The translations under genes were made by a program, and so were the position numbers. From Archangium gephyra (GTDB lineage: Bacteria; Myxococcota; Myxococcia; Myxococcales; Myxococcaceae), in the NCBI RefSeq assembly GCF_001027285.1, contig NZ_CP011509.1:4782501-4846500 (forward strand): 64,000 bases of DNA. Direction: 5' to 3'. The notes below the pieces were generated by a model. The model was not told where the DNA came from. It saw only the letters and a list, made by a program, of their open reading frames with translations, and did no database searches. This document shows, one piece after another, positions 1 to 64,000 of this stretch. The stretch's first letter is position 1, and each line of letters starts with the position of its first letter.

Positions 1-1962
1 GGACTGGATGGCACGGCGATCAACGAGCAGGCGAACCCGTGCGAGGACTTCTACGAGTACGCGTGCGGCAACTGGGTGAAGAACACGGAGATCCCCGCGG
101 ATCGACCGCGCTGGTCGCGTGGCTTCGACTCGATCGCGGCGCGCAACGAGGAGGTGCTCCGGGAGCTCCTCGAGGCCTCCTCCACGGGCAAGGCGGCCGA
201 GGGGACGCCGTACGCGCAGAAGCTGGGTGACTACTACGGCGCCTGCATGGACGAGGCGCAGCTGGAGGCCTCGCTGCCGGCGCTGAAGGCGGAGCTGGCG
301 AAGCTGACGGCGGTGAAGAACGCGAAGGACCTGGCGCAGGTGGTGGGCACGCTGCACGCGCGCAGCGTGTTCCCGCTCTTCCATCTGGGCTCCAACAACG
401 ACCTGAAGGACGCCAGCCAGGTGATCGGCGAGGTGGACCAGGGCGGGCTCGGGCTGCCGGACCGGGACTACTACCTGAAGGATGACGAGAAATCGAAGGG
501 GCTGCGCACGGCGTACGCGGAGCACCTGAAGAACCTCTTCGTGCTGCTGGGCGAGACGCCGGAGCAGGCGGCGAAGAGCGCGGCCACGGTGCTGGAGACG
601 GAGACGGCGCTGGCCAAGGCCTCCCTGACGCGCGTGGAGCGCCGCGAGCCCAAGAGCCTCTACCACCGGCTGGAGCGCAAGGGCCTGAAGACGGAGGTGC
701 CGGCCTTCGCGTGGGACGTGTACTTCACGGCCGCGGGCGCCAAGGACCTCCAGACGCTCAACGTCACGCACCCGCCCTTCTTCAAGGAGGTGGAGCGGCT
801 GGTGAAGACGGCGAAGCCGGAGACGTGGAAGCCGTACCTGACGGCGCACTACGTGCTGAGCGTCGTCCCGGCGCTGCCCAAGGCCTTCCAGGCGGAGCGC
901 TTCCGCTTCACCTCGCAGAACCTGACGGGCGCGAAGGAGGACGTACCCCGCTGGAAGAAGTGTGTGCGCTTCACCAACAACGCGCTGGGCGAGGCGTTGG
1001 CGCAGCCCTTCATCACGAAGACGTTCGGCGCGGAGGGCAAGACGACCACGCAGCAGATGGTGGTGGAGATCGAGAAGTCCTTCGAGCGCAACCTGGACAC
1101 GCTGGCGTGGATGGACGCGCCCACGCGCGAGCAGGCGCTGGTGAAGGTGCGGAAGATCGCCAACAAGATTGGCTACCCGGACAAGTGGCGCAACTACGAT
1201 GCGCTGAAGGTGGAGCGCGGCTCGTTCCTGGGCTCTTGGGTGAACGCCTCGGCGTTCGAGCAGGCCCGGCAGCTGGCGAAGATTGGCAAGCCGGTGGACA
1301 AGGACGAGTGGATCATCCCGCCGCCCACGGTGAACGCCTTCTACAACCCGGCCCTCAACGAGATCATCTTCCCGGCGGGCATCCTGCAGCCTCCGTTCTT
1401 CAACCGCGAGGCGACGGCGCCCGTGAACTTCGGGGCCATGGGCATGGTGGTGGGGCATGAGATCACCCACGGCTTCGACGACGAGGGCCGCCAGTTCGAT
1501 GCCCAGGGCAACCTGCGGGACTGGTGGACGCCGGAGTCGGACAAGGCGTTCCGCGAGCGCGTGGCGTGCGTGAAGGAGCAGTACGACGGGTACACGGCCA
1601 TCGACGAGCTGAAGGTGAACGGAGCGCTGACGCTCGGCGAGAACGTGGCGGACCTGGGCGGCCTGAAGCTGGCGCACGCGGCCATGGAGGCGTGGCTGAC
1701 GAGGGACCCCGAGGCGGCCAAGCAGGTGAGTGGCTACCGCTACACGCCGAGCCAGCAGTTCTTCCTGGGCTACGCGCAGTCGTGGTGCTCGAAGTACCGG
1801 GATCCGTTCGCGCGGCAGATGGCGATGGTGGATCCGCACTCGCCGCCGCACTGGCGGGTGAACGGGCCGGTGGGCAACCTGAAGGAGTTCCAGAAGGCCT
1901 TCCAGTGCCAGGAGGGCGCGAAGCTGGTGCGCCCGGCCGCGCAGCGCTGCGAGGTGTGGTAG
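1..1962 (+). CDS. M13 (neprilysin/PepO-type) zinc metallopeptidase, 5' end outside window
   Basis: Frame 1 is open from the first base, so the N-terminus (presumably with a signal peptide) lies upstream. Visible near the start is NPCEDFYEYACGNW, the hallmark opening of the M13 N-terminal domain. The zinc motif HEITH starts at base 1456, the third ligand lies in the following ENVADLGG segment, and NAFYNP upstream is the usual substrate-binding strand. The protein ends in CEVW, matching the CxxW terminus of the family. M13 enzymes are exported endopeptidases that cut oligopeptides of limited size; in myxobacteria a nutritional or signalling role is possible. The 653 visible residues are close to full family length, so little is missing. 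The gene converges on the next one with a 3-bp gap between stop codons. Confidence 0.95.
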   Translation, partial: GLDGTAINEQANPCEDFYEYACGNWVKNTEIPADRPRWSRGFDSIAARNEEVLRELLEASSTGKAAEGTPYAQKLGDYYGACMDEAQLEASLPALKAELAKLTAVKNAKDLAQVVGTLHARSVFPLFHLGSNNDLKDASQVIGEVDQGGLGLPDRDYYLKDDEKSKGLRTAYAEHLKNLFVLLGETPEQAAKSAATVLETETALAKASLTRVERREPKSLYHRLERKGLKTEVPAFAWDVYFTAAGAKDLQTLNVTHPPFFKEVERLVKTAKPETWKPYLTAHYVLSVVPALPKAFQAERFRFTSQNLTGAKEDVPRWKKCVRFTNNALGEALAQPFITKTFGAEGKTTTQQMVVEIEKSFERNLDTLAWMDAPTREQALVKVRKIANKIGYPDKWRNYDALKVERGSFLGSWVNASAFEQARQLAKIGKPVDKDEWIIPPPTVNAFYNPALNEIIFPAGILQPPFFNREATAPVNFGAMGMVVGHEITHGFDDEGRQFDAQGNLRDWWTPESDKAFRERVACVKEQYDGYTAIDELKVNGALTLGENVADLGGLKLAHAAMEAWLTRDPEAAKQVSGYRYTPSQQFFLGYAQSWCSKYRDPFARQMAMVDPHSPPHWRVNGPVGNLKEFQKAFQCQEGAKLVRPAAQRCEVW

Positions 1963-1965
1963 CGC

Positions 1966-3000
1966 TCAGAAGAAGCTGAGCTGCGTGCCCGGCTTCATGG
2001 GGCGGCGGAAGGTGCTCTCCTTCTCCGCCCCCTCCGAGGGCCACTCGCTCTGCAGCCCCAGCCGGCGCGCGGTGGTGTTGAAGAGCTTGTGGATGGTGTC
2101 CGCGTAGAGCCCCTCGCCTCGCATGCGGACACTGAAGCGCGCGTCGTTGAGCGCTCCCCCCCGTGTCTCGCGGATGCGGTGCAGCACCCGCTCGGCGCGC
2201 AGGGGGAGCTTCTCGCGCAGGCGCTCCTCGAAGACGGCCTGCACGGGGCCCGGCAGCCGCAGCAGCGTGTAGAAGGCACGGGTGGCCCCGGCCTCGCGCG
2301 CCGCGGTGAGGACTCGCACCATGTCCTCGTCATTGAGCCCGGGGATGACCGGCGCCACCGCCACGCCCACGGAGATGCCCGCCGCCGCCAGCCGCTCCAT
2401 CGTCTGCAGGCGCCGCCGGGGCGTGGCCACGTACGGCTCCATGGCTCGCGCCACCTGCTCGTCGTGGAAGGGCAGGGTGATGCACACCGACACCCGGGCC
2501 TCCTGCGCCAGTGTCTTCAGCACGTCCAGGTCGCGCTCGATGAGCGGCCCCTTGGTGATGATGCCCACCGGGTTGCGGTACTCGGCGCAGACCTCCAGGC
2601 AGGCGCGGGTGAGCCGCAGCGACGCCTCGATGGGCTGGTAGCAGTCGGTGACGCCGCTGAAGGCGATCGGCTCGCCCTTCCAGCTCTTGCGCTCGAAGGC
2701 CGCGCGCAGCAGCTCCGCGGCCTGGGGCTTCACCACCAGCTTCGTCTCGAAGTCCGTGCCGGCGCCGAAGCCGAGGTACTCGTGGTAGGGCCGCGCGTAG
2801 CAGTACGCGCAGGCATGGAGGCAGCCCCGGTAGGGATTGACGCTCCAGGTGAAGCCGACGTCCGGGCTGTCGTTGCGCCCGAGCACCTCGCGGCTGTGGT
2901 CCTCCAGCACCTCCAGCTTCGCGGGAGGAATCTCGTCCAGGTACTCCACCGCGGTGGTGTCCCAGGGATTGGTCGGGTTGGAGATGGGACGGGGCTTCAC
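1966..3000 (-). CDS. PA0069-family radical SAM protein
   Basis: This 344-residue protein has the radical-SAM iron-sulfur motif C60-x3-C64-x2-C67, inside the segment NPYRGCLHACAYCYAR that is typical of the PA0069/Rv2578c family. The three cysteines should bind a 4Fe-4S cluster that cleaves S-adenosylmethionine. The remainder (GVTDCYQPIE, LPFHDEQVARAMEP, APVIPGLND) resembles spore photoproduct lyase-like radical SAM proteins, but the substrate of this subfamily is not known to me. The start ATG at 3000 gives a normal family length. The gene is convergent with the M13 peptidase and divergent from the L,D-transpeptidase. Confidence 0.9.
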   Translation of the reverse strand: MKPRPISNPTNPWDTTAVEYLDEIPPAKLEVLEDHSREVLGRNDSPDVGFTWSVNPYRGCLHACAYCYARPYHEYLGFGAGTDFETKLVVKPQAAELLRAAFERKSWKGEPIAFSGVTDCYQPIEASLRLTRACLEVCAEYRNPVGIITKGPLIERDLDVLKTLAQEARVSVCITLPFHDEQVARAMEPYVATPRRRLQTMERLAAAGISVGVAVAPVIPGLNDEDMVRVLTAAREAGATRAFYTLLRLPGPVQAVFEERLREKLPLRAERVLHRIRETRGGALNDARFSVRMRGEGLYADTIHKLFNTTARRLGLQSEWPSEGAEKESTFRRPMKPGTQLSFF

Positions 3001-3135
3001 ACTCCCAGGGTGAAGCTGAAAGGACGTTCAGTCAAGGCTCGATTGGCTGGGGGGTTGCCTACGTGGGCGGTCAGGAGAGCGAGCGGGCGAGCCTGCTCGC
3101 CTGCCCCGTACCGTGGGGGTGCCTACCGTCGTCCC

Positions 3136-4902
3136 ATGCGTCTCTGGCCTGCCCTCCTGTGCTGCCTGCTCCTCGGGATGCCCGTCCTGGCCGCTGAGGG
3201 TACGCCCACGCCCGTGCCCCTCGAGTCCGCGGTCCGGGCCCGGCTGGCGCGGGAGCCGAGAGACACCTCCAAGGCCCTCTTCCTCTTCTACGAGACACGG
3301 GGCTTCCAGCCCGCGTGGTTCTCCTATGACGGGGCGGTGCGGCCGCAGGCGGGTGAGTACCTCGCGGCGCTTTGCGAGGCGGAGACGGAGGGCCTGTGGC
3401 CAGAGCGCTACCGGCGCGCGGAGCTCGAGGCGGCCCTGCACCGGCTGACGCTGGACGGAGAGCCGGGGGAGGCGTGGGTGGAGGTGGAGCTGGGGCTGAC
3501 GTCGAGCTTCCTCTCCTACGCCTCGCACCTGCTGTCCGGACAGGTGTCCTCGCGCGGCCCGGGGTGGAGCACGAAGCCGCCGGGGGCGGTGGTCCTGGCG
3601 GCGGTGCTGGAGGGAGCGCTCGCGAGTGGAGACCTGGCCGTCACGCTGCGCGGCCTCTCCCCGAGCCATGAGGGCTTCGTGCGGCTGAGGGAGGCCCTCG
3701 CGCGTTACCGGGCCATCGCCGCCGCGGGGGGATGGCCGCTGGTGCCGGAGGGCAAGCCGCTCGAGCGGGGCATGCGAGAGCCACGGGTGGCGGTGCTGCG
3801 CGAGCGGCTGAGGTCCACGGGAGATCTGCCGCCGGCCGCGGAGGAGCGGTTGCTCTACCCAGGCGCGCCAGGCGTGGGCGTGGCGGTGCTGGTGGGGGAG
3901 CTCGTCCGCGCGGCGATGGAGGAGCCGGCTCCGGAGTCACCGAAGAAGCCCGTTCCCGAGGACCTCTACGACGCGGAGCTGGAGGAGGGGGTGAAGGCCT
4001 TCCAGCGGCGGCACGGCCTGGCGGCGGACGGGAAGGTGGGCAGGGAGACGCTCAAGGCGCTGCGGGTGCCGGTGGAGGAGCGCATCGCGCAGCTGCTGGT
4101 GAACCTGGAGCGCTGGCGCTGGGCGCCGAGGGAGCTGGGGACGCGGCACGTGCTGGTGAACCTGCCGGCCTTCGAGCTGGAGGCGGTGGAGCAGGGCCAG
4201 CCGGTGCTGCGGATGCCGGTCATCATCGGGCAGCAGGAGTGGAGCACCCCGGTGTTGCAGGACGAGGTGGAGTACCTGGTGCTGCATCCGACGTGGTACG
4301 TGCCGAGCAAGATCACCGCGGAGGAGGTGCTGCCGAAGCTGCGGGAGGATCCGGGGGCGGCGGCGCGGATGGGGCTGACGACGTACGATCGGGCCACGGG
4401 GCAGCCGGTGGACCCCGGGACGGTGGACTGGAGCGGAGTGGCGGCGGAGTCACTGCCCTACCGCTTCGCGCAGGATCCGGGGGCCGACAACCCGTTGGGC
4501 CGGGTGAAGTTCATGTTCCCCAACCGCTTCTCCATCTACCTGCACGACACGCCCAACCCGAAGCTCTTCACGGAGGCGCAGCGGGCCTTCAGCCACGGCT
4601 GCATCCGGGTGTCCGAGCCGGCGAAGCTCGCGGACTTCCTGTTGCGAGGCCACGAGGGCTGGACGGAGGAGTCCTTGGCGGCGGCGATGCAGGAGACGGG
4701 GGGCAAGCAGCGGCGGGTGGAGCTGCCGGCGCCGGTACCTGTGTACCTGCTGTACTGGACGAGCTTCGTGGGAGCGGATGGCCGGGTGCAGTTCCGGCCG
4801 GACGTGTACCGCCAGGACGCGGCGGTGAGGCGGGCGCTGGCGGTGAAGCCGGTGCCCGCAGCGGGTGAGTCTCCCGCGGCCTGCGGCGGGGCGCGCGGTT
4901 GA
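3136..4902 (+). CDS. L,D-transpeptidase of the YcbB/LdtD type
   Basis: The start at 3136 yields a Sec signal peptide (MRLWPALLCC... ending near LAAEG), so the 588-residue product is exported. A scaffold region comes first, then a peptidoglycan-binding domain (AFQRRHGLAADGKVG, about residues 283-300), then a YkuD catalytic domain. The catalytic motif SHGCIRVSEP places the nucleophile at Cys489 with His487. L,D-transpeptidases make 3-3 cross-links in peptidoglycan or attach proteins to it; length and domain order match the large YcbB class rather than the short ErfK class. The promoter must lie in the 135-bp divergent gap shared with the radical SAM gene. After the stop the base composition falls in GC. 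Confidence 0.93.
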   Translation: MRLWPALLCCLLLGMPVLAAEGTPTPVPLESAVRARLAREPRDTSKALFLFYETRGFQPAWFSYDGAVRPQAGEYLAALCEAETEGLWPERYRRAELEAALHRLTLDGEPGEAWVEVELGLTSSFLSYASHLLSGQVSSRGPGWSTKPPGAVVLAAVLEGALASGDLAVTLRGLSPSHEGFVRLREALARYRAIAAAGGWPLVPEGKPLERGMREPRVAVLRERLRSTGDLPPAAEERLLYPGAPGVGVAVLVGELVRAAMEEPAPESPKKPVPEDLYDAELEEGVKAFQRRHGLAADGKVGRETLKALRVPVEERIAQLLVNLERWRWAPRELGTRHVLVNLPAFELEAVEQGQPVLRMPVIIGQQEWSTPVLQDEVEYLVLHPTWYVPSKITAEEVLPKLREDPGAAARMGLTTYDRATGQPVDPGTVDWSGVAAESLPYRFAQDPGADNPLGRVKFMFPNRFSIYLHDTPNPKLFTEAQRAFSHGCIRVSEPAKLADFLLRGHEGWTEESLAAAMQETGGKQRRVELPAPVPVYLLYWTSFVGADGRVQFRPDVYRQDAAVRRALAVKPVPAAGESPAACGGARG

Positions 4903-5138
4903 GACTCATTCTTCGCATTCGCGCTTGACGACTGTTCATCTGGATTCGTTTCATTGCTCCATTTCTGGGACAGTGAATGCCGGGACATGAGAATCCGAGC
5001 CTCGGGATGGGTCTCGCGTCCATTCCCGCATTCCAGCTCATGAAGGATTGATTTCCACCATTGGAACGCACTGCAATACACGGTTTTCTGGAATGGCTGG
5101 TGCTTACTGTGCTGCCGCATCCGACGGAGGAATGCACG
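4903..5138. other. AT-richer leader before the lectin gene
   Basis: This 236-bp gap is visibly less GC-rich than its surroundings. A TTGACG hexamer occurs near 4924 without a convincing -10 box at the right distance. Imperfect inverted GAATGCCGGGA / TCCCGCATTC arms near 4974 and 5023 could form a hairpin. No gene is seen in it. Confidence 0.3.
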
Positions 5139-6443
5139 GTGAGCAAACACGAGATGCAAGTCGATTGGAGCAGGGGCTCTCGGGCACTGCGGGTTGTGGC
5201 GATAGGAGTTTTGAGTTTATTCGTTGTGAGCGGTTGCTCTCTTGGTCCAATGGATTCTGGCGAAGAGCTGGACGCTCAAGAGCAAACTCCTGACGTGACC
5301 GAAGGGGTTGCGCAGGAAGCCGATACAACTCGAACTCAGGATGCGAGACTGACCGCGAGTTGCCTCAGCAACTCAGCTGTGACAGGGCCTGTTGGCTGTA
5401 ACCTGGATGGACGGCTGGAGGTGTTTGCCCGAGGGGGAAATGGGGCCCTATGGCACACCTGGCAGGTCTCACCCGGTGGCGGCTGGTCCGGCTGGCATTC
5501 TCTGGGCGGCTCCATCACCTCGAATCCAACTGTAGGCCGCAATCATGATGGGCGGCTGGAGGTGTTCGCGAGAGGGGGAGACGGGGCCCTGTGGCACACC
5601 TGGCAGGTCTCGCCCGGTGGTGGCTGGTCCGGCTGGCATTCCCTGGGGGGCTACATCACCGCGAAACCCGCGGTCGGGCTCAATCATGACGGGCGGCTGG
5701 AGGTGTTCGCGAGAGGGGGAGATGGGGCCCTGTGGCACACCTGGCAGACCTCGCCGGGTGGTGCCTGGTCCGGCTGGTCGTCACGCGGGGGCTACATCAC
5801 CTCGGATCCTGTTGCAGGCCGAAATCATGATGGACGGCTGGAGGTGTTCGCCAGAGGGGGAGACGGGGCCCTGTGGCACACCTGGCAGACCTCACCGGGT
5901 GGTGCCTGGTCCGGCTGGCATTCCCTGGGCGGCAACATCACCTCAACACCTGCGGTCGGGCTCAATCATGATGGACGGCTGGAGGTGTTCGCGAGAGGGG
6001 GAGATGGGGCCTTGTGGCACACTTGGCAGACCTCGCCGGGTGGTGCCTGGTCCGGCTGGTCGTCACGCGGGGGCTACATCACCTCGGATCCTGTTGCAGG
6101 CCGAAATCATGATGGACGGCTGGAGGTGTTCGCCAGAGGGGGAGACGGGGCCCTGTGGCACACCTGGCAGACCTCACCGGGTGGTGCCTGGTCCGGCTGG
6201 CATTCCCTGGGCGGCAACATCACCTCAACACCTGCGGTCGGGCTCAATCATGATGGACGGCTGGAGGTGTTCGCCAGAGGGGGAGACGGGGCCCTGTGGC
6301 ACACCTGGCAGACCTCACCGGGTGGTGCCTGGTCCGGCTGGCATTCCCTGGGGGGCTACATCACCGGATTGCGCGTTCCAGCGCATGACAACGGGTCTGA
6401 AGGGCACCTGGAGGATTTGGCCTCCAACGCCCTCCATCGTTGA
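5139..6443 (+). CDS. Seven-repeat PLL-like beta-propeller lectin lipoprotein
   Basis: I chose GTG 5139 because GGAGG lies 8 bp upstream and it places a lipoprotein signal at the N-terminus (VVSGC, lipidated Cys33). An upstream in-frame TTG at 5061 would bury the signal. After a Thr/Glu-rich linker come seven 47-residue repeats from residue 91, each reading GRLEVFARGGDGALWHTWQ then SPGG.WSGW..GG.IT. This pattern is that of the Photorhabdus PLL/PHL lectins, which form seven-bladed propellers binding fucose and related sugars; seven repeats would exactly close one ring. Expected location is the outer membrane or cell surface. The last blade ends in a divergent tail (after YITGLRV) containing a faint relic, HLEDLA..NALHR, of another repeat. 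Sugar specificity is inferred only. Confidence 0.85.
   Translation: MSKHEMQVDWSRGSRALRVVAIGVLSLFVVSGCSLGPMDSGEELDAQEQTPDVTEGVAQEADTTRTQDARLTASCLSNSAVTGPVGCNLDGRLEVFARGGNGALWHTWQVSPGGGWSGWHSLGGSITSNPTVGRNHDGRLEVFARGGDGALWHTWQVSPGGGWSGWHSLGGYITAKPAVGLNHDGRLEVFARGGDGALWHTWQTSPGGAWSGWSSRGGYITSDPVAGRNHDGRLEVFARGGDGALWHTWQTSPGGAWSGWHSLGGNITSTPAVGLNHDGRLEVFARGGDGALWHTWQTSPGGAWSGWSSRGGYITSDPVAGRNHDGRLEVFARGGDGALWHTWQTSPGGAWSGWHSLGGNITSTPAVGLNHDGRLEVFARGGDGALWHTWQTSPGGAWSGWHSLGGYITGLRVPAHDNGSEGHLEDLASNALHR
5409..6395 (+). repeat. Seven tandem 141-bp coding repeats
   Basis: The unit is 141 bp (47 codons). Units 3-4 and 5-6 are almost identical at DNA level as a 282-bp pair: the alternating WSSRGGYITSDP and WHSLGGNITSTP versions recur exactly 282 bp apart. 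This indicates a recent two-unit duplication or gene conversion. Because the unit is a multiple of three, other frames also stay open through the array. Confidence 0.95.
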
Positions 6444-6464
6444 TGTCGCTTGAGTGCTTTGTGG

Positions 6465-6497
6465 AGAGCAGACGACCTACCAATGGTGGTCTGCTCT
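6465..6497. terminator. Bidirectional hairpin between convergent genes
   Basis: A 13-bp stem with one mismatch (AGAGCAGACGACC pairing with GGTGGTCTGCTCT) has a 7-nt loop. It lies between the lectin stop (6443) and the stop of the minus-strand peptidase gene (6505), so it can serve both. The plus strand continues TTCAATTCC, which is only weakly U-rich. Confidence 0.75.
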
Positions 6498-6504
6498 TCA
6501 ATTC

Positions 6505-7491
6505 CTAACGCTTGCTCCAGCGGGCCGGAGTGCCGCGCACGTCGATGTGCACGAAGGGCCCGTGGACGCGGTTGGCGCGGTAGACGCCGTAGCCACCGAT
6601 GAGCGCGGGCACGCGCTGCTCCACGCGGTCCACGGCGCGGGCGAGCACCTCGGCGTCCTTCACGTCGACGCGCCCGTTGCCATCGAGGTCATCCATCTGC
6701 CCATCGCCATTGTCGTCGAGCCAGACGTCGGCCGCGTCCCCGTAGGTGTGGCGGCTGAACTTCGCGCGGCCGTTCTCCCCGGGCCCGTTGTACTGGGGCG
6801 TGCGGAAGCCGCTCATCACGTGGAGCCCCTTGGCGGGGTAGCCCTGGGTGCGCAGCTCCTGGAGCACGAGCTCCAGCTTGTCCACCAGGCGCAGGTCGAG
6901 CACGAGGTACTTGGGCCAGACGTCGGCCTGGTCCTTGGTGAGGAAGTTGCGGAGGCGGAAGTGCTCGGAGACGGCGAAGTCCTGGTTCTCTCGCGTCACC
7001 TCGATGAGGAGCTCGGGAGGGGCGTAGCGGCCGGTGCGGCCAGCGCCGCGGGCCGGCCAACGGCCGATGCGGTAGCCGTTGAGCTGCGTCTTCGAGCCGT
7101 CGAAATGGACGGGGGTGATGACGGCGTGCGGGCTGGCCTCCGCGCCCTGGGTGGCGGGAGCGAGCCTCCAGACGCCGGGCTGGGCGGGGGCCCTCCAGCC
7201 CTCATCGGTGATGGACGCGGGAGCCGGGGTGTCCGAGCCCAACGCCAGCCAGCGGGCCTCCTTCACGTCCTCGCGAACGGCGAAGTGGGGCTGGAGCGTC
7301 TCACCCGGGGGCACGACGACGGCGCGCAGGGCACCGCTGTGGCCCCGGGAGACCAGTTCCACGGGCGTGGACGGAGTCGCGGCCGGCACCGGTTCGGCGG
7401 CCATGGCGTACTGGGCCACCAGGAGCAGCGCGGCGACGAGGAAGAGGATGACTGAACGGCTGAGGGGCAGGCGGCTACGGGATGAATTCAC
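6505..7491 (-). CDS. Exported M15-type (YcbK/DUF882-like) peptidase
   Basis: The C-terminal half carries MSGFRTPQYN, then SRHTYGDAADV and finally FVHIDVRG, giving the His/Asp/His zinc pattern of the M15 D-Ala-D-Ala metallopeptidase fold. A peptidoglycan-processing role is therefore likely. The insert DDNGDGQMDDLDGNGRVD looks like paired calcium-binding (dockerin/EF-hand-like) loops. The GTG start at 7491 places a clean signal peptide (SVILFLVAALLLVAQYAMA) near the N-terminus. A longer start at ATG 7590 has a better Shine-Dalgarno (GAGGAGGGG) but would add 33 residues before the signal. The first 150 residues are of unknown function. Confidence 0.8.
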   Translation of the reverse strand: MNSSRSRLPLSRSVILFLVAALLLVAQYAMAAEPVPAATPSTPVELVSRGHSGALRAVVVPPGETLQPHFAVREDVKEARWLALGSDTPAPASITDEGWRAPAQPGVWRLAPATQGAEASPHAVITPVHFDGSKTQLNGYRIGRWPARGAGRTGRYAPPELLIEVTRENQDFAVSEHFRLRNFLTKDQADVWPKYLVLDLRLVDKLELVLQELRTQGYPAKGLHVMSGFRTPQYNGPGENGRAKFSRHTYGDAADVWLDDNGDGQMDDLDGNGRVDVKDAEVLARAVDRVEQRVPALIGGYGVYRANRVHGPFVHIDVRGTPARWSKR

Positions 7492-7666
7492 GCGGACTCT
7501 GAGCAACTGGCCGCTCGGAAAAATTCCTCCGGGTTCCCCGGCTGGACTCCAGGGCAGGGCGGATGCTCGAAAAGACTCGGGAAATGACATGGCCGGCGAC
7601 CCCTCCTCGGGAGAGGGAGGAGACACCGGCCACGTGTGACGGGTTCCCGGTGGGGCGCCGCCCGCC
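7492..7666. other. Short spacer with imperfect hairpin
   Basis: Between two minus-strand genes. CCTCC and GGAGG arms near 7607-7622, flanked by ggccgg/ccggcc, could form a weak terminator for the propeller lipoprotein gene. No other feature is seen. Confidence 0.3.
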
Positions 7667-9577
7667 TCAGCGGATGACGGGGACGATCTCCTTCGTCCAC
7701 TGGGCGATGTGGTTGGACGTGGTGATGTCCTGGAAGGGCAGCACGAGCGCGGGGTAGCTCGGGTCCTCGCCGAGCGCCACCTTGTCCGGGTCCACGGCGG
7801 AGATCCACAGCAGCGTGCCGTTGGCGTTCTCATCCCCGCCGGGGAGCGGGTTGCGCAGGCCATACCGGCGGCTGGAGGAGAAGGTGAACCACTGCAGCCG
7901 CGAGCCTGGCTCCCGCGTGCGCTGGTAGAGGAAGGGCGCCCACTTGGGGAAGGAGCTGGTGAGGTTCGCTCCGGTGTCGCGCTTGCCGGGAGCATTCGCG
8001 CGGGCGAGGTCGATGAGCGGGGCCCCCGCCTCGGCCTTCACGGCGAAGAGCCGCGCGGAGGGATCGCTGTCCGCGTTGCAGTCCGTGCCGGAGGTGGAGC
8101 CGCTCGGGCAGGTGGACTCATTGAAGAGGAGGAACATGTTGTCGGGCGAGATGGCCGGGTAGTAGCGGTTCTTGCCGTCCACGGCGGGCGCGAGCGTCAC
8201 CGGCGCGCTCCAGCCCGCATCGGTCCGGTTGACCAGCTGGATGGCCCCCTTGCCGAAGCGCTGGTTGGTGCCCTTCACCCCCATCTTCACGAAGGCGATC
8301 TTCTGCCCGTCCGCGGACCAGTCGGGGTGGCTGACCGGGTTGGTGCTGGTGCCCGTGCCCGCGAGGCTCTGCGCCTTCTTGCCGGTGTTGCCGTCGAAGA
8401 GCATCAGGTTGAAGTCGGTGGCACCCGAGTCCGCGTAGACGCCCACGTACTGCGAGCCATCCGGGTTCCACGACTCGAAGATGCTCTTGTCCGGGGAGCT
8501 GGCGCCCGCGTTGTAGGGAGCGAGCAGCGTCTTGCTGGCCACATCCATCAGCACGAGGCGCCCGGAGTTCTGGCCACTGGCCTCGGCGACGAGCTTCTTC
8601 CCGTCGCGGGACAGCGCGTGGCAGCCGATGCACTCGCCGGCCGCGACCTCGGGACCGGCGAACTTCTCGCCCGTGAGCTGCGAGGCGCTCGAGAAGTCGA
8701 AGCGCATGATGGCCGAGTCGTTGGAGGTGGTCCAATAGTAGAGGCCGCCGGTGAGGTCATCGCGCGCGAAGGACACGGAGAGCGGCGTGGACGTGCCCAC
8801 CTGCGCGCCCGCGTCGTTGGTGCCGCGCAGGGTGATGGAGACGGGCTCGCCGCCGCGGTTGGTCTGGGTGAGCCACAGCCAGGTGGCGTCGTCCGGCCGG
8901 TAGATGCAGCCGCCGTTCAGCGGCTGGGTGCAGCGCAGGTAGACCTTGAGGTCGGTGACGGCGTTCTGGAACGACAGCTCGAAGAGGGTGTTGCCGCTGC
9001 CCGGCAGGAAGTGGAGCTCCGCCCCGCGCATGTTGGGCGGCATGAGCACGCCGTCGTTGGGGTAGACGAGGTCCGGCTTGCGCGTGTCGCTGGCGGGGCC
9101 GGCGAAGGGGCCCGCGGGGTCCTCGGGCAGCGAGGTGGAGGCGGGATCCTTCACGCTCGCCTGGAGCTTCACGGACACCTGCGTCGTCCCGCGCACGCTG
9201 CCCGCGAGGGCGGAGATCGTCGTCACGCCGCCCTGGTTCTTGTAGGTGGTGAAGGTGTTGCCCGAGAAGCCACCGATGAAGCCGTTCTCCACCGAGAAGC
9301 GGACCTGCGCGGTGATGTCGCGCGATGCGCCGCCCTCGAAGGTGCCCGTGGCCTTGTAGGTGAGCGAGGCGGGCGTCTTCCCGGCCTCGATGACGAGCAC
9401 CTGGTCCGCGGGCTCGACGCTGATGGACTTCAGCCCGGGGAGCGGCTCGCCACTGCCGGTGGTCCCACCGTCGTTCGACGGGTTGCCCGTGCCGCCGCCG
9501 TCCTCGCATCCGGTGGAGGCGAGGAGGAGCACCGCGAGCAGGGTGGAGAGAAGAGCGGGAATGCGCATGGGGCGCAT
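7667..9577 (-). CDS. Lipoprotein with TolB-like propeller and c-type heme motif
   Basis: The N-terminus has a lipoprotein signal with ASTGC (Cys24), so the 636-residue protein should be anchored in an envelope membrane. A Big-like Ig domain follows (SISVEPADQVLVIEAG, SALAGSVRGTTQVSV). Then come beta-propeller strands of the PD40/TolB type (SHPDWSADGQKIAF, YPAISPDNMFLLFN). Between them sits CIGCH at residues 316-320, followed by ALSRDGKKL: a CxxCH c-type heme attachment motif. Proteins of this combination are frequent in myxobacteria; the function is unknown to me. Heme binding is inferred from the motif alone. The alternative start at 9568 removes three residues only. Confidence 0.8.
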   Translation of the reverse strand: MRPMRIPALLSTLLAVLLLASTGCEDGGGTGNPSNDGGTTGSGEPLPGLKSISVEPADQVLVIEAGKTPASLTYKATGTFEGGASRDITAQVRFSVENGFIGGFSGNTFTTYKNQGGVTTISALAGSVRGTTQVSVKLQASVKDPASTSLPEDPAGPFAGPASDTRKPDLVYPNDGVLMPPNMRGAELHFLPGSGNTLFELSFQNAVTDLKVYLRCTQPLNGGCIYRPDDATWLWLTQTNRGGEPVSITLRGTNDAGAQVGTSTPLSVSFARDDLTGGLYYWTTSNDSAIMRFDFSSASQLTGEKFAGPEVAAGECIGCHALSRDGKKLVAEASGQNSGRLVLMDVASKTLLAPYNAGASSPDKSIFESWNPDGSQYVGVYADSGATDFNLMLFDGNTGKKAQSLAGTGTSTNPVSHPDWSADGQKIAFVKMGVKGTNQRFGKGAIQLVNRTDAGWSAPVTLAPAVDGKNRYYPAISPDNMFLLFNESTCPSGSTSGTDCNADSDPSARLFAVKAEAGAPLIDLARANAPGKRDTGANLTSSFPKWAPFLYQRTREPGSRLQWFTFSSSRRYGLRNPLPGGDENANGTLLWISAVDPDKVALGEDPSYPALVLPFQDITTSNHIAQWTKEIVPVIR

Positions 9578-9585
9578 TCTGGCGC

Positions 9586-9637
9586 AGAAAAACAAGAGGC
9601 CGGCAATCCCTCGGACGTCCGAGAAATTGCCGGCCTC
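9586..9637 (-). terminator. Rho-independent terminator of the tRNA-Gly unit
   Basis: The 12-bp perfect outer stem (GAGGCCGGCAAT with ATTGCCGGCCTC, 9596-9637) encloses a second 7-bp palindrome, CTCGGACGTCCGAG. On the minus strand it is followed by TTGTTTTTCT. It is one of the best intrinsic terminators in the window and sits directly after the tRNA. Confidence 0.9.
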
Positions 9638-9643
9638 ACAGAG

Positions 9644-9716
9644 AGCGGCGGACCGGGTTCGAACCGGCGACCCCGAGCTTGGGAAGCTCGTGCTCTACCA
9701 GCTGAGCTACCACCGC
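9644..9716 (-). tRNA. tRNA-Gly (anticodon CCC)
   Basis: The minus strand folds as a complete cloverleaf. The acceptor is GCGGTGG/CCGCCGC with one G-U pair, the D arm GCTC/GAGC, the anticodon arm CGAGC-TTCCCAA-GCTCG, and the T arm GCCGG-TTCGAAC-CCGGT. The loop places CCC at positions 34-36, reading GGG glycine codons. CCA is not encoded, so it is added after transcription. A promoter lies just upstream and a strong terminator downstream, so it is a single-gene unit. Confidence 0.97.
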
Positions 9717-9731
9717 GTCGCAAGCAGTCTC

Positions 9732-9760
9732 AAAGTAGGGGCCCGCACGCGGCTTGTCAA
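9732..9760 (-). promoter_or_regulatory. Sigma-70-type promoter of tRNA-Gly
   Basis: On the minus strand TTGACA (9755-9760) is separated by 17 bp from TACTTT (9732-9737), about 15 bp before the tRNA 5' end. The -35 box is a perfect consensus. Confidence 0.8.
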
Positions 9761-9777
9761 CGAGAAGTATCGGGGGG

Positions 9778-11721
9778 TTATTCGCCCTCCTCAATGGTCA
9801 GCTGGTAGGCATCCTGGAAGTTGGCCTCGCGGTTGCGCGCGTCGCGGACCTCGAGGAGGTAGACGCCGGGCTCGGCGCTGTAGCGGATGACCTCGGGCTG
9901 GTCTCCCCGGGCGCGATCGGACGTCTGCACGAGTGACAGCTTTCCGTCCTCGCCCATGCGGTGCAGGTAGAGCCCCACGTCCACCTTGAGGATGCCCAGC
10001 AGCGTCACCTTCATGGGCGTGCGCACCGGCCGGTCCGACAGGTCCAACCGGTAGTAGTCCACGTCCTTGAGCGGATAGACGGTGCCGCGCACCGCCTTGC
10101 CCGGGGTGAGCTCCATGGCGCGGTCCGTGGAGTTGTTGGGCTCGCGCTCCTGGCTGCCATCGTCCGGCACGGTGGTGACGGAGATGCGGTAGGGCTGGTC
10201 CGCGTTCTCGTAGTCGCGCACCCACTTGTTGTCCACCTTGCGCGAGGCGCCCTGCACCCGGAAGTAGCAGGTGCCCTGGCAGGCCACGTTGTTGAGGCGC
10301 TCGGGCTCCTTGATGGCCCCATCGTTGGCGCGCTGGAGCACCGTCTCCTTCTGGCCCTCGCCCTCGGGGGGCGCCACCACGGACAGCTCCAGGTCCATGC
10401 GCTCCACGCCGGACAGCTCCACCTTGGCCAGCACCGGCTCGGCCGTCTTCAGGACGAAGTTGTCCACGTCGCCCTTGGGCGAGAGAAAGCCCTCCTTGTA
10501 GCCGTACGTCGGCAGGACCGTGGCCTTGTACAGCTCGTCGTTGGGCTCCAGCTCCGCGTTGGCGCCGGCCTCCTCCTGCGTCACCGTGAGCGTGTACGGC
10601 TTCTCCGAGTTGAAGCCCCGCTTCGCCTCCTTGCCCGTGCCCACCCAGCCACTCTTCACCACCAGGTACACCACGCGATCGCTCGCCCTCACGCCGATGT
10701 TGCGCAGCGAGTAGCCCTCGCCCTCCTTGCCCTTGGGCGTGACGAAGAGGGGCGCCTCCGCGGCCGAGAGCACCGACAGCTCCGCGCGCACGCCCTCGAT
10801 GCCGGTGAGCTCGATCTTCAGCGCCATCGCGGGAGGCTCCTCCGGCGCGGGCTGGAGGCCTCCCTGGCCCGGGACGGGCACGGGCACCTGGAAGCCTCCG
10901 GGCTGCGGCGCCTGCGCACCGGCCGTGGCCGGGTCACCCTCGGCGGCGGGGGCATTGGCCGTCCCCTCGGGAGCGGCGGCGGGGTCGGCGGGCGGGGTCT
11001 CCGTCCCCTGGGGCGCCGGAGGCTGGCCCTCGGCGGGGGGCGGCTGGACACCCGTGGGGTCCGCCGGGTTCGGCGCGGGGGCGGGAGCTGGGGGCGGCGT
11101 GGCGCCAGCGGGAGGCTCGGGCAGCTCCAGCCGGTACCAGTCCTCGTCGGCCGCGTGGCCGATGAAGCCGGACACCGCCTGGCCGAACTGCATGGGCGAG
11201 GCGTCCACGGCGCGGTCATTGGGCTCGCGCTCCACGCCGTCCTCGGGCTCGTGGTAGCGCAGCTCGAGCGTATAGGCGCCGCCGGTGCCCTTGCGGGCCG
11301 TGGCCACGCGCACCCAGCGCTCGCGCTCCACATAGAGGTTGGGGAAGCGCTCCGGCTTGCCGTCGCCGCCGCTGTTGATGCCGGCGCTGCGGATGCCGGG
11401 GGCGTCGTACACCTCCAGCACCACGTCTCCGCCGGGGAGGCCGGAGACGCTCACGTCCGCCACGCGCGGGCTGGCGGGGGCGAGCTTGTACCAGTCCTCG
11501 TCGGGCTTGGACGGATCCGCGCCCAGGCTGGCGCTCACCGTCGCATCCCGGCCGAGGGTGAGGGCCTGCTCGGGCCGCTCGTTGGGCTCCTTCTCGTTCA
11601 ACAGCTCGGGCCCGGTGACGACCGGTCCGGCGTCCGCTTCCTCGGTGCCCTTGTTGGAGCAACCGTTCGGGCAGCCGGCGAGCAGCAGTGCCCACGGCCA
11701 CACCCACCCCAGACGTCGCAT
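9778..11721 (-). CDS. Large lipoprotein with repeated PPC-like domains
   Basis: I chose ATG 11721 because AGAGGG lies 6 bp upstream and it gives a lipoprotein signal (LLLAGC, Cys17); an ATG at 11739 lacks this. The 647-residue protein contains several copies of the bacterial pre-peptidase C-terminal (PPC) pattern: EPNE/EPND followed by an acidic-Asp-aromatic core (DEDWYKL, DEDWYRL, DVDNFVL, DVDYYRL). PPC domains are beta-sandwiches usually seen on secreted proteases. Here no protease domain is present. About 100 residues of Pro/Ala-rich low complexity interrupt the second domain. A role in envelope binding or assembly is a guess. Confidence 0.8.
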   Translation of the reverse strand: MRRLGWVWPWALLLAGCPNGCSNKGTEEADAGPVVTGPELLNEKEPNERPEQALTLGRDATVSASLGADPSKPDEDWYKLAPASPRVADVSVSGLPGGDVVLEVYDAPGIRSAGINSGGDGKPERFPNLYVERERWVRVATARKGTGGAYTLELRYHEPEDGVEREPNDRAVDASPMQFGQAVSGFIGHAADEDWYRLELPEPPAGATPPPAPAPAPNPADPTGVQPPPAEGQPPAPQGTETPPADPAAAPEGTANAPAAEGDPATAGAQAPQPGGFQVPVPVPGQGGLQPAPEEPPAMALKIELTGIEGVRAELSVLSAAEAPLFVTPKGKEGEGYSLRNIGVRASDRVVYLVVKSGWVGTGKEAKRGFNSEKPYTLTVTQEEAGANAELEPNDELYKATVLPTYGYKEGFLSPKGDVDNFVLKTAEPVLAKVELSGVERMDLELSVVAPPEGEGQKETVLQRANDGAIKEPERLNNVACQGTCYFRVQGASRKVDNKWVRDYENADQPYRISVTTVPDDGSQEREPNNSTDRAMELTPGKAVRGTVYPLKDVDYYRLDLSDRPVRTPMKVTLLGILKVDVGLYLHRMGEDGKLSLVQTSDRARGDQPEVIRYSAEPGVYLLEVRDARNREANFQDAYQLTIEEGE

Positions 11722-11915
11722 TCCGTTCCCTCTTGGCATTCGGGCGCCTACTCAATCCCCTGGCGCCCGGGTGTCAAGGTTCGCCAACAGACAAGCTGGC
11801 GCTTTCATCCCGGCACGGGAATGGAGGGAGGACGGAACTCAGGTGTTCCCGGCCCGGAGGAACGACGGGCCCGGAGGGGGTGGAGCGTGGAGGGGACGCC
11901 TTCGGGAGGGGAGCC
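11722..11915. other. Spacer without a gene
   Basis: This 194-bp spacer lies between two minus-strand genes. I see no hairpin or promoter of note beyond the Shine-Dalgarno of the lipoprotein gene. Confidence 0.4.
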
Positions 11916-12317
11916 TCAGCCGATGGCGCTCTTCCTCTTCGCGCTGAAGTGACGGAAGAAGTCGATGATCTCCTGCTCGGCGACCTTGGCGTCCGTGGCG
12001 TCGGCGAACTCCGACTCGAGGAACATGCCGCCACAAGACTCGCAGGTGTCGTAGTGCAGCGGGTGCTGACGGTCACCGCCGTCCACCCGGATGAGGTCCA
12101 CCTGGCACTCGGGGCAATGGCCGGTGAGAGCCTCCGCGTCGACCTTCCCGCCCTGGCTCTCCAGCCCGGGGAGGTTGTTGTGGAGGAGGATCCGGTTGAG
12201 ATCCGCGACGTCGATCCACAGCCCGCCGCAATCTCCACACTTTCGCAACGTCTCATGGTCCCCTTCGAGATCGGCCATCTCGACGCTGCAACCGGGGCAA
12301 TTCATGGGGCGGGTCAT
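11916..12317 (-). CDS. Double zinc-ribbon (zf-TFIIB-like) protein
   Basis: The 133-residue protein has two zinc ribbons, each CPxC followed by CxxCGGxW/F: CPGC...CGDCGGLW and CPEC...CESCGGMF. This is the zf-TFIIB-like family, small cytoplasmic proteins of unknown role. The tail is FFRHFSAKRKSAIG. Two starts are possible (12317, or 12305 giving MNCPGC); an AGGAG lies immediately before the first and 13 bp before the second. A GGGAGC-AGC-GCTCCC hairpin (12330-12344) lies just upstream. Confidence 0.8.
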   Translation of the reverse strand: MTRPMNCPGCSVEMADLEGDHETLRKCGDCGGLWIDVADLNRILLHNNLPGLESQGGKVDAEALTGHCPECQVDLIRVDGGDRQHPLHYDTCESCGGMFLESEFADATDAKVAEQEIIDFFRHFSAKRKSAIG

Positions 12318-12474
12318 TCTCCTGTAGGGGGGAGCAGCGCTCCCGTTGGGTGCGTCCCAGGAGGCTTGCCCCCCGGGACGTTCAGGGAATGATAGGTCGC
12401 ATGAATTTTCAGATGCAACCCAAGTGCTGCGATGTGTTCACACACGCAACCCTGGGAGCCCCCCCGGCCCTGGG

Positions 12475-13740
12475 TCAGGCCTTGACCCGGCGGATGTCCG
12501 CCCCCAGCTTGCGCAGCTTGCGCTCCAGGCGCTCGTAGCCCCGGTCCAGGTGGTAGATGCGGGCCACCTCGGTCTTGCCCTCGGCGCGCAGGCCGGCCAG
12601 CACCAGGGAGGCGCTCGCCCGCAGGTCCGTGGCCATGACGGGCGCCCCGGACAGCTTCTTGACCCCCTTCACCACGGCCGTGTGGCCCTGGATGGTGATG
12701 TCCGCCCCCATCCGGTGCAGCTCCGGCACGTGCATGAAGCGGTTCTCGAAGATGCTCTCCGAGATGACCGAGGTGCCACTGGCCACCGTCATCAGTCCCA
12801 TCAGCTGGGCCTGCATGTCCGTGGGGAAGCCGGGGTGCTCGGTCGTCTTCACGTCCACCGAGTTGACGACCTTGGGCGCCTTCACCCGCAGGCCCTTCTC
12901 CTCGGCGGTGATGGTGCAGCCCGTCTCGCGCAGCTTGAGGATGACGGACTCGAGGTGCTCGGGCTGGGCGTGCTTCACCAGCACGTTACCGCCAGTGATG
13001 GCGGCCGCGACCATGAGTGTGCCGGCCTCGATGCGGTCCGGGAGGATGGCGTGATCCACCGGCTTGAGGGAGTCCACCCCCTCGATGGTCATGACGGAGG
13101 TGCCCGCGCCCTGGATGCGGGCGCCCATCTTGTTGAGCACCCGGGCGAGCTCCTCCACCTCGGGCTCGCGCGCGCAGTTCTCCAGCACGGTGCGGCCCTT
13201 GGCCAGCACGGCCGCCATCATCACGTTCTCCGTGCCCGTCACGGTGATGACGTCGAAGTTGACGGTGGCGCCCTTGAGCTGCTTGGCCCGGGCCTCGACA
13301 TAACCCTCGGTGAGGGTGATCTCCGCCCCCAGGGCCTTGAGGCCCTTGAGGTGCTGGTCGATGGGGCGGGCCCCGATGGCGCAGCCGCCCGGCATGGACA
13401 CGCGGGCGCGGCCGAAGCGGGCCACCAGCGGGCCGAGCACCAGCACCGAGGCGCGCATCGTCTTCACCAGGTCGTAGGGGGCCTCGGGGGTGATGGGCCC
13501 CTCGATGGCCACCTCGCATATGTCCTTGTTGCGGCCGGTGAGCCGCGCGGTGCCACAGCCCATGGTTTCCAGCACCTTGAGCATGGTGACCACGTCGGCC
13601 AGGTCCGGCACGTTGCGGTAGACGCTCTTGCCATCGGCCAGCAGCGCCGAGGCGAGAATGGGAAGCGCTGCGTTCTTCGCGCCCGACACGACCACCTCGC
13701 CCTGCAGCGGGTGGCCACCCTTCACGATGATCTTGTCCAT
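12475..13740 (-). CDS. murA: UDP-N-acetylglucosamine 1-carboxyvinyltransferase
   Basis: MurA transfers enolpyruvate from PEP to UDP-GlcNAc, the first committed step of peptidoglycan synthesis in the cytoplasm. The start [16 protein letters not shown] with SGAKNAALP is canonical, and the 421-residue length matches the family. The catalytic cysteine is Cys120 in [10 protein letters not shown], equivalent to the fosfomycin-target Cys115 of E. coli. A longer frame exists upstream but overlaps prmC. It is the last gene of the prfA-prmC-murA set, 22 bp after prmC, which suggests cotranscription. Confidence 0.97.
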
Positions 13741-13762
13741 CTGCTCCGTCTCACACCCGTGG

Positions 13763-14628
13763 CTAGACGGCCACGGGCTGTGTCCCAAATGCGAGGCGAT
13801 CCCGCCGCTCCAGGTCCTTCTCCACCCGCGCGTCGTCGTAACCCGCGGCCTGGAGGAGGGCTTTCACGGCGTCGCCCTGCGTCTCGCCAATCTCCATTGC
13901 AAGCAGCCCGCCAGGTTTGAGGACGCGCCGGGCCCCCTCGATGACCTTGCGGATGAGCACCAGCCCGTCCGGTCCGCCGTCCAGCGCCAGGTGGGGCTCT
14001 CGGCGCACCTCGGCCGACAGGGTCGGAATCTCTCCCGAGGCGATGTAGGGCGGATTGGAGGCCACCACGTCGAAGCGGGCGTCCGGGGGCAGGGGAGCGA
14101 AGAGGTTGCCTTGCAGCACCGTCACCCGCTCGGCCACCCCGAGGGCCTGGGCATTGTCCCGGGCCAGCGCGCAGGCGTCCGCGGACAGGTCCGTGGCCAT
14201 CACCGTGGCCTGGGGACGCTCGGCGGCCAGGCTGATGGCGATGCAGCCCGAGCCGGTGCACACGTCCAGCGCCAGGCCAGGACCGTCCTTGGGCAGCTTG
14301 TGCAGGGCGGCCTCCACCAGCAGCTCCGTCTCCGGCCGGGGGATGAGCACCCGCGCGTCCACCTTGAAGGGGCGGTTGTAGAACTCCCGCACACCGGTGA
14401 GGTACTGGGTGGGCTCGCCCGCCAGGCGCCGCTCGATGAGGGCGCGGAAGGTGGCCAGCTCCGTCTTCTCCAACGGCCGATCCAGGTCCACGTACAGGCG
14501 CACCCGGCTCGTCTTCAGCGCGTGGGCGAGCAGCACCTCGGTGGTGAGCCGGGGCGCGTCCACCCCGCGCTTCTCGAAGTGCTGGGTCGTCCAGGTGAGG
14601 ATTTTTCGGACGGTCCAGTTCTCGCTGC

Positions 14629-14632
<4 letters not shown>
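13763..14632 (-). CDS. prmC: Release factor glutamine methyltransferase
   Basis: PrmC (HemK) methylates the glutamine of the GGQ motif of release factors RF1 and RF2. The 289-residue protein has the N-terminal helical substrate-binding domain and a Rossmann methyltransferase domain ([14 protein letters not shown]) with the diagnostic SNPPYI motif. Its ATG overlaps the stop of prfA by 4 bp (ATGA), so enzyme and substrate are translationally coupled. Confidence 0.97.
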
Positions 14633-15717
<1,085 letters not shown>

Positions 15718-15869
15718 CGGTCTGGTTGGGGGTTGTGCCCCGTTGTCCGGCCACTGGCAAGGCCGGACGGGGTCAAGAAATTCCGTGGACTTCCAGGGGG
15801 GGAGCGTGAAAAAAGGGGGGTTCGCTGCCGCCATTGCGGCCCACTTCCGCTCATACGGAGTACCAGAAG

Positions 15870-15974
15870 ATGCCTGCCCAGAAGGGAAACCGCAGCAAGA
15901 AGAAGCTGTCCAATCGCGCTTCCTCCAAGAAGGCCTCGCTCAAGCGCCGCCGCGCTCGCGAGCGCCGCAAGTAG
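15870..15974 (+). CDS. 34-residue very basic small protein
   Basis: ATG 15870 is preceded by GGAG at a 9-bp spacing. The product begins [16 protein letters not shown] and ends RRRARERRK; about half of its residues are Lys or Arg, with no acidic residue except one Glu. A long G-U-rich hairpin follows. This is a complete expression unit, divergent from prfA. Small basic proteins of this type include ribosome-associated peptides (S22/bTHX-like) and nucleic-acid condensing proteins; the sequence fits none of those I can recall closely. Function unknown. Confidence 0.65.
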
Positions 15975-15984
15975 TTCGCCGCCT

Positions 15985-16015
15985 GCCTCCTCCCCTGGTC
16001 TCCGGGGGAGGGGGC
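15985..16015 (+). terminator. Hairpin after the small basic gene
   Basis: A 14-bp stem with two G-U pairs (GCCTCCTCCCCTGG with CCGGGGGAGGGGGC) and a 3-nt loop starts 10 bp after the stop codon. The 3' tail is not U-rich. Confidence 0.6.
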
Positions 16016-16122
16016 AAGTACCCGTCTCGAGCGTAGGACTCCCTTGGGGCGGACCCTCTCGGGGCAGCTTGACTCTTCCTTGCGCCCCAAGAGAGGCGGC
16101 GCGTAGATTGCCCCGCGACTTC

Positions 16123-16938
16123 ATGGCCAGGGAAAAGGACAACATCGCGCTCTCCGACGAGCACAACTCGCGCGGCATCGAACTGGCCGACCGCGGGTGG
16201 TTGGATGAGGCGATCAAGGAGTTCAAGAAGGCGATCGATCTCGATCCCGACTCCGCCCACGCACACGACAACCTCGCCACCGTCTACGCGGAGAAGAAGC
16301 TCTTCCGCGAGGCCCTCGGCGAGTACCTCACCGCGCTCAAGCTCGAGCCGGAGAGCCCCACCGCGCACTACAACCTCGCCTGCTTCCTGTCCTCCCACGC
16401 GGCCGAGATGGCCGTCACCGAGTACCGGGAGGCCATCGAGCTGGACCCCGAGTACCCGGACGCCCACCTCAACCTGGGCCTCACCTACGCGGACCAGGGC
16501 CGGATCGAGGAGGCCATGCGCGAGCTGCAGACGGCCATCGAGCTGGAGCCCCAGGACGCCTTCCCCCGGCACGAGCTCGCCGCGCTGCTCATGGACGAGG
16601 GGGACTACCGCTCGGCCATCACCCAGCTGAAGGAAGTGGTGCGCCTGGAGGCGGACAACTTCGAGGCCCACCTGGATCTGGGCATCTGCTACGCCCAGAA
16701 GGGCTTCTACGCCGAGGCCGAGCGCTCCTACGAGAAGGCGCGCGCCCTCAACGCGGATGATCTGCTGCTCAACTACAACCTGGCCGCCCTCTACGCGCTC
16801 TGGGGACGGCGGGCCGAAGCGTTGACCTACCTGCAGAAGTCCGTGGCCGCGGATCGCCAGAAAGTGCAGGGTTGGCTGGCCACGGATACGATGTTCGACG
16901 CTCTGAAGGGCGACCCCGAGTTCGAGGCGCTCTTCTGA
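16123..16938 (+). CDS. TPR-repeat protein
   Basis: The 271-residue protein consists of about six tetratricopeptide repeats from residue 10 onward, each with the A.....G...EA...Y..A..L.P pattern (RGWLDEAIKEFKKAIDLDP, QGRIEEAMRELQTAIELEP). It has no signal peptide, so a cytoplasmic scaffold is likely. The C-terminus (LATDTMFDALKGDPEFEALF) matches the end of the TPR proteins that close with a deleted-repeat cap. The CNNM gene follows after 17 bp on the same strand and may be cotranscribed. No partner can be named. Confidence 0.85.
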   Translation: MAREKDNIALSDEHNSRGIELADRGWLDEAIKEFKKAIDLDPDSAHAHDNLATVYAEKKLFREALGEYLTALKLEPESPTAHYNLACFLSSHAAEMAVTEYREAIELDPEYPDAHLNLGLTYADQGRIEEAMRELQTAIELEPQDAFPRHELAALLMDEGDYRSAITQLKEVVRLEADNFEAHLDLGICYAQKGFYAEAERSYEKARALNADDLLLNYNLAALYALWGRRAEALTYLQKSVAADRQKVQGWLATDTMFDALKGDPEFEALF

Positions 16939-16955
16939 GCGTCTGAGCTCTCTCT

Positions 16956-18299
16956 ATGGAATGGGTCTTCCTCGGGCTGGCGATCCTGCTGGTCTTCGCG
17001 AACGGGTTCTTCGTGGCGACGGAGTTCGCCATCGTGAAGGTCCGCCACACACGCCTGCAGGCGCTGGTGGACGAGGGCCGGCCGGGTGCCGGCGCCGCCC
17101 TGAAGATGGTGGAGAAGCTGGACACCTACCTGTCCGCCACGCAGTTCGGCATCACCCTCGCGTCGCTGGGGCTGGGCTGGCTGGGTGAGCCGGCGTTCGC
17201 CCACCTGCTGGAGCCGGTGCTGACGCAGGTGGTGCCGGAGGCGGCGGGATCCACGCTGGCGCACTCGCTGGCGGTGGCCATCGCCTTCGCCATCATCACC
17301 TTCCTGCACATCGTGGTCGGGGAGTTGGCTCCCAAGAGCTTCGCCATCCAGCGTGCCGAGGACACGACGCTGGCGGTGGCCCTGCCCATGCGGATCTTCT
17401 ACTTCGTCTTCTACCCGGCCATCTGGCTCCTCAATGGCGTGGCGGGGTGGTTGCTGAGGGTGGCCGGGCTGCATGGCGCCCACGAGTCGCAGGAGGCCCA
17501 CAGCGAGGAGGAGCTGCGCGTCATCCTCCACAGCTCGGCGCAGGCGGGTGCCATCACCACGGCGCGCGCCGAGCTGCTGGAGCGCTCGCTGGAGATGGCC
17601 CAGAAGACGGCCCGCCAGGTGATGGTGCCGCGCAACCAGGTGAAGTTCCTGGACGTGGAGGAGCCGCTGGACAAGTGCGTCGCGGACGCGCGCGCGGCGG
17701 GCCACACGTGGCTGCCGGTGGCCCGGGGCAACATGGACGAGGTGGAGGGGGTGGTGAACGTGAAGGACCTCTTCTTCCTCCTGTCCAAGGGCGAGCTGCG
17801 CAGCCTCGCCCAGGTGCAGCGCCCGGTGCTCTACATCCCGGAGCACGTGACGCTGGAGCAGCTGCTCAACGAGTTCCGCCGCCGCCGCCGGCAGATCGCC
17901 CTGGTGGTGGACGAGCACGGTGGGACGTCGGGGCTCGTCACGCTCGCGGACGTGGTGGCCGAGGTGGTGGGCGACGTGGCCGAGCTGGGCCGGCGGGTGG
18001 ACGAGGTGCGCGCCCTGCCCGGCGGCCGCTTCGAGCTGCCCGGCACCGCCCAGCTGGATGACCTGGAGGACCGCCTGGACGTCTCGTTCGAGATCGAGGA
18101 CGAGGACGTCGAGATCACGACGATCGCCGGCTACATCATGGCCCGGCTGGGACGCATCCCCGAGAAGGGGGACTCGCTCAAGCTGGACATGTGGCGCATC
18201 CAGGTGGAGGAGGTGGAGGGGCCGCGCGTGGTGCGGGTGACGGTCGAGCCCCAGGCGAGCCCCAAGCCCCCGGTGACGGCGGTGCCGGAGGCCTCCTGA
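16956..18299 (+). CDS. CNNM/HlyC-CorC-family membrane protein
   Basis: The 447-residue protein starts with a DUF21 (CNNM) transmembrane domain of about four helices (WVFLGLAILLVFANGFFVATEFA). A CBS-domain pair follows (VMVPRNQVKFLDVEEPL and the segment ending DEHGGTSGLVTLADV). The C-terminus is a CorC_HlyC domain (GGRFELPGTAQLDDL). The family is annotated as hemolysin-like but members act in divalent-cation (Mg2+ or Co2+) transport or efflux at the inner membrane. Substrate here is unknown. Confidence 0.92.
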   Translation: MEWVFLGLAILLVFANGFFVATEFAIVKVRHTRLQALVDEGRPGAGAALKMVEKLDTYLSATQFGITLASLGLGWLGEPAFAHLLEPVLTQVVPEAAGSTLAHSLAVAIAFAIITFLHIVVGELAPKSFAIQRAEDTTLAVALPMRIFYFVFYPAIWLLNGVAGWLLRVAGLHGAHESQEAHSEEELRVILHSSAQAGAITTARAELLERSLEMAQKTARQVMVPRNQVKFLDVEEPLDKCVADARAAGHTWLPVARGNMDEVEGVVNVKDLFFLLSKGELRSLAQVQRPVLYIPEHVTLEQLLNEFRRRRRQIALVVDEHGGTSGLVTLADVVAEVVGDVAELGRRVDEVRALPGGRFELPGTAQLDDLEDRLDVSFEIEDEDVEITTIAGYIMARLGRIPEKGDSLKLDMWRIQVEEVEGPRVVRVTVEPQASPKPPVTAVPEAS

Positions 18300-18314
18300 G
18301 CCGTCCTGCCCGGC

Positions 18315-19271
18315 TCAGCCGAAGTTGTAGGCGAAGTCGACCCAGGGGATGGGGATGGCGAGGCCCGGCACGCGAATCCCGCCGAGGTCCACCGCCCAGC
18401 TCTCCCCGAAGAGGCGCACCGCCAGGGAGTTGAGCATCGGCAGCTGACCGCTGGTGATTCCAATGGTCGGCATCAGCCAGTTCTCCGTGACGAGCGCGAC
18501 CCGCTGGCTCACCCGGAGGTTGCCGCTGATCGTGGTGATGAGGGTGCTGTCGAGGCTCCCCCCGCTGTTGGTCAGCGTGAAGGGCTTGCCCAGGCCCAGG
18601 GACAGGTGCGCATCCGGGGTTCCGTAGGTGGCCGTTCCGAAGACGAAGCCCACGGCGCCGCCAATGCCTGTCCCGATCCCGGGGATGAAGAGGCCCTGCG
18701 CACCGGCGGCCAGGTGCAACCTGTCTCCCACCGAGCCGCCCACCTTGACGCCAGCGATGAAGTTGAAGCCCCCGGCACCCAGGAGCCAGGCCGGGACCAC
18801 CGCACCGGCCTGCACGGTGATGTTGTCCGACAGGCCGTAGTTCATCGAGGAGAAGAACAGCTCCTTCTGGGAGAAGTAGCCCTCGCCCTGGCGCAGCATC
18901 ATCCCGCTGGGGGCATAGAGGTAACGGGTGCGGTTGGGATCCTGGAACCAGATCTCCCCATTGTCCCGGACCTGGGCGTTGTGCTCGGTGGTGATGTCCT
19001 TCACCTGCCGGGCCGGCAGCTCCATGCGATCGCCATCCGCCAGCTCCACCACCACCACCTGGCTGTCCTGGCGCACCACCACGCCGTGCAACTCCTGCCC
19101 GTCCTTCAGGGTGATGCGGGACAGCTCCCGCTTGCCGGACTCCGCGGCGGGGGCGGTGGCCTCGGCGGGCGCGGAGACGGAGGCGGGGGGCGGGGACTCG
19201 GGGCGCGTGGCCTCCTCCTGGGTGAGGGTCAGCACGGCCGCGAGGGCGAGGGATGTGGTGAGTGAGAACAT
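18315..19271 (-). CDS. Predicted outer-membrane beta-barrel protein
   Basis: The 318-residue protein begins with a signal peptide (MFSLTTSLALAAVLTLT). A Pro/Ala-rich linker and a small beta domain follow (ITLKDGQELHGVVV...VVELADGDRMELP), similar in style to LSM/SH3-like modules at the N-terminus of myxobacterial outer-membrane proteins. Alternating hydrophobic strands come next (GAVVPAWLLGAGGFNF, GVKVGGSVGDRLHLAAG, GIGGAVGFVFGTATYG), ending in WVDFAYNFG. The aromatic C-terminus region supports a barrel. Longer frames upstream lack a signal. No specific function can be assigned. Confidence 0.75.
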   Translation of the reverse strand: MFSLTTSLALAAVLTLTQEEATRPESPPPASVSAPAEATAPAAESGKRELSRITLKDGQELHGVVVRQDSQVVVVELADGDRMELPARQVKDITTEHNAQVRDNGEIWFQDPNRTRYLYAPSGMMLRQGEGYFSQKELFFSSMNYGLSDNITVQAGAVVPAWLLGAGGFNFIAGVKVGGSVGDRLHLAAGAQGLFIPGIGTGIGGAVGFVFGTATYGTPDAHLSLGLGKPFTLTNSGGSLDSTLITTISGNLRVSQRVALVTENWLMPTIGITSGQLPMLNSLAVRLFGESWAVDLGGIRVPGLAIPIPWVDFAYNFG

Positions 19272-19787
19272 GCCGCCCTGTAGTGCAGTGGACGGGCCAG
19301 GACCGCGCACTGTTGGAAATCCCGGCACTTGGGGGCGGTGGACCCGAGCCGTGTACAGCACGCTGCACAGGCGCCCGGAGCCACTGCGCACGGGGACGCT
19401 CGCCAGAGCCGACTTCGATGTTCGGACCTGTAGCAGGCCGTAGTCCGGGTTCGGGCCCGCTCGCTCGCCTGGAGAGCGGCCATGTCAGACCGGCCTGCTA
19501 TGCCGCGAAAGCTCACACGAGGAGGGAGAGAGCAGGCAGGGGCCTGAACCCAGGTCGCCTGTGGAAACGGTTGAGGAAGGGTAGGGTCTGTTCTCGCCCT
19601 GACAGCCCCCCGGTCGCCAGGCCGGTGGGCGCCATGCTTGCCTGCTCGCATATCGTCACGCATGGCAGGGTCATGCTTGATCGGCTGAGATCCAGCGTGC
19701 TACTCGTCTGATCGCTCCGAGGCCGATTTTTCGGCCTCCGGAACGCTTTTCCGCCCGCTCGCCCACCTCTCGGGAGCCCGTCTCAAC
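19272..19787. other. 516-bp divergent gap upstream of smc
   Basis: The gap lies between the barrel protein (minus) and smc (plus). No credible coding frame, tRNA or intrinsic terminator is seen. It should contain both promoters, but no clear -35/-10 pair is recognisable. Confidence 0.4.
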
Positions 19788-22700
19788 ATGCGAATCAAGC
19801 GCCTGGACATCACCGGCTTCAAATCGTTCATGGAGCGCAGCGTCTTCACGTTCGATGACGGCGTGACGGGCATCGTCGGCCCCAACGGCTGCGGCAAGTC
19901 CAACGTGGTGGACTCCATCCGCTGGGTCATGGGCGAGCAGAGCGCCAAGAACCTCCGTGGCCGCGGCATGGAGGACGTCATCTTCAACGGCTCGGAGTCC
20001 AAGCCGCCCCTGTCCATGGCCGAGGTGTCGCTCACCTTCCACGTGGACGAGACGGACACCCTCCCGGTCCACCTCTCGGGCCTGCCGGAAGTCACCGTGA
20101 CGCGCCGCCTCTTCCGCAGCGGCGAGTCCGAGTACCTCATCAACAAGACCACCTGCCGCCTGCTGGACATCACCGAGCTCTTCCTCGGCACCGGCGTGGG
20201 CACCAAGGCCTACTCCATCATCGAGCAGGGCCGCGTGGGCCTCATCGTCTCCAGCAAGCCCGAGGACCGGCGCAACCTGATTGAAGAGGCCGCCGGCGTC
20301 ACCAAGTACAAGTCCCGCCGCAAGGCCGCCGAGCGCAAGCTGGAGGCCACCCAGGCCAACCTCCTGCGCGTCACGGACATCACCAGCGAGCTGGAGCGCC
20401 GCCTGGAGAGCCTGTCGCGCCAGGCCAAGAAGGCCGAGAAGTACAAGAAGCTCAAGGCGCGCATGCGGGAGATCGATCTGCACTCGGCCTCGCACCGCTT
20501 CCTGGAGCTGCACGCCGAGTCCAAGGTGCTGGTGGAGAAGCTCGGCAGCCTGGGCGGCGAGGAGCGCGAGAACCTCGAGAAGATGCGCGAGCTGGAGCTG
20601 GTCATCACCAACCGCCGCACCGCGCTGGAGTCCGAGACCGAGGCCCTGCAGAAGCTCTCCGCCGAGGTGCACACGCTGGAGAGCACCGTGCAGCGCGCGG
20701 ACCAGGACCTGGCCTACTGGCGCAAGGACCTGGAGGAGACGAGCGCCCGGGTGGCGCAGTCCGAGACCGAGCTGCACAACGTCCGCTCCCGCCAGTCCGA
20801 GCTGGCCGAGACCATGGCCTCCCGCGAGTCCGAGCTGAGCAACATCGCCGGCTCGTGGAAGGAGGACGAGGTCTCCATGAAGGTGGCGCAGGAGGAGCTG
20901 CGCCGGGTGAGCCAGCTGCAGGCGGAGATCTCCCTGCGCCTGGAGCAGGAGCGGGCCGCCGTCGTCACCGTGGCGAGCCGCCTGGCCAACCACGAGAGCA
21001 ACCTCGTCAACCTGGCCCGCCAGAAGACGGACCTGGAGTCCCGGCGCGCCCGCAACCGCGCCGAGGCGGATGCGCTGCGCGAGCAGGAGAAGCAGCTCGA
21101 GGACGCGCGCAAGCATGTGGCCCGCCGGGTGGAGGACAGCCGCCACCTGTCCATGGAGCTCGCCGAGCGCAAGGGCCATGAGGAAGAGGCCCTCATGCGC
21201 ACGCGCCAGGCCTTCATGGAGAACGAGGTCCAGGTCATCGGCCTGCGCGAGGAGCTGAGCGACAAGCGCAGCCGGCTGGCCTCGCTGGAGGCGCTGCAGA
21301 AGGACTACGAGGGCTTCGACAAGGGCGTGCGCGCGGTGATGGTGCGCGCCGGTGAGGAGGCCCGGCAGCAGGGCATCTTCGGCCTCGTGGCGGACGTCAT
21401 CTCCACCACGCCCCGCTACGAGCGCGCGGTGGAGGCCGTGCTGGGCGAGCGGCTGCAGCACGTCGTCGTGGAGAGCCGCGACAAGGGCGTGGAGCTGGTG
21501 GAGTACCTCAAGTCCGCCCTCGAGGGCCGCGGCAGCTTCCTGCCGGTGCCCACCCCCGAGCGCGTGCCCTCCGCCGTGCAGCCGGACGTGTCCCGTGCCG
21601 GCGTGCTGGCCCGGGCCCTCGACGAGGTGTCGTGCGAGGACGCCCTCAAGCCCGTGGTGCAGCTGCTCCTCGGGGACGTGGTCATCGTGGAGGACCTGGG
21701 TGTGGCCAAGGCGTACGCCGAGGCCGAGGGCTCCTCCTGCACGCTCGTCACCCTGGACGGTGAGGTGTTCCGCCCGGATGGCACCATCATCGGCGGCGAG
21801 CGCGAGGGCGTCGCCGTGGGCGCCCTGCAGAAGAAGCGGGAGATCCTCGAGCTGGCCTCCGAGGTGGCCCGGGTCGAGGAGCGCTACAACGAGATCCTCA
21901 CCCGGCACTACACCCTGCAGAAGCAGATGGGGGACACGGAGGACGTCCTCAAGGGGCTGGCGAAGAACCAGCACGCCGAGGAGCTGAGCCTCGCCAGCCA
22001 GGAGAAGGACCTGCACAAGGCCAGCGAGGACCTGGCGCGGGTGCGCGACCGGCTCCGGGCGCTGGACGCCGACGAGGCGCAGCTCACGCAGATGTACGAT
22101 GGGCTGGCGCACGAGGAGGAGAACAGCCGGGGCGAGGTGGCGCACGGCCAGGCGGACCGCGAGGCCCGTGAGGAGCGCGTGAAGCAGCTGGTGGGCGAGC
22201 TGGAGTCGCTCAAGCAGCGGGCGGAGACGGCCACGAACAACCTCACCAGCCTGAAGGTGAAGGTGGCCGCCGGTGGCGAGCGTGGCGAGGCGGCGCGCAA
22301 GGAGCTGGAGAGCCTGCTGGCCCAGAAGGAGGAGATGGCCAACCGGGTGCGCAAGCTGGAGTCCACGGTGCGCGAGGGCTCGGCGCGGGTGGAGGAGTTC
22401 CAGCGCCGCATCGCCGAGACGGAGGCCGAGCGCGCCAGGAAGGCCGAGGACCTGGCGGTGACGGCGGGTGTCCTGGAGTCGCGGCGCACGGCGCATGGCA
22501 CGGCCTCGACCGAGGTGCGCGAGCAGGACAACGCGCTGCGCGAGCTGCGCACGAAGCTGGAGGGCCTCACCCAGGGCCTGTCGCAGATCACCCTGCGCGA
22601 GCGGGAGATCGCCCTGGAGCTGGAGCACCTGGTGGCCGGCATCCGCGAGCGGCACGGGGCGGAGTTGCAGGAGGAGGTGCACAAGTACCACCTGCTGCCG

Positions 22701-23387
22701 TCGCTGAGCGAGGAGACCGAGCAGGAGCTGAAGGATCTGCGCGCGCAGGTGGAGAAGATGGGGGAGATCAACCTCACGGCCATCGACGAGCACGCGGATC
22801 TGACGAGCCGCTCGGAGTTCCTGCTGACGCAGAAGAAGGACCTGTCCGACTCGATGGAGAAGCTGCAGGAGGCCATCCGGCGCATCGACGCGTCGAGCCG
22901 GGAGCGCTTCAAGCAGACGTTCGACATCGTCAACGAGAAGTTCCAGGCCATCTTCCCGCGCCTGTTCGGCGGCGGCCGGGCGAGCCTCGTGCTGACGAAC
23001 GAAGGGCAGGGTGGGGAGCCGGGCGTGGAGATCGTCGCGCAGCCGCCGGGCAAGAAGCTGCAGAGCATGAACCTGCTGTCGGGCGGCGAGAAGGCGCTGA
23101 CGGCCGTGGCGCTCATCTTCGCCATCTTCCTCATCAAGCCCACGCCCTTCTGCCTCCTGGACGAGGTTGACGCCCCGCTGGATGAGGGCAACGTGGGCCG
23201 CTACAACGACATGGTGAAGGAGATGAGCAAGCAGTCGCAGTTCATCCTCATCACGCACAACAAGCGCACCATGGAAGTGGCGGACACGCTCTACGGCGTG
23301 ACCATGGAGGAGCCCGGCATCTCCAAGCTGGTGAGCGTGAAGCTGCGCGAGGCCAAGGCGGCCAACGACAACATCACGGCGGCGTAA
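19788..23387 (+). CDS. smc: Chromosome segregation ATPase SMC
   Basis: The 1199-residue length and architecture are those of bacterial SMC: N-terminal ATPase lobe with Walker A GPNGCGKS (31-38), a long coiled coil, a hinge around residues 520-680 (GIFGLVADVI... and GAVGALQKKRE-like region), a return coiled coil, and a C-terminal lobe. That lobe carries the ABC signature LSGGEKAL (1097-1104) and Walker B CLLDEVDAPLD. With ScpA and ScpB it condenses and segregates the chromosome by loop extrusion; scpA and scpB are not in this window. A hairpin follows the stop by 4 bp. Confidence 0.98.
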   Translation: MRIKRLDITGFKSFMERSVFTFDDGVTGIVGPNGCGKSNVVDSIRWVMGEQSAKNLRGRGMEDVIFNGSESKPPLSMAEVSLTFHVDETDTLPVHLSGLPEVTVTRRLFRSGESEYLINKTTCRLLDITELFLGTGVGTKAYSIIEQGRVGLIVSSKPEDRRNLIEEAAGVTKYKSRRKAAERKLEATQANLLRVTDITSELERRLESLSRQAKKAEKYKKLKARMREIDLHSASHRFLELHAESKVLVEKLGSLGGEERENLEKMRELELVITNRRTALESETEALQKLSAEVHTLESTVQRADQDLAYWRKDLEETSARVAQSETELHNVRSRQSELAETMASRESELSNIAGSWKEDEVSMKVAQEELRRVSQLQAEISLRLEQERAAVVTVASRLANHESNLVNLARQKTDLESRRARNRAEADALREQEKQLEDARKHVARRVEDSRHLSMELAERKGHEEEALMRTRQAFMENEVQVIGLREELSDKRSRLASLEALQKDYEGFDKGVRAVMVRAGEEARQQGIFGLVADVISTTPRYERAVEAVLGERLQHVVVESRDKGVELVEYLKSALEGRGSFLPVPTPERVPSAVQPDVSRAGVLARALDEVSCEDALKPVVQLLLGDVVIVEDLGVAKAYAEAEGSSCTLVTLDGEVFRPDGTIIGGEREGVAVGALQKKREILELASEVARVEERYNEILTRHYTLQKQMGDTEDVLKGLAKNQHAEELSLASQEKDLHKASEDLARVRDRLRALDADEAQLTQMYDGLAHEEENSRGEVAHGQADREAREERVKQLVGELESLKQRAETATNNLTSLKVKVAAGGERGEAARKELESLLAQKEEMANRVRKLESTVREGSARVEEFQRRIAETEAERARKAEDLAVTAGVLESRRTAHGTASTEVREQDNALRELRTKLEGLTQGLSQITLREREIALELEHLVAGIRERHGAELQEEVHKYHLLPSLSEETEQELKDLRAQVEKMGEINLTAIDEHADLTSRSEFLLTQKKDLSDSMEKLQEAIRRIDASSRERFKQTFDIVNEKFQAIFPRLFGGGRASLVLTNEGQGGEPGVEIVAQPPGKKLQSMNLLSGGEKALTAVALIFAIFLIKPTPFCLLDEVDAPLDEGNVGRYNDMVKEMSKQSQFILITHNKRTMEVADTLYGVTMEEPGISKLVSVKLREAKAANDNITAA

Positions 23388-23390
23388 CAC

Positions 23391-23426
23391 CCCTCTCCCC
23401 ACGGGAGAGGGACGGGGTGAGGGTAT
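23391..23426 (+). repeat. REP-like palindrome after smc
   Basis: CCCTCTCCC-CAC-GGGAGAGGG forms a perfect 9-bp stem, followed by ACGGGGTGAGGG. The sequence has the form of the short extragenic palindromes often found behind genes in GC-rich proteobacteria. It can also act as the smc terminator. No second copy is seen in this window. Confidence 0.6.
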
Positions 23427-23451
23427 CCGGTTCCCGGATTCCCCCCTGTGT

Positions 23452-23487
23452 GAAGGCGCGGAACCTGAGTCCAGGTCCCGCGCCTTC
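23452..23487. terminator. Bidirectional hairpin between smc and the next gene
   Basis: Perfect 10-bp outer stem GAAGGCGCGG/CCGCGCCTTC with an inner ACCTG/CAGGT stem. It stands between convergent genes. It shares the 5' arm GAAGGCGCGGAACC with the hairpin at 27238-27274. Confidence 0.75.
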
Positions 23488-23516
23488 GCCGTTTCAGGCC
23501 AGTGTTCTTCTCCGGG

Positions 23517-23891
23517 CTAGCCGTTCAGCCGGAGGATGACGGCGCCGACGGCGAGGAAGAACCCGATGACCGCGAGGATGACCAGCAGGCTCGCGACCGC
23601 ACGTTGCCAGGGCTTCAGCGTGTCCCACCGGCGCGCCATGGCGCCCGTCGAGACACCCGTGAGGAGCTCCAGCAAGCCGCTCATTCCGAAGATGACGAGC
23701 ACTTCGCTCAGCACGTCCATCGGGCCGCTCAGCCACCAGAGCGCCCCTGCCACCGCGAACGCGGCGGCGAACTTCACCAGTCCGATGACTCGGATGGAGG
23801 AGGGAGCGATGGGCAGGGCTTCCGGAAGCGGATGCACCAGGCAACGGTACCATTCCTGGCGCCTGGGGTTCCCCCGCGGCCACGGCATCAC
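23517..23891 (-). CDS. Small membrane protein, unknown function
   Basis: The 124-residue product has three likely membrane helices (LVKFAAAFAVAGALWWL, VLVIFGMSGLLELLTGV, AVASLLVILAVIGFFLAVGAVI). The N-terminal 30 residues are Arg/Pro-rich and the start is uncertain: ATG 23891 or 23888, or GTG 23837, none with a good Shine-Dalgarno. I recognise no family. The gene is divergent from the 881-residue surface protein. Confidence 0.55.
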   Translation of the reverse strand: MMPWPRGNPRRQEWYRCLVHPLPEALPIAPSSIRVIGLVKFAAAFAVAGALWWLSGPMDVLSEVLVIFGMSGLLELLTGVSTGAMARRWDTLKPWQRAVASLLVILAVIGFFLAVGAVILRLNG

Positions 23892-23919
23892 CCGGAGGGA
23901 GGTCTGCTAGAACCGCCCC

Positions 23920-26565
23920 ATGCGCAAGCGCACGCTCGCGGCGGCGGTGGTCCTGGGGCTGGGTCTCGGGCTGCTGCTGCTCACCCTTCACTCGCGCGAG
24001 GCCCAGGTACCCTCCGGTGACGCCCCGGCCGTGCCCTCCAGCCCGCGACGGACGGAGCGGGGGGTCCGCCCCGAGCGCTCCGAGGCGTCAGAAGTTCTCG
24101 GCACCGCGGAGGAGGGCGGCACTCCGCCCCTCGCGCACCCCGCCACCGAGGCCGATGGTGTCCTGCTGGTGGAGGTGTTCGCGAAGGAACGGCCCGTCGC
24201 GGGTGCCAGCGTGCGGCTGTACTGGCGCGGCCCTCGCGATCCCAACCTGGGGGAAGCCACGTGGCGCCTGGCGGGCTCGGGCTCCACGGATGCGCGGGGA
24301 CAGGTGAGGCTGCCCTCCCGGCCCGGAAGCTACCTCGTGACGGCTCGGGCTCCGGGTCAGGCCGCGCAAGCACGCGACGTGGTGCGTCCCCAGGGCGAGG
24401 CCCTCACCCGCCTGCGGCTGACGCTCGAAGCGGGACACAGCCTCTCCGGGCGCACCGTGGTGAAGGGCACTGGCGAGCCCCTGCCCCTGGTGGAGCTCTC
24501 CCTCATCGCCCATGGCCGCGAGCTGAAGCCGTGGGAGGACGTGGAGGCGCCCCTCGAGGAGCGGATCTTCGCCCACAGCGATGCCCGGGGCGTCTTCCGG
24601 GTGGAGGGGCTGTCCGCCGGCACGTGGCTGCTGCGCGCCGAGGCGCCGGGATACGGACCGGAGCTGCTGGACGAGGTGCGCATCCCCGCGGAGGGGCCGC
24701 TGGAGCTCGCCCTCTCCCGGGCGGGAATCATCGAGGGCTTCGTCGTGGATGCCGAGGGCCGGCCCGCGCCGGGCGCCGAGGTGCGGGTGAGTGGTGGCGT
24801 CACCCAGCAGGTGGTCACCACGGGGCAGGGCGGTGGTTTCTCCGCGGAGGTGGAGGCGGGGAGCCATACGGTGTCCGCGCGCCGGGGGGACGAGGCGGGT
24901 GCATTGGACTCGCCGGTCGTGGTGGCCGCGGGCGGCACGGTGCGGGACGTGAGGGTGCGGCTCGGCGCGAGCGCGCTCCTCGAGGGCCGGGTGGTGGCTC
25001 GCACGAGCCAGGCTCCGGTGGTGGGCGCCACCGTGGATGTCAGTCCCTCGGGCGTCAATGGAGACTCGGGCCGCGCGGTGACGGATGCGGAGGGCCGCTT
25101 CTCCGTGGAGGGCCTCGCTCCTGGCCTCTACGACGTGGTGGTGGCCGCCACGGGCTTCTCCGAGGCCATCCGGCAGGGACTGACGTTGGCACCCGGCGAG
25201 CGCTTCCTCGTGGAGCTCGAGCTGGTGGGCACCGGCGCGGTGGAGGGCACGGTGCGGGATGGGGCGGGCCATCCCCTCGCGGGCGTGCGGGTGGAGGCTG
25301 GCGATCGCTGGACACCCGAGGGCCTGAGCAGCACCCCCCTCGAGGCCCGCACCAACGCCGAAGGGTATTACCGGCTGGAAGGCCTCGCCTCGGGACGGGT
25401 GGGCCTCTCCGTGTATCGCGAGGGGGCCTCGGCGGGGCAGGGCCGGTCCTTGTTCCTCGCGGAGGGAAGCACGGCGCGGGCGGACTTCACCCTCGAGGAG
25501 ACGGGCACCCTGGAGGGCGTGGTCCGCCTGGCCTCGGGCCGGTGGCCCGGCAAATCGTTCCAGGTGTATGCCTACCCGGAGCGTTCGGGCCACCTCGCCG
25601 AGGGGGACAGCGGAATCGCCGAGGTGGGGGACGCGGGCACCTTCCGCATGCAGCTGCCTCCAGGCCCCTACGAGGTGATGGCGGAGCACCCGGAGGATGA
25701 GAGCCTCCGCCAGCGCCAGCCGGTGACGGTGTCCGTGGAGCCGGGGAAGACGGTCCGGGTGGAGCTGACGCTCGAGCCGCCCGAGGATGCGCGGGCCCTG
25801 CTTCGCGGGCGCGTGCTCGAGCCGGATGGGTCGCCTTCGCCCTCGGCCATGGTCCTCGGCCAGGGCCCCTCGGACCTGGACATGCCGCACTTCTGGGCGC
25901 GCTCGGATGGGGAGGGACGCTTCCAGCACGCCATCTCGGAGGGGGCCATCCTCACGGTGCGCGCGAGCAACGGCGGGCGCCTCGGCCGCGTCCAGGAGGC
26001 GCGGGCCGGGCAGGAGGTGGTGGTGCGGCTTCAGCCCGCGGCCTCGGTCCGGGGCCGCGTGGTGCGCGCCAACGGTGCTCCCGTGCGGGGCTTCACCCTC
26101 GGCGTGCTACCGCTGGAGCCCGGCTCGTCCCCGTGGATGTGGAGCGATCAGGAGTTCCCCTCGGAGCGCTTCGAGTTGAAGGACCTGCCGGGCGAGCGCG
26201 TGCGGATGGAGGCGCGCTCGCGGGATGGAGCCCGGGGCACGGCGCTGGTGACGCTGGCCCCCGGTGCGAGCGCCGAGGTGGAGATCCTCCTGGGTGACAT
26301 GGGCCGCCTCGGCGGCCGGGCCGTGGACATGACGACAGGAGCGCCGCTGGCCGGTGCGTCCGTCTTCGTCTCGGTGGACCCGTCTTCCCGGTTCCAGGCC
26401 ATCTCGGGGGCCGATGGCCGCTTCCTCGTCGAGGGCCTGCCCGCGGGCAATCACACCTTGTTCATCTTCGGCCTGGACGGTGCCCGGGAGGACCGCACGG
26501 TGGCGCTGGAGGCCGGACAGTCGCTCGAGCTCGGCAACGTCCCCGTTGGCGCCTCTCCCCCGTGA
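23920..26565 (+). CDS. Exported protein of tandem carboxypeptidase-regulatory-like domains
   Basis: The 881-residue protein has an N-terminal hydrophobic segment (AAVVLGLGLGLLLLTL), which is a signal or anchor. About eight beta-sandwich domains of the CarboxypepD_reg type follow. Each has G.V.. ..G.P..GA.V, then a G.F...GL..G.Y.V/L motif (DAEGRFSVEGLAPGLYDV, NAEGYYRLEGLASG, GADGRFLVEGLPAGNHTLF). Such arrays are structural, extracytoplasmic and calcium- or carbohydrate-associated at most; no catalytic domain is visible. A cell-surface or matrix role is an inference. Confidence 0.85.
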   Translation: MRKRTLAAAVVLGLGLGLLLLTLHSREAQVPSGDAPAVPSSPRRTERGVRPERSEASEVLGTAEEGGTPPLAHPATEADGVLLVEVFAKERPVAGASVRLYWRGPRDPNLGEATWRLAGSGSTDARGQVRLPSRPGSYLVTARAPGQAAQARDVVRPQGEALTRLRLTLEAGHSLSGRTVVKGTGEPLPLVELSLIAHGRELKPWEDVEAPLEERIFAHSDARGVFRVEGLSAGTWLLRAEAPGYGPELLDEVRIPAEGPLELALSRAGIIEGFVVDAEGRPAPGAEVRVSGGVTQQVVTTGQGGGFSAEVEAGSHTVSARRGDEAGALDSPVVVAAGGTVRDVRVRLGASALLEGRVVARTSQAPVVGATVDVSPSGVNGDSGRAVTDAEGRFSVEGLAPGLYDVVVAATGFSEAIRQGLTLAPGERFLVELELVGTGAVEGTVRDGAGHPLAGVRVEAGDRWTPEGLSSTPLEARTNAEGYYRLEGLASGRVGLSVYREGASAGQGRSLFLAEGSTARADFTLEETGTLEGVVRLASGRWPGKSFQVYAYPERSGHLAEGDSGIAEVGDAGTFRMQLPPGPYEVMAEHPEDESLRQRQPVTVSVEPGKTVRVELTLEPPEDARALLRGRVLEPDGSPSPSAMVLGQGPSDLDMPHFWARSDGEGRFQHAISEGAILTVRASNGGRLGRVQEARAGQEVVVRLQPAASVRGRVVRANGAPVRGFTLGVLPLEPGSSPWMWSDQEFPSERFELKDLPGERVRMEARSRDGARGTALVTLAPGASAEVEILLGDMGRLGGRAVDMTTGAPLAGASVFVSVDPSSRFQAISGADGRFLVEGLPAGNHTLFIFGLDGAREDRTVALEAGQSLELGNVPVGASPP

Positions 26566-26670
26566 GCCGCTGACCGGAGTCGCTGGAGGGAGCTCAAAGT
26601 TCTTTCTGTTATTCCAAGGATTCTTGCTTATTCTAGGATGACGAGAACAGCGTTCCACCTGGGAGGAAGC

Positions 26671-27210
26671 ATGAACGTGAAGACGATGGGGCGTGCCGCC
26701 GCGGTGCTGGTGGCGGGCCTGGCGGGAGCGGCCACTGCGGCCACGGCGAATGGTCCCGTGTGCAATACCGCGGCGACGGTGAGCTCGACGACGTATTACG
26801 CGTGCTCGGGCAGCAGCCACACCGCGCTCGACATTGGCGGCGTGGCGTGCGGCGAGCCCTTCTATGCCCCACTCGTGGGCAGCTACTACTACAAGCTCTA
26901 CGGCGGCTGTGCGGCCACGTGCACCGGCAATACCTGCAACGGAGGGGCGGGCAACTACTACGTGGTGACGGGCACCAGTGGCTGGGACTTCCGGATGCTC
27001 CACCTCATCACCGACGCCTACTCCGCCTCCAAGACGTGCAATGGCTGCCGGCTGGGGCAGGTGGGGGGGACCGGCAGCGCCACCTCCGCGCACGTGCACC
27101 TGGACAACCGCCAGTACGGCACGCGCAAGTCCTCCTGGTACGTCAGCGCCGGTACCACCTGCGGCTCCAGCGCCTACTGCGGCAACGTGATCGGCTACCC
27201 GACGCTCTGA
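26671..27210 (+). CDS. Secreted M23/LytM-like small protein
   Basis: GGGAGGA directly precedes ATG 26671, which opens a clear signal peptide (AAAVLVAGLAGAATA); an ATG at 26638 is less likely. The 179-residue product has H50-x3-D54 (HTALDIGG) and the pair H141-x-H143 (SAHVHLDN). This is the zinc-ligand layout of M23 endopeptidases, with FRMLHLI in place of the usual HL strand between them. It is rich in cysteine and has many Tyr/Gly/Ser, like small secreted lytic enzymes. A cell-wall endopeptidase role (bacteriolysis or self wall) is likely if the ligands hold; overall similarity is modest. Confidence 0.65.
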   Translation: MNVKTMGRAAAVLVAGLAGAATAATANGPVCNTAATVSSTTYYACSGSSHTALDIGGVACGEPFYAPLVGSYYYKLYGGCAATCTGNTCNGGAGNYYVVTGTSGWDFRMLHLITDAYSASKTCNGCRLGQVGGTGSATSAHVHLDNRQYGTRKSSWYVSAGTTCGSSAYCGNVIGYPTL

Positions 27211-27237
27211 GCTGTGGGCCGGTGGTCCGAAAAGACA

Positions 27238-27274
27238 GAAGGCGCGGAACCCGTCGGGAGGGCTCCGCGCCTTC
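27238..27274. terminator. Bidirectional hairpin
   Basis: GAAGGCGCGGA pairs perfectly with TCCGCGCCTTC (11 bp) around a 15-nt loop, between the convergent M23-like gene and the next lipoprotein gene. The plus strand continues GTCCTG without a U tract; on the minus strand TCTGTCTTTT follows the stem. Confidence 0.8.
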
Positions 27275-27306
27275 GTCCTGCCGGGCCTGTGAGCGGGCCC
27301 CGGGTG

Positions 27307-28506
27307 TTACTTGTAGTTGACCTTGGGGCAGGCGCCCTGGTCGGCCTTGAGGCGATCCTGGGCGCTCTTCACGTCCTGCTCGGTGGCGGTGACGCCCTCC
27401 TGCAGCTTGCCCTCCAGCTCACCCCAGGCCGCGTCCTTGGCCTTGAGCTCCTGGACGTTGGCCAGCGACTGCTGCTCCGCCTGCAGCTGCGCGGAGAGCG
27501 CGTCCACCGAGGCCTTGGAGGCCTCGACGAGCGAGTTGCACTTGCTGGTCAGCTCCGGCAGCAGATCGTACTGCTTCTTCTGCGGCGTCTTCTGGAACTT
27601 GGTGATGACGGCCTCGTAGATCTCCGCGGCGTTGGCGCGGGCGCCGAAGGCCATGGCCGTGTTGGCGGCGCGCTGATTGCGCAGCAGATCCAGCTGGTAG
27701 AAGCGCAGCTCGGGCGACATGTCCGCCGAGGCCTCGCCGGCCTGCGAGTGGAAGTGGGTGAAGCGGTAGGGGAACTTCAGCTCCGTCACCGTGATGTTGA
27801 CCGGCAGGGTCATCATCTTGGCCTGGAGGCAGGCGGAGAGCTGGTCCCCCTCGGGGGTGTTGGTGGGATCGAAGACGATCTCCGCCGGGGTCGCCGTGCC
27901 CTTCTTCAGGTCCACGGTGGCCTTGAGCTGGGGAGGAATCTTCGCGGCGAAGGGGGCGTAGCACTCGCACCAGGAGTCCTGCGCGAGCCGCACGGTGCCC
28001 GAGAAGTCCGAGCCCGGGTTGATGCCGAACTTGACGCTGGCGCTGCCGCCCACCTCGTGGAGGAAGGTGCTCTCGGAGGTGACCGGCTGGACGCCCGCGG
28101 GCAGGGCGGTGAGCGGCACGCGCGTGTCCACCACCTTCTGGATGCAGGCGGTGCCCTCGGGGGTGAGGTTCTCCCCGGAGATGGCGTGGGTGCCACCCTG
28201 CTCGTTGACGGTGGTCTTCACCACCACGCGGGTGGTCTCGGCCTCACCGCGCGACTTCGGATCCACCAGGCACTCCATCACCTCGGGGCGGGTGCTCAGG
28301 AGCGCGCCCACGAGGATGCCCTCGTTGGTGGGCTGGGGCAGGGTGAGGGCCTTGGGCTGGCACACCGCCACGTCGAAGGGCGGTTGGTTGGTGATGCGCA
28401 TCCGCTCCTCGGTGGTGGTCGGGCCCTGCGGCTTCTTCTGGGCCTCCTGCATGCCGGCGCAGCCGGTGACGGCGAGGACGGAGGCGATGGCGATACGGCG
28501 CATCAT
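27307..28506 (-). CDS. Lipoprotein of unknown function with C-terminal coiled coil
   Basis: The lipoprotein signal ends at VTGC (Cys16) of this 399-residue protein. The middle part contains two similar halves with conserved cysteine pairs (ECLVDPKSRG...CIQKVVDTRVPL and CECYAPF...CLQAKMMTLP) typical of AgmX/TonB-C-like myxobacterial domains. The last 110 residues are helical and Gln/Ala-rich (LSAQLQAEQQSLANVQELK), forming a probable coiled coil. GGGAG about 10 bp upstream supports the start. The gene is followed upstream by the FHA regulator on the same strand (39-bp gap), so the two may be one transcription unit. No function can be assigned. Confidence 0.7.
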   Translation of the reverse strand: MMRRIAIASVLAVTGCAGMQEAQKKPQGPTTTEERMRITNQPPFDVAVCQPKALTLPQPTNEGILVGALLSTRPEVMECLVDPKSRGEAETTRVVVKTTVNEQGGTHAISGENLTPEGTACIQKVVDTRVPLTALPAGVQPVTSESTFLHEVGGSASVKFGINPGSDFSGTVRLAQDSWCECYAPFAAKIPPQLKATVDLKKGTATPAEIVFDPTNTPEGDQLSACLQAKMMTLPVNITVTELKFPYRFTHFHSQAGEASADMSPELRFYQLDLLRNQRAANTAMAFGARANAAEIYEAVITKFQKTPQKKQYDLLPELTSKCNSLVEASKASVDALSAQLQAEQQSLANVQELKAKDAAWGELEGKLQEGVTATEQDVKSAQDRLKADQGACPKVNYK

Positions 28507-28545
28507 GCTGGGGGAACTCCCTTGGGGTTGGGGAAAAGCGAGGGC

Positions 28546-29925
<1,380 letters not shown>

Positions 29926-30065
29926 TGGCGTAGACCCTCCACCCGGGGCGGCGGACTGGGTACTTCCGCCAGCGTCGCGGGAGTTTCCTGTTTATGGGGC
30001 TAGTACGGCGGGAGCAAGCGTTAGTGTCCGGCTGTGTGGGGGGGCCGCGTCAGGGCGGCTGTAAA

Positions 30066-30100
30066 AAAGAAGCGGCCCGGGAGATTCAGCCCCCCCGGGC
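30066..30100 (-). terminator. Intrinsic terminator after the ESFPASD-motif gene
   Basis: GCCCGGG/CCCGGGC arms (30075-30081 and 30094-30100) form a 7-bp stem. Read on the minus strand it is followed by CGCTTCTTTTTTAC, a good U tract. It ends the transcript of the gene at 30131-30544. Confidence 0.85.
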
Positions 30101-30130
30101 GCGCGTGCTGGGTCGGATGTCCGGGGCCCG

Positions 30131-30544
30131 CTAGTACCGGGCGGGCGAGTCACTGGCCGGGAAGGACTCCTTGGACTCCTCGTCCACGATGTCATCCGAC
30201 GCGTTGCCGCCGGACTTCACCTTGGCGTTGGTCTGGGCCCCGGGGGAGGTGCCGCCCTTGGCCTTGAGCTTCTTGCCACCGCTGACCTGGGCACTGCCGC
30301 TGGCCTTCACGCCCTCGGTCCGGGCCAGCCGCGCACCCAGCAGGTTCTTCGCGCGCTCGGCCAGGTCCTTCTGGGCCTCCTGGTAGTCGCGGAAGAAGTC
30401 CACCAGCTCCTGGTCACCGCTCTGCTCGGCGTCCTGGATGTACTGGCCGATCTCCGAGGCTCCCTGGAGACAGTGGTAGAGCACGCTGATGACGTCGTAG
30501 TTCTCGTCCTTGGTCCCCGTGGCCTGTTCCCCTGCCTCTGCCAT
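30131..30544 (-). CDS. Hypothetical protein with ESFPASD tail motif
   Basis: The 137-residue protein has a helical N-terminal half (DVISVLYHCLQGASEIGQYI, then DFFRDYQEAQKDLAERAKNLL), like small ferritin-like or four-helix proteins. A Lys/Gly-rich spacer comes next. The C-terminus is DEESKESFPASDSPARY, containing the ESFPASD motif that recurs at the ends of many small unrelated bacterial proteins and whose role is unknown to me. No signal peptide is visible. It lies upstream of, and reads away from, the FHA regulator. Confidence 0.65.
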   Translation of the reverse strand: MAEAGEQATGTKDENYDVISVLYHCLQGASEIGQYIQDAEQSGDQELVDFFRDYQEAQKDLAERAKNLLGARLARTEGVKASGSAQVSGGKKLKAKGGTSPGAQTNAKVKSGGNASDDIVDEESKESFPASDSPARY

Positions 30545-30653
30545 CGTCCACCTCCGTGGGTGAGGAATTGCTCCGGGCAACCTGCGCACGGTGGGAGGAG
30601 GACGCCCGGGGAGCACGGCTGGCCGCCTGCTCCCGGAGGCGCGGGGCCGGGAC
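30545..30653. other. Short spacer without a gene
   Basis: About 110 bp between two minus-strand genes; no clear promoter or hairpin is seen. Confidence 0.3.
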
Positions 30654-30911
30654 TCAGGCCTGGAGCATCGGGTCGAGCCGCCCCTCGCTCTCCAGCCGGG
30701 CCAGGTCGGAGTAGCCGCCCACGTGGGTGTCGCCGATCCAGATCTGCGGCACGGTCCGCTGGCCGCCGCTCATCTCCACCAGCTTCGACCGCATGTCGTC
30801 GTCGCCGGTGACGTCCAGCTCCTCGTACTTCACGCCCTTGCGCGTCAGCAGATCCTTGGCCCGGACGCAGTAGCCGCAATAGGTGGTGGTGTAGATTTTC
30901 ACGGGCTTCAC
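30654..30911 (-). CDS. grxC: Glutaredoxin (class I, GrxC-like)
   Basis: The 85-residue protein has the dithiol active site C12-G-Y-C15, the cis-proline strand TVPQIWIG and the GGYSDL glutathione-binding segment. It reduces protein disulfides and ribonucleotide reductase using glutathione in the cytoplasm. The GTG start at 30911 has GAGGAGG 8 bp upstream. It is separated from groEL by two hairpins, so it has its own expression. Confidence 0.93.
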   Translation of the reverse strand: MKPVKIYTTTYCGYCVRAKDLLTRKGVKYEELDVTGDDDMRSKLVEMSGGQRTVPQIWIGDTHVGGYSDLARLESEGRLDPMLQA

Positions 30912-30996
30912 GCGTGTCCTCCTCGTGTCTTTCTCCAAACTAAGGGGGAGGGGGACGCCACGCCACCCTGCGCATGCTCGGCTCCCTGAAACGCGA

Positions 30997-31031
30997 ACGG
31001 CCCCCGGCTCCACGAGGGAACCGGAGGCCGT
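30997..31031 (-). terminator. Second hairpin downstream of groEL
   Basis: An 11-bp stem with one mismatch (ACGGCCCCCGG with CCGGAGGCCGT). It lies behind the stronger hairpin at 31042-31070 and gives the groESL transcript a double terminator. Confidence 0.6.
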
Positions 31032-31041
31032 CCGAGAGACA

Positions 31042-31070
31042 CTGGAGCGCGGGAGGCACCCGCGCTCCAG
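31042..31070 (-). terminator. Terminator of the groESL operon
   Basis: A perfect 12-bp stem (CTGGAGCGCGGG with CCCGCGCTCCAG) and 5-nt loop begins 13 bp after the groEL stop. Confidence 0.8.
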
Positions 31071-31083
31071 GGCCTGGGGGCGA

Positions 31084-33068
<1,985 letters not shown>

Positions 33069-33148
33069 GGTCTGTCTCCTTCAGCTGGGGCGCCCCGGCG
33101 GGCGGGGCACCCATGGGGGTGGGAATAAGGGCCTTGCGACCCGGGCCG

Positions 33149-33175
33149 TTAGCACTCGCACCTCGCGAGTGCCAA
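33149..33175 (-). promoter_or_regulatory. CIRCE operator (HrcA binding site) of groESL
   Basis: TTAGCACTC-N9-GAGTGCCAA differs from the consensus TTAGCACTC-N9-GAGTGCTAA at one base. It lies just downstream of the promoter, where HrcA binding would block transcription until heat stress. Read on the minus strand the arm order is reversed but the element is palindromic. Confidence 0.95.
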
Positions 33176-33191
33176 TCAGCGAGCGCGCGGG

Positions 33192-33219
33192 ATAATAACC
33201 AGCGAAGTCGACCCGTCAA
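33192..33219 (-). promoter_or_regulatory. Sigma-70-type promoter of groESL
   Basis: On the minus strand TTGACG (33214-33219) and TATTAT (33192-33197) are 16 bp apart, 17 bp before the CIRCE element. Both boxes are near consensus. Confidence 0.85.
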
Positions 33220-33473
33220 GCGAGCCGGGACCGCGGGGAGGGGTTCTGCCAAGTCCCCGTCACAACTGGATTTTTCCCCTCTGTCTTCCTGTGGACGTCG
33301 GGGGCCGGACAGGGAGGGCGCGCCACCATTTCTGGCAGTCCCAGGGGGCGAGTGCCAGCGTAAGTACCCGGAATGACTCAGGGTCCTTTTGCCGCAGGTG
33401 GGGGGGCGTTGGTAACTTTTACGGGGCGTCCCCGGCCCGCAAAACCCTCGGGGGCGTTGGAGGTCGAGAGTCC
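33220..33473. other. Spacer upstream of the hypothetical pair
   Basis: This 254-bp gap holds no gene. It should carry the plus-strand promoter of the gene at 33474, but I find no convincing boxes; GGAGG near 33459 is the ribosome-binding site. Confidence 0.35.
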
Positions 33474-34067
33474 ATGAGTCAACTGGTGACGGCCCCGTCG
33501 TTGAAGGAGTTCTTCAAGGCGCTGTTGGAAGAAGTCATCCGGCGCCAGAAGCTCGCCGTCGGGGAGACGACTGAGTTCTACCTGGTCAACCTGCTGTCCG
33601 AGTTCGCCTGCACCGACAACCTGTTCAGCAAGGGAGAGGACGGGCGCAAGGAGCAGGAGCCGCTGGCGATGCTCTACCACCGCTCGCTGCAGCAGCAGCG
33701 CGACGAGCGCATCCGCACCCTGAGGCGCCTGGGCGACGTGTCGCTCTACCAGGCCGGCTTCTTCTCCGGCGCGCTGCGCGAGGGCCCCGTGGGCCAGGAC
33801 TACTACATCCAGATGGGCGGCGCGGCGTACGGGCAGCTGGCGGACCTGGCGCCCGCCGCGGGCTTCGCCGCCGTCTACCGGGAGCTGAGCGCCCGCTTCC
33901 GCGCCCTGGTGGACGTGCTGGAGGAGATCGCCGCGCGCGGGCTGGTGCAGAACGGCCCCTCGGGCGCCCTCAAGGTGTACGAGAGCTGGGTGCGCACCGG
34001 CAACGACAAGCTGGAGCAGGTGCTGGTGGATGCCGGCCTGGTGATGCCCAAGGGCCTGCCGAACTGA
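33474..34067 (+). CDS. Conserved-looking hypothetical protein, first of a pair
   Basis: The ATG at 33474 is preceded by GGAGG. The 197-residue soluble product is helical (LKEFFKALLEEVIRRQKLAVGE, YLVNLLSEFACTD) with no signal peptide or known motif. It is followed after 16 bp by another hypothetical of similar size and then Nudix, all on the plus strand. No family recognised. Confidence 0.7.
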   Translation: MSQLVTAPSLKEFFKALLEEVIRRQKLAVGETTEFYLVNLLSEFACTDNLFSKGEDGRKEQEPLAMLYHRSLQQQRDERIRTLRRLGDVSLYQAGFFSGALREGPVGQDYYIQMGGAAYGQLADLAPAAGFAAVYRELSARFRALVDVLEEIAARGLVQNGPSGALKVYESWVRTGNDKLEQVLVDAGLVMPKGLPN

Positions 34068-34083
34068 AGCCGGGAGGCCATGA

Positions 34084-34725
34084 ATGATAGGCCGAGTGCA
34101 GGAGCACCTGGAGGCCATCTACGGCATCACCTGCGCCGCCCGGGCGGAGGGCTTCGTGGTGGATCGCGAGGCCGCCGTCCAGCTGGGCGCCACCGGACGC
34201 AGCGAGGAGGAGCTGCTCGTCCACGAGTCGGAGGGAGATCTGGAGATGGCCCTCTACCTCGCCCCCGCGCTGCTCCACCGCCTCAAGCCCTACGAGAGCG
34301 GCCCCGTGGACTCGCTGCTGGAGTCTGAGCTGGACGGCTTCTGCCAGCTCGCCGAGGGCGTCTCCCACTTCCTCTACGTGGCGCACACCGCCACACATGG
34401 GCGTACCGTCTCGCTGCTGGAGCTGGAGGCGCAGGCGGAGGTGGACAAGTTCGCGCTGTGCGTGCTGCACCGGTGGGGCGAGGGGGTGGGGGCGTGGGCG
34501 GAGGAGCTGCTGAGGCGGCTGTTCGACCGGGTGTCCTACCGGGAGCGGCTGTCCGCGGCGGAGCGCTGGCGGTACGAGGAGGCCAACCGGCTGTCACGCA
34601 ACTTCTGCTCCCGGCTGATGGGACACGTGACGGGGCGGCGGCTGGAGCGGCTGCTGACGGACCTGCGTTACGCGTACCGGTTGGGAGCAGAAGCCAAGCT
34701 GCGGCATTTCGGACAAGTCTCCTGA
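34084..34725 (+). CDS. Conserved-looking hypothetical protein, second of a pair
   Basis: The 213-residue product is soluble, acidic and helical: GDLEMALYLAPALLHRL, then FCQLAEGVSHFLYVAHTATH. It is Arg-rich in the C-terminal third (SRLMGHVTGRRLERLLTDLRYAYRLG). No signal or known motif. It lies 16 bp after its partner, suggesting cotranscription and joint function. Confidence 0.7.
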   Translation: MIGRVQEHLEAIYGITCAARAEGFVVDREAAVQLGATGRSEEELLVHESEGDLEMALYLAPALLHRLKPYESGPVDSLLESELDGFCQLAEGVSHFLYVAHTATHGRTVSLLELEAQAEVDKFALCVLHRWGEGVGAWAEELLRRLFDRVSYRERLSAAERWRYEEANRLSRNFCSRLMGHVTGRRLERLLTDLRYAYRLGAEAKLRHFGQVS

Positions 34726-34758
34726 CCGCTGGAGCCGGGCATCGGTTAACTTGGGAGC

Positions 34759-35241
34759 ATGCCCCGTGAGGCGTCCGCCGGAGGAATAGTCATCCGAGAG
34801 CAGGGGGGCGAGCTGGAGGTGGCCGTCATCCGGCCCCACGGCCGCTCCCTGTGGGCGCTTCCCAAGGGGCATGTGGACCCGGGGGAGACGCCCGAGCAGA
34901 CCGCCGTGCGCGAGGTGTGGGAGGAGACGGGCCTGAAGGCCACGCTCGTCGCGCCACTGGGGGAGATCCGCTACGTCTACCAGTTCCGCGGGCAGCGCAT
35001 CTTCAAGCGGGTGCACTTCTACCTGTTCCGCTACCAGTCCGGGGTGCTGGGGGACATCCAGCACGCGGGGCACCGGGTGGAGGTGGACGAGACGCGCTGG
35101 GTGCCACTGGTGCGGGTGGCGGCGCTGCTGGGCTACAAGGGCGAGAAGGCCATCGCCGCGCGCGCGGCCAGGATGCTGCTGCGCGCGGGGGCCAGCCTCG
35201 CCCTGTCCGGGGTGCTGCGCCCGGAGGGCTCCGGCGACTAG
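34759..35241 (+). CDS. Nudix hydrolase
   Basis: The Nudix box is complete, [20 protein letters not shown] then TG (residues 37-58), with the REVWEE core that binds Mg2+. The 160-residue size is usual. Nudix enzymes cleave nucleoside diphosphates linked to another moiety; this subgroup resembles general housecleaning or (di)adenosine-polyphosphate hydrolases, but the substrate cannot be read from sequence. Its last four bases overlap the end of the convergent rpoZ. Confidence 0.93.
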
Positions 35242-35483
35242 GCGCCGTTGGCCTTCTCGGACGCCGCGTACTTGCCGGTGAGGGCCTCGCGCACGTCCCG
35301 GTCGAACTTCACGTGGCCGGTGGCCACCTCGCGCAGCGAGAGCACGGGCGGCTTGTTCTTCGAGGTGTCGATGATGGGGCGGGCGCCGGCCATGAGCTGA
35401 CGGGCGCGCTTGGCCGCCAGCAGCACGAGCGCGAAGCGGTTGTCGACCAGGGGGAGGCAGTCTTCGACTGTGACGCGAGCCAT
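35238..35483 (-). CDS. rpoZ: RNA polymerase omega subunit
   Basis: The 81-residue protein starts [30 protein letters not shown], the N-terminal signature of omega, which supports assembly of the RNA polymerase beta' subunit. AAGGA lies 10 bp upstream of the start. The terminal codon overlaps the Nudix stop, so neither gene has a downstream terminator. Confidence 0.95.
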
Positions 35484-35561
35484 GGTGGGAAACGTCCTTC
35501 GCTAAGTACTGGGGAAGAAAGGATTCAACCTAGAGAGGGACCCCCACCGAGTCAAGGAAGG

Positions 35562-37055
35562 ATGAAGCGCCCCGTGGGGCAGGGGAAGGAGCGCGGGGGC
35601 CCGGCTGCCCGTGTGCTACCCTTGTCTGGCGCTGAACGGACCCGCCCGGCTGACGCCGCCCTGGACCTCTCCTTCCTCGTGACCTCCATCCTCCGATCCC
35701 CCGAGACCGAGTGGGAGCAGCCCGGAATCGTCCCCCGGGGAGGCGTGTGGAACCCCCGGATCGTTTGGGTGCTCTGTGCGGTCGTCCTGGCCTTCTGGGG
35801 GGTGGATGCCCTCTACCTGGGCCGCTTCAGCTCCTGGATGCTGGGCGTCCGCGTCGTGTGGGCCGTGAGCCTGCTGGTCTACACGTACCTGCTCCGCGGG
35901 GTGCCCTTGTCGTGGGTGGGTCCGCTCACGGACCTCAACGCGCTGATCTCCACGGCCTGTGTCCTGGGGCTCACCGTGGAGATGGGGGGCGTGGGCGGCC
36001 CCTACTTCATCATGGTGCCCGCCCTGCCGCTGGCCATCACCCTCATCTACCGGCGGCACGTGCGGTCCGTAATCGTATGCGGCGGGGTGGGGATCGCCGG
36101 GACCCTCCTGCTCTTGTGGAGGGGGAGCCACACGCCCACCCAGGCGTTGACCTGGCTCTCGGTGGTGGTGGGAATCGCCCTGCTCGCGGCGTACTTCGCC
36201 CACCAGACGTTCCAGGTGCAGCGGGCCGAGCAGCAGGCCCGGATCGAGCGCGCCCGCCGCGAGTCGCTCGAGGCACTGGCCTTCAGCGAGCACCGCCGGG
36301 CCCAGTCGGAGAAGCTGGCCATCGTCGGGCGGCTGGCGTCGGGCGTGGCGCATGAGATCAACAACCCGCTGGCCTACGTGGGCTCCAACGTCAACTTCGT
36401 GCACACCGAGCTGCTGGAGGCGAGGGAGCTCGACCGGGAGGAGCTGGCCGAGGTGCTCGCGGAGACGCGCCTGGGCCTCCAGCACATCCAGCAGATCGTC
36501 TCGGACCTGAGGGGCTTCGCGCGCATGGACGCGAACGAGCCCATGGCGTGCTCGCTGGCGGACGTGGCGGCCGATGCCCTGAAGCTGGCCTCGCTCCGGT
36601 TGAAGCACGTGTCCTTCCTGCATGTGGACGTGCCCGCGGACCTGCCGGAGATCTTCGTCGTGCGGCAACGGCTGGTGCAGGTGGTGCTCAACCTGCTGAT
36701 CAACGCCGGAGACGTGCTGGAGTCCCACCCGGTGCCGGGCAGCGAGGTGCGGTTGATCGGCCGCGCCGAGCAGGAGCGCGTGGTGCTGCTCGTCGAGGAC
36801 AACGGGCCCGGTTTCGCCCCGCAGGTGCTGTCCCGGCTCTTCGAGGCCTTCTTCACCACCAAGAGCCCCGACAAGGGCACCGGCCTGGGGCTGACCCTGT
36901 CGCGCGAGCTGGTGGAGCAGTTCGGCGGCGCGCTCTCCGCCAGCAACCGACCGGAGGGGGGGGCCCGCCTGCGCATCGAGTTCCCCCTGCACCGGGCCGA
37001 GCGCTCCGAGGAGCCCTCCCGCGGGCCGGAGGACAGCGAGCGCGGAGCCGCCTGA
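35562..37055 (+). CDS. Membrane-bound sensor histidine kinase
   Basis: About six membrane helices (from VWVLCAVVLAFWGVDAL to LSVVVGIALLAAYFA) precede a HisKA domain whose phospho-acceptor is His264 in GVAHEINNPLAYV. The HATPase_c domain has N box VLNLLINAGDV, G1 VEDNGPGFA and G2 GTGLGLTLSREL. No receiver or sensory PAS domain is visible, so the input is the membrane part. The start is uncertain; ATG 35562 follows an AAGGAAGG too closely, and other starts exist within the next 120 bases. No response regulator is adjacent, so it is an orphan kinase. Confidence 0.88.
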   Translation: MKRPVGQGKERGGPAARVLPLSGAERTRPADAALDLSFLVTSILRSPETEWEQPGIVPRGGVWNPRIVWVLCAVVLAFWGVDALYLGRFSSWMLGVRVVWAVSLLVYTYLLRGVPLSWVGPLTDLNALISTACVLGLTVEMGGVGGPYFIMVPALPLAITLIYRRHVRSVIVCGGVGIAGTLLLLWRGSHTPTQALTWLSVVVGIALLAAYFAHQTFQVQRAEQQARIERARRESLEALAFSEHRRAQSEKLAIVGRLASGVAHEINNPLAYVGSNVNFVHTELLEARELDREELAEVLAETRLGLQHIQQIVSDLRGFARMDANEPMACSLADVAADALKLASLRLKHVSFLHVDVPADLPEIFVVRQRLVQVVLNLLINAGDVLESHPVPGSEVRLIGRAEQERVVLLVEDNGPGFAPQVLSRLFEAFFTTKSPDKGTGLGLTLSRELVEQFGGALSASNRPEGGARLRIEFPLHRAERSEEPSRGPEDSERGAA

Positions 37056-37207
37056 GCCTCACACGGCCCGTTCGCTCTCGCGCACTTCCGCGTCGAAGCG
37101 CTCTCCCGGTCGCGCTCTTCACGAACTTGTCCGACAGTTGGACAACTTTTCCGAGACCGTGCCCGACAGGGGCGGCCATGACAGAGTGTGCCCCCCCGGA
37201 GAGCCCC

Positions 37208-38386
37208 ATGCACCGCGTCCTCCCGCTGATCGCCGCCTTTGCCCTGTGCGCCCTCGCCTGTGAGCGGAAGTCCCCGCCGCCACCGGCCCCCGCTCCCGCC
37301 ACCTCGGAGCAACGTGCCCCCACGCAGGAGGGGCCCCTCGTCATCGGCTCGTTGGGGAGTCTCACGGGCTCGGAGGCCTCGTTCGGCACCGTGGTGCGCG
37401 ATGGCATCCAGTTCGCCGTGGAGCAGGTGAATGCCGAGGGCGGCGTGAAGGGCCGCAAGGTGGAGCTGCGCGCCTATGACACCCAGGGCAAGCTCGAGGA
37501 GTCCGTGGCCGCGGCCAAGCGCCTCCTCACGCAGGACAAGGTGGTGCTCATCCTCGGAGACGTGACGTCGTCCGGCTCGCTGGCCATCGCCGACGCGGTG
37601 CAGGCGGCCCGGGTGCCCATGGTGACGCCCTCGTCCACCCACCCGGATGTCACCCGGAAGGGCGACTTCGTCTTCCGCACCTGCTTCATCGATCCCTTCC
37701 AGGGTGGCGCCATGGCCCGCTTCGCCCGGGAGAACCTGAAGCTCGAGCGCGTGGCGGTGATGCACGACAGCAAGAACGCCTCTTCCCTCGGCCTGAGCGA
37801 GGCCTTCACCGAGGCCTTCAAGAAGCGGGGCGGGACGGTGGTGGCGGTGGAGAGCTACGCCAAGGGGGACTCGGACTACCGCGCGCCGCTGCTGGCGGTG
37901 AAGAAGGCGAAGCCCCAGGCCCTGTACCTGCCGGGCTTCTACAGCGAGGTGGGGGTCATCGCCCGCCAGGCGCGCGAGATGGGCCTGACGATGCCGCTGC
38001 TGGGCGGCGATGGCTGGGAGTCGGACCGCATCTTCGAGCTCGCGGGCGGTGCGCTGGAGGGCGCCTACTACTCCTCGCACTACGCCGAGGACAACCCCGC
38101 CCCCGAGCTCCAGCGCTTCATCACCTCGTTCCGCGAGCGCTACGGCCGCTCTCCCGAGGCCGCCTCCGCGCTGGGCTATGACGCCGCGAAGGTGGCGCTC
38201 GCGGCCATCGAGCGGGCGAAGTCGCTCTCCGGCCCGGACATCCGCGACGCGCTCGCGAGCACGAAGGACCATCCCGGCGCCACGGGCACCCTCACCCTGG
38301 ACGCGGACCGCAACCCGGTGAAGCCCGCCGTCATTCTCACGATTCGCGAAGGCAAGCGCCGGTTCGCCGCCGCCGTGACACCTTGA
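37208..38386 (+). CDS. Branched-chain-type ABC substrate-binding lipoprotein
   Basis: The 392-residue protein has a lipoprotein signal ending LCALAC (Cys18). A Peripla_BP_6 fold follows: IGSLGSLTGSEASFGTVVRDGIQFAVEQVN at its start, then ILGDVTSSGSLAIADAVQ and MVTPSSTHPDVT. LivJ-like proteins deliver amino acids or amides to ABC importers. No permease or ATPase genes adjoin it; the upstream gene is the histidine kinase, so it may be a sensory partner. The start ATG 37208 fits the signal; ATG 37178 would add ten residues. Confidence 0.9.
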   Translation: MHRVLPLIAAFALCALACERKSPPPPAPAPATSEQRAPTQEGPLVIGSLGSLTGSEASFGTVVRDGIQFAVEQVNAEGGVKGRKVELRAYDTQGKLEESVAAAKRLLTQDKVVLILGDVTSSGSLAIADAVQAARVPMVTPSSTHPDVTRKGDFVFRTCFIDPFQGGAMARFARENLKLERVAVMHDSKNASSLGLSEAFTEAFKKRGGTVVAVESYAKGDSDYRAPLLAVKKAKPQALYLPGFYSEVGVIARQAREMGLTMPLLGGDGWESDRIFELAGGALEGAYYSSHYAEDNPAPELQRFITSFRERYGRSPEAASALGYDAAKVALAAIERAKSLSGPDIRDALASTKDHPGATGTLTLDADRNPVKPAVILTIREGKRRFAAAVTP

Positions 38387-38511
38387 ACCCTCTTGGAGCC
38401 CTCTTGCTCCTTGCTGTCTCACGGCAGTTTTCCACCGGAGAACATCCGCTTTCTTTTGAGGGATGACGACTGGCCTGGAGTGCGGATGTTGGGTGCGCTC
38501 CGGGAGGGTCT

Positions 38512-39921
38512 ATGGCGGATGTCCGCGACGAAGCGTTGGCCGAGGAGGGCTCATCGCTGAAGGTCGTGATGATTGCCTCGGTGGCCGCCGTGGGTGGCTT
38601 CCTGTTCGGCTTCGACACGGCCGTGATCAATGGGGCCGTCGGCGCCCTGCAGACCACCTTCCAGGCGAGTGACGCGGCCATCGGGCTCTCGGTGTCCTCG
38701 GCGCTCATTGGCTCGGCCATCGGGGCGTTCCTGGGCGGGCAGCTGGCGGATCGCCTGGGCCGCATCCGCACGATGGTGGTCGCCTCGGTGCTCTTCTCCG
38801 TGAGCGCGGTGGGCTCGGGACTCGCCTTCGGGCTCGTGGATTTCAGCCTGTGGCGCGCGGTGGGCGGCGTCGCGGTGGGAATCGCCAGCGTCATCGCCCC
38901 CGCCTACATCGCGGAGATCGCTCCGGCCCACCTGCGCGGCCGGCTCGGCTCGCTCCAACAGCTGGCCATCGTCTCCGGCATCTTCGCCGCGCTGCTCGTG
39001 GATTATGGCATCGCCGCCGGCGCGGGCGGCTCCGCCGAGAATCCCTTCTGGCTCGGGCTGGCGGCATGGCGATGGATGCTCCTGTCCGAGCTTCCCCCCG
39101 CCATCCTCTATGGCATCGGCGCCCTCATGATTCCCGAGTCCCCCCGCTACCTCGTCGCGAAGCATCGCGATGACAAGGCGCGGGAGGTGCTTCGCTCCAT
39201 CATCGGGCGCCGCGCGGAGGCGAAGGTGGAGGAGATCCGCCAGAGCCTCTCGAGCGAGCACACCGGCCGGTTCTCGGACCTCAAGGGGAGCTTCGGCCTG
39301 CTCCCCATCGTCTGGGTGGGCATCGGACTGTCGGTCTTCCAGCAGTTCGTGGGGATCAACGTCATCTTCTACTACTCGAGCGTCCTGTGGCAGGCGGTCG
39401 GGTTCTCGGAGCGGGACTCGCTGGCCATCACCGTCATCACCAGCGTCACCAACATCCTCACCACGTTCATCGCCATCGCGACGGTGGATCGCTTCGGGCG
39501 CAGGCCGCTGCTCATCGTGGGCTCGGTGGGCATGGCGCTGACGCTCGGGGCGATGGCGTACCTGTTCGGCACGGCCGGGATGGATGCCACGGGCAAGCCC
39601 GTCCTGGAGGGAACGTCGGGGACCATCGCCCTGGTGGCCGCCAACCTCTACGTCTTCTGCTTCGGCCTGTCCTGGGGGCCCGTGGTGTGGGTGCTGCTCG
39701 GGGAGATGTTCAACAACCGCATTCGCGGCCGCGCCCTGGCGCTCGCGGGCTCGGCGCAGTGGGTCGCCAACTTCCTCGTCTCCGCCACGTTCCCCTCCCT
39801 GCGGACCGCGGGCCTGGGACTGGCCTATGGGCTCTACACCGCCGCCGCCATGGCCTCGCTCGTCTTCGTGCTCCTCTTCATCCGCGAGACCAAGGGCAAG
39901 GAACTGGAGGACATGGAGTGA
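38512..39921 (+). CDS. Sugar-porter MFS transporter
   Basis: This 469-residue, 12-helix protein belongs to the sugar porter family (XylE/GalP/GLUT type): GGFLFGFDTAVINGA in helix 1, LADRLGRIR between helices 2 and 3, PESPRYLV before the central loop, QQFVGINVIFYYSS in helix 7, VDRFGRRPLL, and PVVWVLLGEMFNNRIRG near the end. Proton-coupled uptake of a hexose or pentose is expected. The downstream gene overlaps its stop (TGATG). Confidence 0.93.
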   Translation: MADVRDEALAEEGSSLKVVMIASVAAVGGFLFGFDTAVINGAVGALQTTFQASDAAIGLSVSSALIGSAIGAFLGGQLADRLGRIRTMVVASVLFSVSAVGSGLAFGLVDFSLWRAVGGVAVGIASVIAPAYIAEIAPAHLRGRLGSLQQLAIVSGIFAALLVDYGIAAGAGGSAENPFWLGLAAWRWMLLSELPPAILYGIGALMIPESPRYLVAKHRDDKAREVLRSIIGRRAEAKVEEIRQSLSSEHTGRFSDLKGSFGLLPIVWVGIGLSVFQQFVGINVIFYYSSVLWQAVGFSERDSLAITVITSVTNILTTFIAIATVDRFGRRPLLIVGSVGMALTLGAMAYLFGTAGMDATGKPVLEGTSGTIALVAANLYVFCFGLSWGPVVWVLLGEMFNNRIRGRALALAGSAQWVANFLVSATFPSLRTAGLGLAYGLYTAAAMASLVFVLLFIRETKGKELEDME

Positions 39922-40238
39922 TGGAAGGCCAGATGGAATCACCTGAACGCCTGCGCGACTGGGTCGAGGCGGGAAAACAGGTCGGCAAGGACTTCGAGCT
40001 CGAACGCGACGGCGAGTACTGGATTGGCGGCATGGCCCTCCAGAAGGTGCGCGATGCCTATGTGGCGTACTTCTGGGAGGTGCCCGAGCGCCTGTGCGCC
40101 CTGGACGAGTACGTCCGCGAGGAGCGGGCGAGCTTCCCGCGGCTCGAGGAGGCCCTGTCCTTCCTCGCGCGGGGCTCGGGGCTGCACGTGGAGCACATGA
40201 CTCCGCTCGAGGGGCAGAAGCTCTTCAGCCTCGCCTGA
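39921..40238 (+). CDS. Small soluble hypothetical protein coupled to the sugar porter
   Basis: ATG 39921 shares its A with the TGA stop of the transporter, which implies translational coupling. The 105-residue acidic product (MESPERLRDWVEAGKQVGKDF, YWIGGMALQKVRDAYVAYFWE) has no known motif. A start at 39933 is also possible. Confidence 0.65.
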   Translation: MEGQMESPERLRDWVEAGKQVGKDFELERDGEYWIGGMALQKVRDAYVAYFWEVPERLCALDEYVREERASFPRLEEALSFLARGSGLHVEHMTPLEGQKLFSLA

Positions 40239-40250
40239 GGCGCGGCACGC

Positions 40251-41213
40251 TCACGGCTGCTCCAGCGCGGACACGTCCGGGCAGGCCGAGGCACTGCCCA
40301 CCACCGCCGTCTCCCAGCTGCGCTTCAGATAGGTGACGCGGAAGCTGGCGTCCCAGCACTCCACCTGCGTCGCGGTGAAACCCGCGGGCACGTCTCCGCC
40401 CGTCACCGACACGATTCCCACGCCTCCCCGGTCCTTCGTCCACCGGCTGATGATGGCGAGGTCCTCCTTCCGCGTACCGGGAAGGATGTCCGTGTCCTCC
40501 AGCAGGAAGCCCATCTCTCCGAGGCCGCCAGGAAGCTCGCGGTACCCGTAGAGGAGCTCGGACGCGGTCTGGGGCGAGGCCGGGACGAAGCGCATCTGCA
40601 CGGTGATGGGGAGCGCGCGCGTCTGATAGACGATCTCCAACAGGTCCAGGTTCGCGAGCCCTCCGGCGTCGAAGCCATGGGCCTTCGTCTCCTTGACGAG
40701 GATCCTCACCGCGCCCGTGCCCTTGCGCAGCCCACCGTCCGGCTGGAAGGCTCCCTCCAAAGCGGACCACCACGCGTCCTCGCCAGCCCCCTCGCGCCGG
40801 TACTGGAGCACGTAGGTGAAGCGCTCGGGCTCGCGCTTCATCCCGAAGCGCACCTCGTGGCCGGGGTGGTTCGGGTCCGGCCAGGGCCCCCATACACGCA
40901 GCTCCGGTCCACGTGTCGTGGGCGGCAACTCGCGAATCTTCTCCAGCAGGGTGAGCAGCCCATCCATCCCGCCGTTGAATGCGTCCGAGGCCGCGCGCGT
41001 GTCCCGGTAGAGCTCGGACGGCTCTCCCACGGCCAGGGCCGCCGAGCGCTGGCGCAGGCCTCCCTCGCTCACCGTACCGTTGGCGCCGGGCAGCTCGGAG
41101 GCCAGATCCTCCCGGGTGGGCAGGGCGTTGAGGAACTCGAGATCGTCGTTGGAGAAGTTCCCGCCACACGCGGCGGCGAGGCAGCCCAACAGCAGGAGCC
41201 AGCAGTTGCGCAT
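40251..41213 (-). CDS. Lipoprotein paralogous to the one at 44163-45158
   Basis: The 320-residue product has a lipoprotein signal ending AAAC (Cys16). No known domain. It aligns by eye with the other flanking lipoprotein: LPTREDL vs LPTKELV, SELYRDTRAA vs SEFYKLTRAT, PPTTRGP...WGP vs PPTTLTA...WGP, ISRW.....GGDV vs KSRW.....GGDL, and VECWDASFRVTYL vs NECWDPTFASRYL. The two are thus paralogues. It is the last gene of the sigma/anti-sigma/caspase operon, 13 bp after the caspase gene. Confidence 0.8.
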   Translation of the reverse strand: MRNCWLLLLGCLAAACGGNFSNDDLEFLNALPTREDLASELPGANGTVSEGGLRQRSAALAVGEPSELYRDTRAASDAFNGGMDGLLTLLEKIRELPPTTRGPELRVWGPWPDPNHPGHEVRFGMKREPERFTYVLQYRREGAGEDAWWSALEGAFQPDGGLRKGTGAVRILVKETKAHGFDAGGLANLDLLEIVYQTRALPITVQMRFVPASPQTASELLYGYRELPGGLGEMGFLLEDTDILPGTRKEDLAIISRWTKDRGGVGIVSVTGGDVPAGFTATQVECWDASFRVTYLKRSWETAVVGSASACPDVSALEQP

Positions 41214-41226
41214 GACGCGCTCCCTG

Positions 41227-42828
41227 TCAGAGGCGGTACGTCACGAGCGCTCCGAGCTCCCAGTAGCCCAGGGAGCGCTGTGCGTCGACGTTGTAGAGGA
41301 GGTAGTGGACGCGGGCGCGCCCGGTGAGCTCGAAGCGATCCGACATCCGCCAGCGCACGCCTCCCACGAGGCCCGGCGTGAGCACGGCGTAGAACTGGTC
41401 CGGGAGGCTCGCGTCCTCGAAGTCGCGGCCCATGATGAGGTAGGCGAGCCGGGGGCCCACGAAAGGGGAGAGGCGGCCCAGGGGCCACTCGGCCACGAGC
41501 GAGGTGCCCGCGTTCAGCAGCGAGTAGCGGTAGCGCGGCCCCGAGAGGGTGGGAAGCTCCAGGGTGGCCTGCCGCCCGCCGAGCGACAGATCGACGTCCC
41601 AGCGCCAGTTCTCGCGGAAGTAGTGGTGCAGCCCCACCTCCAGGCCGAGCAGCGGCGTGGAGAGGAAGAGGTTCTCGCGCGTGGGCGTATCGAAGAAGGA
41701 GTGGTAGCCGCCGGTGAGTCCCAGCGTCCAGTACGTGCGCAGCCCGCGCTCGCGAGGTGCCACGCCCTTCACCGGGTCATCCGAGAAGGGCGCATCGTGC
41801 AGCCGGGACTCGTCGAGCACCGTGGTGCGCCCGCGCTGGACCTCGGCCTCGCCCACGCGCAGCCGGTCCGCCAGCCGCCGCTTCACCGTGTACCGGCCCG
41901 GGGCCAGGGCCAGCCGCCGCTCGGCGTCCATGGCCTTGTCCAGCTCCGCCACCACCAGTCCGGACGGGTTCACGAAGTAATAGGCCCCCGCGGGCGCGGT
42001 GCGGGGCACCAGCAGCCCCTCGTCGCGTCCCCGCAGGTCCGTCAGCACCAGGTCTCCATTGCCGGCGAGGTCGTAGCTGAAGGTGGGGTGCTGGGCTCCG
42101 GCGCTGCTGTCCGCGGTGTCCGCCACGGTGCGGGCGTAGGCATGAGAGTACGCCTCGAAGAGCGTCACCTGCCCGTCGCCCGAGCGGTCCGCGTCTCCCA
42201 TCAGCCCGCTGCCCAGGTGGTGGGAGAAGTAGCTGCCCCCCAACAGGTCCGACTCCTGCGAGTCCTCGTCCGCCGAGCTGGAGGTGAGGATGACGAGCCC
42301 CCGCGCCTCGCGCGTGGCGTTCGTGTCGATGGCGAAGGCTGGTGCGCGCCGGGCCCCCTTCGTCCGCGTGAGCGCTCCGGAGCGGCACGAGTCCAGGATG
42401 GCGATGCGGATGTCCGCGGGGGCCGCCAGCAACCGGCGCTTGAGCGATTCCAGGTCCAGCGCGCTGTCTCCCAGCCGCAGCGCGCCGTCCTTCGCATGGC
42501 CCGAGTAGTAGACGATGAGCGCGGTGCGCTCGCCCCGGGCCCGCGCCGCCCGGGCGCTCGACTCCAGCTCGGCCAGGGCGCGGAGGAAGTCTCCGGCATC
42601 CTCGTCCAGCAGCAGCCGCGCGTCGCTGAACTCCACTCCGCCCAGCCGCGTCAGCAGCCCGTGCATCTTGCGTGCGTCGTCCCGGGCGAAGCGCAGCGGC
42701 CGGGTGTCCGCGCCACCGTCGTCATTGCCCGCCACCAGCGCGAAGCGGCGCAGTGGCTGCGCCTGCACGGCCGCCGCCAGCACCAGCGCCAGGAGGAGCA
42801 CCAGGCCCTGCCCGGACAGGCGCCTCAT
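41227..42828 (-). CDS. Exported caspase-fold (C14-like) protease with C-terminal beta-barrel
   Basis: The 533-residue protein has a signal peptide (LVLLLALVLAAAVQA) then a caspase-like domain with His111 in YYSGHAKDG and Cys148 in LDSCRSGA, the intact catalytic dyad. An EF-hand-like loop (DADRSGDGQVTLFE) follows, as calcium-using metacaspases have. A short beta domain that resembles PEGA/stalk sequence comes next. The last 190 residues are about eight alternating hydrophobic strands (YWTLGLTGGYHSFF, PLLGLEVGLHHYF, GLVGGVRWRM, GYWELGALVTYRL), i.e. a probable outer-membrane barrel. Caspase-like proteases cleave after Arg, Lys or Asp. With the N-terminal domain expected in the periplasm, envelope proteins are likely substrates. 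Its start overlaps the anti-sigma stop by 4 bp. Confidence 0.85.
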   Translation of the reverse strand: MRRLSGQGLVLLLALVLAAAVQAQPLRRFALVAGNDDGGADTRPLRFARDDARKMHGLLTRLGGVEFSDARLLLDEDAGDFLRALAELESSARAARARGERTALIVYYSGHAKDGALRLGDSALDLESLKRRLLAAPADIRIAILDSCRSGALTRTKGARRAPAFAIDTNATREARGLVILTSSSADEDSQESDLLGGSYFSHHLGSGLMGDADRSGDGQVTLFEAYSHAYARTVADTADSSAGAQHPTFSYDLAGNGDLVLTDLRGRDEGLLVPRTAPAGAYYFVNPSGLVVAELDKAMDAERRLALAPGRYTVKRRLADRLRVGEAEVQRGRTTVLDESRLHDAPFSDDPVKGVAPRERGLRTYWTLGLTGGYHSFFDTPTRENLFLSTPLLGLEVGLHHYFRENWRWDVDLSLGGRQATLELPTLSGPRYRYSLLNAGTSLVAEWPLGRLSPFVGPRLAYLIMGRDFEDASLPDQFYAVLTPGLVGGVRWRMSDRFELTGRARVHYLLYNVDAQRSLGYWELGALVTYRL

Positions 42829-43574
42829 GGCTTGCGCAGCAGCCAGTGGGTCTCCTCGCCGCCGGAGCCCAGCGTGGTCATCGCCTCCACCTTGCCCCCG
42901 GCCGCCTCCCAGGCCCGCCGGGCCGACGCCCGCACCGCCTCCACGCTCAAGGGGTGCTCGGAGAGCACCGTCACCACGCGTTCGTAGCCCGAGCCGGTGA
43001 ACACCACGCTGTCGGGCAGCCAGTGCCGGCCCTGGCCCGCCTCCACGGGGAGGCTCATCCCGTCCTGGGCGTAGAGCTCCGACACCTCGCCAGCCGCGTC
43101 CACCGACACCGCGAGCACGTACCGGTAGGGTCCGGCCACGTACGCCAGCCGCACCTTCTCACCCGGCTCCAGCTCCTCGGTGTCCCCCGGCAGGACGCCG
43201 CGCTGAGGTCCGCCTCCGCCGACCCTCAGCTCCGCCGAGGCCCCGCCCTTGAGCCGGTTGACGGGCGGTTGGGAGAGCATCGGCCGCACCAGCACCACCA
43301 GTAGCACCGAGGCCGCCATCGCCACCAGCACCCCATTGCGCAGGGACTTCGAGGGCCGCGCCTTCGGCTTGTTCAAGGCGCGCTCCACACCAGCCTCGAA
43401 ACGCTCGAAGGGAATCTCCGCCTCGAAGCGGGCCTGGTTCGCCTCGAGCCCCTTCACGAGCTCCTGGCACTGCGCGCACCCGGACGCGTGGGTCCGGGCG
43501 AGCTCGGCCTCCTTGCCGGGAAGCTCTCCGGCGTGCAGCCTCCGCAACGTCCACTCCGACAGGTGCGCGCTCAT
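42825..43574 (-). CDS. Membrane zinc-binding anti-sigma factor
   Basis: The N-terminus has the ZAS pattern H29-x3-C33-x2-C36 (HASGCAQC). One transmembrane helix follows (GVLVAMAASVLLVVLVRPML, 81-100), leaving a periplasmic domain of about 150 residues (LEPGEKVRLAYVAGPYRYVLAVS, DSVVFTGSGYERVVTV), like DUF4384-type sensor modules. Such proteins hold an ECF sigma factor until a periplasmic signal leads to release or proteolysis. ATGA overlaps tie it to the sigma gene before it and the caspase gene after it. Confidence 0.88.
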   Translation of the reverse strand: MSAHLSEWTLRRLHAGELPGKEAELARTHASGCAQCQELVKGLEANQARFEAEIPFERFEAGVERALNKPKARPSKSLRNGVLVAMAASVLLVVLVRPMLSQPPVNRLKGGASAELRVGGGGPQRGVLPGDTEELEPGEKVRLAYVAGPYRYVLAVSVDAAGEVSELYAQDGMSLPVEAGQGRHWLPDSVVFTGSGYERVVTVLSEHPLSVEAVRASARRAWEAAGGKVEAMTTLGSGGEETHWLLRKP

Positions 43575-44110
43575 GGGATCTTCAGCTCCTCGTTCGACAG
43601 CGCGGCGAACTGCTCCAGCCGCTTGCGCACCGTGGGCACCGAGCGCCCCAACATCGCGGCCACCTCTTCCAGCGTCATCCCGTCCACCCAGTAGTGCACC
43701 ACCGCCGACTGCGTCTCCACGTCCACCCGCGACAGCAGCGCGCGCACCAGCTCCCGCGTCTCCAGCTTCCGCGCCCCGTCATCTCCCTCGGGGCGGGCCA
43801 GCTCGTCCCGCTCGAACCAGCGCCGCCACGGCGCCTTTTCCGCCCGCAGCTGGTTGAGGCAGTGGTGGGTGGCGATCTTCATCAACCACGCCAGGGGCGA
43901 GGACTCGTTGCGCAGCCCCTCCGAGTGGGTGAGGGCGCGGGCGAACACCTCCTGCATCGCATCCTCCGCCTTGCTGGCGTCCTTCAACAGGTAGCGGCAG
44001 CGCCCATACACGCTGCCGCCATATGCCGTGTACAGCTCGCGCAGGACCGTACGCCTGTCCTTCTGACCGCCGTCGATACCCTTCAGGACCGGTGGACTCG
44101 CTCCTGCCAC
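43571..44110 (-). CDS. ECF-type sigma factor
   Basis: The 179-residue protein has sigma region 2 (DAMQEVFARALTH, SPLAWLMKIATHHCLNQLR) and region 4 (VVHYWVDGMTLEEVAAMLGRSVPTVRKRL). It has no region 1.1 or 3, as in ECF factors. GAGG lies 7 bp upstream of the GTG start. Being first in the coupled set, it presumably drives its own operon; no matching promoter is obvious because the gap to the upstream lipoprotein is only 52 bp. Confidence 0.93.
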   Translation of the reverse strand: MAGASPPVLKGIDGGQKDRRTVLRELYTAYGGSVYGRCRYLLKDASKAEDAMQEVFARALTHSEGLRNESSPLAWLMKIATHHCLNQLRAEKAPWRRWFERDELARPEGDDGARKLETRELVRALLSRVDVETQSAVVHYWVDGMTLEEVAAMLGRSVPTVRKRLEQFAALSNEELKIP

Positions 44111-44162
44111 GAACTGCCTCGTCTCGCTGCGGGGTGGAAGGCCGCGAGCTTACAACGAGGAC

Positions 44163-45158
44163 TCACAACGAGGAGTAGCTGGCCGTGGCGAAGACGCAGT
44201 CCGTGGCCTCGAGGCCGTACTGCACCTGGGGGACGGCGTAGCTGGCGCGCAGGTAGCGGCTGGCGAAGGTGGGGTCCCAGCACTCGTTGGCGGTGGCCGT
44301 CTCCGTGCCCAGGTCCCCGCCCGACAGCTCCACATCCGAGCGGCCAGCGCCCGTCTCCAGCCAGCGGCTCTTGATGGTGAGGGTCTCCTTCGCGGCCGAG
44401 CCCTCCGCCTTGTACCAGTCCTGGACGAGCTTGAAGTCGAACTGGCCGCCCTGGGTGGGGGTGGCGGCGTAGCGGTAATCCGCGTCCACGCGCTTGCTGG
44501 CGTCGTTCTCGTCGCGCACCTGGCGGAAGGCCGCATCCACCGTGGCGGCGCTCTTGTCGTCCTGGCGCGTGTACTTCACGGTGAAGCGGCCCACGTTCGC
44601 GTCATGCTCGGGAAGCGTCGCCGCCTTGTCCCAGTCGAGCGTGAACTCACCCTGGCCGAAGCCCCTCACGGGCTCGCCAGCCTCGTCCACCGCGGCGGTG
44701 TGCGTGCCGGTGATGACGTCCACGAAGGCCGAGTCCTGCGCCTCCTTCGCCTTGGCCGACACCGTGTAGCTGTAGGTGTCCTCGCCCGTCTTCTTCACGG
44801 TGAGCTTCCAGGTGTTGCGGGCGAGCGCCTCGGTGTGCGGACCCCACACGGCGGTGTCCGCGGTGAGCGTGGTGGGCGGGTACTGCGTCACCTTGTCCAC
44901 CAGTCCCAGCACCCACAGCGTGCCGCCGTTGACCAGCACGGTCGTGGCCCGCGTCAGCTTGTAGAACTCGCTCAGGTCGCCCTTGCCCTGGCCGTGCACG
45001 GCCTCCTCGGACGTGAGTCCCTGGCCGCTCTTCTCCGGCGTCTTCACCGCCACCAGCTCCTTGGTGGGCAGCACGGAGCGGAACTCCGTCTCCCGGTCCA
45101 TCCGTCCACAGCCAGCGAGCATCAGGGCGGAGATCAGCAGGCTCTTGCGCAGCGTCAT
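44163..45158 (-). CDS. Lipoprotein paralogous to the one at 40251-41213
   Basis: ATG 45158 has GAGG 8 bp upstream and opens a lipoprotein signal (LMLAGC, Cys17) on a 331-residue protein. No known domain. It shares the LPT.E..., SEFYKLTR, PPTT...WGP, SRW and ECWD..F...YL anchors with its paralogue at the other end of the cluster. It ends 52 bp before the sigma gene, so it is probably the first gene of the cluster. Confidence 0.8.
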   Translation of the reverse strand: MTLRKSLLISALMLAGCGRMDRETEFRSVLPTKELVAVKTPEKSGQGLTSEEAVHGQGKGDLSEFYKLTRATTVLVNGGTLWVLGLVDKVTQYPPTTLTADTAVWGPHTEALARNTWKLTVKKTGEDTYSYTVSAKAKEAQDSAFVDVITGTHTAAVDEAGEPVRGFGQGEFTLDWDKAATLPEHDANVGRFTVKYTRQDDKSAATVDAAFRQVRDENDASKRVDADYRYAATPTQGGQFDFKLVQDWYKAEGSAAKETLTIKSRWLETGAGRSDVELSGGDLGTETATANECWDPTFASRYLRASYAVPQVQYGLEATDCVFATASYSSL

Positions 45159-45367
45159 GTTCTGTCCTCTCGGTTGTCCGCCCGGCCTTCCGGTCCGGTG
45201 CGGGTCATCTGCCCGTAGGGACACAGCAGGGTCCAAAAACAGAAAAGGCGATTTTCGGCGGACAGAAACCTCAGGGATTCCAAGGCCTTGGAGGCCCCCT
45301 GGTTGCCCTCCAGGCATACCGGACGGGGGCTCCGACGAGAAAAAGGACCCGTCCCTAGGTTTGGCCC

Positions 45368-46225
45368 ATGGAAAAGCGACACCCCAACCACCCCGGGGAG
45401 ATGGGAATCGACGCCTCGCTCGCCGAGCGGAACCGGACATCGGACGAGATCAACGCCCGTGGCCGGGCCATCGAGGTGTTGCTGGACGCCGGTGTGCCGT
45501 TCCTGGTCGGCGGCGCCTACGCCTACTCCACCTATACGGGCATCTACCGTGACACCAAGGACCTGGACCTCTTCCCCCGAAAACGGGACGCGGAACGGGC
45601 GCTGGTGGAGCTGGAGAAGGACGGCTGGCGCACCGAGCGCGCGGACGAGGTGTGGATCTACAAGGCCTACAAGGGCGAGTACTTCGTGGACTTCATCTTC
45701 TCCTCGGGCAACGGCGTGGCCACGGTGGACGACGAGTGGTTCGTCCACGCGCGGACGGCGTCCGTGTTCGGCCAGCAATGTCTCATCGCGCCGGCCGAGG
45801 AGACCATCTGGTCCAAGGCCTTCGTGAACGAGCGCGAGCGCTACGATGGCGCGGACATCAACCACCTCATCCTCAAGATGGGGAGGAGCATGGACTGGGA
45901 GCGGCTGCTGCGGCGCTTCGACCGGTACTGGGAGGTGCTGCTCAGCCACCTGATGATGTTCCGCTTCGCCTACCCGTGCGAGCGCGACCTGGTGCCCACG
46001 TGGCTGATGACGGAGCTGATGTCGCGCACGCTGGACACGCTCAAGGAAGGCAACTGGGACGAGCGGCTGTGCCGCGGGAACCTCATCTCGCGGGTGAACT
46101 ACGCGGTGGACATCCATCACTGGGGCTACGGCGATGGCCGGTCCTGGGATGAACGAGATCGAGAGAAGGGGGAGGCACGTGGCGCGGGACGCGAACTCGA
46201 AAATACGCTTGGCGGCGGTCGGTGA
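45368..46225 (+). CDS. Nucleotidyltransferase-fold protein
   Basis: The 285-residue product has FLVGGAYAYSTYTG followed by TKDLDLFPRK: GG (48-49) and DxD (65-67), the nucleotidyltransferase core also seen in AbiEii-type enzymes. The remainder (CLIAPAEETIWSKAFVNERERYD, HLILKMGRSMDWERLL) matches the helical partner region of that family. The product could transfer a nucleotide to a protein, a sugar or an RNA. The next gene, a metallophosphoesterase, overlaps its 3' end, so the two are likely coupled, one adding and one removing a phosphate group. Confidence 0.75.
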   Translation: MEKRHPNHPGEMGIDASLAERNRTSDEINARGRAIEVLLDAGVPFLVGGAYAYSTYTGIYRDTKDLDLFPRKRDAERALVELEKDGWRTERADEVWIYKAYKGEYFVDFIFSSGNGVATVDDEWFVHARTASVFGQQCLIAPAEETIWSKAFVNERERYDGADINHLILKMGRSMDWERLLRRFDRYWEVLLSHLMMFRFAYPCERDLVPTWLMTELMSRTLDTLKEGNWDERLCRGNLISRVNYAVDIHHWGYGDGRSWDERDREKGEARGAGRELENTLGGGR

Positions 46226-46913
46226 CCTGCACTGCCGCGAGGATCAACACGGCCGCTTCCGTCAGCTCGTCAAGCAGATCAACGCGGAAGCGGACATGCT
46301 GCTCCTGTGTGGGGACCTGACGGACCGCGGCATGGTGGAGGAGGGCAAGGTGCTCGCCGAGGAGCTGTCGGCCCTGCGGGTGCCGGTGGCGGCGGTGCTC
46401 GGCAACCATGACTACGAGCACAACCAGGCCAAGGAGATCTGCGGCGAGCTGGCGAGGGTGGGCGTCCACATCCTCGATGGGGACCACTTCATCTTCGAGA
46501 AGGTGCTGGGTGTGGCGGGGGTGAAGGGCTTCGGCGGAGGCTTTGGCAACGCCACGCTGCAGGCCTTTGGCGAGGGGCAGACGAAGTCCTTCGTGCAGGA
46601 GGCGGTGCACGAGTCGTTGAAGCTGGAAGCGGCGCTCAGCCACCTGGATACGCCCAAGAAGGTGGTCATCATGCACTACGCCCCGGTGCCCGAGACGCTG
46701 GAGGGGGAGAACATCGAGATCCGCCCCTTCCTCGGGACGAGCCGCCTGGCGATGCCGGTGGACCACTACGGCGCGGAGGCCGTCTTCCACGGACACGCGC
46801 ACCATGGCGCGCCCGCCGGAAAGACGAAGAGCGGCATTCCCGTCTACAACGTGGCGATGCCGCTCATGACGAAGATGCACCCCGACCAGCGCTTCATGCT
46901 GCTCGAGGTGTGA
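46179..46913 (+). CDS. Metallophosphoesterase
   Basis: The calcineurin-like fold motifs are all present: GDLH, GDLTDRG, GNHD, MHYAP and GHAHHG, which bind two metals. The substrate could be a nucleotide, a phosphoprotein or a phosphodiester. I chose GTG 46179 because AAGGGGGAGG lies just upstream; ATG 46149 and 46134 are alternatives, and all overlap the end of the nucleotidyltransferase gene by 47-92 bases. Confidence 0.85.
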   Translation: MARDANSKIRLAAVGDLHCREDQHGRFRQLVKQINAEADMLLLCGDLTDRGMVEEGKVLAEELSALRVPVAAVLGNHDYEHNQAKEICGELARVGVHILDGDHFIFEKVLGVAGVKGFGGGFGNATLQAFGEGQTKSFVQEAVHESLKLEAALSHLDTPKKVVIMHYAPVPETLEGENIEIRPFLGTSRLAMPVDHYGAEAVFHGHAHHGAPAGKTKSGIPVYNVAMPLMTKMHPDQRFMLLEV

Positions 46914-47033
46914 GGCGGAGACCCAGGGGTGCTGGCCGCGGCCGGCGCCCCTTCACCGAGGTCCGTCCACACCTGTTCCGGCACTGCCTGGGTGTTGCGT
47001 CCGGCACGCCGCGTTGACGCTTCGTCCGCCCCG

Positions 47034-47088
47034 GGAATACCCTCGTAGGGCAAAGAGCCCTCGCATTCCTTCAGAACAGGGGTATTCC
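47034..47088 (+). promoter_or_regulatory. Inverted-repeat leader before the HExxxH gene
   Basis: GGAATACCC (47034-47042) and GGGTATTCC (47080-47088) form a perfect 9-bp stem enclosing a smaller AGGGC/GCCCT hairpin. The 3' arm ends 5 bp before the start codon, so pairing would hide the ribosome-binding site. A TTGACG hexamer lies 21 bp upstream of the 5' arm. Operator or translational switch are both possible. Confidence 0.45.
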
Positions 47089-47093
47089 TCGTC

Positions 47094-47948
47094 ATGAGAA
47101 TCGATATCACCGCACTGCGAAGGCTCGACCAGGTCAAGGCCGTGAGTCTGGAGACGATGCTCAATGACAGCGCCAGTCTCAACGGATTCATCGCCCGGAA
47201 TTCGCTGTGTCAGATCAACACGTCCACCACGGAATACAACCCGGCGAGCATCTGGAATCCGGACGTCGTCAATCCCCGAGGCAGCCTCCTGATCGAGATC
47301 GCGGAGTGGTTCTTCAGGAACTACACGGCCGGGTACATCGTCGGCATGCTGTGCCACGAGGTCGGGGCGCACTACATGGCGGACCATGCGTTGCGCGTCC
47401 AGCCGGTCAGCCCGCTACCGGGACTGGTGGCGCGTCCCATCACCCACGCGGTACAGGCCGTCCCGCGAAGCCGTCAGAACAGCGAGGAGCAGCTCAAGGA
47501 CCGCGCATCGCAGGTCCAGGACGCGGCGACGAACTGGTCCTACACCGCCAGCGATGCGAAGCAGCCCGATCACATCTTCGCCAGTTGTTACGGCTACGCC
47601 CGGTACCATTACTACCGCGGGCTGATGATCGAGTTCGCGGAGATCATCGCCCTCTATCGCCGCAATGATCCGGACTCGTTCGCCGCGCAGGATCTGCCGG
47701 ACCTGATCGACTGCTGGCTCATGGATATCTCCTCCATCCTGGCGACGAAGGACGCACGTGGATGGGGACCCGCCTACGCGTGGTGGGTCTCGACCGCCTA
47801 CGCCGCGCACCTGGCTCGGCTGAAGGCCGATGTGAACGTTTTGACGGCCGATGCGGATGTGCGAGCCGCCGTCCAGAACACGCAGAACAAGTCGTCCGCT
47901 CGAGTCTTCGCCGACTACGGGCAGATGATCCCTCGGCTGTTCATGTAG
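47094..47948 (+). CDS. Unknown protein with HExxxH motif
   Basis: The 284-residue soluble product is not recognised. It contains HEVGAH (88-93) with a further His98, in the hydrophobic context IVGMLCHEVGAHYMADHAL; two His/Glu residues so placed can form a zinc site of the HExxxH zincin type. Later segments (HIFASCYGYARYHYYRGLMIEFAEIIALY, then DCWLMDISSILATKD) are aromatic-rich helices. No signal peptide is seen. Base composition is less GC-rich than the neighbours, and the gene stands alone between intergenic gaps, which suggests transfer. A secreted-effector or toxin role is possible but unproven. Confidence 0.6.
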   Translation: MRIDITALRRLDQVKAVSLETMLNDSASLNGFIARNSLCQINTSTTEYNPASIWNPDVVNPRGSLLIEIAEWFFRNYTAGYIVGMLCHEVGAHYMADHALRVQPVSPLPGLVARPITHAVQAVPRSRQNSEEQLKDRASQVQDAATNWSYTASDAKQPDHIFASCYGYARYHYYRGLMIEFAEIIALYRRNDPDSFAAQDLPDLIDCWLMDISSILATKDARGWGPAYAWWVSTAYAAHLARLKADVNVLTADADVRAAVQNTQNKSSARVFADYGQMIPRLFM

Positions 47949-47982
47949 CACCGGACTGAACGCTCGCCCCCACACATCTGCC

Positions 47983-49215
47983 ATGGATGACATCTCCACC
48001 CGCTTCAACCCGATGGCCCCCGACCAGCTCGACAATCCGTATCCGCTCTATGCGCGGATGCGGCGGGAGCGGCCCGTCTTCTACAGTCCCATGTTCGACC
48101 TGTGGGTCGTCTCCCGCTACGCGGACATCTCCGAGGTGGAGCGAGACACCGCGAGCTTCTCCTCGGTGGGGGCGCTCGATGCCAGGGCCGAGCCGCACCC
48201 CGAGGTGCGCGCCGTTCTCGCGCAGGCGTACCCCCGGTTCCTCTCGCTCGTCCAGAGCGACATCCCAGACCACACCCGCGTCCGGGCCGTGTTTGGCAAG
48301 GCCTTGAGCACCCATCGCATCGCGGCGATGGAGCCCACCATCCGCGCGACGGCGGATGCGCTCATCGACGGCTTCATCCGCGACGGCAAGGCGGATCTCA
48401 TCCAACAGTTCGCCTACGCGCTGCCGGGCTTCATCATCTGCGACCTGCTCGGCGTGCCGCGCTCCGACATGGAGCAGCTCAAGCGCTGGTCCGATGACAA
48501 GACGCTGCTGATGTCGGCGACCGCGCCCATCGAGCAGCAGGTCCAGAGCGCGCACGGCTTCATCGCGATGGAGCGCTACTTCCAGGAGCAGATCCACGAG
48601 CGGCGGCGCCACCCGCGCGAGGATCTGCTGACGATGCTCGTGCCGCAGTCGTTGGGCGGCACCGCGCCCCTGAGCGAGCAGGAGGCGGTGTGCAACGCCA
48701 TGGACCTGTTCGCCGCCGGCCACGAGACGACGACGGGCCTCATCGGCAACGGCATGTGGCTGCTGTTCAATGCCCGGGAGCAATTGGAGGCCGTGCGGGA
48801 GGACCTCAGCCTCCTGCCCAATGCCCTCGAGGAAGTCCTGCGCGTGGAGTCACCCATCCGCGGCTTCTTCCGCACGGTGATGGCCGACACCCCGCTCAGT
48901 GGGGTCACCCTCCCCAAGGGCTCGCGGGCGTTCATCCTGTACGCGTCCGGCAACCGCGACGAGACGCAGTTCACCGAGCCGGACCGCTTCGACATCCGCC
49001 GTGCCGAGGCGAAGAAGCACCTGGCGTTCGGCAAGGGCATCCACTTCTGTGTCGGCGCCCCGCTGGCGAAGCTGGAAGGGCGGATCGCCTTCGAGCAGCT
49101 GCTGCGGCGGTTGCCCGGCCTGCGTCCGCGGACGGACGAGGCCCCTGTGTTCCGGCCCTACTTCATGCTGCGCGGCTTCGAGCACCTGCCCATCGCCTGG
49201 GACGTGCCGGCGTAG
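47983..49215 (+). CDS. Cytochrome P450
   Basis: The 410-residue soluble bacterial P450 has the I-helix oxygen motif AGHETTTG, the K-helix EEVLR, and the heme-binding FGKGIHFCVGAPLAKLEGR with heme-ligand Cys356. It should hydroxylate a small lipid-like or secondary-metabolite substrate and needs ferredoxin partners, which are not in the window. The best-resembling group is the CYP107/CYP109-type family, but this is impression only. The 34-bp gap to the HExxxH gene suggests possible cotranscription. Confidence 0.93.
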   Translation: MDDISTRFNPMAPDQLDNPYPLYARMRRERPVFYSPMFDLWVVSRYADISEVERDTASFSSVGALDARAEPHPEVRAVLAQAYPRFLSLVQSDIPDHTRVRAVFGKALSTHRIAAMEPTIRATADALIDGFIRDGKADLIQQFAYALPGFIICDLLGVPRSDMEQLKRWSDDKTLLMSATAPIEQQVQSAHGFIAMERYFQEQIHERRRHPREDLLTMLVPQSLGGTAPLSEQEAVCNAMDLFAAGHETTTGLIGNGMWLLFNAREQLEAVREDLSLLPNALEEVLRVESPIRGFFRTVMADTPLSGVTLPKGSRAFILYASGNRDETQFTEPDRFDIRRAEAKKHLAFGKGIHFCVGAPLAKLEGRIAFEQLLRRLPGLRPRTDEAPVFRPYFMLRGFEHLPIAWDVPA

Positions 49216-49245
49216 GGTAGGGGAGGGGGCGGCGAGCTGGAGGTG

Positions 49246-52200
49246 TCATCGCCCTCGCCCGAGGCGGGTGGCACCCTTCAGCCAGCTCCACCAGGCCGCC
49301 TTCGGCCTCCGCCGGTAGACGATCGCGGCCGGGACCTTCAATTCCACTTCCGTGCCAGCACCGGTCCGGCTCCACACCTGCAGGGTGGCCCCGATCCTCG
49401 CCGCCCGTTCGTGCATCCCCGCGAGGCCCCAGTGCCCGGGACGGCCGCCCACTTCGAGAATCTCCGGGGCCACGCCCGAGCCGTCGTCCCGGATCCGCAC
49501 GCGCAGCTCGTCGGAGCCGTAGCGGAGCTCCGCTTCCACGGCCGTGCCCCCGGCGTGCTGGAACGCGTTGAGCAGGGCCTCGCGGCCGATCAAGAAGAGC
49601 TCCCCCTGCACGGTGGCGTCCAACTCTCGTGGCACACCTTCCACGACGAGACGGAACGACATCGGCATGTCCTCCGCCAGCTCTTCCCCGACCTGCACGA
49701 GCGCGTCTGACAGGTCGCGACCTTCGTGGGCGGGCGAGCGCAGCTCCATCACCCGGTCGCGGCCCTCGGCCAGGACCTCGTCGGCACGGTCCAGGGCCTT
49801 CTCCATCGCCTGCCGCGCCGGCTCGTGCACGGGGAGTTGCTCGGCGACGGCCTGCAACCGGAGCACCAGCCCCTGCACGCTCTGCAGCAGGGTGTCATGC
49901 AGTTCCCGGGCGATCCGCTCGCGCTCCGCGTGCCGCTCCTCCAGACGGCCCCGCATCTTCGCGGTCAGTTGGCGCAGACGCAGCAGGTACAGCAGCCAGA
50001 GCAGCAGCAGTCCGGCCATCACGCAGAGCGCGCGGAACCACCAGGTCTGGTGGAACGCGGGCGGAACGATGAGCTCGAGGCTCGCGCCGCGCTCGTTCCA
50101 CACGCCGTCGTTGTTCGAGGCGATCACCTGGAAGCGGTACCGTCCTGGCTCCAGGTTGCCGTAGTAGGCGGTGCGCCGCGTACCGACGTCCTGCCAGTGC
50201 TCGTCCACGCCTTCCAACCGGTAGCGGATGCGCACGCGCTCGGGAATGGACAGGCTGAGCGCGGTGTAGTCGAGCTCCAGGTTCGCGGGATGGATCGGAA
50301 GCGTCACGTTCGACGCCGGCTCGTACCGGCGGCCATCGGCCTTCACGGAGAGGATGGACACCGGCGGAGGCAAGGGATTGCGAGCGATCCGCTCGGGATC
50401 GATCCAGACCACCCCGTTGCTGGTGGCGAACCACAGGCGTCCGTCGCTGCCCGCGATCGCCGTGGGCAACGGACGCAGCAGCGTCGGCCTGGCTGGAAGC
50501 CCGTCGAGGAAGTCGAACAACTCGTAGCGCACGCGATGGTTGGGATCGCCTGCCGCGCGTTGGACCTCCTCCGCCGGGATGTGAAAGACCCCCGGCACGG
50601 CATGCACCCACAAGCTGCCGTCGGGGCGCTCGAGGATGCCGCTCACGTTGCGGATCGACTCGTCACCGCCGGCAACGAGTGGACGAAAGCGCTCGCCGTC
50701 ATGGAAGGCCAGGCCGAGCTGGCCACCGGCCCACACATACTGGCGGCCGGCGGTCAGGGCGGTGACAACCCCCAGCCTGAGCCCATCGGCCTCGGTGAAC
50801 CGCTGGACCTGGTCGCCGTCGACGCGCGTGATGATGCCCCGCTGATGGCCCAGCCATACCCGTCCGCGGCCATCGGTCATCGCGGTGTGGATGCGCTCGT
50901 CGTCCGAGAGTCCCAGCAGCTCCTTCGCCGAGTGCCAATGGCCATCCCTCCACTGCATCGGTGTGTAGCCCGTCAGGGACACCCAGAGCGTGCCACGACG
51001 ATCGCGAGTCATCGCCTGTACCTGCACGAGCGGCTCCGGCAGGGGCGTGACGTGACTCAGGCGGCCGCCCTCCACCCGCCACAGGCCGTTGTCCGCGCCC
51101 AGCCAGACCCCGCCCTCTTCGTCGCGGTAGGCGGAGCGGACCGGGGAACCGAGGTGCTCGAACGAGACCTCGCCGTCGCGCAAGCGCATCAGCGGGCGGT
51201 TGGTGGTACCCGCCCAGACCTCGCCGCCATCCCCCGCGGCCAGGGCGAAGTCGTGCGCGCCTCGCGGGAACTCCGCCAGCACCATGGAGCTGGCGCGGAA
51301 GCGATCGAGCCCCCCACTGGTGCCCACCCAGACATTGCCCTCGCGATCCTCGAGCACCGGCCACGCATAATCCGCGCTCAGGCCGTCCTTCTCGGTGAGC
51401 GACTCCACCGCACCACCCGTCACCGGCACGTCGCCGGCTGGCAGGCGCTCGGGATGGGCGATGCGGCGGATCCCATCCCCCAGGGTGGTGAGCCACAGGC
51501 TCCCGTCCCGGGCGAACAGCATTCCCGCCGATTCCACGTGCAGGGCCGGTGGATTCTCCGTCTGTCCCGGGCCGGGCACCGGAATCGGCCGCACGTCACC
51601 GCCCGACTCCGTCATCCAGATCCTTCCATCTGGCGCCTGCCTCAACTGGAACACCCATCCGACGCTGGCGCCCGTGGGAATGAACCTGTGCGCGCCGCGC
51701 GGCAGATACAGCAGGGTGTTCCTGGTGGCGACCCACAGCGTGCCGTCCCGGTCCAGGAACAGGTACCGGGACTTCTCGCCGGGATATCCCCAGGATTCTC
51801 CGATCAGTTCCCAGCGCGTGCCGGACAGACGGAACAGTCCTCCGCTCGTTTCGCAGGCCCAGACGTTGCCGTCCCGGTCCGTGGCGAAGGTGGACACCGA
51901 CCGGAGCGGTGCGCCCTCGGTGCCACGATACCGGGTCAAGCGTCCCCCCTTCAGGAACGCGATACCGCCCATCTGGAAGCTCATCCACAGCCCACCGCCA
52001 GGCGGGGCGTACAAGGCCTGGATGGTGGAGAGGGGCTCACCCGAGGGGGGCTCGAACCGCTCGAAGCGGACACCGTCGAACCGGTACAACGTCGCGGCGG
52101 CGCTGAGCCACAGATACCCGTCTTCCGTCTGAGCGATCGCGGAGATCTGGCCGGGAGCTCCTTCCTTGATCGTCCACCGGGTGTGGTGGAACTGCGTGAG

Positions 52201-52320
52201 GCGCCGGTCCTGGCTGTACGCCTGCGCCGTGTCCGCGAAGGACGACAGCACCGCGACGAGCCCGAGGAACAGCGCCTGGCGCCAGACACGGACGAGCCCC
52301 TTGACCCTCGCTCCTTCCAT
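49246..52320 (-). CDS. Propeller-type sensor histidine kinase
   Basis: The 1024-residue protein has a signal peptide (ALFLGLVAVLSSFA), then two Reg_prop beta-propellers, whose blades end in WLWVAT/VWVGTSGGLDRF-type repeats. A Y_Y_Y domain follows (ERVRIRYRLEGVDEHWQDVG...YRFQV), then a membrane helix (WFRALCVMAGLLLLWLLYLLRLR) and a HisKA_3-HATPase kinase with His808 in ARELHDTLLQS and a C-terminal DDGSG-type ATP motif. This is the periplasmic-sensing architecture also found in Xanthomonadales and Bacteroidetes. It acts with the downstream-coordinate NarL regulator (49-bp gap). Confidence 0.92.
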   Translation of the reverse strand: MEGARVKGLVRVWRQALFLGLVAVLSSFADTAQAYSQDRRLTQFHHTRWTIKEGAPGQISAIAQTEDGYLWLSAAATLYRFDGVRFERFEPPSGEPLSTIQALYAPPGGGLWMSFQMGGIAFLKGGRLTRYRGTEGAPLRSVSTFATDRDGNVWACETSGGLFRLSGTRWELIGESWGYPGEKSRYLFLDRDGTLWVATRNTLLYLPRGAHRFIPTGASVGWVFQLRQAPDGRIWMTESGGDVRPIPVPGPGQTENPPALHVESAGMLFARDGSLWLTTLGDGIRRIAHPERLPAGDVPVTGGAVESLTEKDGLSADYAWPVLEDREGNVWVGTSGGLDRFRASSMVLAEFPRGAHDFALAAGDGGEVWAGTTNRPLMRLRDGEVSFEHLGSPVRSAYRDEEGGVWLGADNGLWRVEGGRLSHVTPLPEPLVQVQAMTRDRRGTLWVSLTGYTPMQWRDGHWHSAKELLGLSDDERIHTAMTDGRGRVWLGHQRGIITRVDGDQVQRFTEADGLRLGVVTALTAGRQYVWAGGQLGLAFHDGERFRPLVAGGDESIRNVSGILERPDGSLWVHAVPGVFHIPAEEVQRAAGDPNHRVRYELFDFLDGLPARPTLLRPLPTAIAGSDGRLWFATSNGVVWIDPERIARNPLPPPVSILSVKADGRRYEPASNVTLPIHPANLELDYTALSLSIPERVRIRYRLEGVDEHWQDVGTRRTAYYGNLEPGRYRFQVIASNNDGVWNERGASLELIVPPAFHQTWWFRALCVMAGLLLLWLLYLLRLRQLTAKMRGRLEERHAERERIARELHDTLLQSVQGLVLRLQAVAEQLPVHEPARQAMEKALDRADEVLAEGRDRVMELRSPAHEGRDLSDALVQVGEELAEDMPMSFRLVVEGVPRELDATVQGELFLIGREALLNAFQHAGGTAVEAELRYGSDELRVRIRDDGSGVAPEILEVGGRPGHWGLAGMHERAARIGATLQVWSRTGAGTEVELKVPAAIVYRRRPKAAWWSWLKGATRLGRGR

Positions 52321-52369
52321 CGGTCTCAGACCTCGAGGGCTACGAGCCGCTGCCGCCGCGCGTTCCCGC

Positions 52370-53002
52370 TCAGATGTCGATGATGCCCCGCTTCAGGGCA
52401 ACCACCACGGCATGCGTCCTGTCCTTGGCACCGAGCTTGGTCAGGACGTTCTTCATGTGCGTCTTGACCGTCTCCTCGGAGATGCCCATCCGGGCGGCGA
52501 CTTCCTTGTTGGCGTTGCCGGTGGCAACGAGGCGCAGGACGTCACACTCCCGTGCCGTCAGTTCGTCTTCCGCCACGTGCTCGGCCATCTCGGTGGCGAC
52601 ATCCGCGGCGATGCGGCGACGTCCCGCATGCACGCTGCGGATGGTTTCCACCAGTTCCTTGCGCAACATGCTCTTGAGCAGATAGCCGGATGCGCCCGCC
52701 TTGATGGCGCGCAACGCCTGCATGTCGCCCTTGTAGGTCGTCAGGACGATGATTCTCGCGGTGGGGTACCTGGCGCGAATCGCCGCGATCGCGTCGATGC
52801 CATTCATCGTGGGCATCTGCACGTCCATCAGCGTGATGTCAGGCTGATGGTCGCGGAAGGCTTGCAGGGCCTGCTCTCCATTCTCCGCCTCGGCGACCAG
52901 CAGCATGTCCGATTGTCCGGCGATCAGGCTGCTGAGCCCTTCGCGCAGCAGCGGATGGTCGTCGACAATCAGGATGCGAATGGGCGAGCTCGTGGAGTTC
53001 AT
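52370..53002 (-). CDS. NarL/FixJ-family response regulator
   Basis: A receiver domain with phospho-acceptor Asp60 in TLMDVQMPTMNG is followed by a LuxR-type helix-turn-helix (LTARECDVLRLVATGNANKEVAARMG, ISEETVKTHMKNVLTKLG). At 210 residues this is the standard size. It stands 49 bp upstream of its sensor kinase gene on the same strand and is divergent from the DoxX-like gene, so it may control that neighbouring cluster. Confidence 0.95.
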   Translation of the reverse strand: MNSTSSPIRILIVDDHPLLREGLSSLIAGQSDMLLVAEAENGEQALQAFRDHQPDITLMDVQMPTMNGIDAIAAIRARYPTARIIVLTTYKGDMQALRAIKAGASGYLLKSMLRKELVETIRSVHAGRRRIAADVATEMAEHVAEDELTARECDVLRLVATGNANKEVAARMGISEETVKTHMKNVLTKLGAKDRTHAVVVALKRGIIDI

Positions 53003-53090
53003 TGCTCAGGGCCCTCCGAAGATGCTGGATACCCGTCCTTGGCATCGTCGGAATCCCCCGAAATGGGGAGGCTGTGCTCCCTTATCCCAG

Positions 53091-53118
53091 ATATAATCAC
53101 CCTGCACCAGGGGGGTAA
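53091..53118 (+). promoter_or_regulatory. Candidate promoter/operator for the DoxX gene
   Basis: TATAAT at 53091-53096 is a perfect -10 box, but no good -35 is seen at 16-18 bp. Downstream, ACCCTG...CAGGGGGGT could form an imperfect palindrome (53099-53116). Low confidence. Confidence 0.3.
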
Positions 53119-53127
53119 TGTGGACCG

Positions 53128-53499
53128 GTGCAACGCCTCTTCTCCATGTTTCCCGAGGGTGGCCCCGGAGCCGGACTGCTGTTGCTGCGCCTGTCGGTCG
53201 CCCTGGCACTGCTGCTCCACCCCTCCGGCGGACCGCTGACGCAGGCGATGCTCGCGCTCACGGCCACCGGACTCTTCCTGGGCGTCCTGACGCCTCTCCT
53301 CGCGGCCGTGTGCTGCCTGTTCTCCTTCTACGACTTCCTGGTCATGGGCGGCACCCCCCTGCCTGAAGTGGGCATCCAGCTCCTCACCGCGGGGGCCCTG
53401 GCGCTCCTCGGACCGGGCGCCCACTCGCTGGATGCGAGGTTGTTCGGAAGACGCGTTGTCACCCTGCCGCCACGCAAGAAGACCCGCGTGGGTGAATAG
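53128..53499 (+). CDS. DoxX-like small membrane protein
   Basis: The 123-residue product has four likely helices (GLLLLRLSVALALLLH, MLALTATGLFLGVLTPLLAAVCCLFSF, IQLLTAGALALLGPG) in the order of DoxX-family quinone-related membrane proteins, and ends in a basic tail. The GTG start at 53128 has no clear Shine-Dalgarno; ATG 53146 is an alternative. It is the first of the cluster divergent from the response regulator. Confidence 0.65.
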   Translation: MQRLFSMFPEGGPGAGLLLLRLSVALALLLHPSGGPLTQAMLALTATGLFLGVLTPLLAAVCCLFSFYDFLVMGGTPLPEVGIQLLTAGALALLGPGAHSLDARLFGRRVVTLPPRKKTRVGE

Positions 53500-53622
53500 C
53501 CATCCGGTGAGCCGTCGCTCCCTCTTTCGGGTGAGCCGTTTCATGCGCTTTCGAGTGTTTTGCTTCAGGTCCTGACGCTCTAGTTTGTCTGGCGTCACTC
53601 CAACCCGAAGAGGAAAAACCCC

Positions 53623-54282
53623 ATGGCGCCCAAAGCCACCCCTACGCCCGGAAAGGGCCTGCTGAACCCCACCGATCATGCCCTGATCCTGATCGATCAC
53701 CAGTCGCAGATGACCTTCGCGACGCATTCGATCGACATCGCGACGCTGCGCAACAACACCGCGCTGATCTCCAAGGCGGCCGCCGGCTTCCGCGTGCCGA
53801 CCCTGCTGACCACGGTCGCGGAGAAGAGCTTCTCGGGGCCGCTGTTCCCGGAGATCACCGAGGCGTTTCCTGGCGCGAAGGTCTACGACCGCACCTCCAT
53901 GAATGCCTGGGAAGACAAGCAGGTGATTGCCCAGATCAACGCGTTCGAGAAGGAGCGGCTGGTGTTCGCGGGGCTCTGGACCGGCGTGTGCATCGTCGGC
54001 CCCGTGCTGTCGGCGATCGACCAGGGCTTCAAGCCGTTCGTCATCACCGATGCCTGCGGCGACGTGTCCGACGAGGCGCACGAGCGTGCGGTGAGCCGGA
54101 TGATCCAGGCCGGTGCGGCTCCGATGACCAGCCTGCAGTACCTGCTCGAGCTGCAGCGTGACTGGGCGCGGGAGGGCACGTATGGCCTGACCACCGGCAT
54201 CGCCAAGGCCCACGGCGGCAGCTACGGAATCGGCATTCAGTACGCGAAGACGATGTTCGGAGCCTCCGAAGGCGGTCACTGA
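53623..54282 (+). CDS. Isochorismatase-fold hydrolase (YcaC-like)
   Basis: The 219-residue protein has Asp25 in ALILIDHQSQM and Cys123 in LWTGVCIVGP, two of the Asp-Lys-Cys catalytic residues of the family. Length and the C-terminal SLQYLLELQRDWAREGTY are typical of YcaC-like cysteine hydrolases, whose substrate is unknown. SD GAGGAAAA lies upstream. It is the first of the tight hydrolase/amidohydrolase/MFS/XapX set. Confidence 0.88.
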   Translation: MAPKATPTPGKGLLNPTDHALILIDHQSQMTFATHSIDIATLRNNTALISKAAAGFRVPTLLTTVAEKSFSGPLFPEITEAFPGAKVYDRTSMNAWEDKQVIAQINAFEKERLVFAGLWTGVCIVGPVLSAIDQGFKPFVITDACGDVSDEAHERAVSRMIQAGAAPMTSLQYLLELQRDWAREGTYGLTTGIAKAHGGSYGIGIQYAKTMFGASEGGH

Positions 54283-54362
54283 TGGCCATGCGGCCATCGG
54301 GATGTCGTAGGCGATAACGATTGTCTCCGGCTCGAGTCGCCGGAGTGGGAAGGACTGTACCG

Positions 54363-56204
54363 ATGGCCGACATGATCGTCAGAAACGCCCGGATCACTAC
54401 CCTGGACCGGGACAACCCATCGGCGACGGCATTGGCCGTCGCCGGTGGCAACCTGCTGGCAATCGGCGACGATGCCACGGTGATGGCGCATGCCAACGCC
54501 AGGACCCGGATCATCGATGCCGGGGGCCGGCGCCTGATCCCCGGTCTCAATGACAGCCACCTCCATCTGATCCGCGGTGGCTTGAATTACAACCTGGAGC
54601 TGCGCTGGGACGGCGTGCGCACGCTGGCCGACGCGATGGCGATGCTCAAGGCGCAGGTGGCACGGACACCGGCGCCGCAGTGGGTGCGTGTGGTGGGCGG
54701 CTTCAGCGAGCACCAGTTCGCCGAGAAGCGGCTGCCCACGCTGCAGGAGCTCAACGAGGCCGCGCCGGAGACCCCGGTCTTCATCCTTCATCTGTACGAC
54801 CGGGCCCTCCTCAACCGCGCCGCCTTGCGCGCTGTCGGCTACACCAAGGACAGTCCCGAGCCGCTCGGTGGGCGGATCGAGCGGGACCCTGCTGGCAATC
54901 CCACCGGCCTGCTGCTGGCCAAACCCAATGCGCTGATCCTGTACGCGACGTTGGCGATGGGACCGAAGCTGCCGCCGGAATTCCAGCTCAACTCCACCCG
55001 CCATTTCATGCGCGAGCTGAACCGGCTGGGCATCACCTCGGTGATTGACGCTGGCGGAGGCTTCCAGAACTACCCGGATGACTACGAGATCATCCAGAAG
55101 CTGCATGCCGACGGCGAACTGACGGTGCGCATCGCCTACAACCTGTTCACCCAGAAGAAGGGTGGGGAGCTCGCGGACTTCGACAAGTGGTCGCGGATGC
55201 TGAAGCCGCTCCAGGGTGACGGCATGCTGCGCCACAACGGTGCTGGCGAGATGCTGGTCTTCTCGGCGGCGGACTTCGAGGATTTTCGGGAACCGCGCCC
55301 GGAGCTGCCGCAGGGCATGGAGGGCGAGCTGGAAGACGTGGTCCGCCTGCTGGCGCAACGCCGCTGGCCCTTCCGCATCCACGCCACCTACGACGAGAGC
55401 ATCAGCCGCGTGCTCGATGTCTACGAGAAGGTGAACCGCGAGGTGCCCTTCGACGGACTGCACTGGTTCATCGACCACGCGGAGACCATCTCCGAGCGCA
55501 ATATCGAACGCGTGCACGCCCTGCGGGGCGGTATCGCCATCCAGCATCGCATGGCGTACCAGGGCGAGTACTTCGCGGAGCGCTACGGCAGCGCGGCGAT
55601 CCGGAACACGCCGCCGGTGCGCAAGATGCTGGAGGCGGGCGTGCCGGTCGGCGCCGGTACCGATGCCACGCGCGTGGCCAGTTACAACCCATGGGTGGCG
55701 TTGTACTGGATGGTCACCGGCCGCACGGTGGGCGGTCTGTCCATGTATGGCGACGACAACCTGCTGGAGCGGGAAGACGCGCTGCGTCTGTATACGCACG
55801 GCAGCGCGTGGTTCTCCCATGAGCAGGATCGCAAGGGCCTCCTGAAGGTTGGCAAGTATGCCGATTTCGCGCTGCTGTCCTCGGACTTCCTCCACGTGCC
55901 CGAAGAAGCCATCAAGGACATCACCAGCGTGCTGACCGTGGTGGGCGGCAAGGTGGTGCACGGCAGTGATGACTTCGGCCCGCTCGCCCCCGCGTTGCCC
56001 AGGCCCATGCCGGACTGGTCGCCGGTGAACCGGTTCGGTGGCTACCAGGGCGGCACCCAGGCGCAGGCCCGTGCCGTGTTCGCTCGAGCACAACGGCATT
56101 CGCACGCACACGGGACGTCGTGTCATGCCGCACACGCTCATTCCCCGGGCGGCGCGCTGCGCGACTTCTGGGGCGCATTGGGATGCTTGTGTTATGCCTT
56201 CTGA
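54363..56204 (+). CDS. YtcJ-type amidohydrolase
   Basis: The 613-residue protein has the amidohydrolase entry motif GLNDSHLHLI (HxH metal pair). Later it has the second metal histidine segment (LHWFIDHAET) and the aspartate motif VGAGTDATR. It resembles the metal-dependent YtcJ subfamily, which hydrolyses amides or formamides. The protein ends with a His-rich tail (HSHAHGTSCHAAHAHS). ATG 54363 is preferred to 54321 by sequence conservation with the family. The next gene overlaps its stop by 11 bp. Confidence 0.88.
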   Translation: MADMIVRNARITTLDRDNPSATALAVAGGNLLAIGDDATVMAHANARTRIIDAGGRRLIPGLNDSHLHLIRGGLNYNLELRWDGVRTLADAMAMLKAQVARTPAPQWVRVVGGFSEHQFAEKRLPTLQELNEAAPETPVFILHLYDRALLNRAALRAVGYTKDSPEPLGGRIERDPAGNPTGLLLAKPNALILYATLAMGPKLPPEFQLNSTRHFMRELNRLGITSVIDAGGGFQNYPDDYEIIQKLHADGELTVRIAYNLFTQKKGGELADFDKWSRMLKPLQGDGMLRHNGAGEMLVFSAADFEDFREPRPELPQGMEGELEDVVRLLAQRRWPFRIHATYDESISRVLDVYEKVNREVPFDGLHWFIDHAETISERNIERVHALRGGIAIQHRMAYQGEYFAERYGSAAIRNTPPVRKMLEAGVPVGAGTDATRVASYNPWVALYWMVTGRTVGGLSMYGDDNLLEREDALRLYTHGSAWFSHEQDRKGLLKVGKYADFALLSSDFLHVPEEAIKDITSVLTVVGGKVVHGSDDFGPLAPALPRPMPDWSPVNRFGGYQGGTQAQARAVFARAQRHSHAHGTSCHAAHAHSPGGALRDFWGALGCLCYAF

Positions 56205-57819
56205 GACTCCGGCCGTAGGTGCATGGGCACCGCTTCGCCATCCCAGTTTCCGTTCACTCTGGCTGGCGGTCCTGGCCAGCAACATCGGCACCTGGGTCCA
56301 GGATGTCGCCGCCGCCTGGTTCATGTCGGAGCGGACGGGCTCACCGCTCATGGTCGCGGCAGTGCAGTCCGCGACGACGCTGCCGGTCGTGGCGTTCGCG
56401 CTCGTTGCCGGCACGCTGGCGGACATCGTTGACCGGCGGCGATACCTGCTCTGGGTGCAGCTGTGGATGCTCTTCGTGGCCACGCTGGTCGCCCTGCAGG
56501 AACATGCCGGCCGGCTCGATGCCTGGTCTCTGCTGTGTCTGACGTTCGCGCTCGGCACGGGCGCGGCGATGGCGATGCCCGCACAGGCCGCCACCACCGC
56601 CGACCTGGTCCCGCGTCCGATGCTGGCACCGGCGGTGGCCTTGAGCTCCATCGGGGTGAATATCGCGCGATCCATCGGCCCGGCCCTGGGCGGGCTGATC
56701 GTGGCGCGATTCGGCGCATCCTGGGCGTTCTCACTGAATGCGCTGTCGTTCCTGGGCCTGGTGTTCGTCCTGTGGCGGTGGAAGCCGGAGAAGACCGTCT
56801 CGACCCTGCCCGCGGAGTCTTTCGGCGGCGCCCTGCGCGCGGGGTTGCGCTATGCGATGCAAGCGGGCGAGTTCCGGTCGGTGCTGATCAAGTCGGCCTG
56901 CTTCTTCGTGTTCGCCAGTGCCCTTCCCGCGCAGATGGCGATCGTGGTGCGACAGCAGCTCTCCGCCGGGGCGGGGACCTATGGCCTGTTGCTGGGGTTC
57001 ATCGGGGCGGGTGCCATCTGTGGTGCCATCGTCTTGCCGAAGCTCCGCGAACGGTTCGATGCCGACAGGCTGGTGGCCGCCGCGACCCTGCTCTACGCCC
57101 TCACCATGCTGGCCCTGGCGGGCAGCCGCGACCTACGGCTGCTCTGCGTGGCGATGCTGGCCAACGGCCTGTCGTGGATCACCGTGCTGTCCTCGCTGCA
57201 GACAGCCGCGCAGGTCTCGGTACCCGCATGGGTGCGCGCCCGGGCGCTGTCGCTCTACATCGTGGTCTTCTCCGCGGGCATGGCCGGGGGCAGCCTGGTG
57301 TGGGGGACGCTCGCGCAGCACGCTGGCACCAGCGTCGCGCTGACCGTGGCGGCGGTGTCGGCGGTGCTCGCGGGGGTCTTCTCGCTGCGTTTCCGTCTGG
57401 GTCTGGCCATGGCGCGGGATTCCACTCCGTCCGCACACTGGCCGCGGCCGGCCGTGGCCGCGGAGGTCGGCCATGCCCATGGCCCGGTGCTCGTGACGGT
57501 GGAGTACCTCATCGAATCGGCGGATCGCGAGGAGTTCCTGCAGCACCTCCACGTGCTCGGAGGCACCCGCCGGCGCGACGGTGCGGTGCAATGGGGAGTG
57601 ATGGAAGACGCGGCTCAGCCGGGCCGCTTCCTCGAGTATTTCATCGTCGATTCCTGGCTGGAGCACCTCCGCCAGCATGAGCGTGTCACCCGCGAGGAGC
57701 AACGCTTGCAGGACAAGCTTCGCGCCCTGCATCGCGACGCGCAGCCGCCAACCGTGCGCCACTTCGTCGGTGCCACCCCCTCGAGCTCTCACGTCGTCGC
57801 GCTGGAGAACATCCCTTGA
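56194..57819 (+). CDS. MFS_3 transporter with C-terminal ABM-like domain
   Basis: The 541-residue protein has 12 membrane helices, with the GTLADIVDRRRYL loop after helix 2. A C-terminal cytoplasmic domain of about 110 residues follows (VTVEYLIESADREEFLQHLHVLG, FLEYFIVDSWLEHLRQHERVT), resembling antibiotic-biosynthesis-monooxygenase ferredoxin-like folds. That combination is the known MFS_3 (transmembrane secretion effector) type, usually an exporter. It overlaps the amidohydrolase and is followed by the XapX genes with 4-bp overlaps. Confidence 0.88.
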   Translation: MPSETPAVGAWAPLRHPSFRSLWLAVLASNIGTWVQDVAAAWFMSERTGSPLMVAAVQSATTLPVVAFALVAGTLADIVDRRRYLLWVQLWMLFVATLVALQEHAGRLDAWSLLCLTFALGTGAAMAMPAQAATTADLVPRPMLAPAVALSSIGVNIARSIGPALGGLIVARFGASWAFSLNALSFLGLVFVLWRWKPEKTVSTLPAESFGGALRAGLRYAMQAGEFRSVLIKSACFFVFASALPAQMAIVVRQQLSAGAGTYGLLLGFIGAGAICGAIVLPKLRERFDADRLVAAATLLYALTMLALAGSRDLRLLCVAMLANGLSWITVLSSLQTAAQVSVPAWVRARALSLYIVVFSAGMAGGSLVWGTLAQHAGTSVALTVAAVSAVLAGVFSLRFRLGLAMARDSTPSAHWPRPAVAAEVGHAHGPVLVTVEYLIESADREEFLQHLHVLGGTRRRDGAVQWGVMEDAAQPGRFLEYFIVDSWLEHLRQHERVTREEQRLQDKLRALHRDAQPPTVRHFVGATPSSSHVVALENIP

Positions 57820-58043
57820 GCTGGAAATTCTGTGTTGGCTTGTCGCTCGGTCTCGCTATCGGCTTGGGTTGCCGCTGGCTGGGCATTCCGGTACCCGCCC
57901 CGCCCATGCTGGTGGGCGCTTCACTCGTTGTCGCCATGACGAGCGGCTACCTGCTGGCCGACCATTTCATCGCGACGCGCCCCGCGCATCATCGCCCCGA
58001 CTGCGGCGGGCCCAGCGGTGATACCCAGGAGACGCGCACATGA
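57816..58043 (+). CDS. XapX-domain small membrane protein 1
   Basis: The TTG start at 57816 overlaps the MFS stop (TTGA). The 75-residue product shows the XapX pattern LGIPVPAPPMLVG with two hydrophobic helices and a short cytosolic tail (FIATRPAHHRPDCGGPSGD). It overlaps the second XapX gene by 4 bp (ATGA). Confidence 0.75.
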   Translation: MSWKFCVGLSLGLAIGLGCRWLGIPVPAPPMLVGASLVVAMTSGYLLADHFIATRPAHHRPDCGGPSGDTQETRT

Positions 58044-58198
58044 TGGAGCTCATGGTCGGTCCTGTCCTGGCGTTGGCCATTGGTGCTGGCTGCCGCCTGC
58101 TCGACATCCCCTTGCCCGCACCGCCGAAACTGCAAGGCGCGCTGCTGGTGCTGGCAATGACCGTCGGCTATCTGCTCGGCGATCGTCTCCTGGGCTGA
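58040..58198 (+). CDS. XapX-domain small membrane protein 2
   Basis: This 52-residue product (LALAIGAGCRLLDIPLPAPPKLQGALLVLAMTVGYLLGD) is a second XapX-type hairpin of two helices. Start ATG 58040 overlaps the stop of the first, suggesting that the two proteins form a hetero-oligomer. Its stop ends the coupled set. Confidence 0.75.
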   Translation: MMELMVGPVLALAIGAGCRLLDIPLPAPPKLQGALLVLAMTVGYLLGDRLLG

Positions 58199-58257
58199 GC
58201 TGACGGAGTCATCCCCCGCAGATCTGGATTCGAACCGCCGCTGGAGGCTTCACGTCA

Positions 58258-59175
58258 TCAGGTTGCGTCGAGCGGCTCGCGCGCCGAGAGCCACACCCGG
58301 GGGATGGACTCGCGCCCCGCACTCAGTGCGACGATGCCGCCCACGATGGCGCAGGTGGTATCGCGGTCCCCCATCCCCGCCACCGTGCTCCAGAGCGCCT
58401 CCTCGTAGCTGTCCAGGTGCCGGGCCGCGCACCACACCGAGAAGGGCACGGTGTCCTGGGAGATGACGCGCTGCCCGCTGCCCAGCGCCCGGGCCGCGGA
58501 CGTGGGCGTCGCCTCGAGCGGCCACTCGCGCGCCTTCTCCAGTCCCGCCCGGGTCTCGCCCGGGGGCGTGTGGTCGAGGACGGCCTCGAAGAGCTGGCGC
58601 GCGGGCGGGCGTAGCTCCCGCCATCGGTGCGCCCACGCGGCCGCGACGGCGATGGCGATGGCCCCTGCCTGCCCCTCCGGGTGGAAGTGCGTCACCTCCG
58701 CCGAGGCCCGCGCCTCGGACACCACCCGTCCCAGGTCATCCGCGAACCAGGCTCCCAGCGGCGCCGCGCGCATGGCCCCACCGTTGCCCATGGAGCCCGT
58801 GCCCTCGAAGACCTCGGACGACACCTCACGCCAGGGCAGCCCCAGGTGGATCTTCTGCAGGATGTCGTGCGCGGTGGCGCCGTAGCCCCGGCGTGGATTC
58901 CTCCGGTAGCGCTGGCCGAACAGCCGCGCCAGCGCGTCCTGGTCGATGCGCCCGTGCTCCTCGAGCACGCGCACGATGGCGAGCGCCATCTCCGTGTCGT
59001 CCGTATAGCGCCACGGCTCACGCGGCAGGGCCCGCTCCTCCACCAGGGTCTGGGCGACGGCGGGGGACACGAAGAAGCACTCCCCGAACGCGTCTCCCAC
59101 CGACAGTCCTTCGAGCGAGAGCCAGGCGCGCTCCCGGCGCGTGGCGAGGTCAGCGGACTTTCCAGGCGTCGTCAT
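58258..59175 (-). CDS. ADP-ribosylglycohydrolase family protein
   Basis: The 305-residue protein has LEGLSVGDAFGE at its start, YTDDTEMAL and GDRDTTCAIVGGI near the end; these supply the Asp/Thr ligands for the two Mg2+ ions of the family. Such enzymes remove ADP-ribose from proteins (DraG type) or from other acceptors. Target unknown. A palindrome 30 bp upstream may be its operator. Confidence 0.9.
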   Translation of the reverse strand: MTTPGKSADLATRRERAWLSLEGLSVGDAFGECFFVSPAVAQTLVEERALPREPWRYTDDTEMALAIVRVLEEHGRIDQDALARLFGQRYRRNPRRGYGATAHDILQKIHLGLPWREVSSEVFEGTGSMGNGGAMRAAPLGAWFADDLGRVVSEARASAEVTHFHPEGQAGAIAIAVAAAWAHRWRELRPPARQLFEAVLDHTPPGETRAGLEKAREWPLEATPTSAARALGSGQRVISQDTVPFSVWCAARHLDSYEEALWSTVAGMGDRDTTCAIVGGIVALSAGRESIPRVWLSAREPLDAT

Positions 59176-59205
59176 GCGCCCGGTTCTCCGACACCCGGCA
59201 TGTAA

Positions 59206-59220
59206 GTGTCAAGTTGACAC
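59206..59220. promoter_or_regulatory. Candidate operator palindrome
   Basis: GTGTCAA-G-TTGACAC is a perfect 7-bp inverted repeat with a one-base centre, between the divergent ADP-ribosylglycohydrolase and pentapeptide genes and 31 bp from the start codon of the first. It is the sort of site bound by a dimeric repressor. Confidence 0.5.
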
Positions 59221-59359
59221 GAAGGCCGCCCGGCTCGAGGCGGCGGGCAACCTCTGTGGGCGTATCCGAAGGAGGGGAGGGCGCCGGTGGGCCAGGAAGT
59301 TGGAGGCGGAGCTGTTCCGCGCCCCGCGGAGCCTGGCCGACCCGGTAGACTCCGAGGCC

Positions 59360-60124
59360 ATGGACTCTCGCGCACGTCTCCTCCTGCCCCTGTTGATCCT
59401 GTGCGGTCCCGGTCTGCAAGGGTGTCGCGGCGAGTCCGAGCAGACGGCCCAGCGCAAGGCGCTTCAGAAGACGGTCCAGCGGCTGCTGGAGACGCGCGAG
59501 TGCGCCGGCTGCGAGCTGTCGGGCGCCATGCTCGAGGGGGCGGACCTGGAAGGGGCTCGCCTCGCGGGTGCGACGCTGGAGGGCGCGAAGCTGGCCCGGG
59601 CCCGCCTGGGCAAGGCCGACCTGACTGGTGCCAACCTCTCGCGCGCCGATGCCCGGAAGGCGGACTTTCGCGGTGCCCGGCTTGACGACGTCTGGTTCTC
59701 GGACATGCAGCTCCAGGAGGCCAACCTGGAGGGGCTCGATCTGCGCACCGTGAAGGGCCTGGCGTCGGCCAACTTCGAGGGGGCCAACCTCCGCGGCATC
59801 AACCTGGAGGAGGCGGGCTTCTATGGCGTGGATGGGCCCTACCGCCGCACCGAGCGCCCGCACCCGTACTCCGTCTCGTCCGGAGGCGCGCTGCTCAGGC
59901 GCGCGGACCTCACCGGGGCGAGGCTCCGCTATGCCGTCCTGGCCCGGTGCGATCTCGAGGGGGCCATCCTCCGGGACGCCGATCTGCGCGACGCCGACCT
60001 GGAGAAGGCCAACCTGACGGGCGTGGAGCTCCAGGGCGCCCGGTTGTCGGGCGCCACCTGGGAGGATGGGAGCAGGTGCGCCGCGGGCTCCCAGGGCGGT
60101 TGCCGCTCACCCAAGCCCCGGTGA
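59360..60124 (+). CDS. Pentapeptide-repeat lipoprotein
   Basis: The 254-residue protein has a lipoprotein signal ending GLQGC (Cys22). Then come two blocks of pentapeptide repeats, A(D/N)LxG/A type: GADLEGARLAGATLEGAKLARARLGK and, after a non-repeat insert (YRRTERPHPYS), RADLTGARLRYAVLARCDLEGA. These form a right-handed quadrilateral helix; family roles are varied and not predictable. A ...KADLTGANLSRAD core is characteristic. Confidence 0.88.
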   Translation: MDSRARLLLPLLILCGPGLQGCRGESEQTAQRKALQKTVQRLLETRECAGCELSGAMLEGADLEGARLAGATLEGAKLARARLGKADLTGANLSRADARKADFRGARLDDVWFSDMQLQEANLEGLDLRTVKGLASANFEGANLRGINLEEAGFYGVDGPYRRTERPHPYSVSSGGALLRRADLTGARLRYAVLARCDLEGAILRDADLRDADLEKANLTGVELQGARLSGATWEDGSRCAAGSQGGCRSPKPR

Positions 60125-60142
60125 GGGGCGGGGGCCCGGTCC

Positions 60143-62083
60143 TCAGCGCCGCCTGCGGGTGGTGAGGTTCTTCTCCAGCGCCTGCTTCACCTCCGGATAG
60201 AGGTCCTCCCGGCTGGTGGAGTGCGCGGTCATGGCGAAGTAGGGGACGCTGCCCAGCTCGGGATTCGCGGCTCCCTGGACTGGAGGCTTCTGGGTGCCCA
60301 CCGGCTGCAGTTGCCCGGCGCTCCGACCCTTGAGCAGGGAGAAGTAGGTATCCACGATGCTCGCCAACCGGATCAATTGGAGCTCGAGGTCGAGCGACTT
60401 CCCTCGGGTCAACCCGGCCTGGATCAAGGTCCCCGCGTGGGTCAGCTTCCACGCGATGATTCCGCCCAGCGCGGCCTGGGCCGCGTGCATGTAGCCGGTG
60501 TATTTCGGGTGGGTGACGGTGGCTCGCACGGGCTCCATCTGCGCCACCAGGGTGAGGAGCAGATCCACGAGATCCATCTTGGAGTTGGCCATGCCCAACT
60601 TCTTCCCGGCCAGGCGCTTCTCGATGCCCTTCAGGCGGGCGACGAACTTGTCGAAGGCCAGATCCCTCTTCTGCTTGCTGTAGCCGTCCTTCGTGGAGAC
60701 GTCGACGTGCACGATGGGGAAGTGGTGCTTCTTGGAGTTCATCTTCCCCAGGAGCTGGGGCGCCGGGGTGGTGCCCGTGTTGTCGAACACGTCGACCTGC
60801 TCGACGAGGAGCTGGATCACCAGCTCCAACACCGGTCCGGACAGGGTCTTGGGATTGACCTGGAGGAAGTCGTTGAGCGGCTTGAGGAATTCAGTGACGT
60901 AGAGATCCTCGGCGACACAGAGGATGGGGAAGCGCTGCTCCTTCAGGCGCTTGGCGAAGGCGGCCCTCGTCTTCACGAGCCCCGGCTCCAGCAGATCCAG
61001 GTGCCGGAGGAACCGCGCGGCGAGCGCGCTGCTCAAGACCTGACGGGTCTGCTTCTTGCTCGGGTGCACCGACTTGTGCACCTCGTAGGTGATGCCTTGG
61101 TTGAGCTGGTGGATGGCCGCGCGCAGCTTCGTGAAGAAGTCGAGGAGCCGTGACAGCGCGGTATGGACCAGGCTGTAGAACCGGATGCCCTCTTCCTTCT
61201 TGAACGCCACCCGGATGTCCAGTTGCTTCAGGTCCTCCTTGAGCGCGGCGGGCAGCTTCTTCAGGTCCTCCCAATCGAGGCCGTCCGTCAGGTTCTTCCA
61301 GGTGTGGAGCTCGTTCCACCGGCTCCCTTCCTTGAGGATCGACGGGTTGATCGACGTGAAGAAGCTCTGGGCGACATCCTTGCTGGGGCCCAGGTCCTTG
61401 ACCATGTCCGTGAGGAGGTGGCCGAGCTCGTCGGCGCCTACCGCCTTGAGCAGGCCCGTCATCGGGTGCAGCGAGAAGTCCGCGATGACCTGCTGGGTGA
61501 TGTCATACTTGCAGGTGACGTTGATGATGGTGCAATCGTCGTGGAAGACCTTGCTGTCCACCTGGTGCAACTGGGTGAAGAACGGGGTGGACAGGTAGGT
61601 GATGCTGCGAATCTTCCACTGCGCGGGCCAGACCTTGGCGGCCTGACGGGTGAGCTCGTTGATGACGTTGCCGCCGTGCGAGTGGCCGATGAAGTGGAAG
61701 TGGACCTTCCCCTTGTTCTCGTAATAGGCGGGCTCGCCCATGGCGCCGCACAGGCGGTTGGCGAGGTAGGCCCCCGCGCCCTTGCGCGCCTGCACCGAGT
61801 TGTCGCCTGTCCAGCCGTGCGCGGTGAAGACGTGCAGGTTGTTGTACTTGTCGCGCAGCGCCTGGAGCGCTTGCTTGAAGCCCTTGTTGGTCATCCAGTA
61901 CCAGTTCTCGTCCTTTGCATCGATGTCCTGGAAGACGGGCGTGGGGTAGCGGATCCTGGGCGGTGCGGTGTGCTTGGCGCCGGGCTTCGCCTGGCTGTTG
62001 GAGCGGCTGTCCGGATTGGCATTGACGGGGTCCACGGTGCCCCCCACCAACACCACGATGTTCGGAATGTCTTCCTGAGACAT
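60143..62083 (-). CDS. Large alpha/beta-hydrolase-like protein, possible lipase
   Basis: ATG 62083 opens MSQEDIPNIVVLVGGTVDP; a longer frame upstream is not convincing. The 646-residue product carries FHFIGHSHGGNVINEL, whose GHSHGG has the lipase-type nucleophile elbow Ser135. The C-terminal two thirds are helical and Lys-rich with no recognised domain (LKQLDIRVAFKKEEGIRFY, DVFDNTGTTPAP). No signal peptide or VgrG/PAAR partner is visible. The unusually long C-terminus resembles secreted phospholipase effectors, but that is an inference. The strand is convergent with the pentapeptide gene. Confidence 0.65.
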   Translation of the reverse strand: MSQEDIPNIVVLVGGTVDPVNANPDSRSNSQAKPGAKHTAPPRIRYPTPVFQDIDAKDENWYWMTNKGFKQALQALRDKYNNLHVFTAHGWTGDNSVQARKGAGAYLANRLCGAMGEPAYYENKGKVHFHFIGHSHGGNVINELTRQAAKVWPAQWKIRSITYLSTPFFTQLHQVDSKVFHDDCTIINVTCKYDITQQVIADFSLHPMTGLLKAVGADELGHLLTDMVKDLGPSKDVAQSFFTSINPSILKEGSRWNELHTWKNLTDGLDWEDLKKLPAALKEDLKQLDIRVAFKKEEGIRFYSLVHTALSRLLDFFTKLRAAIHQLNQGITYEVHKSVHPSKKQTRQVLSSALAARFLRHLDLLEPGLVKTRAAFAKRLKEQRFPILCVAEDLYVTEFLKPLNDFLQVNPKTLSGPVLELVIQLLVEQVDVFDNTGTTPAPQLLGKMNSKKHHFPIVHVDVSTKDGYSKQKRDLAFDKFVARLKGIEKRLAGKKLGMANSKMDLVDLLLTLVAQMEPVRATVTHPKYTGYMHAAQAALGGIIAWKLTHAGTLIQAGLTRGKSLDLELQLIRLASIVDTYFSLLKGRSAGQLQPVGTQKPPVQGAANPELGSVPYFAMTAHSTSREDLYPEVKQALEKNLTTRRRR

Positions 62084-62364
62084 GTCGAAGCTGTCCTCTC
62101 GATGGGCATCGCGCCCATGTGCTGCCTGAAGCGGGCCGTATGGCGTGGCGATCAGTCTACCAGCGGGCAGTCCGGGAGGGATGTAACCAAAACCCGCCTG
62201 CCTCCACACCTCACGCAGACGAACACGTCGAAACGGGTCCTTTGACACCTTCCCTGGGGACGTCTGCCTGGACCTGGGCCTGGGACATCAAGAGCCACTT
62301 CGAGCCACGGGCGCGCCCGGAGTGATGTCTTGCATCGGAGCGCGTCCTCGCTGAGCATCGGTTC
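62084..62364. other. Divergent gap without recognised features
   Basis: 281 bp between the hydrolase-like gene (minus) and bioY (plus). No gene, hairpin or clear BirA-type operator is seen. Confidence 0.4.
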
Positions 62365-62982
62365 GTGTCTCCACGCCCCTCCGAGCCGTCCCGCACAGGC
62401 ACGGGTTCTCCACCGCCTCGAGTCCTGGCCGACGTCTTCGCACGCACACGCGTCCAGGATGGGGCGCTCGTGCTGGGCGCCGCGCTGTTCACCGCGTTGC
62501 TCGCGCAGGTAGCCCTCGCGGTGCCGGGTTCCCCGGTGCCCATCACAGGCCAGACGCTCGCGGTCGTCCTCACGGCCGCCGCGCTCGGGCCCGTGCGTGG
62601 AATGGCCGGGCAGCTCGCCTACGTCCTGCTCGGGGCGGTGGGACTGCCGTTCTATTCCAAGGGGGCCAGCGGCTGGGCACAGGTGCTCGGGCCGACCGGC
62701 GGCTACCTGGTGGGCTTCATCCCCGCGGCTTTCCTCATGGGCCTCGCGGCGCGGCACGGCTTCGACAGGGTGGCGTGGAAGGCGGTCCCGCTCTTTTTCG
62801 CTGGCCAGCTCGTCATCCTGGCCATCGGCGTGCCCTGGCTTTGCCTGGTGGCCCCGCTCGACCTCGCCACGGCCCTGCACAAGGGCTTCCTGCCCTTCCT
62901 CCCAGGAGGGTTGCTCAAGGCAACCCTCGCCGGCCTGTGGATGCCCCTCGCCTGGAGGCTCATACGGCCTCGCGAGCCCTGA
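62365..62982 (+). CDS. bioY: Biotin transporter substrate-binding protein BioY
   Basis: The protein (205 residues) is the S-component of an ECF-type biotin importer in the inner membrane: LAVPGSPVPITGQTLAVVL, GLPFYSKGASGWAQVLGPTGGYL, GVPWL, with about six membrane helices. GTG 62365 is the only start giving the complete N-terminus, with a weak ribosome site. No EcfT/EcfA genes adjoin, so it may work alone or share a distant energising module. Confidence 0.93.
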   Translation: MSPRPSEPSRTGTGSPPPRVLADVFARTRVQDGALVLGAALFTALLAQVALAVPGSPVPITGQTLAVVLTAAALGPVRGMAGQLAYVLLGAVGLPFYSKGASGWAQVLGPTGGYLVGFIPAAFLMGLAARHGFDRVAWKAVPLFFAGQLVILAIGVPWLCLVAPLDLATALHKGFLPFLPGGLLKATLAGLWMPLAWRLIRPREP

Positions 62983-64000
62983 AGGTGCGCAGCCTTCAGT
63001 CTGGGTGAGGCCCATGCTTGGGAAGATGGAACAGCCCTTGAGGATTCCCTGTATCCGCGCCTCTTTTGTTTCCATATCCATACGTGCTGCCCCTGTTCAA
63101 CGGCCCCGGGCAGGCTCAGTTCTTGGGCTCCCACCACCGCCGCCGACGTGTCGAGGACGCGCCCGGGTCCGCCGCTCGACGCTTCCCGACATGTCGAACA
63201 CCCCCCGGGGAGAGCCGGGATGCGCCATCCGCAGGTCGTTGCCCAGCATTGGAAGCTGGTGGAGCGCTACCGGCCCACCGTGGTCGGCGGCATCCCCACC
63301 TCCCTGGTCAGCCTTCTCGAGGTGCCCCTGTGCGGCGAGGACATCCAATCGGTGGAGTTCTGCGTCACCGGAGGAGCGCCCTTGCCCACCGCGGTCGCCC
63401 ACGATTTCGAGCGCCGCTTCGGGTTGCCCGTGCATGAGATCTACGGCATGACCGAATGCGCGGGTCTGATCTCCGTGGCACCGCGCCACCTGCCACCGCG
63501 CTATGGAGCCTCGGGCTACCGGGTACCCGGAGTGGAGGTCGAGGCCCGCCGCCTGCTCGGGGACTGCACCCCGGGAGAGCGCCTGCCCGATGGCGAGACC
63601 GGCGTTCTCGTCGTGCGCGGGCCCAATGTCTTCCCGGGCTATCTGAACCCGAAGCAGAACGAGGCCGCCTTCACGGCCGACGGCTGGTTGAACACCGGAG
63701 ATCTCGGCTCGGTCGCCGCGGATGGGCTCGTGCGCGTCACCGGGCGGGCCAAGGACGTCATCATCCGCGGCGGGCATAACATTGATCCCGCGGGAATCGA
63801 AGAGGCGGCGAACAGCCATCCCGCCGTCGCGGTGAGCGCCGCGGTCGGCATGCCCGATGCCTATGCCGGCGAGGTCCCCCTCCTCTTCGTCACGCTGAAG
63901 CAGGACAGCACCGTGTCGCTCGAGGACTTGAGGGTGCACCTGCGAGCCAACGTGCCCGAGGGGCCCGCACGGCCGCGCGAGGTGGTCATCCTCCCGGAGA
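62983..64000 (+). pseudogene. 5'-deleted, apparently frameshifted AMP-dependent acyl-CoA/AMP ligase, open at window end
   Basis: From ATG 63220 the frame reads GMRHPQVVAQHWKLVERYRP (about the A4 region) through HEIYGMTECAG, GWLNTGDLG and GRAKDVIIRGGHNI, i.e. the second half of an AMP-binding enzyme. Motif A3 with the P-loop (TSGTTGxPK) is absent from all frames upstream. However YVLPLFNGPGQAQFLGS, which belongs just before the A4 region, occurs at 63081-63131 in a different frame, so a frameshift is likely in addition to loss of the first roughly 200 residues. The start at 63220 could still give a truncated protein. The C-terminus lies beyond 64000. Confidence 0.7.

Follow-up and report, generated by a model that had tools for sequence, protein, structure and literature searches.

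Caspase homologues have been known in bacteria for two decades; their links to cell death have mostly been guessed, and few of their natural substrates are known. Operons joining caspases to sigma-70 factors were described in 2012 by Asplund-Samuelsson et al. (PMC3501461) from Myxococcus, Anaeromyxobacter, Haliangium, Sorangium, Ralstonia and Fibrobacter, with four of the five M. xanthus metacaspases sharing an operon with a sigma-70 factor, and a link to cell death was suggested. The genomic association is the same as in the locus analysed here, and the caspase-sigma operon link is already known; the available text of that survey reports no anti-sigma partner, periplasmic topology, barrel, lipoproteins, RxKG motifs, covariation, promoter or mechanism. 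New here are the RxKG motifs in the anti-sigma factor and in the caspase loop, the co-evolution of the P3 residue with D194 of the caspase, an anti-sigma ectodomain classed by homology as DUF4384-type, and a conserved promoter-like block occurring once in the genome. We propose, with a probability of roughly 0.6, that the caspase of this locus, held in the outer membrane, acts as the dedicated site-1 protease of its anti-sigma factor, cleaving it at RxK/G (slash, scissile bond), and autoregulates its operon.

The window is a stretch of 64,000 nt from Archangium gephyra (NZ_CP011509.1), and all coordinates are positions in it, on the minus strand. Five genes form an operon in the order LP2 (44163..45158), ECF sigma factor (43571..44110), ZAS anti-sigma factor (42825..43574), caspase-barrel protease (41227..42828) and LP1 (40251..41213). 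Sigma and anti-sigma overlap by ATGA at 43571-43574, and anti-sigma and caspase at 42825-42828, both junctions being present as claimed in the preliminary description. The same five-gene order was found again in the majority of 76 orthologous loci and is kept in Archangium, Hyalangium, Corallococcus, Myxococcus, Pyxidicoccus and Anaeromyxobacter; since it recurs across six genera, the arrangement is not due to chance. The overlaps are conserved along with the order. Such an anti-sigma also adjoins nine of the 11 other caspase paralogues of the A. gephyra genome and 72 of the 80 caspase loci surveyed across Myxococcota, 65 of these 72 having a recognised sigma as well. The preliminary description had proposed a neighbourhood search for sigma/anti-sigma/caspase adjacency in other Myxococcota, and the adjacency is conserved both there and in most of the orthologous loci. 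The coupled cluster is thereby confirmed and its earlier interpretation partly supported. The view that fusion of a caspase to an ECF switch is out of the ordinary did not hold, as coupling is the rule in Myxococcota and caspase/sigma-70 operons have been on record since 2012 (PMC3501461); a one-off or unusual fusion is ruled out by the recurrence of the module, both in this genome and elsewhere in the phylum. Myxobacterial genomes carry up to 19 caspase copies. In eight of the 80 surveyed caspases the KG loop is kept and an anti-sigma was not detected nearby, and one anti-sigma carrying TRTKG (L124) is an orphan, with no caspase next to it. An apparent anti-sigma/caspase fusion (L133) was dismissed as a likely frameshift because the joining stretch does not read as an anti-sigma domain. 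A search for plasmid copies returned a single distant caspase match.

The sigma factor, of 179 aa with a GTG start, scores above the cut-off for Sigma70_r2 (PF04542), Sigma70_r4_2 (PF08281) and TIGR02937, and matches the ECF (group IV) sigma factors on size and regions 2 and 4 only. Upstream of LP2 lies the promoter-like block TTTCTGTTTT-N11-GTGTCC (45219..45245), which is exact in 25 orthologous loci, stands directly before the sigma gene in one of them (L058), and is matched exactly at a single place in the 12.49-Mb genome. A sigma-70-type promoter scan gave no match. The block is a candidate promoter for the sigma factor that the operon encodes, which would probably bind it. Caspase is not mentioned in PMC7406223. 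The LP2 lipoprotein has the lipobox ...LAGC17 with an invariant C17, and its model (AF2 pLDDT 91) has an N-terminal helix and about 13 beta strands; with few exceptions, orthologous loci have LP1 downstream of the caspase. The two lipoproteins, earlier described as related, are true paralogues (26% identity, 11 invariant columns common to 65 sequences). Foldseek comparison of the predicted LP2 structure with the PDB gave no match at E<=0.001, and VIA-align gave only unrelated beta proteins (Z<=8.9), so a function could not be taken from the fold. The earlier suggestion that the protease could cut the lipoproteins is neither supported nor contradicted.

The anti-sigma factor consists of a cytoplasmic ZAS domain, one predicted TM helix and a periplasmic part. 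By its zinc motif H29-x3-C33-x2-C36 (43467..43490), nearly invariant and kept in at least 97% of 59 orthologues, and by its place beside its sigma, it is assigned to class I (ZAS); the Pfam zf-HC2 match is sub-threshold, and the zinc ligands are absent in some anti-sigma paralogues (L013, L015 and L019). One TM helix is predicted at residues 82-100 (43275..43331), in agreement with the single helix and periplasmic domain described earlier, and a comparable helix is present in 149 of 150 homologues, lying a median of 13 residues before the motif Lys. The paralogues L015 and L019 match PF14326 (DUF4384) with 30.0 and 29.8 bits (cut-off 27 bits), and L016, L014, L018 and L013 match more weakly; the anti-sigma of the window has no PF14326 match itself and is homologous to L015, L019 and others over the same region, by which its ectodomain is classed as DUF4384-type. 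Next to the membrane it bears R107-L-K109-G110 (43245..43256), where the caspase is proposed to cut (or dock), a segment picked out by conservation and by covariation with the caspase. In an alignment of 41 anti-sigmas K109 is invariant, and R107 and G110 are conserved in at least 90%.

The caspase comprises a signal peptide, a p20-type catalytic domain (PF00656), a beta middle domain and a C-terminal barrel (AF2 pLDDT 89). The dyad of His111 (42496..42498) and Cys148 (42385..42387) is intact, as read earlier, and both residues are invariant in 53 relatives; with PF00656 and structural matches to Arabidopsis metacaspase 4 (AtMC4, Z 21.9) and caspase-7 (Z 21.6), it places the protein in family C14 (metacaspase/orthocaspase type). 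For residues 366-533 (41230..41733), earlier taken for an outer-membrane-type barrel, the AF2 model gives eight long strands, and Foldseek matched them to OmpA/NspA (E 1e-9, TMt 0.70-0.76) and also to OmpX. The termini of this barrel are expected on the periplasmic side; as the barrel would anchor the protein in the outer membrane, the catalytic domain should face the periplasm, consistent with the exported, periplasmic topology first suggested. Residues D51, D146 and E192 are invariant in the 53 relatives and resemble the Lys/Arg pocket of MALT1 and metacaspases, D51 and D146 aligning with metacaspase Asp residues and E192 being equivalent by loop position only. The loop after beta5 (42247..42255) holds E192 as the proposed S1 acid and D194 as the proposed S3 acid, the latter placed in S3 from loop position and fold homology. 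The segment D214-x-S-x-D-G-x-V-x-x-x-E225 (42154..42189) fits a canonical EF-hand loop flanked by two predicted helices, with D214 and E225 invariant in the 53 relatives. Of the calcium-responsive protease envisaged in the preliminary description, the conserved EF-type loop stands and the calcium signal is unsupported: the same loop type occurs in the L020 caspase, which lacks this anti-sigma, making it a family feature, not evidence of calcium sensing. Support for calcium as the signal goes no further than loop conservation, and this candidate was rejected.

The motif RxKG is present twice, once in the periplasmic juxtamembrane segment of the anti-sigma and once in the activation loop of the caspase, where it ends nine to ten residues past the catalytic Cys; in the A. 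gephyra caspase it reads R155-T-K157-G158 (Cys+7 to Cys+10; 42355..42366), a proposed autocleavage site. The caspase loop has [KR]G in 150 of 150 pairs (at Cys+9 in 145), and [KRM]G stands next to the anti-sigma TM helix in 150 of 151. The idea was formed on the first ten pairs, and 71 survey pairs were not used in forming it; the motif definition was adjusted once, for RGKG cases. Among the survey pairs, K is found at Cys+9 in 67 and in the anti-sigma in 66, and P3 Arg co-occurs in the two proteins (Fisher p=7e-6). P3 Arg of the anti-sigma is coupled to that of the caspase loop over all pairs (Pagel LRT 20.9, p=3e-4). An acidic residue 194 is coupled to P3 Arg of the anti-sigma (LRT 21.2) and of the caspase itself (LRT 20.9); none of 48 other variable caspase columns reaches the LRT of 194 against anti-sigma P3. 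In unbiased scans, anti-sigma P3 was the most strongly linked of 231 anti-sigma columns to caspase P3, and among 424 caspase columns scanned against anti-sigma P3, residue 194 came first and loop P3 second. Ten caspases whose anti-sigma lacks P3 Arg keep their own. The covariation suggests that the caspase reads the anti-sigma motif in its active-site cleft.

Being read is not the same as being cut. The RxKG of the anti-sigma might dock uncut in the active site and keep the protease inactive, or the protease might hold the anti-sigma, until a signal splits the two and frees both sigma and protease. Such a pseudosubstrate would covary too, since any segment sitting stably in the S3-S1 cleft could give rise to the coupling to residue 194, and the covariation therefore points to reading by the cleft, not to cutting. 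Four survey pairs (L195, L200, L204 and L205) have xMG in place of xKG in the anti-sigma and retain P3 Arg, yet this P1 should not be cut by a Lys/Arg protease. We nevertheless regard docking as unlikely: the same motif sits in the activation loop, the usual place of cleavage in animal caspases; P1' is Gly in 71 of 71 survey pairs and in no case Pro or another uncuttable residue; and tethering across two membranes would be unusual. Somewhat more improbable is that the caspase is the output of the sigma, acting in cell death, remodelling or lipoprotein processing, while a generic DegS-like protease cleaves the anti-sigma and the shared motifs stem from a common envelope context. The caspase does lie downstream in the operon and hence would be made when sigma is active, and programmed cell death roles are suggested for Myxococcus metacaspases in the available text of the 2012 survey (PMC3501461). 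However, a coupling of anti-sigma P3 to particular caspase residues that survives correction for phylogeny is not predicted on these terms, nor is the absence of the motif from other anti-sigmas ([KR]G occurs within 36 residues after the TM helix in only one of about ten anti-sigma relatives without a caspase), and as caspase and anti-sigma are not homologous, common ancestry cannot explain a shared motif. That the juxtamembrane KG is the start of a DUF4384-type domain, the caspase-loop KG a fold constraint and the P3 covariation residual phylogeny is very improbable, for although KG is near-universal in both families, so that most of it gives no covariation signal, and background column R141 reaches an LRT of 17.5, the caspase loop is predicted to be disordered (residues 157-168, pLDDT <50 in the AF2 model), two separate caspase positions lead the unbiased scans, and anti-sigma P3 Arg is missing in all ten survey loci without an acid at 194.

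With the caspase as site-1 protease, the ECF sigma would be held at the inner membrane by the single-pass ZAS anti-sigma with its DUF4384-type periplasmic part, and the exported caspase would be anchored in the outer membrane by its eight-strand barrel. On a trigger signal, for which the barrel or the two lipoproteins may be the sensors, the caspase would process itself at R-T-K/G in its own activation loop and cut the anti-sigma at R-x-K/G about nine residues outside the membrane; with one recognition sequence in both places, self-processing and cleavage of the substrate would follow the same code. As the two proteins sit in different membranes, the stretch linking the barrel to the catalytic domain would have to span the periplasm. 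Once the ectodomain is gone, an S2P (RseP-type) protease, homologues of which are present, and cytoplasmic proteases would release the sigma, which would then transcribe its own operon from the promoter found once in the genome. An action of the exported caspase on the anti-sigma, as first supposed, is thus backed by the shared, covarying motifs and by the acidic residue of the predicted substrate loop that covaries with them; the cutting itself, its order and the downstream RIP steps are what we infer from these sequence patterns.

For a large caspase family spread across the phylum, the analysis thereby predicts a specific substrate, the bond to be cut in it and the residue that sets S3 specificity, and it offers one candidate target promoter. 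If the proposal is true, caspase-fold proteases are dedicated site-1 proteases of envelope ECF signalling. More tentatively, myxobacteria may run many parallel caspase-gated sigma channels, each with an RxK/G-type code for self-activation and for cutting its cognate anti-sigma, in which co-diversification of the S3 acid and P3 could insulate the channels; these would amount to bacterial caspase cascades driving transcription.

Like DegS/RseP-RseA-sigmaE and AlgW-MucA-AlgU, the locus has an ECF sigma and a single-pass anti-sigma, with periplasmic site-1 cleavage (proposed here) followed by S2P; the site-1 enzyme in those systems is an inner-membrane PDZ serine protease, whereas here it would be an operon-encoded, outer-membrane-anchored His/Cys caspase. 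With MALT1 paracaspase and the type I and II metacaspases (C14B) it has in common the fold (Z 21.9 to AtMC4), an acidic P1 pocket pattern (D365/D462/E500 in MALT1, D95/D211 in TbMCA2, the candidate residues D51/D146/E192 here) and, as proposed, Lys/Arg at P1; unlike them, the caspase is exported, has an EF-type loop, a beta middle domain and an outer-membrane barrel, and its proposed substrate is a signalling membrane protein. ECF54 sigma factors with CHAT-domain neighbours (PMC8999054) likewise combine an ECF sigma with a nearby caspase-like protease and proposed proteolytic control, but are treated as lacking an anti-sigma, and the domain is CHAT, not p20 with an outer-membrane barrel. In the type III-E CRISPR Csx29-Csx30-CASP-sigma system (PMC10028731), which we consider as a mechanistic analogy only, a caspase-fold protease is also proposed to cut a sigma inhibitor and locus autoregulation is proposed; that system is cytoplasmic, with a target-RNA-activated CHAT protease with TPR, an unrelated inhibitor and no membrane step. 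Should our reading be right, the mechanism would parallel that of Csx29/Csx30, but in a membrane-based form present in many copies per genome in Myxococcota.

The window operon is a minus-strand run of five genes encoding a lipoprotein (LP2, 44163-45158), an ECF sigma factor (43571-44110), an anti-sigma factor (42825-43574), an exported caspase with a C-terminal barrel (41227-42828) and a second lipoprotein (LP1, 40251-41213), on a host genome of a single 12.49-Mb contig. The sigma and caspase identities were borne out by domain searches. A scan for caspase relatives, with one genome per species, yielded 76 loci, among which the nearest named relatives of the window genome belong to Archangium, and the gene order from LP2 to LP1 was retained in nearly all loci of sufficient length, in Archangium, Hyalangium, Corallococcus, Myxococcus, Pyxidicoccus, Citreicoccus and Anaeromyxobacter. 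The ATGA overlaps noted in the preliminary description at the sigma/anti-sigma and anti-sigma/caspase junctions are present and recur in relatives, where ATGA contains the stop codon of 99 sigma and 70 anti-sigma genes and GTGA that of further ones. The system is real, conserved and repeated.

The same description had regarded the coupling of a caspase to an ECF switch as unusual, which did not hold. Asplund-Samuelsson and colleagues (PMC3501461) reported operons with sigma-70 factors for four of the five M. xanthus metacaspases and the same arrangement for Anaeromyxobacter, Haliangium, Sorangium, Ralstonia and Fibrobacter, so the association of caspases with sigma factors was already known. 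The host genome encodes 11 more caspases of this kind, nine with the same type of anti-sigma factor nearby, one with a sigma factor only and one with neither. In a sample of Myxococcota, the caspase was found in 44 of 58 genomes (up to 19 copies each) and the anti-sigma factor at 72 of the 80 loci fetched, 65 of them with a recognised sigma factor too; the sample was ordered by similarity to the window caspase and therefore covers this caspase family, not bacterial caspases at large. Draft MAGs, with frameshifts (for example, at locus L133), are among the sources of the loci taken from other genomes.

An AlphaFold2 model of the caspase built with 53 homologues (pLDDT 89) comprises a caspase domain matching metacaspase 4 and caspase-7 (Z ~22), an EF-type helix-loop-helix, a beta middle domain and an eight-strand barrel matching OmpA, NspA and OmpX, in line with the outer-membrane-type barrel and EF-hand-like loop proposed earlier. 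Eight-strand barrels have both termini on the periplasmic side, and the catalytic domain should therefore be periplasmic. H111 and C148, the dyad previously called intact, are invariant across the 53 sequences, as are D51, D146, E192, D214 and E225, with D214 and E225 agreeing with the EF-hand-like assignment. In MALT1, P1-Arg specificity is set by D365 (alpha1), D462 (L4) and E500 (L5) (PMC4357240), and in TbMCA2 basic residues are accommodated by D95 and D211 (PMC6426788). Since D51 lies in alpha1, aligned with the metacaspase Asp, D146 two residues before the catalytic Cys and E192 in the loop following beta5, Lys or Arg is expected at P1.

The anti-sigma factor has an H-x3-C-x2-C motif, one TM helix and, in its alignment, a juxtamembrane R-x-K-G (R107-L-K109-G110; R is P3 and K is P1), about 9 residues outside the helix in the window protein (median 13 over 150 homologues). 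The window caspase carries R155-T-K157-G158, beginning seven residues past the catalytic Cys in a loop predicted to be disordered; the corresponding loop of animal caspases is cut during activation. The motif hypothesis originated in ten caspase/anti-sigma pairs of the host genome, whose partners agreed by eye both in the P1 residue (K or R) and in whether P3 was Arg. [KR]G stands at the loop position in all 150 caspases of the pairs set (exactly at Cys+9 in 145), and [KRM]G in 150 of 151 anti-sigma factors; just one of about ten anti-sigma relatives without a caspase in the host genome has such a [KR]G. Two paralogues in the family of the anti-sigma ectodomain exceed the DUF4384 cut-off, and fusions of DUF4384 with caspase homologues are also known (PMC6426788), suggesting that in other settings the two are physical partners in cis.

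Arg at P3 was found in both partners of 121 of the 150 pairs, in neither of 16, in the caspase only in 10 and in the anti-sigma factor only in 3. Among 71 pairs from other genomes, outside the set that formed the hypothesis, the counts were 49, 11, 8 and 3 (Fisher p=7e-6); the motif-picking rule had been adjusted once for RGKG loops, and strict alignment columns without motif search, free of that choice, gave p=1.6e-4 for the same pairs. A Pagel test for relatedness, on a tree from the catalytic domain minus the loop and presupposing a single tree and midpoint root, gave LRT 20.9 (4 df, p=3e-4). In an unbiased scan of 424 caspase columns against anti-sigma P3, residue 194 came first and the caspase loop P3 second; in the reverse scan of 231 anti-sigma columns, P3 came first. 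Residue 194 is Asp or Glu in 134 of 150 caspases, and 14 of the 16 others lack Arg at both sites. Under the same assumptions, an acid at 194 gave LRT 21.2 with anti-sigma P3 Arg and 20.9 with the caspase's own, and none of 48 other variable catalytic columns reached 20.9 against anti-sigma P3 (top 17.5, R141). Residue 194 sits two past the proposed S1 acid, in a loop that in caspases pairs with the substrate strand, and is therefore a natural candidate for the S3 acid. Judged from these sequence correlations, the active-site cleft of the caspase appears to read the anti-sigma segment by the same code as the caspase's own loop.

The anti-sigma motif may be a pseudosubstrate of the caspase, a relationship that predicts identical covariation. 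The simplest model is predicted cleavage, in which the caspase would auto-process between K and G of its RTKG loop and make the site-1 cut at the equivalent bond of the anti-sigma RLKG, after which S2P, homologues of which are present, would act. At loci L195, L200, L204 and L205 the anti-sigma factor has R-x-M-G and the adjoining caspase retains (K/R)G; these anti-sigma factors are naturally occurring candidates for variants that resist cleavage or are cut in another way.

Other loci depart from the module. Family caspases with a KG loop at L161, L178, L181, L184, L198, L199, L203 and L151 had no anti-sigma factor found within ~2.5 kb. Directly left of the window, L020 (genome 4772400-4783900) holds a more remote caspase whose C-terminus resembles a barrel; it adjoins an ECF sigma factor and has neither this anti-sigma type nor a KG loop, a natural negative control. 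At L015:5029-6972 (+) (genome 12352428-12354371), a single open frame of 647 aa runs without a break through a paralogous caspase, a TPR-like stretch and an ECF sigma factor, and the anti-sigma factor follows; were the fusion genuine, the same chain would contain both an exported caspase and a cytoplasmic sigma factor, and an internal ATG start or sequencing error is possible. L124:6783-8076 (-) has a sigma factor and an anti-sigma factor with TRTKG but no caspase, and its sibling L013:3182-6339 (+) an anti-sigma factor and caspase without a recognised sigma factor; this is possibly a split module, in which a single caspase may serve two anti-sigma factors.

LP1 and LP2 are paralogues, as suspected earlier, sharing the invariant residues N..WGP..G.G..CW..C. 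The structure predicted for this family is confident, and no clear PDB match to it was found. A different lipoprotein type (about ..ETYxGxPLxxLxG..) stands beside other paralogous modules (L014:3516-4469, L016:3206-4531 and L018:2923-3705), and each module type may have its own lipoprotein. Upstream of LP2 lies a promoter-like block, TTTCTGTTTT-N11-GTGTCC, which orthologues conserve; it is exact in 25 orthologous loci and at one of them, L058, directly before sigma. It occurs once in the host genome, at this operon, and two mismatches add just three chance-like sites. If the block is the promoter of the operon's sigma factor, the switch chiefly amplifies its own operon; a weaker consensus may exist elsewhere in the genome.

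Our literature search, with most subscription papers outside its reach, found no paper on the anti-sigma partner or mechanism. As far as it extended, the anti-sigma partner, the covarying code of predicted cleavage, the predicted outer-membrane anchoring and the unique promoter-like block are new. In kind, the proposed mechanism would resemble the protease-controlled ECF signalling already known.
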